IMG/VR virus record: IMGVR_UViG_3300030101_003929
Coordinates: 1,868-27,094 of that record
Reading direction: 5' to 3' (one strand)
DNA from: a virus
Length of the DNA stretch: 25,227 nucleotides
The position numbers and the translations under genes were made by a program. Below, piece after piece: positions 1-25,227 of the stretch. Every line of letters starts with the position of its first letter. Position 1 is the stretch's first letter. The notes beneath the pieces are model-generated. The model was not told where the DNA came from. It worked only from the letters and a program-made list of their open reading frames with translations, and did no database searches.

Positions 1-37
1 CCAGCCCTAACGATAAAAGTAAAAAAAATAAACGCAT
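1..37 (-). CDS. Partial gene start with signal-peptide-like N-terminus
   Basis: An ATG lies 2 bases after the csgG stop codon on the same strand. The 12 codons available read MRLFFLLLSLGL and are then cut by the window edge. One Arg followed by an unbroken hydrophobic run looks like the start of a Sec signal peptide or a membrane anchor. The tight spacing suggests co-transcription with csgF-csgG. It could be another curli-system component, a secreted substrate or an unrelated exported protein; the visible part cannot decide. Confidence 0.5.
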   Translation of the reverse strand, partial: MRLFFLLLSLGL

Positions 38-39
38 AA

Positions 40-885
40 TTATTCCATATATTGCCAATAACTCTTCTCTACACCTTGCGCTATAATATCTACAATACCA
101 GTTTCTATGGCTGCTTGCAAAGCGATAGACTTGCTCTCATTCATAGCATTACCGCTTTCAAACTCTACAAGCTTAGTGCCCTCTGCTATATATCTGAAGA
201 AATCATTTGAAAGACCAACTGATAAAATAGTTTTGGTTGTAAGGTTTTCTAACAGTATTTCACCTGTAGAAACAGATACAACACGCATTGAAACTATCAC
301 AGTATCTTCTCTATACTGCTTGCTGTTACCTATACCTAAGTATCTGGCACCTATACCTCCTGTTAGCAGGTTTGTATTGTAATCTTGGATTGCACCTTCT
401 AGTATCAAGCCAGCAAAAAGCAAAGGCATTTGTTGTTCGTCTTCATCAAACTTTTCTCTTGTAGATCTTATTATCTGTCTTTCACGAGTAACGTGATCTA
501 TTCCTACTCTTTCAACTACTCTGAAAAATTTAGATTGTTTCAGGGCTCTTATAACATAAGCTTCTGGTGCCTGCGTCAAAGCAGAACTAAAACTAGCGTA
601 ACCATCAATAGATTTGCGTTGTCCTGTTGCATCAGGAAAACTATAGACTGCGACTACAGGCCTAGCTGATGGTAATCGTAGTTCTTTGATCGCATCAGTT
701 ACTGGCTCATTTATAAAAGCAGACTTAGAAAAACATTGTGCTTCACCTATTATGGTTACTACATCTTTATAGTCGTTGTTAGGATTGGTTAGGCAGGGTG
801 ATATGTATTCTAAGTGCGTGGCACAACTAGAAACCAAAGTCCCCAATAGGGATAGTGATAGTAGTTGTTTCGCCAGTTGTTTCAT
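40..885 (-). CDS. csgG: CsgG-like curli secretion channel lipoprotein
   Basis: CsgG is the outer-membrane lipoprotein that assembles into a nonameric channel for curli subunits (type VIII secretion). This 281-aa protein, close to the E. coli length (277), starts with a lipoprotein signal: hydrophobic residues 8-18 and a lipobox V-S-S-C with the lipid Cys at 21. Residues 160-222 match E. coli CsgG very closely, including GGIGARYLGIG, RVVSVSTGEI and TTKTILS, and residues 252-263 include AIETGI. The constriction-loop region near residues 92-102 keeps a Phe (F99), but by my alignment the Tyr and Asn of the E. coli constriction are not in their usual places. The start is fixed by the signal peptide and lies inside csgF, a 59-base overlap. 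I see no clear ribosome site, so translation may be coupled to csgF. Family assignment is firm; its role in a phage is unknown. Confidence 0.93.
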   Translation of the reverse strand: MKQLAKQLLSLSLLGTLVSSCATHLEYISPCLTNPNNDYKDVVTIIGEAQCFSKSAFINEPVTDAIKELRLPSARPVVAVYSFPDATGQRKSIDGYASFSSALTQAPEAYVIRALKQSKFFRVVERVGIDHVTRERQIIRSTREKFDEDEQQMPLLFAGLILEGAIQDYNTNLLTGGIGARYLGIGNSKQYREDTVIVSMRVVSVSTGEILLENLTTKTILSVGLSNDFFRYIAEGTKLVEFESGNAMNESKSIALQAAIETGIVDIIAQGVEKSYWQYME

Positions 886-1303
886 TAAATATAGTCATTG
901 TAATATTTATACCGTCAGTCGTCCAAGTTATGAGGTTATCAAACAAAGTGAAAGAACCTTCATCAGCTGGGTTTTCGCCAAACAGTTGATCTACTAATTG
1001 CCTGGACAGTTGTGCATAAACTCTCGATTCAAAGTTTCTTAGAAATCTGGCTAGAGTTGTATTGTCAGCATCTCTTTCTAATTCATCTTGTAGAGCTTTA
1101 ATTTCTGCACGTAAAGCTTCTCTTCTACTAAATTCTTGCTCGTCTATAGTTAGGTAATGTTGTGAAGTGCCAACGCCTGAAAATGCAGGTGATTTAAATT
1201 TGAATTTTATTTCGTCGGCGAGGACAGGAAGCATTAAGATTGGGATTAAGTATATTGCGCAACCCATCCTCTTGTATTTATCTTTGTAATAATCGTTATT
1301 CAT
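827..1303 (-). CDS. csgF: CsgF-like curli secretion accessory protein
   Basis: CsgF binds inside the CsgG channel at the cell surface and couples secretion to curli nucleation. The 158-aa product has a charged start (KDKYKR), a hydrophobic core at about residues 14-28 and a VLA/DE cleavage site. The predicted mature N-terminus, EIKFKFKSPAFSG, matches the E. coli CsgF N-terminus, which is the part that plugs CsgG. The C-terminal half keeps the helix (NFESRVYAQLSRQLVDQLFG) and the strand pattern DGINITMTIFNETTGE. A more upstream ATG at 1351 exists in frame. I chose 1303 because GGAG lies 9 bases upstream and the signal peptide then has normal length. Its ATG overlaps the stop of the preceding mini-gene (ATGA). 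The middle section (about 44-80) is charged and helical, unlike E. coli. Confidence 0.88.
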   Translation of the reverse strand: MNNDYYKDKYKRMGCAIYLIPILMLPVLADEIKFKFKSPAFSGVGTSQHYLTIDEQEFSRREALRAEIKALQDELERDADNTTLARFLRNFESRVYAQLSRQLVDQLFGENPADEGSFTLFDNLITWTTDGINITMTIFNETTGETTTITIPIGDFGF

Positions 1304-1401
1304 AAAACTAAACTCCAAAAGCCTATACAGAAACTGACTATCAAAATCCAAGCTGTCAGCTTATACCAGTCTAATCTGTATCTAGTCTTTTCTTTGATCA
1401 T
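1300..1401 (-). CDS. 33-aa single-pass membrane protein
   Basis: This short frame begins with MIKEKTRYRLDWYKL, a strongly basic N-terminus, and continues with a hydrophobic segment from about residue 16 to the end (AWILIVSFCIGFWSLVL). It starts inside the last codons of the upstream coiled-coil membrane gene, and its TGA stop overlaps the csgF start codon as ATGA. This double coupling and the clear membrane topology argue that it is real. No strong ribosome site is visible (GACAGAG only). Tiny membrane proteins of this kind occur in phage lysis regions, but I recognise no family. Confidence 0.62.
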   Translation of the reverse strand: MIKEKTRYRLDWYKLTAWILIVSFCIGFWSLVL

Positions 1402-1732
1402 CTCTGTCAGCCTTAGCAATTTTGTTACTGTCTATAAGTTGTGGCACTCCCAATATAGTTTTAATTAAAGTATCTTGTCTTATTATTTCGTTATCTAAAC
1501 TTCTTACCCTATCTATTAAGGCTACTAAAATACCGTGTTGCGAGTCAAGTTTAGTGCCAAGTCTTTGCTCCATAGCGCTTATTTGTTCTGCTACTTTTTC
1601 ATCAACGACATCTAGTTTGTTTTCCATACCGTCAACAATCTTCATTATTAGTTTATAGATGAACCATCCGAGTCCAATAGCAGCAGCTATCGGGAAACCT
1701 AGTTGTTGAATTATTGTTACTACTTCTTGCAT
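1382..1732 (-). CDS. Single-TM coiled-coil protein, lysis-region type
   Basis: The 116-aa product has one membrane segment at about residues 8-31 (LGFPIAAAIGLGWFIYKLIM). A long amphipathic region follows (about 33-100) with heptad-like spacing: MENKLDVVDEKVAEQISAMEQ. The tail is charged. A membrane anchor plus coiled coil is typical of small proteins next to phage holins (XhlA-like by shape, not by sequence). It lies between the 3-TM holin-like gene and the mini membrane gene. There is no Shine-Dalgarno before the ATG; instead the 10-bp arm of a long inverted repeat ends 7 bases upstream. Function is inferred from position and topology only. Confidence 0.75.
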   Translation of the reverse strand: MQEVVTIIQQLGFPIAAAIGLGWFIYKLIMKIVDGMENKLDVVDEKVAEQISAMEQRLGTKLDSQHGILVALIDRVRSLDNEIIRQDTLIKTILGVPQLIDSNKIAKADRDDQRKD

Positions 1733-1739
1733 GATAAAA

Positions 1740-1807
1740 GAGTAGTCTGATGATCCCCTGGTTTTGTATGGAAACCGATGAGCTTTACGCTAGTCAACAG
1801 ACTACTC
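1740..1807 (-). repeat. 10-bp inverted repeat, possible structured RNA or attenuator
   Basis: The arms GAGTAGTCTG and CAGACTACTC (1740-1749 and 1798-1807) are perfectly complementary across a 48-base loop. Read on the minus strand, the stem begins at the holin stop codon, ends with TTTTATC, and then meets the next ATG. The loop can form two inner helices, GGTTT/AAACC and a short AGC/GCT, giving a three-way-junction shape. It could act as an intrinsic attenuator or a translational control element between the holin-like gene and the csg genes. Confidence 0.55.
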
Positions 1808-2275
1808 GTCCTTTTTATGTGATGCTCCAAAATAAAAGGATATGACTGCACTTGCCAAACCTCCTAAATAACCTAACACTAGGTTAATTAAAGCTTCACT
1901 ATTCTGTTCAGGCGGTTGTATTGTTACTAAAAATATATAACCCATAAACCCACCAATAACTACTACACCGAGAAGTTTAGATGTCCAGTCACTACTAAAA
2001 GTTTTTCTAGCATCTTGTAGGTCTTGTGTTTCTAATTTAAAAACATCAACCTCTAACTCTTTCATTTGTTTTTCAAAGTCTAGCTCTGCTTTTTTTATTT
2101 CTGCTAGCTGTTGTGGTGATGCTTGTTGCACAGCTTTCTCTACTGCGCCCTTATTATTAGGCACGCCAAGTTTGTCAGCTAACATACTCATAGCTGCGTT
2201 GCCCATAGGCCCACCTAACGCTGTTCCGATTGTAGGTGCTACTGCTCCTACTAATACTTTTAATTTGTCTAACAT
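1802..2275 (-). CDS. Holin-like protein, 3-TM gene-transfer-agent type
   Basis: This 157-aa protein has an N-terminal hydrophobic Gly/Ala-rich stretch (about 6-22), a charged helical middle (about 45-95), and two membrane segments at about 101-120 and 129-150. It ends in a short basic/acidic tail, SHKKDE. The last segment (YLGGLASAVISFYFGAS) and the overall pattern resemble the family called holin of 3TMs for gene-transfer release. Such proteins are thought to permeabilise the inner membrane so that lysis can proceed. It overlaps the nuclease gene by 7 bases. No endolysin or spanin gene is visible in this window. Confidence 0.7.
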   Translation of the reverse strand: MLDKLKVLVGAVAPTIGTALGGPMGNAAMSMLADKLGVPNNKGAVEKAVQQASPQQLAEIKKAELDFEKQMKELEVDVFKLETQDLQDARKTFSSDWTSKLLGVVVIGGFMGYIFLVTIQPPEQNSEALINLVLGYLGGLASAVISFYFGASHKKDE

Positions 2276-2733
2276 ATTCCTATTTCGCTCCTATCCATTC
2301 CTAATGGTTTGTCTGATAAACATTTTAACATATCTTTAGGTATGTGAGCATACGGCTCATTATCGTCTTCATATGTAGGGTCAGGCGATATATTCATCCT
2401 TATATCGTAAACATAATCTGGATCCCATTCATGGTAGTATAAGCCATCCGTCATAGCATATACGGTTATAAATGGGACACCAGTTGATTGTGCATACATA
2501 GCACCTTTCATCAGTTTTGCAACTGACAAAATAAAAGTGTCGTATTTATCGAAACTAAAAGTTCTACACTTCACCTCGCACCAAAAACATTTGTCTTTAG
2601 ATTCAATCCAATAGTCTAGGCCATAGGTCGTAGGTAGTTTATGACAGGTTACATCCCAAGCACCCTCTAAGTATCCAGCCACCCGCTCTTCTCTTTTTTG
2701 ATCGTCTATAGTTTCAAAACTAGGTTTTTTCAT
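2269..2733 (-). CDS. Putative PD-(D/E)XK-type nuclease
   Basis: The 154-aa protein carries a compact motif typical of the restriction-endonuclease-like fold: D40 in TYGLDYWIE, followed by E53-V-K55 in WCEVKCR, with an upstream acidic helix around residues 10-24. The pattern D-(12)-E-x-K fits the metal-binding and catalytic residues of PD-(D/E)XK enzymes. It sits 2 bases after the primase-helicase gene, so a role in DNA processing during replication, recombination or host DNA degradation is reasonable. I do not recognise the subfamily. The C-terminal third (DGLYYHEWDPDYVYDIR) has no match I know. Confidence 0.55.
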   Translation of the reverse strand: MKKPSFETIDDQKREERVAGYLEGAWDVTCHKLPTTYGLDYWIESKDKCFWCEVKCRTFSFDKYDTFILSVAKLMKGAMYAQSTGVPFITVYAMTDGLYYHEWDPDYVYDIRMNISPDPTYEDDNEPYAHIPKDMLKCLSDKPLGMDRSEIGIC

Positions 2734-2735
2734 AT

Positions 2736-4859
2736 TTAATCCTCATAGTATGTTGGGTCTACAGCCACAAGTCTTTTAGTAGGTCTGCCTTTACCCCCAA
2801 TCTTTATATCCATCTCTTGAACTTCACCAGCATTCTTCAATCTTTCAATAATTTCTTTAACTTCATAAGACTTCATACTTCTAAACAGTTCTCCTCTATC
2901 TACTTCACGTTTTGATATGCCTGTATCACCTCTTGACCTAATAAAAGATAGCACTTGTTTTATTTTTGATTCTGTTGCTGAAGATGCCACCTTATCACGA
3001 CATGCTTCAATAAACAGGAGATCGTAATACCTGACATAATCTATACTCCATTTTGTTACATATCCTGGGACTTCTTTACAATCAGGGTTGTCAGCTATAG
3101 CACAGACCAAAGACAGTCTCATAGCTTTTTCTCTTGTCCTTGATAGTAAAGGTTCTAGATTGTCTTTTTCTAAAACCTCTTGCCTCTTTACTATCTCTTG
3201 TGCAAACTCGTTTAGAAGTTGTTCGCTGTCTTGCGAAAAAGGTATAACGTGTGGTCTAAAATCTAGTTCAGCGTTGTTAAGTTCAACACCACCAAACTCT
3301 GAACGTGATCTACGGATGTAGTTAACCCAGTTAACTATTTGTAATGGTGGGCTTTTAAATTTCTTCAGTCTTTGCACTTTCCTTGGTTCCTTTGATTCAA
3401 TAACCAAAAACCTGTTTAAGAAACCATCAGCAATTCGGCCAGAGTTGAGAGCCTTATAAAAATTTTGTGGGACTGATAAGCCTACCAAAGTAATTGCAGG
3501 CTTGTGTGTCACACGGTTCATAGCTTGATCTTTATATTGATCAGGCACACTCATCAAAGAATAATTATCAGGTCTTAAGGTGCCGTGACATCTGCCCCAA
3601 GCTTCCATAAGTGTTTGTATACCGTCTTCTCTATTAGTGTTTTGTTGTGCTCCAATGGCTTCAAGTCTTTTACCAAACTCATCCATAATAGTTATTTGTG
3701 TTGGTCTATAACGCAAAATAGAATGGACTGCACCTGAAGATGTATAACCGTCACCCACGACAAGATCTGAGTGTTCTGACATATTTAGAACAGCTTCTAC
3801 AAATGATTTAATATTCTCTTTACCTTGTCCTGATTTAGCTATACCCATAAAGTATAGCGACGCAAAGTTATTCATTGTCGTCCGATACAATCTGCCACAA
3901 CTAACACTAGCGAGTGCCAAGGCACCTACAACAGATAGTTCAGGTTGTGATACTTGTGCAAGCTCTTCACAAAACTTAAACATTTCTTTTAATATTCCTG
4001 GGGGGTTAAATAGATCTTTTGGTGGCACTACTTGTTCTTTAGTGTTTGTAAATAGTGGTGCTCTTTGGTTTTTTCTATCGTGTGTCTTTTTTACATTATC
4101 AACCACAGAGTTTATTTCTGCTTGCGATAAAGGCGGTTGGTTTTGAGTGTTCCAAGATTGCATGAAGAACTTGGCAAACTCTAAGTTAAGATTCTTTGAT
4201 ATTAAGTAACCTGATAATCTTGCAGCCTGATCGTTTCTTGAGCCTTCATTTACACCGTCTAGTGAAAAGGGTGCAGTAACTAATTGTCCTTCGTTGTTCT
4301 TGCCATTACCTGTTATTTGTTCCCATTCTTTTTCTGTAAAGTCTGGCAGATCGTCAAAGTCATGCACATCCCACTCAGGTATGGTTTGTGGTCTATATAG
4401 GTTGCCGTTAGCATGTTTATTGTAAGGTGCTATTATTAAGCCACCCTCCCCTCTTATGTCTATAAGTCTTTCAATTGGTGTATCGTTAGTTCTCTTTGTT
4501 GCAAAGGTTGTGAAGTTTTCTGGATTGTTATAATAGTAATGCATACCCTTACCAGTAACTACTTTGAAAGGAGAAGGGGGCAGGTTGTTATCAACCCACC
4601 CCATAGCTTCGGGTGTATCAGCATCAACAACAATAAATTGACCGCAAATGAGTGCGACTACAAGATCATCACGATCTTTAAACCACTCAATTACAGTCTC
4701 TCTTTTGGGCCTTTCTGTTTTGTATTGATGCCAACCACCCAAAAAAACTGGTGGTTTTTTAGATTGCCTGAGTAGCGGAACTACTGACAGACCTTCATCA
4801 TAATAGGCTAACGCCAGATCGAGAGGCTTCTCGTCTTCTGTAAGGTTTAGGTTGAACAT
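2736..4859 (-). CDS. Primase-polymerase/helicase fusion (AEP + DUF3987-like)
   Basis: This 707-aa replication protein joins an archaeo-eukaryotic primase-polymerase domain to a helicase-like ATPase. Residues 15-165 show the AEP motifs: D79-x-D81 in FIVVDADTPE, H107 in GKGMHYYY, and the RGEGG loop at 136-140. Residues 200-262 (NEGSRNDQAARLSGYL) resemble the primase C-terminal PriCT domain. Residues 290-640 are DUF3987-like, with a P-loop GIAKSGQGKEN (339-349) and Walker B ITIMDEFG (389-396). The P-loop has Glu, not Ser/Thr, after Lys. It should prime and unwind phage DNA in the host cytoplasm. It overlaps the HTH gene by 13 bases, suggesting one leftward operon. Confidence 0.88.
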   Translation of the reverse strand: MFNLNLTEDEKPLDLALAYYDEGLSVVPLLRQSKKPPVFLGGWHQYKTERPKRETVIEWFKDRDDLVVALICGQFIVVDADTPEAMGWVDNNLPPSPFKVVTGKGMHYYYNNPENFTTFATKRTNDTPIERLIDIRGEGGLIIAPYNKHANGNLYRPQTIPEWDVHDFDDLPDFTEKEWEQITGNGKNNEGQLVTAPFSLDGVNEGSRNDQAARLSGYLISKNLNLEFAKFFMQSWNTQNQPPLSQAEINSVVDNVKKTHDRKNQRAPLFTNTKEQVVPPKDLFNPPGILKEMFKFCEELAQVSQPELSVVGALALASVSCGRLYRTTMNNFASLYFMGIAKSGQGKENIKSFVEAVLNMSEHSDLVVGDGYTSSGAVHSILRYRPTQITIMDEFGKRLEAIGAQQNTNREDGIQTLMEAWGRCHGTLRPDNYSLMSVPDQYKDQAMNRVTHKPAITLVGLSVPQNFYKALNSGRIADGFLNRFLVIESKEPRKVQRLKKFKSPPLQIVNWVNYIRRSRSEFGGVELNNAELDFRPHVIPFSQDSEQLLNEFAQEIVKRQEVLEKDNLEPLLSRTREKAMRLSLVCAIADNPDCKEVPGYVTKWSIDYVRYYDLLFIEACRDKVASSATESKIKQVLSFIRSRGDTGISKREVDRGELFRSMKSYEVKEIIERLKNAGEVQEMDIKIGGKGRPTKRLVAVDPTYYED

Positions 4860-5185
4860 TCAGCAATTATATCTTCGAGATTGCCATAGATGGATTCAAA
4901 ATCTAACTTCCCTTCGGACGCTCGAATGATTAATTTTGCTTGATCAACGGATGGTTGCCTATGGCCATAACGCCAGGCTTTGATTGAATGTATAGAACAC
5001 TCAAATAAATTAGCAGCTTCTTTGTTACCAATAAATTCTATGTATTCTTTTAAAGTATATCTTTTCACTTCTCTCTCCTTGTATTTTGGTTGTATATTTA
5101 TAGCTTCTAGTTTCTTCAAATATGCAGTAGAAAGCACTTTATTACGAAAGTGATAGTTTGCTAACCATGTTGGTTTCTTCTCCAT
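4847..5185 (-). CDS. HTH transcriptional regulator, Cro/CI-like
   Basis: The 112-aa protein has a likely helix-turn-helix at about residues 45-90. The core NKEAANLFECSIHSIKAWRY followed by GHRQPSVDQAKLIIRAS fits the Cro/CI pattern (A-x-x-L-x-x-S-x-x-S-I-x-x-W-x-x-G-x-x-x-P). It is the first gene of the leftward operon and is transcribed divergently from the Sak4-like gene across an 86-bp gap with overlapping promoters. That is the classical place for an autoregulated phage switch protein. With no integrase nearby, it may time early transcription rather than maintain lysogeny. Confidence 0.65.
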   Translation of the reverse strand: MEKKPTWLANYHFRNKVLSTAYLKKLEAINIQPKYKEREVKRYTLKEYIEFIGNKEAANLFECSIHSIKAWRYGHRQPSVDQAKLIIRASEGKLDFESIYGNLEDIIAECST

Positions 5186-5210
5186 ATCTTTACAAATTGA
5201 AACTGTCTGT

Positions 5211-5237
5211 TTTACAAATAGTAGTTTATGTTATAAT
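5211..5237 (+). promoter_or_regulatory. Rightward promoter for the Sak4-like operon
   Basis: TTTACA (5211-5216) and a perfect TATAAT (5232-5237) are separated by 15 bases, or by 16 if TTTTAC is taken as the -35. It lies 35 bases before the ATG at 5272. The -10 is followed by ATGTCAATATT, which also occurs in the divergent region at 8159-8169. Confidence 0.65.
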
Positions 5238-5246
5238 ATATGTCAA
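5218..5246 (-). promoter_or_regulatory. Leftward sigma70-type promoter
   Basis: On the minus strand TTGACA (5246-5241) and TACTAT (5223-5218) are separated by 17 bases. This is a near-consensus promoter placed to drive the HTH, primase and downstream genes. It overlaps the rightward promoter. TTTACAAAT is repeated directly at 5189-5197 and 5211-5219, 22 bp apart, and could be an operator pair. Confidence 0.7.
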
Positions 5247-5271
5247 TATTAATTTTAATCGGAGATATGAT

Positions 5272-5988
5272 ATGTCGTTTAAAGATAGAATCGTCAGCCC
5301 TGATTCTTTAGTGAATCAACAAGGGGTGAAGATACTCGTTTATGGAGCTGCAGGTGCCGGTAAAACAACACTTTGCGGTACTGCTCCAGGAAAAAAACTG
5401 ATGATAGACATGGAGTCTGGTTTGCTCTCAGTAAGAGACAGCCAAGACATAGATGTTATTCAGGTTAAAGAAGCAAAGGAAATTATTGAAATTTGTGAAG
5501 CACTCAGAACAGGTGAGTTAGTTTACGATACCGTATGCTTAGACTCTATTTCTGAGATGTCAGAAATTCTTTTGAATTTTGAAAAAGCAAGACACAAAGA
5601 TCCTAGAATGGCTTATGGTAATGTGCAAGAAACTTGTACAAATGTCATGAGAGCATATAGAGATTTGCATATGCATGTGGTATTTGTTTCCAAAATGGAA
5701 AAGATGAATGTTGATAATGTCATGCAGTACGAACCAAAAATGGTTGGTACAAAACTAGGACAATCTATCACTTATTTCTTTGACGAAGTGTTAGCACTTA
5801 GAGTCATAGAAGAACAAGATGATGAAGGGGCCTTAGTAAAAAATAGATGGCTACAGACTGATGTTGGTCAAGGCTATACTGCGAAAGATAGATCGGGTAA
5901 GTTAGATGGTTTTGAAGTGCCTGATCTGACAAGCATAATTAAAAAGCTTGGTTTTAAAACTCAAGTCATAGGAGGAAATGATGAGTGA
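5272..5988 (+). CDS. Sak4-like RecA-fold ATPase (recombination)
   Basis: This 238-aa P-loop protein has Walker A GAAGAGKTT (25-33) and a Walker B-like strand TVCLDSIS (87-94). Its short RecA-like core resembles the AAA_24/Sak4 group, phage ATPases involved in single-strand annealing recombination. The DMESGLLSVRD stretch after the P-loop is typical of these proteins. I use the ATG at 5272 because GGAG lies 7 bases upstream; the longer frame starting at 5158 would overlap the promoters. The next gene encodes a probable ssDNA-binding protein, the usual partner of Sak4. It probably works with the exonuclease at 6932-7795. Confidence 0.82.
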   Translation: MSFKDRIVSPDSLVNQQGVKILVYGAAGAGKTTLCGTAPGKKLMIDMESGLLSVRDSQDIDVIQVKEAKEIIEICEALRTGELVYDTVCLDSISEMSEILLNFEKARHKDPRMAYGNVQETCTNVMRAYRDLHMHVVFVSKMEKMNVDNVMQYEPKMVGTKLGQSITYFFDEVLALRVIEEQDDEGALVKNRWLQTDVGQGYTAKDRSGKLDGFEVPDLTSIIKKLGFKTQVIGGNDE

Positions 5989-6454
5989 TTTTGATGGTGT
6001 CGAGTGGTTAGAAAATCAAACTAAACCACCCGTTGTCGAGAAGAAAGAAATTGCACCGCCTGGTGTACATAGTGCGAGAATCATTACGGCTGAAAAATAT
6101 AAGTCTCAGTCAGGTAATTGGACAGTAAGGGTTGTTTTTGAAATAAACAATCGTAACAACAGAGATCATATAGAATTCTATTCTTTATGGTCTGCAAGTG
6201 AAGAAGCAAAAAGAATCTCGAATGAGATGTTTACGCAACTTTGCAAAGCAACTGGTTTTAAATCTTTTCCTGAAGATGTACATTCTCTTGTCAATAAGAC
6301 ATTAGACCTGGGCATCTACCATAAAGATGAAACTTGGACAAACAAAGAGGGTGAAGAGGTTAATTCAAAGAAAACAAAAATCGGCGAATATCTCAGCGCT
6401 GTGAGTCCAAAAGCACCGAGTGGAGATAAACCGAAGTCCCCGCCGACTTTGTAG
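5981..6454 (+). CDS. ssDNA-binding-like protein, partner of Sak4
   Basis: The 157-aa product resembles phage DUF669-type and other single-strand-binding-like proteins. Residues about 27-120 form a beta-rich core with GVHSARIITAEKYKSQSGNW and VRVVFEINN, as in an OB-like fold. The tail is low-complexity and Pro/Lys-rich (SPKAPSGDKPKSPPTL). It follows the ATPase gene with an 8-base overlap and the site AGGAGG. Two adjacent ATGs (5978, 5981) are possible; the second has better spacing. A strong terminator follows at once. It lacks the acidic tip usual for bacterial SSB, so the assignment rests on pairing and fold impression. Confidence 0.55.
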   Translation: MSDFDGVEWLENQTKPPVVEKKEIAPPGVHSARIITAEKYKSQSGNWTVRVVFEINNRNNRDHIEFYSLWSASEEAKRISNEMFTQLCKATGFKSFPEDVHSLVNKTLDLGIYHKDETWTNKEGEEVNSKKTKIGEYLSAVSPKAPSGDKPKSPPTL

Positions 6455-6464
6455 TTTAGGTGCG

Positions 6465-6489
6465 AAAGGGGCGCAAGCCCCTTTTTTTT
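6465..6489 (+). terminator. Strong intrinsic terminator after the Sak4 operon
   Basis: The stem GGGGC (6468-6472) and GCCCC (6477-6481) closes a GCAA tetraloop and is followed by eight T residues (6482-6489), with AAA upstream. It lies 10 bases after the last stop codon of the rightward operon. Confidence 0.93.
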
Positions 6490-6564
6490 GTCTGAAATTT
6501 GTTCTAGTATAGAGCCATCCATTCTATATCATTCTCCGAATGGTTAATTTATAGTGTATATAAG

Positions 6565-6595
6565 AAGGGAGCCTTTCGGCTCCCTTTCTTTTTAG
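6565..6595 (+). terminator. Second intrinsic terminator, no gene before it
   Basis: AAGGGAGCC (6565-6573) pairs with GGCTCCCTT (6578-6586) around a TTTC loop and is followed by TCTTTTT. The T-tract is on the plus strand. The minus-strand tail is poorer, so it would only weakly stop the leftward operon that ends at 6612. Confidence 0.85.
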
Positions 6596-6611
6596 GATTT
6601 AAATGAAAAAT

Positions 6612-6935
6612 TTAACTTAAATTATCAACATATTCTAACAACAATTCTAAACTGTGTATAGCTTTCTTAATATCTTCAGATCCATTTTTAAATCTGTTTC
6701 TAGTAATGTAGCTTATTGCTTCAGACTCTAAGTTATTTAGTTTATTTTTATAACAATACTCAGCGGGTTGTATTGCTAACTTTTTATAATGATCGCCACC
6801 TATTTGACGGTTAGAAGCTTTAGCATCTATCTGCTTGTCCCAGTCTTTGTCATTAATGTTTCCTGCTTTTAATGTTTCTGAGAAATCTGTAGGAAGCTTG
6901 TTGTAATCTTCTGGTGTTATTTTATCTATACTCAT
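6612..6935 (-). CDS. DUF3310 family protein
   Basis: The 107-aa protein carries the DUF3310 signature at about residues 42-100: QIGGDHYKKLAIQPAEYCYKN, then SEAISYITRNRFKNG and DIKKAIHSLELLLE. The family is common in phages of many hosts. It is often found beside nucleotide-metabolism or recombination genes, but its biochemical role is not settled. The first 40 residues look like a variable extension. Its ATG overlaps the exonuclease stop (ATGA), so the two are translated together. It is the last gene of this leftward operon. Confidence 0.85.
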   Translation of the reverse strand: MSIDKITPEDYNKLPTDFSETLKAGNINDKDWDKQIDAKASNRQIGGDHYKKLAIQPAEYCYKNKLNNLESEAISYITRNRFKNGSEDIKKAIHSLELLLEYVDNLS

Positions 6936-7795
6936 AATTCTATCTCCACTAATTCTGGTGTGTTATATGTAGTAGGTAAGTTCCTACCTTCTATAACGGA
7001 TTTATATTCGCCTAACAACCTGTCAAGCTCTAACCACCCAGCATCCATATCTTCGTGTTTCATTTTAAATACTTTAGATGCATAAGGGTGTTTCTTTTCT
7101 TGTGCTACAAACAAAAAGTCAGCAACGGTAAAGCCCGCTTGCTCAAAAGCTCTTTTATACCAAGATGCCTGTAGTTCATACTGATACTTCTTCACAGAGC
7201 TGGTAAAGTCTCTAGGCTTCACAGATTGTGTGGTTTTGTAATCTACAAGAATAATTGTTTTGTCGTCGTAAGGGCCTGCTAACGGATATCTCAGCATATC
7301 AGACTTAACCTTACATAACATATCATCTTCCCACCAAAACAAAGCTACCTCTGCCGGTTTGACAAAGACATCAGGATAGTCTGTTTTTGTTGGGTTCAAA
7401 GCACAATCTCCATATATACCTAATGAGTTCTTCATTTTATATATAGTCTCTCTATCTGTTGCATTGATAACAGTCAAGCCTCTTTTCTCATAATCTTTTT
7501 TTAGATCCTTATTAGCTTGTGTGTAAGGAGAGCCCACTAAACACGCTACTTCTTTATTAAAGACGCTTTCGCCTTCTACTATCAAAGCATGTGCGGCAGA
7601 CCCAAATCGTAAGGCATGTGAATCTTCCATCTCCTCCTGCAAGGCATGGACTTGTGATTGTCCAAACCTTCTGATGGTTGATGAAGATATGCCTGGGGCA
7701 TTGTGATAAAAATCGTTAGGCATATCAGGAAAGTAATAAGTGTCTCCTAATATAATGTGTTCATGTTCAGTTAATAGTTCAGGTAGTTCTCTCAT
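6932..7795 (-). CDS. RecE/Cas4-like PDDEXK exonuclease
   Basis: This 287-aa protein resembles the putative exodeoxyribonuclease 8 (RecE) PDDEXK family. Motifs in order are GISSSTIRRF (35-44), the FGSAAH motif with H69, a candidate acidic residue E149, D166 in KVKSDMLR, D185-Y-K187 in ILVDYKTT, and the QYELQASWY motif (205-213). These correspond to the His, Asp and D-x-K metal-binding residues and the Q-xxx-Y motif of RecB-like nucleases. It should resect double-stranded DNA ends to make single strands for the Sak4/SSB pair encoded nearby on the other strand. It overlaps the neighbouring genes by 4 bases on both sides. Confidence 0.85.
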   Translation of the reverse strand: MRELPELLTEHEHIILGDTYYFPDMPNDFYHNAPGISSSTIRRFGQSQVHALQEEMEDSHALRFGSAAHALIVEGESVFNKEVACLVGSPYTQANKDLKKDYEKRGLTVINATDRETIYKMKNSLGIYGDCALNPTKTDYPDVFVKPAEVALFWWEDDMLCKVKSDMLRYPLAGPYDDKTIILVDYKTTQSVKPRDFTSSVKKYQYELQASWYKRAFEQAGFTVADFLFVAQEKKHPYASKVFKMKHEDMDAGWLELDRLLGEYKSVIEGRNLPTTYNTPELVEIEL

Positions 7796-7983
7796 GCTAT
7801 CCTCCTAACATTCTTTGCCCAAGTTGCTGCTGGCTTCATAATCTCTTCGTATTCATAACCAAACTCATTGAGCAATTTGATAAGAGCTGGATACCCAAAC
7901 CTTCTATCAACTTTGATTGTCTCACCCACTTCTAAGTTTTTTACCCTATCGTGTAGTTTGTCATACATCTTTTGTCTTACCAT
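7792..7983 (-). CDS. Small hypothetical protein, exonuclease operon
   Basis: The 63-aa product is basic, with a possible small alpha/beta fold: residues 19-60 read GETIKVDRRFGYPALIKLLN followed by a mixed tail. It overlaps the exonuclease gene by 4 bases and the preceding small gene by 23. A second ATG six codons in (7968) would reduce that overlap to 8 bases, but AAAGG just upstream favours 7983. I recognise no family. Confidence 0.68.
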   Translation of the reverse strand: MVRQKMYDKLHDRVKNLEVGETIKVDRRFGYPALIKLLNEFGYEYEEIMKPAATWAKNVRRIA

Positions 7984-8158
7984 CCTTTACTCTATCAAAC
8001 ATATCAGTAATATGTTGTCTTTGCTCTACAGGTAACGCATTGATGTTGCGTATCAGGTCTAACACAGCATCTGTTGCATGATGTGTAGCCATCTCTAATT
8101 CTTCGATTGGTGACAGATTGTTGATGTCTGTCGGTTTAATTTTATGTATATCTTTCAT
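7961..8158 (-). CDS. Small hypothetical protein, first in operon
   Basis: This 65-aa, mostly helical and charged protein (residues 17-58 include EELEMATHHATDAVLDLIRN) begins the leftward operon that runs through the exonuclease and DUF3310 genes. A TATAAT box lies 10 bases upstream of its ATG, leaving almost no leader. The family is unknown; a small regulator or accessory recombination factor is possible, but nothing in the sequence shows it. Confidence 0.68.
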   Translation of the reverse strand: MKDIHKIKPTDINNLSPIEELEMATHHATDAVLDLIRNINALPVEQRQHITDMFDRVKDGKTKDV

Positions 8159-8162
8159 AATA

Positions 8163-8192
8163 TTGACATTATATACGAATTAGGTATATCAT
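8163..8192 (+). promoter_or_regulatory. Rightward promoter for the gene at 8223
   Basis: TTGACA (8163-8168) is followed after 16 bases by TATATC (8185-8190), or after 18 by TATCAT (8187-8192). It drives the 75-aa gene at 8223. The -35 sits in AATATTGACAT, the motif shared with the 5.2-kb divergent region. Confidence 0.6.
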
Positions 8193-8197
8193 GTCTA
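8168..8197 (-). promoter_or_regulatory. Leftward promoter of the exonuclease operon
   Basis: On the minus strand TAGACA (8197-8192) and a perfect TATAAT (8173-8168) are 18 bases apart. The start codon is at 8158, so transcription should begin within a few bases of it. This promoter occupies the same DNA as the rightward promoter, so the two should compete. Confidence 0.6.
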
Positions 8198-8222
8198 CTA
8201 ACAGTATAAATAAGGATGGATT

Positions 8223-8450
8223 ATGTCTAGAATGTATAGAGATTTTTGCGATAGAGTGCTTGAAGATCCTAAGCGTCATGATGCTATTGACGAGGCCTTT
8301 AAAATGGGTTGGGACAGTTATCAAGAACTTATCGGCAATTATGAAAAATGTCATCTGAAATATAAAGGGTTTGCCGTAACACATCCTGAAATGGAAGTTG
8401 ATATTTTAGTGACTGATTATGACTTAGATGCTTATCGGTATGGGGTCTAA
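8223..8450 (+). CDS. Small acidic hypothetical protein
   Basis: The 75-aa protein begins MSRMYRDFCDRVLEDPKRHD and is rich in Asp, Glu and Tyr. It is probably helical at first, then beta-like in the second half (GFAVTHPEMEVDILVTDYD). AAGGA precedes the ATG at 8223 by 7 bases. A shadow frame on the other strand is much less convincing. It is a single-gene unit between two divergent operons, which would suit an early host-takeover or regulatory protein, but no family is recognised. Confidence 0.7.
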   Translation: MSRMYRDFCDRVLEDPKRHDAIDEAFKMGWDSYQELIGNYEKCHLKYKGFAVTHPEMEVDILVTDYDLDAYRYGV

Positions 8451-8498
8451 TTAGTTTAGTCGTGTATCTCAATTAATTCTCCTTGAGGTAGTAGGTAA

Positions 8499-8526
8499 CA
8501 GAGCGACCTGGCGACGAAACGCTCTG
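8499..8526. repeat. 7-bp inverted repeat in the pre-terS gap
   Basis: CAGAGCG (8499-8505) and CGCTCTG (8520-8526) are perfectly complementary across a 14-base loop and are followed by CTTATTATT. It could be a weak terminator for the gene ending at 8450, or a protein-binding site in the 347-bp region before terS. Confidence 0.5.
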
Positions 8527-8662
8527 CTTATTATTGTCAGACTTTTGTCATAGAGTGCGTGACATGGGAAACATTGATAAACAAAGGGCTAAGGTATTTT
8601 TGCATTTTTTTCATTTTTGTCATGGAACTAGAGACTAATATACTTATAAATATATGAAGAAC

Positions 8663-8691
8663 TTGACACTCTAAATCAGGTTCGCTAAGAT
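8663..8691 (+). promoter_or_regulatory. Strong sigma70-type promoter before terS
   Basis: TTGACA (8663-8668) and TAAGAT (8686-8691) have an ideal 17-base spacer. Transcription should start near 8698, leaving about 100 bases of leader before the terS ATG at 8798. Confidence 0.8.
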
Positions 8692-8719
8692 CGGAGGTTA
8701 TACATATATAGGATATGTA

Positions 8720-8753
8720 GGGCTAGCCACATCTAAGGGGCTAGATATAGCCC
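8720..8753 (+). promoter_or_regulatory. terS leader with alternative hairpins
   Basis: Two mutually exclusive stems share bases 8723-8725: GGGCTA/TAGCCC (8720-8725 with 8748-8753) and CTAGCC/GGCTAG (8723-8728 with 8739-8744). The hexamer CATCTA occurs four times between 8730 and 8785, before the start codon. No Shine-Dalgarno is visible directly before the ATG at 8798. Confidence 0.45.
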
Positions 8754-8797
8754 ATCTACTTTACATCTACACTTAGTATCATCTAGTATAAGCACAT

Positions 8798-9361
8798 ATG
8801 AAAGAAGAACAGTCGGGGTTTGAACCTATTCTTGATGAAGCAGAAGATCCAGCTATTGAGTTTTTTAATCTATCGAACAAATTAAATCGTATGCAGCGGA
8901 TCTTTGTCTGGAAGGTAGTTAATAATCCACAGATGTCTTATGTGGAATGTGCTAGGAAGTCGGGTTACAAAGACGCAAGGCAGTCGGCCTATAAACTATT
9001 AAAACATCCAGAAGTTAAGAAGGAGATCAACTACCTCATGGGTGAAGTTCGTAAGAAGTATGAGTTGAACCAGGACAGAGCTGTAAAAGATTTATACGAC
9101 ATTAGGGATAAAGCCTTGGAGTCGGGTTCATTTAACGCAGCTATCGCAGCTCAAAACAGTTTACTTAAGGTTGGTGGGTTAGTAGTTGATAAGAAAGAAG
9201 TTCGTTTCGGTAAGATAGATCAAATGTCTCGAGCTGAGATCGAGAATAGGTTAAAGGTTTTAATGGGGGATGTTATTGAGGGAGAGATAGCAGACGAGAC
9301 TGAAGAATCAATCTCGCCAACGGCTATCAACGAAGTCCAAGAAAACTCCGAACAGGATTAA
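8798..9361 (+). CDS. terS: Terminase small subunit
   Basis: The 187-aa protein matches the Terminase_2 type small subunit. An N-terminal DNA-binding helix-turn-helix covers about residues 28-75, with RMQRIFVWKVVNN, the YVECARKSGYKDARQSAYKL helices and HPEVKKEI. A helical oligomerisation region follows (about 78-130), and the tail is acidic (GEIADETEESIS). It should recognise the packaging site on phage DNA and load the large subunit. The large subunit gene is 7.8 kb downstream rather than adjacent. The TCGGG pentamer occurs three times inside this gene (8813, 8960, 9122). Confidence 0.85.
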   Translation: MKEEQSGFEPILDEAEDPAIEFFNLSNKLNRMQRIFVWKVVNNPQMSYVECARKSGYKDARQSAYKLLKHPEVKKEINYLMGEVRKKYELNQDRAVKDLYDIRDKALESGSFNAAIAAQNSLLKVGGLVVDKKEVRFGKIDQMSRAEIENRLKVLMGDVIEGEIADETEESISPTAINEVQENSEQD

Positions 9362-9375
9362 TAGTATTATTTCCA

Positions 9376-9546
9376 TTAAGCACTCCTGTTAGCTCTGCGA
9401 TAAGCTTTATATTCTTGAATTAGAAAAGGTTTATTAGACTCAACATAGTCGGTAAAGCTCTTTTGATCTTGTAGCTCTCCATATCTGCTTTTTTCGTCAC
9501 AATAGGTTGCATAGTTTTTCATAATAAAAATATCAATCCTTCTCAT
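9376..9546 (-). CDS. 56-aa hypothetical protein
   Basis: This short frame encodes MRRIDIFIMKNYATYCDEKS followed by a charged helical region ending in AYRRANRSA. Its ATG overlaps the stop of the upstream gene as TAATG, the same coupling used elsewhere in this operon, and codon use is ordinary; both argue that it is expressed. It is the last gene of the leftward operon and converges on terS with only 14 bases between stop codons. No family is recognised. Confidence 0.68.
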   Translation of the reverse strand: MRRIDIFIMKNYATYCDEKSRYGELQDQKSFTDYVESNKPFLIQEYKAYRRANRSA

Positions 9547-9734
9547 TATTCACCTTCCTGTTTTCTTTTATTCAGCAAATTTGTATATCTTGTCCAAAGC
9601 TTTCTGTCTGTTGGGTGAACATTTCCACTCACTCTCCACCAATACTCATTTTCTCTCCATCCTTTATAATATCGGCTTTCAACCTCAAACAATCTATCTT
9701 CTATTTGTTTTACTGTTAACTTATTACTCATCAT
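9546..9734 (-). CDS. Small Trp/Tyr-rich hypothetical protein
   Basis: The 62-aa product has an unusually aromatic middle (ESRYYKGWRENEYWWRVSGN) between charged helices. The first ATG directly follows the upstream stop codon; a second ATG three bases on (9731) has better spacing from GAGGTG and may be the true start. The gene is flanked by couplings on both sides. Function and family are unknown. Confidence 0.7.
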   Translation of the reverse strand: MMSNKLTVKQIEDRLFEVESRYYKGWRENEYWWRVSGNVHPTDRKLWTRYTNLLNKRKQEGE

Positions 9735-10172
9735 TCACCTCACTTTCTTTTGTTTAAAATACGATAGTAATGGTTTAAATTTTGTGTGATAAGCTATAAA
9801 TTCTAAGTAGCTATCTTCTTGCTCATATTCTTTGAGTTCTGATACAGACCACTCACCATTTGCAAATAAGTAAACATATTCAATCATAAACTGACTTCGT
9901 AAGTCTGACATAAGCCCAAAAAGTTTTCTGTTTAATATGGGTTCAATAGTATGCCAATCGTCTCCTCTGTCTTTGTAATATTTGGTAGTTTCAATAGAGT
10001 TGTTTAAAACACTTATATCACCTTTCTTAAGAAGCTCTAAAACTTTTTCTTTAGTGTTGTAATGTTTTCTGAGAGTGTTGCCTACACCTTCGATATAGCC
10101 GTCGAAGTGGCAATATATGCTTACCACTTCTCCTCCTTCTTTTTGTATTGCTATTCTTGATCTAGTTGACAT
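9735..10172 (-). CDS. Conserved phage protein, STRSRIAI family
   Basis: The 145-aa protein starts MSTRSRIAIQKEGGEVVSIY and continues with CHFDGYIEGVGNTLRKHY. I recognise this N-terminal pattern (STRSxIAI, then YCHxDGYxxGVGxxL) from many phages and some bacteria; the family is uncharacterised. Further conserved-looking elements are LLKKGDISVL (48-57) and the WHTIEP stretch. A good ribosome site GAAGGAG lies before the start, which overlaps the upstream stop (TAATG). No catalytic motif is evident. Confidence 0.75.
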   Translation of the reverse strand: MSTRSRIAIQKEGGEVVSIYCHFDGYIEGVGNTLRKHYNTKEKVLELLKKGDISVLNNSIETTKYYKDRGDDWHTIEPILNRKLFGLMSDLRSQFMIEYVYLFANGEWSVSELKEYEQEDSYLEFIAYHTKFKPLLSYFKQKKVR

Positions 10173-10483
10173 TAGTGCACTCCTTCTATTCTATGAACAG
10201 AGCCCGTCACTTCAGCTAATTTGCTTTCCATCCAAACTATATTGTCTTGATAGAACGGCACATTTTCTTGAACGGCTATTTGTTTAGCTAGTTCTTGAGT
10301 TGCTGACCAAAGGTTATGATCCAATTCTTCTAAATCTTCGCACATATGGCTTAATATGTTCTCTAACTTAGCTTCATTCTTTTTGGTATCGGGACAAGTC
10401 ATAAGGAGAAAGAAGCACACGGCTACTCTCTCCTTAGCATTCTTAGGGTTTTCGATTAATTGATCTACATCCACTTTTTTCAT
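10172..10483 (-). CDS. Hypothetical helical protein
   Basis: The 103-aa product is predicted helical and acidic, with a cysteine-containing hydrophobic helix near residues 18-31 (ERVAVCFFLLMTCPDTKK) and later segments MCEDLEELDHNLWSATQELA. It is coupled to its upstream neighbour by ATGA and to the downstream gene by TAATG. No membrane segment is long enough to be convincing. I recognise no family. Confidence 0.7.
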   Translation of the reverse strand: MKKVDVDQLIENPKNAKERVAVCFFLLMTCPDTKKNEAKLENILSHMCEDLEELDHNLWSATQELAKQIAVQENVPFYQDNIVWMESKLAEVTGSVHRIEGVH

Positions 10484-10875
10484 GTTAATTTAGCCTTAAG
10501 TGTTTCAATCAGTTTATCAAAATCTACTGAGTCGCTTAAAGTAGCTAAGACTACTTCAGTCTCAATCTTGCTTCTAAGACCTTTATCGTCCCATTTAAAG
10601 TCTCCGTCAAAATGATAATGATAAGAGTTAGCAAGTTCAAAATTTTCATTATCCAAAGACTCGTTAAACTCTTTGTGCATATTTTCTAACTTATCTTTTA
10701 AGTCAGACACTTCTTGTTGTGTCTTTTTAAGTGTTGCTCTTACGGACATAAGATCAAGATACTTGGGGTTATTCTTCATTTCAGAAGAAAGCTTAGATAT
10801 GCCTTCTTCTCGTATTATTTCATATCCTCTTTGCACAAGGATATTTCTTTCGTTTATGGTAGGTTTCTTTGCCAT
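10480..10875 (-). CDS. Coiled-coil hypothetical protein, first in operon
   Basis: The 131-aa protein has a coiled-coil-like helix at about residues 46-75 (RATLKKTQQEVSDLKDKLEN), preceded by a basic N-terminal region (PTINERNILVQRGYEIIREE). It has an excellent ribosome site, AAGGAGA, 7 bases before the ATG, the same as the sites of the genes at 11319 and 11755. It heads the five-gene leftward operon. The function is unknown; its position suggests an early accessory protein. Confidence 0.72.
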   Translation of the reverse strand: MAKKPTINERNILVQRGYEIIREEGISKLSSEMKNNPKYLDLMSVRATLKKTQQEVSDLKDKLENMHKEFNESLDNENFELANSYHYHFDGDFKWDDKGLRSKIETEVVLATLSDSVDFDKLIETLKAKLT

Positions 10876-11017
10876 AATATAATTCTCCTTTATAGTTAAA
10901 GTGTGTATATACGGCTTTGTTCATATCCTAGCTGACGCTAAGAAACTGGTATAGATTTAAATGCTTACCACTTTTGTGCATACCATACATAAACACAAGT
11001 ACTAGTTAATCACAATA

Positions 11018-11033
11018 GCTACTAAAAGTAAAC
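11018..11033. promoter_or_regulatory. GCTAC-N5-GTAAAC dyad motif, divergent region
   Basis: The sequence GCTAC, five bases, GTAAAC is the same dyad found over the promoter at 11710-11725, with related versions at 11273 and 12435. It directly follows CACAATAG (11011-11018), a second shared motif. It lies in the 443-bp gap (10876-11318) between the leftward operon and the rightward cassettes. This gap holds no convincing gene. Confidence 0.5.
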
Positions 11034-11093
11034 AAAATATACATAATAAGTAGAGTTATTTGGGGGTAGAGTAGGGGTTAAACTGCATACCCT

Positions 11094-11153
11094 CGCTCTC
11101 TCAGTCGCTCTCTCGAAAGAAATTGTCGGGCGTCGGGCAGTCGGGTAGTCGGG
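11094..11153. repeat. Iteron-like array: CGCTCTCTC and TCGGG repeats
   Basis: CGCTCTCTC is directly repeated at 11094-11102 and 11106-11114, a 12-bp period. Four copies of TCGGG follow at 11126, 11133, 11141 and 11149, at 7- to 8-bp steps. The block is more GC-rich than its surroundings and lies in a divergent intergenic region. A binding array for a phage protein, such as a replication initiator, terminase or regulator, is the simplest reading. Confidence 0.6.
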
Positions 11154-11261
11154 CAAGACAATAAAGAGCTGTATGGACAGTATAACACAACAACACACTA
11201 TCACATCACTCACCAGACGCAGCCAGGACGCCGTATGGACTAGTCGTTCCTATTCCTATAC

Positions 11262-11289
11262 TTGACATTTGGTTTACTTGTGGTAAAGT
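11262..11289 (+). promoter_or_regulatory. Promoter of cassette 1 with TTTAC-N5-GTAAA dyad
   Basis: TTGACA (11262-11267) and TAAAGT (11284-11289) are separated by 16 bases. The dyad TTTAC-N5-GTAAA (11273-11287) overlaps the -10. The 12-mer GACGCAGCCAGG lies upstream at 11216-11227. A strong AAGGAG site and ATG (11319) follow. Confidence 0.7.
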
Positions 11290-11318
11290 AATTACATACA
11301 CTTAAAAAGGAGAATGAT

Positions 11319-11564
11319 ATGTCAGAAAGACAACTACCGTTTAAAGTAAATGTTCTTGATAAAGAACCAAAGGAAATAACAAACCCATTTAGTGGGGAGA
11401 AGTACACGCTAGAGCCCGACGCTGTTGCTGTTTATGATGTAATAATCGGCGAACAGCTAACTGAAGCCTACGGTTTTGGAAAGCCCAATTGGGAAAATGT
11501 AAGAAAGGGTCTTGATTGGTTTATGGAATATGAGCCCAAAGCCTATATGGTATTGCTCGACTAA
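11319..11564 (+). CDS. Small hypothetical protein, cassette 1
   Basis: This 81-aa acidic protein reads ERQLPFKVNVLDKEPKEI at the start, then NPFSGEKYTLEPDAVAVYD and a C-terminal WFMEYEPKAYMVLLD. The compact alpha/beta composition and lack of signal or membrane segment suggest a soluble cytoplasmic protein. It has its own promoter and a strong ribosome site. I have the impression of similar proteins in other marine phages but cannot name a family. Two TCGGG copies spaced 11 bp apart directly follow the stop codon. Confidence 0.75.
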   Translation: MSERQLPFKVNVLDKEPKEITNPFSGEKYTLEPDAVAVYDVIIGEQLTEAYGFGKPNWENVRKGLDWFMEYEPKAYMVLLD

Positions 11565-11565
11565 G

Positions 11566-11663
11566 TCGGGAGAAGGTCGGGATCTCACGCTGGGATCCTG
11601 ATCGACTCTACGAGGTAAGTACTACACAATAGTAATCACATCCAGGATCTGGACGCAGCCAGG
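11566..11663. repeat. Intergenic repeat module between cassettes 1 and 2
   Basis: In order it contains TCGGG at 11566 and 11577, CACAATAG at 11625-11632, ATCACATC at 11635-11642 and GACGCAGCCAGG at 11652-11663. The last two also occur at 11200-11207 and 11216-11227 with nearly the same spacing (8 against 9 bases). No gene is seen in 11565-11754. Confidence 0.6.
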
Positions 11664-11678
11664 GTTTTCCTTTCTGAC

Positions 11679-11694
11679 TTTTTAGGCCTAAAAA
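11679..11694. promoter_or_regulatory. 16-bp perfect palindrome, candidate operator
   Basis: TTTTTAGGCCTAAAAA is a perfect palindrome that ends 4 bases before the -35 box of the cassette-2 promoter. A zero-loop palindrome is a poor terminator, so a dimeric protein-binding site is more likely. Confidence 0.6.
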
Positions 11695-11698
11695 ATAC

Positions 11699-11726
11699 TT
11701 GACTTATTAGCTACATGAGGTAAACT
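11699..11726 (+). promoter_or_regulatory. Promoter of cassette 2
   Basis: TTGACT (11699-11704) and TAAACT (11721-11726) are 16 bases apart, the same geometry as the cassette-1 promoter. GCTAC-N5-GTAAAC (11710-11725) overlaps the -10. Confidence 0.7.
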
Positions 11727-11754
11727 TTAAGAACACTATAAGGAGAATTAAATT

Positions 11755-11925
11755 ATGAGTGATGTAGAAATCGCAACGTTAAAAAAGTTAAGAGAAAACA
11801 AGATCGAACCTGATCTTGATTTTCTGCAAGAGTTTGCAGTCTTTGAAGATGAGGTACAAGACAATCTGATAAAGACGTTTAAAAAGTTTCCGGAGATCGA
11901 AGCACGTTACAAATGGATAAAGTAA
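11755..11925 (+). CDS. 56-aa helical hypothetical protein, cassette 2
   Basis: The frame encodes a highly charged helical protein: MSDVEIATLKKLRENKIEPD, then LDFLQEFAVFEDEVQDNLI and a basic end (RYKWIK). AAGGAG lies 9 bases before the ATG and a good promoter precedes it, so expression is likely despite the small size. It overlaps the next gene by 13 bases. Small acidic helical phage proteins often bind and inhibit host or phage factors, but nothing here shows a target. Confidence 0.75.
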   Translation: MSDVEIATLKKLRENKIEPDLDFLQEFAVFEDEVQDNLIKTFKKFPEIEARYKWIK

Positions 11926-12221
11926 AGATTCAAGAGATCCTGGAAGATATGTATCCAAAAGGATCGACCGCTTACACGTTTGTTGCTAAAGTTGCGCCTT
12001 CAGGAATGTCTAGGCACATACTGGTGACAGGATCTAGAAAGACAGGCAAGGTTCAAAACATGAGCTGGTATATCTCAAAGTTTTTAGATTGGACATATAA
12101 AGATAATACCCGCTCCGTCTTTGTTGGCGGCTGCGGTATGGATATGGGGTTTCATCTAGTTTATACCTTGTCGAGTAAATTGTATGGCGACGGTTATGCT
12201 ATTCAACATCAATGGCTCTAA
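11913..12221 (+). CDS. Conserved phage protein with GGCGMDMG motif
   Basis: The 102-aa product has the conserved pattern PSGMSRHI (30-37) and VGGCGMDMGFHLVYTLS, ending in YGDGYAIQHQWL. I recognise this combination from many phage proteins: GMSR near the start, GCGMDMGF in the middle, and a G-Y-x-x-x-x-x-W-L end. The family is uncharacterised. The Cys and His residues near the C-terminus (GCGMD, GFH, QHQ) might bind metal, which is inference. It starts inside the preceding small gene and its stop overlaps a 23-codon frame as TAATG. Confidence 0.8.
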   Translation: MDKVKIQEILEDMYPKGSTAYTFVAKVAPSGMSRHILVTGSRKTGKVQNMSWYISKFLDWTYKDNTRSVFVGGCGMDMGFHLVYTLSSKLYGDGYAIQHQWL

Positions 12222-12292
12222 TGCTGGAGTTGTTTATTATTATTTGTATCCTGGCTTGGTTGGCTGACAACTCGGGATCTGGTCGGGAGTAA
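12221..12292 (+). CDS. Possible 23-aa membrane mini-protein
   Basis: A coupled start (TAATG) opens the frame MLELFIIICILAWLADNSGS plus three residues. The first 14 residues are strongly hydrophobic, long enough for a minimal membrane helix. The coupling matches that of neighbouring real genes. Against it, the frame is very short and its 3-prime third coincides with TCGGG repeats, so part of the coding pattern could be fortuitous. Confidence 0.35.
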   Translation: MLELFIIICILAWLADNSGSGRE

Positions 12293-12339
12293 TAAATGAG
12301 TAAATCGGGCGGGAGTAAATGTAAGTATTAACACAATAG
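12272..12339. repeat. Intergenic repeat module before cassette 3
   Basis: TCGGG occurs at 12272, 12283 and 12305, at steps of 11 and 22 bp (one and two helical turns). GTAAGTATTA (12321-12330) and CACAATAG (12332-12339) follow. The same order, TCGGG then CACAATAG, is seen before cassette 2. Confidence 0.6.
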
Positions 12340-12410
12340 AACACACAAAGCCCAGGCGAAAAATGTATGTATCATGTTCGTTATTCCTTAGTCTGGGTGG
12401 AGTGTCTTAG

Positions 12411-12433
12411 AACAAATAATTGAATTAATTGTT
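12411..12433. promoter_or_regulatory. 23-bp near-perfect palindrome, candidate operator
   Basis: The arms AACAAATAATT and AATTAATTGTT flank a central G and have one mismatched pair. It abuts the -35 box of the cassette-3 promoter, as the palindrome at 11679-11694 nearly abuts that of cassette 2. Confidence 0.55.
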
Positions 12434-12461
12434 GTTTACCCCTTGTAAGTATTACTACTAT
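12432..12461 (+). promoter_or_regulatory. Promoter of cassette 3
   Basis: TTGTTT (12432-12437) and TACTAT (12456-12461) have an 18-base spacer. TTTAC-N5-GTAAG (12435-12449) lies within it. This is weaker than the cassette 1 and 2 promoters. Confidence 0.5.
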
Positions 12462-12492
12462 GTGTATACTTATTAATAAGGAGTTAATGAAT

Positions 12493-12693
12493 ATGAAACT
12501 TAAATTCATAATTGAAAACGAAAACGGTGTCCAGCTTCTTAAAGGTGCTGAAACTGAGTTAAGAAACTTAACCGTTAATGATATACAAGTTGTTAGAGAT
12601 AGTAACTTGGGCTTTGAAGATACTAGATTAATGCTAGGTAATACTGACATTCATAATGTCACACATTTATTTAGAGGTGACACTAATGACTAA
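12493..12693 (+). CDS. Small hypothetical protein, cassette 3
   Basis: The 66-aa product begins MKLKFIIENENGVQLLKGAE and appears to be a small alpha/beta protein (two strands, then helices; TDIHNVTHLFRGDTND at the end). I chose ATG 12493, which is 9 bases after AAGGAG; the in-frame ATG at 12487 is only 3 bases from it, and a longer frame from 12460 would include the promoter. It overlaps the next gene by 8 bases. No family recognised. Confidence 0.68.
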   Translation: MKLKFIIENENGVQLLKGAETELRNLTVNDIQVVRDSNLGFEDTRLMLGNTDIHNVTHLFRGDTND

Positions 12694-13057
12694 GATGCAA
12701 CAAGCTTGGAAAATTCTTTCTTCTAATCAAACAAGGTCAGAAGAGAAGAAGAGTAGGACTATCGAATGCAAAGATGTAGGCTCTGTTTTGATTTCAAGTG
12801 ATATTGAAAGAGAAGATAAGAGAAGAACAGCTAATCCTTCAAGGTTCACTAGAGAGCAAGTAGAAGCCATTATCTTAGATATGTATGTAGGAGAAAGCAT
12901 ATTACTGAAGAATGAAGCTGAAAGAAATTTGTTCTATTTGGTAGCTAATTCTATCAGCAGTTATATGAAACCGACTAAGGTGGCTATTTCAACTCAGTTA
13001 GTAGAGGTAGATGGTGACGAGTTATATAATCAGATAAGATTATGGAGGACTGCATAA
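12686..13057 (+). CDS. Hypothetical protein, cassette 3
   Basis: The 123-aa protein is charged throughout. The N-terminal third is Lys/Glu-rich (TRSEEKKSRTIECKDVGSV) and the C-terminal two-thirds look like a folded alpha/beta domain (FTREQVEAIILDMYVGES, then LFYLVANSISSYMKPTKVAI). GAGGTG lies 7 bases before ATG 12686, which overlaps the previous stop; longer frames lack such a site. A clear terminator follows. The function is unknown. It closes the small-gene island before the virion genes. Confidence 0.7.
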   Translation: MTKMQQAWKILSSNQTRSEEKKSRTIECKDVGSVLISSDIEREDKRRTANPSRFTREQVEAIILDMYVGESILLKNEAERNLFYLVANSISSYMKPTKVAISTQLVEVDGDELYNQIRLWRTA

Positions 13058-13084
13058 TAAAAGACTAAAGGTTTACTCCTAAAA

Positions 13085-13120
13085 GAAGGGCAGACTTTGG
13101 TCTGCCTTTCTTTGTTTTGG
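13085..13120 (+). terminator. Intrinsic terminator closing the small-gene island
   Basis: GGCAGAC (13089-13095) pairs with GTCTGCC (13100-13106) around TTTG. The stem extends to 11 pairs with one G-T wobble, and TTGTTTT follows. The remaining 270 bases before 13392 hold T-rich and G-rich tracts (T8 at 13239, G7 at 13264), two TCGGG copies 12 bp apart (13140, 13152), and no gene. Confidence 0.88.
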
Positions 13121-13295
13121 GTCTCTTTTTGTGAGCTTGTCGGGTACGGCTTCGGGTTTTTTTCTGGGGGTACGCCCATTTTTGCCCTACGGGTATATAC
13201 ACAATACTTTACACAAGGTTTGACACATACAAAAACCATTTTTTTTACAAAGGGTCCCATATAGGGGGGGTATATATGTTATATTTTTATTGGTT

Positions 13296-13360
13296 AGGCT
13301 ACTGTAGCAAGCTATTATTAAATATAGTTCTTCTCCACATCCGCAGTAGCCTGCCCTTGC
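13296..13360 (+). repeat. 9-bp inverted repeat with pseudoknot potential
   Basis: AGGCTACTG (13296-13304) and CAGTAGCCT (13344-13352) are perfectly complementary. GCAAG (13307-13311) and CTTGC (13356-13360) form a second pair in the interleaved order 1-2-1'-2', which is an H-type pseudoknot if transcribed. It lies directly before the first virion-module gene. Confidence 0.5.
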
Positions 13361-13385
13361 AAAAAGATTATTATCCGTATACTAT
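13357..13385 (+). promoter_or_regulatory. Possible promoter giving a leaderless mRNA
   Basis: TTGCAA (13357-13362) and TACTAT (13380-13385) have a 17-base spacer. The expected start of transcription is about 13391-13393, which is the ATG at 13392. No Shine-Dalgarno precedes that ATG. Confidence 0.45.
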
Positions 13386-13391
13386 TCGATT

Positions 13392-13661
13392 ATGGAACCA
13401 CAAATGATGAATCAAGAGTTATCAGGAATGACGGCTCCTGATCAAATACAAGCAGAAATAGATAATCTATCTACTGAAGAAAAACAGATGGCTAAACAAT
13501 CTTTGATGGAAATCAAAGCGGTAATTGAACAGCTTATGGCACAAGGTGCTACTGAAGAAGAAATTATGCAGATGCTAGCAGATCTTGGTATAACTATGGA
13601 ACAATTAGAATTTGCGGAACAACTATTTTCTGAGGAAAATAATTTGGGTATTCAAATCTAA
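13392..13661 (+). CDS. Acidic Gln/Met/Glu-rich protein, first of virion module
   Basis: The 89-aa product is helical, acidic and rich in Gln and Met: MEPQMMNQELSGMTAPDQIQ, then STEEKQMAKQSLMEIKAVIE and MLADLGITMEQLEFAEQLF. The hydrophobic spacing suggests a helical bundle or a binding partner of the next protein, whose start overlaps its stop (TAATG). There is no ribosome site, and a promoter-like sequence ends right at the start codon. The family is not recognised. Confidence 0.72.
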   Translation: MEPQMMNQELSGMTAPDQIQAEIDNLSTEEKQMAKQSLMEIKAVIEQLMAQGATEEEIMQMLADLGITMEQLEFAEQLFSEENNLGIQI

Positions 13662-14620
13662 TGAGCTTTTTCAGCAAAATGCTAGGCAGAATAAATGCTA
13701 GAAATAGATTTAGAAACGCTGGCAATATGAATAGACGGTTTATGCCTAATATGTTTGGTCGTATGGGAGGTGGTATTGGCAGTATGTTCCCAAGATTCAG
13801 ACCACCTACAATCGAAGAAGCCAAAGGCAGAAATATGGCTAATGTGAGTCTCTTACCTGACTACATGCAACCAGGAGGTTCCGGCATACCACCTATGGAA
13901 GTAGGTGCACCAGTTGATCCTGCTACAGATCGGTTTAACAAAGCTGCAGATCAGCTTAGAAGTTCAGCTATAGTACCAAGATTTCCTGTCATGAATAGAC
14001 CAAGACCACCAATAGGTATGGCACCATTCCAACAAGGTAGGATGGCTATGGGCTTTGAAAAAGGTGGTGAAGCAAAGAAATACCCAAATGCAGGTTTAGC
14101 AGCTTTAGCGAAAGAAGCACCTGAAGTTGTCGAGCGTATGGGCTATGCAGGAGGGGGATCAGCAGATGCTGCAAGAGCTCTTACCCGAGCTACTTTTGTT
14201 ACTGCCCCAATCTCGTCATCATTAGGTTTGGCAAGAGGCCTAGTAATGAGCCCAGCAGGCGGATTAGTTTCACTTGGGTTAGCTGGTAAATCTCTATCTG
14301 ATTATTACAACACACTCGAAAATCCACCTATGGTAACAACTACTTACACTCAGGATGAAATGGATGCTTTAAGAAGACCAGCTATGGGTGTTGCTAAAGG
14401 CTCTCCACTTGCAGAACTTGGTAGTGGAAGAACTATATCAGAACAAGATCGTCAAATAGTATCTGATTATTTTGGTATAGAAGGTGGTGCTTTAAGTGAT
14501 AGAGATATAAGTCTTTTAATTAAAAAAATGGCAAAAGATATTTTAGGGGAAAGTGGCAGAACTATTAGCAACCGAGACAGACAAATTATTCGAGAAGTAG
14601 TGCCTAGTGAAATGGATTAA
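13661..14620 (+). CDS. Putative virion protein with Gly-rich motif and repeats
   Basis: The 319-aa protein opens with an Arg/Met/Gly-rich basic segment (FRNAGNMNRRFMPNMFGRMG). It contains FEKGGEAKKYPNAGLAALAK followed by EVVERMGYAGGGS near residues 132-168, a pattern I recognise from putative virion-associated proteins of uncultured marine phages. A hydrophobic Gly/Ala stretch (about 175-208) could touch membranes. The C-terminus has the repeat RTISxxDRQI twice, with a looser copy (LSDRDISLLI) between. It sits upstream of terL with another large unknown protein. A DNA-ejection or internal virion role is a guess from composition and position. Confidence 0.7.
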   Translation: MSFFSKMLGRINARNRFRNAGNMNRRFMPNMFGRMGGGIGSMFPRFRPPTIEEAKGRNMANVSLLPDYMQPGGSGIPPMEVGAPVDPATDRFNKAADQLRSSAIVPRFPVMNRPRPPIGMAPFQQGRMAMGFEKGGEAKKYPNAGLAALAKEAPEVVERMGYAGGGSADAARALTRATFVTAPISSSLGLARGLVMSPAGGLVSLGLAGKSLSDYYNTLENPPMVTTTYTQDEMDALRRPAMGVAKGSPLAELGSGRTISEQDRQIVSDYFGIEGGALSDRDISLLIKKMAKDILGESGRTISNRDRQIIREVVPSEMD

Positions 14621-14625
14621 TATGA

Positions 14626-17214
14626 ATGGCTACCAAAAAACTTACTTCCGCCCAACAAGCTAGAGAAAACCTCAAAAGAAAAAATCCTAAATACAAAGCC
14701 TACCGAGAAAAGAAAGAATTAGCTCGTGCCGAGCGAGATGCTAAAATAGAAAATATTACGAACCTAGTAATTGCTGGTAAAGATCGTGAAGCTTATCGTG
14801 AATTTGAAACATTACCTTTAGTTATGCAAGCAACTGTGCTTTTCACACCTGTAATAGGTGATGCTATTGCAGCTTACGAAGTAGGGGAGTTTGGCACACG
14901 TGCAGAAGAACGATTTGCTCAAAATGATATTCTTGGTGGTTTAGGTAATAGAACTTTACAAACTTTAGCAGGGTTATCACTTGTACCAGCTGTGGGTATT
15001 GTAGGTGATGTTGCAGGAAAGGGTTTGAAAGGTTTGGGCATAAATTTTAGAGTAGATCCCAATATACCTGGTGGTAGTGTTTCTGGTCCAAAAAACCCTG
15101 CAAACGAGTACACAGGTACAAGACCAGAAAAAGATGGTGTTCAATACAAAGGACTAGCTTCCCCAAATATTGAAGCCTTGCGTAGTTTGAAAGCCGATAA
15201 AAAATATAATTTGCAAGATCTTGTTGAAGAACTAATTAGAAAAAATCCAAACAAAGTAGGTGAGCTTAGAGGTTTAGGAGTCATAAGTGATACAAAACCT
15301 ACTCCAACTGGTAGAGGTCAAATACCAATACTTACCACACAAGTAAAAAAGTTTTTCCCTGATATAGATGAAGTAACACCAGCAGGACTTGAATTGTTCA
15401 TGCGCCCTAAACTGTCTTCTGCCTTAGAAGTAAGAAAATCTCCTGCAGTAATTAACAATAGTGCTGGTATCAGAACACCAGATTCAGATGAATTCTTATA
15501 TCTTGTAGATGATGTAAATATGAAAAATTACAGTCTTGACCATACTAAAGATATGCGAAGAGAAGGTTTGCTAGATGCTCCTGATAGTGTTGTTGCTTTT
15601 TCATCAATAAAATCAAAACCTGTAAGCTTCGAAGATGCTGCGTCTGGTCAGCGTGTAGTAAGAAATGAATCTATATTAAATGCAGCCCAATCAGATTATG
15701 TAGAGATGGCAGCTAAAGCACAAGCACAGAGAAAAGATTTAGGCTTTTCAACCACTAATCCATATAATAAACCTAAATTAGACATAACTCCTGAAATAAA
15801 TGATCTAGTAGATGATTTTAAAAACTTGTTGAGCAAAAGAAATAAACTTGTAGAAAAAGCGAATAATGAAGAAGCTTTTAACCTCTTATTCGAAGATTAT
15901 AAATTAGTCGATGGTAAAGTCACAAAAGTTGGAGACACCTTTGCTTTGCCGAAAACAAGACTAACAAAAGATGAACAAAACTTTTTAGATTTTACTATGT
16001 CGCAAAGTCCATCAAAAAGACTTCAAAGAAACGAAATTGTAAGTTTAGGCAACAAAATAAATGACCTAGAATTAAAATTAAAAACAAAACTACAAGCATC
16101 AAATCCTGGCCTTTACAACTCTGGCTTGTTAAAAACTCTCAACTTAAATGATGTGTCATATATAGACCGAGGTGATATGAGTGAAGGTTTGAAAAGAATG
16201 TACGATCGTACTTTACATTATGGACAAACAAACAAAAACCCAATACAAAATTATTCAGCAGACATGATGGAGGTAGACCGTGATTATTATGGGTCATATG
16301 GCGGTAAGTTTACTGATGTTGAGACACAAGCTACAAATCCAAAAAGTGTGATACCAGAAGATGGTTTGTTTTTAAATAAAAAAGTAGATTTAGATGCTCT
16401 AGAGGACAGTATCAAAAATGTAAATTTAGATGATAGTGAATTAGTGCTGAAAAAAGATATGTATCAAAAAGGAAATTCGTCAGATTATTGGAAATTTGTA
16501 GTAAGGGATAAAGTAAACAGGCAAGCGCAAACAACAAATGATGACGTTTTTGTGATACCACTAGATGAAATAAGAAGTTCTGGTGAAATAGGTGGTTCTA
16601 GTGGAAGTGATAGTATTAGGAACATCATTAAAAGTTATCAAAATCAAGGAAAAGAACTTAAAAAAATAGCCCAAGAATTAGGTTTGCCTCCAGGCTCAGT
16701 ACGTGAAATTGATACTAACAAAATAGAGCCTTTTCGTCGTTTAAATCCTGATTTTGATCCTGTAGTAGGCCCCTTAGGTGATCTCGAAGGTCCTCTACCT
16801 TTATCACAAATCAAAAAACTTATACAACCTGCAAAATTGAACAGATACGAAATTGACCTTGACCCTGTGCGTGAAGCCTTAGCGGAAGGAAAAAGCATAT
16901 TTAACATGAAAGAAGGAGGACCTGCAAATTTAGAAGATATTGAAGTTTTGCCTGTTCGTTTTACTAGATTATTACAAGCTGCAGAAAGTCCTGGAGAAGC
17001 TATGGTTCTAGGCCGTTCTCTTGGTATGCAAGATAGAGAAATTCTTGAGGAGCTTGATATGATTGAATTTGATTCACTATATCGACCCAATATGTTGTAT
17101 GGTGATTTTAGAGACTTAACCTTAGAAGAATTGCAAGCATTAAGAGAGCGTGAAATGGAACAAGGAGTAATAAGAGGGGGAGATGATATAGATTCTTTAC
17201 TAAATAAAATATGA
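14626..17214 (+). CDS. Large putative virion/polyvalent-type protein
   Basis: This 862-aa protein has a basic helical start (1-45) and two hydrophobic segments, LPLVMQATVLFTPVIGDAIA (63-82) and LQTLAGLSLVPAVGIVGDVA (111-130), both with a P-x-x-G-D-like core. A long soluble region follows. Residues 321-375 end in ILNAAQSDYVEMAAKAQAQR, which recalls the QSD-containing element of phage polyvalent proteins; this is a weak resemblance. FNMKEGGPANLEDIEVLP near residue 765 recalls the Gly motif of the preceding protein. Large proteins of this kind may be packaged and injected with phage DNA. The last 4 bases overlap terL. I cannot assign an enzyme. Confidence 0.65.
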   Translation: MATKKLTSAQQARENLKRKNPKYKAYREKKELARAERDAKIENITNLVIAGKDREAYREFETLPLVMQATVLFTPVIGDAIAAYEVGEFGTRAEERFAQNDILGGLGNRTLQTLAGLSLVPAVGIVGDVAGKGLKGLGINFRVDPNIPGGSVSGPKNPANEYTGTRPEKDGVQYKGLASPNIEALRSLKADKKYNLQDLVEELIRKNPNKVGELRGLGVISDTKPTPTGRGQIPILTTQVKKFFPDIDEVTPAGLELFMRPKLSSALEVRKSPAVINNSAGIRTPDSDEFLYLVDDVNMKNYSLDHTKDMRREGLLDAPDSVVAFSSIKSKPVSFEDAASGQRVVRNESILNAAQSDYVEMAAKAQAQRKDLGFSTTNPYNKPKLDITPEINDLVDDFKNLLSKRNKLVEKANNEEAFNLLFEDYKLVDGKVTKVGDTFALPKTRLTKDEQNFLDFTMSQSPSKRLQRNEIVSLGNKINDLELKLKTKLQASNPGLYNSGLLKTLNLNDVSYIDRGDMSEGLKRMYDRTLHYGQTNKNPIQNYSADMMEVDRDYYGSYGGKFTDVETQATNPKSVIPEDGLFLNKKVDLDALEDSIKNVNLDDSELVLKKDMYQKGNSSDYWKFVVRDKVNRQAQTTNDDVFVIPLDEIRSSGEIGGSSGSDSIRNIIKSYQNQGKELKKIAQELGLPPGSVREIDTNKIEPFRRLNPDFDPVVGPLGDLEGPLPLSQIKKLIQPAKLNRYEIDLDPVREALAEGKSIFNMKEGGPANLEDIEVLPVRFTRLLQAAESPGEAMVLGRSLGMQDREILEELDMIEFDSLYRPNMLYGDFRDLTLEELQALREREMEQGVIRGGDDIDSLLNKI

Positions 17215-18671
17215 CATTACAAAGCTTATCAGATGCCGAGCTTAGAGAGGCGCTGCTACTTAAAGAACGACTAGAGTTACTAAAAAAACAAGAAACCTGT
17301 CAAGAAGGTTTTATGGATTTTATAGAACATATCTGGCCTGAGTTCATCTGTGGCCGACATCATAAAATATTTGCCCAAAAGCTTGAGGATATTGCAACAG
17401 GCAAGATCAACCGTTTGATCGTTAATATGCCACCTAGACACACAAAGTCTGAGTTTGCTTCAACCTACTTTCCTGCTTGGGTAATGGGACGCTTTCCTAA
17501 CAAGAAGATTATGCAAACTACTCACACAGGCGAGCTGGCTGTCAGGTTTGGCCGTAAAGTCAGAAACTTGATGGATACTGAAGAGTACGCTGGTATCTTT
17601 CCTGGTGTGAATTTATCAGCTGATTCAAAGTCTGCTGGCCGTTGGGAAACTAACAAAGGGGGCGAATACTTTGCTGCTGGTGTCGGCGGAGCTATTACTG
17701 GTCGTGGTGCGGACTTACTGATAATAGATGATCCACACTCTGAACAAGATGCGCTGAGTATGACAGCTATGGAAGGTGCTTGGGAATGGTACACTTCTGG
17801 ACCTCGTCAACGTTTACAACCGAAAGGAGCAATAGTTTTAGTCATGACTCGTTGGAGTCAAATAGATCTGACACAAAGATTGCTTGATGCGCAGAAAGAA
17901 CCGTTAGCTGACCAATGGGAAGTGATAGAGTTTCCTGCTATCTTTCCGGATAGTGAAAAACCTTTATGGCCTGAGTTTTGGCCGATAGACGAATTGCTCA
18001 AAGTCAAAGCCTCTTTGCCTGGTATCAAGTGGAACGCTCAATGGATGCAAACTCCTACCGCAGAAGAAGGTTCTATTATCAAGCGTGATTGGTGGAACGA
18101 ATGGACACACGATAGTCTGCCTGCTGTTCAGTATATAATACAGTCTTATGATACGGCTTTTAGCAAAAAACAAACAGCGGACTTTAGTGCCATATCTACT
18201 TGGGGTGTGTTTAGGCCATCTGATGGTGCGCCCGATTCTATTATTTTACTTGACTGTCAAAAGGGTCGTTGGGATTTCCCAGACCTGAAAAGTAAAGCTA
18301 TGGAGGAGTATAAATATTGGGAACCTGATATGGTTTTGATAGAGGCTAAAGCTTCAGGAACCCCACTTACTCATGAGCTAAGAAGACAAGGCATACCTGT
18401 GGTCAATTATTCGCCCTCTCGTGGTCATGATAAACACTCTCGTATGCATGCCGTAGCTCCAATCTTTGAATCAGGTTTAGTTTGGGCACCAAAGAAACAA
18501 TTTGCTGACGACATGATTGAAGAGTGTGCTTCCTTCCCTTTTTCAGCACATGATGACCTCTGTGATACAATGACTCAAGCTTTGATGAGATTCCGTGAAG
18601 GTGGACTTGTATCTTTGAACTCAGACTATGAAGATGAAGACAAAGCACCAATAAAGAGAGTATATTATTAG
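17211..18671 (+). CDS. terL: Terminase large subunit
   Basis: This is the 486-aa packaging motor. The ATPase domain shows Walker A NMPPRHTKS (72-80), Walker B LLIIDD (169-174) and the coupling motif VLVMTRWS (209-216). The RNase H-like nuclease domain shows D314 in IQSYDTAF, E378 in VLIEAKASG and D448/D449 in AHDDLCD, all in the expected order, so both activities look intact. It cuts concatemeric DNA and translocates it into the prohead through the portal. The ATG overlaps the previous stop (ATGA) with no separate strong ribosome site. Its partner TerS is at 8798-9361. Confidence 0.96.
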   Translation: MTLQSLSDAELREALLLKERLELLKKQETCQEGFMDFIEHIWPEFICGRHHKIFAQKLEDIATGKINRLIVNMPPRHTKSEFASTYFPAWVMGRFPNKKIMQTTHTGELAVRFGRKVRNLMDTEEYAGIFPGVNLSADSKSAGRWETNKGGEYFAAGVGGAITGRGADLLIIDDPHSEQDALSMTAMEGAWEWYTSGPRQRLQPKGAIVLVMTRWSQIDLTQRLLDAQKEPLADQWEVIEFPAIFPDSEKPLWPEFWPIDELLKVKASLPGIKWNAQWMQTPTAEEGSIIKRDWWNEWTHDSLPAVQYIIQSYDTAFSKKQTADFSAISTWGVFRPSDGAPDSIILLDCQKGRWDFPDLKSKAMEEYKYWEPDMVLIEAKASGTPLTHELRRQGIPVVNYSPSRGHDKHSRMHAVAPIFESGLVWAPKKQFADDMIEECASFPFSAHDDLCDTMTQALMRFREGGLVSLNSDYEDEDKAPIKRVYY

Positions 18672-18672
18672 C

Positions 18673-18849
18673 ATGTTGAATTTTTACATGACCGAATATG
18701 AAGTAGATGGCAAAATTAAAGATGGTCCATTAATTATGGCAAGGTCATTAGAGGTTGCTAACATACAAGCAAAAGAACTAAAATTAAAACTAGTTGGCGA
18801 AATGTTTCCCTATATGGATATAGCCGATGTAGATACGCAGGTACATTAA
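18673..18849 (+). CDS. 58-aa hypothetical protein between terL and portal
   Basis: The short frame starts one base after the terL stop and ends coupled to the portal start (TAATG). It encodes MLNFYMTEYEVDGKIKDGPL, then a helical segment with LEVANIQAKELKLKLVGEMF and an acidic end. Its fit between two structural genes without spare bases is strong support that it is real. The pattern of two strands then a helix suggests a small folded protein. Family unknown. Confidence 0.75.
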   Translation: MLNFYMTEYEVDGKIKDGPLIMARSLEVANIQAKELKLKLVGEMFPYMDIADVDTQVH

Positions 18850-21311
18850 TGATAGAAAAACAAGACGGAACTCCGATAGTGGCAAGCACTCCTGAAGAAC
18901 AAGAATTTCTAGAAAATGTTGAATTAGTCCAAGCTCCTGATGAAGAAGGCTTCACCATGATGGAAGATGGTAGTGCTGTGCTTGGAGAAAATGTAGAGGA
19001 AGTACAGAGTGTAGGGTTTGATGATAATTTAGCAGAAGCTTTGGAAGAGTCTGAGCTTGACAAAATAGCTTCAGACCTAATTGCTGGTATAGAAGCAGAC
19101 AAATCATCAAGAGAAGATTGGGAAAAAACTTATACTGACGGTCTGAAATACTTGGGTATGAAGTTCGATGATGATCGTAGCGAACCTTTTGAAGGCGCAT
19201 CAGGTGTTATACACCCTTTACTTGGTGAAGCAGTCACTACTTTCCAAGCCCAAGCTTATAAAGAACTATTGCCAGCAGGCGGTCCTGTTAAAACACAAGT
19301 CTTAGGTAATTATGATTCCAATATAGAGTTGCAAGCACAAAGGGTAAAAGAGTTCATGAACTATCAGATTGTGCATAAGATGGAAGAATACGATCAAGAA
19401 CTAGATCAAATGCTTTTTTACCTACCATTAGCAGGTTCAGCCTTCAAAAAAATATATTACGATGAAAATTTGGGTCGAGCAGTATCAAAATTTGTAGCAC
19501 CAGAGGACTTAATAGTGCCTTATTATACGACTGACTTAGAATCCTGTAACCGTATTACCAATATTGTCAAATTGTCTGAAAACGAAGTTAAAAAACTTCA
19601 AAATGTTGGTTTTTATCGTGATGTTCCTATAGAAACTGGGGAAGATACTATACAAAACAGTCAAGTTAATGAAGAAATTGATAAATTATCTGGTGTACAG
19701 CCAAGTTATGATGACAGCGAAGTTGCAGTTTTGTATGAAATACATGCAAATTTAGATATTGTTGGCTTTGAAGATACTGACGGTGGCAATCCAACAGGTG
19801 TGAAGTTACCTTATATCGTTACAATAGATTCTCATACAAAAAAAGTGCTTTCTATTAGAAGAAACTTTAGACAAGAAGATCCTTTGAAAAACAAAATTGA
19901 ATATTTTGTCCATTTTAAATTTTTACCAGGCCTTGGCTTTTATGGTTTTGGTCTAACACATATGATAGGTGGTCTTTCAAAGGCATCCACTTCTATTATG
20001 AGGCAATTGATTGATGCAGGTACCCTTGCAAACCTACCTGCTGGGTTTAAGACAAGAGGTATTAGGATAAGGGATGAAGATACACCCTTACAGCCTGGAG
20101 AATTCAGAGATGTGGATGCCCCTGGTGGTTCTTTGCGTGAATCTATACAACCATTACCTTTCAAAGAGCCTAGTGGAACTTTACTTAACTTGTTAGGTAT
20201 TTTGGTAGACTCAGGGAAAACTTTTGCGTCAATTGCAGAGATAAATACTGGACAAGGCAACCCACAAGCACCAGTTGGCACAACTATGGCTTTGTTAGAA
20301 CGGTCTACAAAAGTCTTATCAGCTATACATAAAAGGTTGCATAACGCTCAACGGAAAGAATTTAAAATTTTATCAGAGGTTTTTCAAGAATATTTACCAA
20401 ACGAATATCCCTATATGACTCCTGACGGCAACCAAGAGGTAGGCGCACAAGATTTCAGTAACAGAGTTGATATTATACCTGTCTCAAACCCTGATATATT
20501 CTCGACTGCACAAAGAATAGCTATGGCACAAGAAATGATGCAATTAGTTGCATCTAATCCTGAAATACATGGCCCGGACGGTATATATGAAGCATATCGT
20601 CGTATGTATGCTGCAATAGGTGTGGAAAATCCCGATCAATTACTCAAACCACCGCCAACTAGAGAACCACAACCGATAGAAGCAGGTATGGAGAATAATA
20701 CTTTATTAATGGGACAACCAGCTCAAGCATTTCCTGAACAAAATCATGATGCACATATTGCTATACATATGAGTTTATTAAGCACACCACCTGTGCAATC
20801 AAATGCTGCTGTGCAGGCTATTATTCACTCACACATTATGCAACATTTACAGATGAAAGCTGATAATATTGCCTTAGAACAAATGCCTCCTGAAATGAGA
20901 CAACAATACGATCAAATGCAAGCACAACTACAACAACTTCCTGAACAACAACAAGCTCAATTGCAAGTTCAAATGCAAAGATTAGTGTCACAAATTTCAG
21001 CTCCAATTTTAGCTGAGTTGGTAGCTGAATACAGTCAGAAAGTATCTGCACCAACCGACGAGGATCCTCTAGTTGCAATCAGAAGACAAGAGTTAGCGTT
21101 AAAAGGTCAAGAATTAGCCCAAGAAAATCAACAATTTGTTGCAGATCAACAAAGAAGAAGAGAAGAAAGTATCAGAGAGGATCAGATTGATGTCCAGAGA
21201 ATACAAACGCAACAAGATATAGCTGATGAAAAAGCTGACTTAACTCGTGATCGTATGGAAATGCAAAAACAATTAAAAATACAAGATTTGATTCAAAAAT
21301 ACCAAAAGTAA
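18849..21311 (+). CDS. Portal protein
   Basis: The 820-aa protein has the order and content of podovirus/marine-phage portal proteins: an acidic N-terminus (1-80), the segment GASGVIHPLLGEAVTTFQAQ at about 118-137, YLPLAGSAFKKIYYD, VAPEDLIVPYYT, and the stem region GFGLTHMIGGLSKASTSIMR. A C-terminal helical, Gln-rich region (about 660-820) probably forms the barrel or crown. Portals are dodecamers at one capsid vertex through which TerL pumps DNA. It follows terL and precedes scaffold and capsid genes, the normal position. It is longer than classical siphovirus portals (about 400-550 aa) because of the Gln-rich tail. Confidence 0.88.
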   Translation: MIEKQDGTPIVASTPEEQEFLENVELVQAPDEEGFTMMEDGSAVLGENVEEVQSVGFDDNLAEALEESELDKIASDLIAGIEADKSSREDWEKTYTDGLKYLGMKFDDDRSEPFEGASGVIHPLLGEAVTTFQAQAYKELLPAGGPVKTQVLGNYDSNIELQAQRVKEFMNYQIVHKMEEYDQELDQMLFYLPLAGSAFKKIYYDENLGRAVSKFVAPEDLIVPYYTTDLESCNRITNIVKLSENEVKKLQNVGFYRDVPIETGEDTIQNSQVNEEIDKLSGVQPSYDDSEVAVLYEIHANLDIVGFEDTDGGNPTGVKLPYIVTIDSHTKKVLSIRRNFRQEDPLKNKIEYFVHFKFLPGLGFYGFGLTHMIGGLSKASTSIMRQLIDAGTLANLPAGFKTRGIRIRDEDTPLQPGEFRDVDAPGGSLRESIQPLPFKEPSGTLLNLLGILVDSGKTFASIAEINTGQGNPQAPVGTTMALLERSTKVLSAIHKRLHNAQRKEFKILSEVFQEYLPNEYPYMTPDGNQEVGAQDFSNRVDIIPVSNPDIFSTAQRIAMAQEMMQLVASNPEIHGPDGIYEAYRRMYAAIGVENPDQLLKPPPTREPQPIEAGMENNTLLMGQPAQAFPEQNHDAHIAIHMSLLSTPPVQSNAAVQAIIHSHIMQHLQMKADNIALEQMPPEMRQQYDQMQAQLQQLPEQQQAQLQVQMQRLVSQISAPILAELVAEYSQKVSAPTDEDPLVAIRRQELALKGQELAQENQQFVADQQRRREESIREDQIDVQRIQTQQDIADEKADLTRDRMEMQKQLKIQDLIQKYQK

Positions 21312-21325
21312 CATATAATACAGAA

Positions 21326-21529
21326 ATGATTAAAAGAACAGACGTAAACAAACTAGAGACTCCAAAAATTATGAATAACAAACAAAGTTACAGTAATAAG
21401 GGGTCTGTAGCTTATGCAAAAAAAGAAAAATTCAATGCTGATACTACACCTAAGCCTGGTATGGGTAAGGGAAAATCTCGTGGTGTAGGGATAGCAGAAT
21501 CAGGAACTAAGTTTTCTGGTGTGTATTAA
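21326..21529 (+). CDS. Small basic protein after portal
   Basis: The 67-aa product is Lys/Gly-rich and probably disordered: NNKQSYSNKGSVAYAKKEKF, then KPGMGKGKSRGVGIAESGTK. It starts 14 bases after the portal stop and is coupled to the next gene by TAATG. Small basic proteins of this type are common between portal and capsid genes in related marine phages. A virion or assembly role is plausible, but nothing in the sequence proves it. Confidence 0.72.
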   Translation: MIKRTDVNKLETPKIMNNKQSYSNKGSVAYAKKEKFNADTTPKPGMGKGKSRGVGIAESGTKFSGVY

Positions 21530-21744
21530 TGTCGGTAATTTGGATAAAAGACAAGTTGTCTAAATACTTACGAGAATCTCGTCAAAGTATCAATGACACA
21601 ATGTTGGGTGGTGTTAAAGATATCAGCCAATATGAATTTTTACGAGGACAATATACAGCTCTGGTCCAAGTAGAAAGTGAATTAAGAGAGCTGCTAGGAA
21701 AGGTTATAGAAGATGACGAAACAGAACAAGGTGATAGTTCCTGA
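21529..21744 (+). CDS. Small coiled-coil protein of virion module
   Basis: The 71-aa protein is helical: WIKDKLSKYLRESRQSINDT near the start and YTALVQVESELRELLGKVIE near the end form likely amphipathic helices, with an acidic tail. It overlaps the GroES-like gene by 32 bases. Short helical proteins between portal and capsid genes are frequent in marine podoviruses, but their roles are unknown. Confidence 0.72.
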   Translation: MSVIWIKDKLSKYLRESRQSINDTMLGGVKDISQYEFLRGQYTALVQVESELRELLGKVIEDDETEQGDSS

Positions 21745-22192
21745 TCACGTTGCAAAACAAGTAGAAGAACAAAACAAAGAAGCAGGAGAAAAAGTTGATG
21801 AAGCTTATGTTCCTGAAGACACAAGAGTATTAGACCCCACACTTTTAGAAAAATCGGTTTTAGAAAGAATGCCACAACCTACAGGTTGGCGTATTTTAAT
21901 TTTACCATTTCAAGGTATGGGCGTATCTAAAGGCGGTATTCATTTATTACAATCATCAGTTGATAGAGAAACATTAGCTACAGTTTGTGCTTATGTAGTA
22001 AAAATGGGTCCACTTTGTTACAAAGACGCTAAGTTTGGTAACAAATCTTGGTGCAAAGAAAAACAATGGGTATTAATTGGCCGTTATGCTGGTGCTAGAT
22101 TCAGACTCGGTGATGATGCAGAGTGCAGAATTATCAATGACGATGAAGTGATAGCAACCATACATGATCCAACCGATATCGTTGCAGTATAG
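21713..22192 (+). CDS. Phage GroES-like co-chaperonin
   Basis: This 159-aa protein has a charged N-terminal extension (1-55) and a Cpn10-like domain (56-150). It shows GWRILILPF (58-66), a mobile-loop equivalent GMGVSKGGIHLLQSS (68-82), ATVCAYVVKMGP (89-100) and VLIGRYAGARF (120-130), then strands ending VIATIHDP. These follow the GroES order: first strand, mobile loop with GGI, the V-x-x-V-G-P strand, and the final E-x-x-I-A. The loop reads I-H-L where GroES has I-V-L. Like T4 gp31 it may cap host GroEL to fold the capsid protein; its place between portal and capsid genes fits. A ribosome site AGGAAAGG lies upstream. Confidence 0.82.
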   Translation: MTKQNKVIVPDHVAKQVEEQNKEAGEKVDEAYVPEDTRVLDPTLLEKSVLERMPQPTGWRILILPFQGMGVSKGGIHLLQSSVDRETLATVCAYVVKMGPLCYKDAKFGNKSWCKEKQWVLIGRYAGARFRLGDDAECRIINDDEVIATIHDPTDIVAV

Positions 22193-22200
22193 GAGTAAAT

Positions 22201-23106
22201 ATGAGCGAAGAAGTAAAAAAAGACGAAACTCTGGAAGAAGAAACAGTTGTAGAACTAGAAGAAGAACAGAGTCAATCTGAAGATGCTGAAGTCGTAGAAG
22301 AAGTTGCTAGTGAACCTGAAGAAAATAAAGATGAGGAAGAGCTAGAACAATATTCTGATAGAGTTCAGAAACGTATATCAACCTTAACACGTCGTTTGAG
22401 AGAAGCAGAAAGAGCAAGTGAGTCAGCTTACACATATGCAACACAACTCAAAGAAGAAAATGAGAATCTTAAACACAAAGGTGCACAATCAGACAAATCT
22501 TATTTATCTGAAGCAGAAAATAGACTTAAGTCTCAAAAGGCACAAGCAAAAGCTGCATTGAAATCTGCTTACGAAGAACAAGATTTTGATAAGGTTGCAC
22601 AAGCACAAGACATTATTGCAAAGATTGCTGTTGAGGAAAGCAAGATTGAGTCTTCTAAATCTCAACTTGAATACCAAGAAGAACAAAAGACAAAAGGTCA
22701 AGAGATTGAACAACCACAAGTACAAGCTCAACAACCAGCTCCAGTAGTTCAACCTGATGAAAAGGCAACAGCTTGGGCAGAAAAAAATGAGTGGTTTGGT
22801 AACGACGAGATAATGACAAACGCTGCTTTTACTATACATAAACAATTAGTAGAAGATGAAGGATTTGATCCTAAGAGCGATGAGTATTATACTGAGGTTG
22901 ATAACAGGCTTCGTGCTAGGTTTCCAAACGATTTTACTCAAGAAGAAAAAATCAAGAAACCAACACAAAGAGTTGCTTCAGCAGGTAGAGCAGATACAAC
23001 TGCAAAACCAAGTAAAAAGCAAGTAAGATTATCGCCTTCTGAAGTTCAGATGGCAAAAAAATTGAACGTACCCTTAAATGAGTACGCAAAATTTGTAAAA
23101 AGGTAA
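22201..23106 (+). CDS. Scaffold-like protein
   Basis: The 301-aa protein is very acidic at the N-terminus (1-50, mostly Glu), has a long coiled coil (about 52-165: RVQKRISTLTRRLREAERAS and KSYLSEAENRLKSQKAQAKA), a Gln/Pro linker, and a basic C-terminal helix-turn region (QVRLSPSEVQMAKKLNVPLN). This profile fits internal scaffolding proteins, whose basic C-terminus binds the capsid shell. It is located two genes before the capsid gene. AGGAG lies 6 bases before the ATG. There is no protease motif. Confidence 0.8.
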   Translation: MSEEVKKDETLEEETVVELEEEQSQSEDAEVVEEVASEPEENKDEEELEQYSDRVQKRISTLTRRLREAERASESAYTYATQLKEENENLKHKGAQSDKSYLSEAENRLKSQKAQAKAALKSAYEEQDFDKVAQAQDIIAKIAVEESKIESSKSQLEYQEEQKTKGQEIEQPQVQAQQPAPVVQPDEKATAWAEKNEWFGNDEIMTNAAFTIHKQLVEDEGFDPKSDEYYTEVDNRLRARFPNDFTQEEKIKKPTQRVASAGRADTTAKPSKKQVRLSPSEVQMAKKLNVPLNEYAKFVKR

Positions 23107-23111
23107 CAAAT

Positions 23112-23603
23112 ATGAATAGAGATGATAAGGGAAGGTTTTTAAAACCTGAAAATAACAGAGACTCCCGCTCTGCCGATAATCGTGATGCAGGCGCAGCACG
23201 CAAACCTTGGGCTCCCCCAAGTATGTTAGAAACCCCACCAGCACCTCCAGGATACATCTATAGATGGATCAGGGCTGAGATTGCGAATACAGACGATAAG
23301 AAAAATGTTATGGCTAGGACTAGAGAAGGCTTTGAACTTGTCAGGTCCGAAGAAATAGGAGATTTTGAGTTGCCTAGTATTCAAGATGGTAAGCACGCAG
23401 GAGTGGTAGCTGTAGGTGGTTTATTATTAGCTAAGATTCCAGAGGAAACCAGAAACGAACGTAACGCATACTATGAAAATAGAACACAAACAGCTCAAGA
23501 AGCTGTTGACAACGACCTCATGAAAGAATCCGATGCTCGTTCTCCAATAATGTCTCCAAGGAGAACTTCAAGTGTAACGTTTGGAGGCGGTAAACGAAAA
23601 TAA
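23112..23603 (+). CDS. Conserved virion-module protein, PPGYIYRWIRAE type
   Basis: The 163-aa protein has a disordered Arg/Asn/Asp-rich start (1-40) and a conserved core: APPGYIYRWIRAEIANTDDK, NVMARTREGFELVRSEEI, and GLLLAKIPEETRNERNAYYE. I recognise the PPG-Y-x-Y-R-W core from genes next to the capsid gene in many marine podovirus-like genomes. The tail is basic and Gly-rich (VTFGGGKRK). A structural or capsid-assembly role is likely from position; no biochemical function is known to me. Confidence 0.75.
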   Translation: MNRDDKGRFLKPENNRDSRSADNRDAGAARKPWAPPSMLETPPAPPGYIYRWIRAEIANTDDKKNVMARTREGFELVRSEEIGDFELPSIQDGKHAGVVAVGGLLLAKIPEETRNERNAYYENRTQTAQEAVDNDLMKESDARSPIMSPRRTSSVTFGGGKRK

Positions 23604-23616
23604 TTAAGGAATAATT

Positions 23617-24186
23617 ATGGCAAACCAAGATAAAGCTTTCGGTTTCAAACTGGTAGGTAATTTAACTGGCGTTAACCAAAATAAGGTTACAGAGTATAAT
23701 ATCGAATCAGGTTCAACCAACGGCATATTTTCTGGAGATCCTGTAAAAATGTTAGCGGGCGGTTTCATAGACGTAGCCGATGCTGCTGGCGACACAAAAA
23801 TATTAGGAATCTTTAGAGGATGTAAATTCGTCGATGCAACTTCGAAAGAAGTTACGCATTCAGCCCATTTCCCTGCTGCTCAAACAGCAACAGGCGATAT
23901 CGTAGCATTTGTGGAAGACAATCCATTTAATCTTTACGAAGTTCAATCTTCTGGTACTTTAAGCAGAAGCGATATTGGATCTAATGTAGATGTAGCGTAT
24001 TCAGCTGGATCAACTGTCACAGGCCAAAGTGCATGTGAAATAGCTGGTTCTTCTAGTACCTCTGCAGCTAACTACAGATTAGTAGGCGTTTCTAAAGATT
24101 CAGAAAATAACGAACTCGGCAGCGCAAACGTAAACATGATCGTTTTAATTAACGAAGGTGCTTACAACGTCCAAGCTGGAGTATAA
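23617..24186 (+). CDS. Putative capsid decoration/structural protein
   Basis: The 189-aa protein is predicted to be mostly beta, rich in Gly, Ser, Thr and Val: YNIESGSTNGIFSGDPVKML, then GDIVAFVEDNPFNLYEVQSS and GVSKDSENNELGSANVNMIV. It lies 10 bases before the major capsid gene, the usual place for head-decoration or stabilisation proteins. AAGGA precedes the ATG. It carries no signal or membrane segment. Decoration protein is the best guess; no named family is claimed. Confidence 0.65.
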   Translation: MANQDKAFGFKLVGNLTGVNQNKVTEYNIESGSTNGIFSGDPVKMLAGGFIDVADAAGDTKILGIFRGCKFVDATSKEVTHSAHFPAAQTATGDIVAFVEDNPFNLYEVQSSGTLSRSDIGSNVDVAYSAGSTVTGQSACEIAGSSSTSAANYRLVGVSKDSENNELGSANVNMIVLINEGAYNVQAGV

Positions 24187-24196
24187 GGAGTAAACA

Positions 24197-25105
24197 ATGG
24201 CTATAAATAGAGCACAATTAGCGAAAGAATTAGAACCAGGCTTAAACGCTTTGTTTGGTATGGAGTATGCTCGTTATGATAATGAGCACGCTGAAATTTT
24301 CGAGACTGAAACTTCTGATAGATCTTTTGAAGAAGAAGTAATGATCGTTGGTTTTGGTAATGCACCTGTCAAACCTGAAGGCGAAGGCGTGGCATTCGAT
24401 AATACTAATGAAGGGTTTACAGCAAGATATGAGCATGAAACAGTTGCTCTAGCTTTTGCGTTAACTGAAGAAGCAGTAGAAGATAATCTGTATGACAGAC
24501 TAGGTTCAAGATATACTAAAGCATTAGCTAGAAGTATGGCTAACACCAAGCAAATCAAAGCAGCAAGTATTCTTAATAATGCTTTCTCAACTTCATTCAA
24601 AGGCGGAGATGGACAGCCGTTAGTTTCTACATCACACCCTCTTTCAGGTGGTGGTGTTGCAGCTAACAGAGCAGCCACATTTGCTGATCTTAATGAAACT
24701 TCTTTAGAAGATCATTTAATTAGAATATCAACTCAAACAGATGATAGAGGATTAAATATTGCCCTACAAGGCACTAAGTTAATCGTTCCACCACAATTAC
24801 AATTTGTGGCAGACAGAATTCTCAACTCACCTGGTAGAACTGGTACTTCTGATAACGATATCAATTCAATCAATAACCAAGGTATGTTACCTGAAGGTTA
24901 TGTGGTAAACCATTACCTCAATGACCCTGATGCATACTTTGTGAAGACTGATGTACCTGACGGTTTCAAACATTTTGTTAGAACACCAATGTCTACATCA
25001 CTCGAAGGTGATTTTGATACAGGAAACATGAGATACAAAGCTAGAGAGAGATACTCATTTGGGTTCTCTAACTGGAGATGTATCGACGCTTCACAAGGAG
25101 CATAA
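24197..25105 (+). CDS. Major capsid protein, Mu gpT-like HK97 fold
   Basis: The 302-aa protein resembles the Mu-like prophage major head subunit gpT family. Support comes from the early NALFGMEYARYDNEHAEIFE helix region, the E-loop-like FEEEVMIVGFGNAPVKPEGE, the long helix ALTEEAVEDNLYDRLGSRYT, the segment GDGQPLVSTSHPLSGG, and LIVPPQLQFVADRILNS. The end is RYKARERYSFGFSNWRCIDA. Length and position after scaffold and decoration genes agree. A strong ribosome site (AAGGAG, 7 bases) and an immediate terminator fit a highly expressed late gene. Confidence 0.9.
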   Translation: MAINRAQLAKELEPGLNALFGMEYARYDNEHAEIFETETSDRSFEEEVMIVGFGNAPVKPEGEGVAFDNTNEGFTARYEHETVALAFALTEEAVEDNLYDRLGSRYTKALARSMANTKQIKAASILNNAFSTSFKGGDGQPLVSTSHPLSGGGVAANRAATFADLNETSLEDHLIRISTQTDDRGLNIALQGTKLIVPPQLQFVADRILNSPGRTGTSDNDINSINNQGMLPEGYVVNHYLNDPDAYFVKTDVPDGFKHFVRTPMSTSLEGDFDTGNMRYKARERYSFGFSNWRCIDASQGA

Positions 25106-25122
25106 TACTTATCTCAAGTTTC

Positions 25123-25150
25123 AAGGGGTCTTTCGAGGCCCCTTTTTATT
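25123..25150 (+). terminator. Intrinsic terminator after major capsid gene
   Basis: AAGGGGTC (25123-25130) and GGCCCCTT (25137-25144) form an 8-pair stem with one T-G wobble around a TTTCGA loop, followed by T residues to 25147. Nothing further is recognised in the last 77 bases. Confidence 0.88.
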
Positions 25151-25227
25151 TGTATTTAAAAAATTACTAAGCTAAACTTTAATTCTAGGATAAATTACTT
25201 GCTATCGACTGACCTAGCAGACAAGCC

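Follow-up and report, generated by a model that had tools for sequence, protein, structure and literature searches.

Genes for curli secretion in a phage genome raise the question of what a virus would pass through the outer membrane of its host, and to what end. The question is posed here by the left end of the window, by which we mean the whole stretch of DNA analysed (25,227 nucleotides, bases 1868-27094 of the 27,094-base IMG/VR marine phage record IMGVR_UViG_3300030101_003929). An initial annotation, made from the letters of the window alone, identified csgF and csgG there, saw no CsgA, CsgB or CsgE, and proposed an outer-membrane pore used for lysis, entry blocking or export of a phage protein. 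It also mentioned, correctly, that csgG had been noted in marine phages: csgF and csgG were first reported in pelagimyophages (PMC7029224, 2020), csg genes were then described in the OM43 phage Melnitz together with a lysis-pore proposal (PMC9004378), and complete modules with CsgA/B, FecR, a cyclase and a "histidine kinase" (HK) were found in podophages and myophages (PMC9599517, 2022).

Because complete phage modules have been published (PMC9599517), the central finding is a known one: the locus is the type VIII secretion (curli) module of SAR11 and OM43 phages, described between 2020 and 2022. Three points were not found in the open-licence literature: the neighbourhood of lysis genes in relatives, a small membrane protein that lacks a kinase domain and accompanies only csgFG among 50,697 phage records, and a structured leader RNA.

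The secretion channel and its putative substrate

The window begins at an assembly gap, a run of 10 Ns that ends exactly at its first base, and the record holds 1867 more bases on the left, which encode, in order, a curlin-repeat protein, a FecR-domain protein and the start of a CHASE2-type cyclase. The lack of CsgA and CsgB is thus true inside the window only, since its edge cuts the operon at the N gap. The third frame that had been noticed 2 bases past csgG is a further exported gene, as had been supposed: its ATG lies at 35-37, and it is the curlin-repeat gene (Table 1). An orphan pore with no substrate is rejected, as the curlin gene sits immediately beyond the window edge.

Table 1. Features at the left end of the window
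Feature	Position	Strand	Length	Description
Curlin-repeat protein gene, first codons	1-37	-		Remainder at G000:C1 1192-1904, broken by the 10-N gap
csgG	40-885	-	281 aa	Outer-membrane curli secretion channel lipoprotein; PF03783, E 5.5e-46; phrog_20175
csgF	827-1303	-	158 aa	Channel-plug/adaptor; PF10614, E 2.4e-16; phrog_35372
holA	1382-1732	-	116 aa	Opens the module; a single membrane helix at the N-terminus, followed by coiled coil
Structured leader RNA	1733-1806	-	74 nt	Three-way junction directly upstream of holA, between holB and holA
holB	1802-2275	-	157 aa	Two hydrophobic segments in the C-terminal part; phrog_1544 (unknown function); candidate holin

Pfam matches confirm the csgF-csgG pair, and the terminase, portal and capsid genes on the same record bear out that it is phage-borne; the PHROG families of both genes are listed as "unknown function". 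The csgG product matches solved E. coli CsgG chains over residues 68-278 with an E value of about 6e-40 (phmmer, PDB). The lipobox and conserved segments first noticed in this one protein held up across 28 phage CsgGs, in which the lipobox cysteine C21, GGxGARYLGIG and VSVSTGE are invariant or nearly so, and the CsgF match was confirmed together with its FKFKSPAFSG N-terminal peptide. Between csgF and csgG there is an overlap of 59 bases. The N-terminal arm of the phage CsgG is longer than that of E. coli CsgG, and it carries two invariant cysteines besides the lipid cysteine, C31 and C51, which may possibly form a disulfide.

The absence of CsgE extends well past the window, as it was found in none of 14 records searched, the whole genomes of HTVC008M and Melnitz among them, and it is likewise missing from the published phage type VIII modules (PMC9599517, PMC7029224). 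Because E. coli work cited in PMC7029224 found CsgE not to be essential, and because the published phage modules do without it, we do not take it as defining; a module lacking CsgE is, judged by its sequence, a variant of the type VIII secretion (curli) system.

Intact versions of the genes beyond the gap occur in near-identical contigs, among them L005, which has a CsgG 99% identical to that of the window and a complete curlin gene (L005:9082-9798). Pfam's Curlin_rpt family finds a match, with E 1.3e-8 at best, in 25 of 28 relatives, the copy in the window's own record giving a weak match (E 0.0017) under the Pfam cut-off, and a profile of the family finds the annotated curlins of HTVC008M (E 2.9e-25) and Melnitz (E 1.2e-23). 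Strict QxGxxN curlin motifs number only two per protein. The protein bears a signal peptide, and its AlphaFold model is all-beta (pLDDT 80, pTM 0.77) with no match in the PDB at E below 0.001 in a fold search. We infer that it would be the natural substrate of the CsgG/CsgF channel.

A putative sensor pair

The cyclase gene is cut by the end of the record after 57 residues, so that its catalytic part was read in relatives: CHASE2 and catalytic cyclase domains are present in 26 of 26 cyclases, and D415, K455, D459, N528 and R532 are all invariant. We take these residues to be the metal aspartates, the substrate lysine and the transition-state Asn and Arg of class III cyclases. The FecR-domain protein has a signal-like start (PF04773, E 6.8e-13 in the window's record), and its domain recurs in all 30 module FecR proteins; it is of the periplasmic type only, the cytoplasmic anti-sigma part being unmatched. 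In the structural model the N-terminal domain is confident and residues 200-361 are not. All 30 proteins end in I-x-[IV]-x-Q followed by 1-3 residues, which resembles the last curlin-like repeat, and this C-terminus could conceivably dock on a fibre; as a curlin-like repeat proper it was rejected, since Pfam finds no Curlin_rpt there.

There is a bacterial precedent for such a pair in the BiofilmReg operon of Burkholderia, which is required for biofilm and in which a gene for an exported LysM-FecR protein lies beside a CHASE2 sensor, as here (PMC5192318). On the strength of that precedent, the analogy suggests that the phage FecR and CHASE2 proteins may sense the envelope or export. The output differs: it is a histidine kinase and response regulator, without CsgG, in BiofilmReg, and a cyclase in the phage module.

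Conservation of the module

A single scan of viral contigs (IMG/VR) returned 206 relatives, 80 of which were kept, and across these the gene order is holA-csgF-csgG-curlin-fecR-cyclase. Wherever the contig has room for it, each partner gene is present: holA in 68/68, csgF in 73/73, curlin in 71/71, fecR in 62/62 and cyclase in 49/49, counts that show the integrity of the module and not its frequency among phages, since the loci were picked by CsgG similarity. In a few loci one more gene is inserted between fecR and cyclase, and holA-like genes number two in some. Pairwise dN/dS lies between 0.015 and 0.25 for all six genes (several dS values are saturated), so all six are under purifying selection and maintained as working proteins; holA has the lowest value of the module in most pairs. 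In two of the loci with two holA-like genes, iron-sulphur scaffold-like genes (IscU/IscA-like by eye) lie just upstream of the module (L030:7478-8502 and L072:8119-8899).

The first gene of the module

The published account places a "histidine kinase" at the first position of the module (PMC9599517), and holA is, from its position, probably the gene so called. A reading as a histidine kinase has no support from domain searches: of 32 members of the family encoded just before csgF, none matched HisKA or HATPase. The protein has one hydrophobic window by hydropathy and a likely coiled coil, and its matches to YvrJ are weak. Among 50,697 phage records, holA was found only in HTVC008M and four Melnitz isolates, which are also the phages with csgG; besides these, csgG in that collection was seen in a single 1.5-kb "Salmonella phage" fragment. 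The idea that holA serves the HTVC023P group at large as a holin was rejected, since it has no match in HTVC023P, HTVC027P or 023Pt_psg01. The holB gene neighbours the module in the window's clade.

A structured leader RNA before holA

The leader RNA folds with -24.1 kcal/mol (z -3.4), and 9 of its 19 pairs have changed on both sides, 97.7% of cells being paired against 23-50% when slid. Rfam has no match for it. Sense-strand matches to the full-length model, R1, are confined to the interval from holB to holA. When viral contigs were scanned with a pattern, 28 matches were obtained, 22 of them in holB-side or module contigs, with holA next wherever the sequence continues, and the other 6 with neither module genes nor a match to the model. 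As the pattern was built from these same phages, the scan supports specificity and is not exhaustive; the leader is apparently specific to the curli-module clade of the window, where it might possibly act as an attenuator or riboswitch. The open-licence literature yielded no mention of a structured RNA ahead of holA. Other clades have a different hairpin at this place; in another clade a long-loop inverted repeat of different sequence, AAGGGCTGGT...ACCAGCCCTT, is found before holA (L024:5900-6020, L041:1880-1995 and similar places).

Relation to known phages and to the E. coli system

The terminase (TerL) and portal of the window phage are closest to those of HTVC027P, 023Pt_psg01, DSL-LC04 and HTVC023P. 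DSL-LC04 has a gammaproteobacterial listed host; the host of the window phage is probably SAR11-like. With 023Pt_psg01, TerL is 62%, capsid 66% and portal 45% identical and the packaging and head genes stand in the same order, whereas the module was not found in the 48 kb of that phage examined. The replication genes differ from the HTVC023P type, and the window phage therefore belongs to the same broad group and not to the same clade.

The published type VIII modules of HTVC023P-type pelagipodophages and of pelagimyophages have the order seen here, small gene(s) called HK followed by CsgF, CsgG, CsgA/B-like protein, FecR and cyclase (PMC9599517), the cyclase of our record being cut at its end. 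The window's clade differs from them in having one holA, no second curlin gene in intact relatives, and the RNA leader. The myophages HTVC008M (SAR11) and Melnitz (OM43) carry the whole module, including curlin, FecR and cyclase; unlike the window, they have two holA-like genes and a second curlin gene before the cyclase, and their CsgG is 45-48% identical to that of the window over 72% of the query. With csgBAC/csgDEFG of E. coli the module shares the CsgG channel, the CsgF plug motif and a substrate with curlin repeats; CsgE was not found in it, and FecR, the CHASE2 cyclase and holA are added.

What the module may do

Among the functions first proposed for the pair, export of a phage protein is the best supported, and because the substrate gene is conserved in every relative with room for it, we consider this the most likely: the phage probably encodes a type VIII (curli) export module that exports a curlin-like surface protein during infection. 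The bare pore pair first pictured gives way here, as genes for curlin, FecR and the CHASE2 cyclase come next, and we prefer a role as a surface fibre to that of a pore alone. Module proteins would reach the periplasm of the infected cell by the host Sec system; with CsgG as the channel across the outer membrane and CsgF docked in it by way of the conserved N-terminal peptide, the curlin-like protein would be handed on to the cell surface with no CsgE as gate, there to build a fibre or coat. The FecR-domain protein, itself exported, and the CHASE2 adenylate cyclase would together serve as a sensor pair in the periplasm, converting the state of export or of the envelope into cAMP. The surface protein may serve the phage by holding sibling cells, by excluding other phages or by acting at lysis; in the Melnitz study, neither cytometry nor TEM showed clumping (PMC9004378).

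Lysis, another of the early proposals, draws indirect support from the gene neighbourhood in relatives. It would make holA holin-like, with CsgG/CsgF and the curlin-like protein weakening the outer membrane or timing its breakage together with spanins and endolysin, and with the CHASE2 cyclase as timer; we regard it as possible, if rather unlikely. Of the 49 loci that extend 900 bases or more past the cyclase, 17 have a GH24 endolysin gene on the same strand within that distance (20 loci in total when shorter margins are included), in some of them overlapping the cyclase by 4 bases. In five loci (L049, L064, L065, L066 and L079) two small genes intervene, which in L065 and L049 match the Rz-like spanin families phrog_739 and phrog_812 (E 1.7e-11 and 1.8e-18 in L065, 9.8e-12 and 2.4e-14 in L049). 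An XhlA-like ORF with coiled coil and membrane helix precedes holA in L048 and L054, and in the phage contig L084 holB and the endolysin gene stand side by side after fecR. Mapped on the CsgG tree, the state of endolysin adjacency has changed four times or more. PMC9599517 does not use the words lysozyme, endolysin, spanin or holin, and no report of a csg module beside lysis genes was found in the open-licence literature.

Against this, no endolysin or spanin gene adjoins the module in the window's clade, where a gene for a protein of roughly 1,087 aa converges on the cyclase, and adjacency elsewhere may merely reflect shared late transcription. Ordinary endolysins are encoded in 12 of 21 module-bearing phage records, and hence no substitute for lysis is needed. 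Nor does the lysis reading account for the curlin substrate and FecR, both strictly conserved. The lysis role proposed for Melnitz was argued from the absence of other curli genes (PMC9004378), a premise contradicted by the Melnitz record, where two proteins are annotated as curlin repeat proteins and FecR and a cyclase are listed too. The lysis and export readings could coexist, for example if the fibre is made late. A fuller combination, in which the module would be a functional part of the lysis programme, opening with a holin-like protein found only with csgFG under the clade's leader RNA, closing in several lineages with genes for spanin-like proteins and endolysin, and tying curlin export to lysis timing through the CHASE2 cyclase, strikes us as unlikely. 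Two published premises are in any case called into question, that Melnitz is without genes for fibre subunits and that a histidine kinase stands first in the module, and the conserved ends of the module, holA and the cyclase, with spanin-like and endolysin genes adjoining in some lineages, make gene-by-gene testing possible.

It has also been proposed that the ungated CsgG channel admits larger nutrients or siderophores into the infected cell (PMC7029224, PMC9599517), with which the lack of CsgE agrees. Such an uptake pore seems very improbable to us, as the conserved CsgF, curlin and FecR genes are unaccounted for, and because FecR matches the periplasmic-type domain only, with no cytoplasmic anti-sigma match, a reading in terms of iron regulation is weak. 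Misassembly of bacterial DNA onto a phage contig, which the N gap at the window start might suggest, can be rejected with near certainty: on the right of the gap, csgF, csgG, holA and holB run on into phage genes without a break, G+C is uniform (0.371 in the csgFG part, 0.376 in the rest of the record), dozens of independent contigs and two cultured phages show the same arrangement, with the same junctions in the contigs, and the nearest genuinely bacterial operon found has just 44% identity and no fecR, cyclase or holA nearby.

Carriers and origin

One scan of genomes for a bacterial ancestor found only Afifella and phage contigs binned in metagenome-assembled genomes (MAGs), and the CsgG tree, with its long branches, does not fix a donor. 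Among 247 genomes of the order of the Pelagibacter MAG G001, the only strong CsgG is that of G001 itself, on a contig with the phage module, and three others give weak partial matches. Contigs filed under Pelagibacter and Maricaulis MAGs (L083, L084 and L085) bear the phage-type module, L084 together with endolysin and structural genes; because these contigs carry it, csgG in the Pelagibacter and Maricaulis MAGs is most likely phage-derived.

Two smaller observations concern individual sequences. The 1.5-kb record OR851715.1, named Salmonella phage S.Kent 1-2-1, has a csgG-like gene with 36% identity and is probably a mislabelled bacterial fragment. Within the head-gene block of the window, a GroES-like protein (Cpn10, a weak match) is encoded at 21713-22192 on the plus strand, as in 023Pt_psg01.
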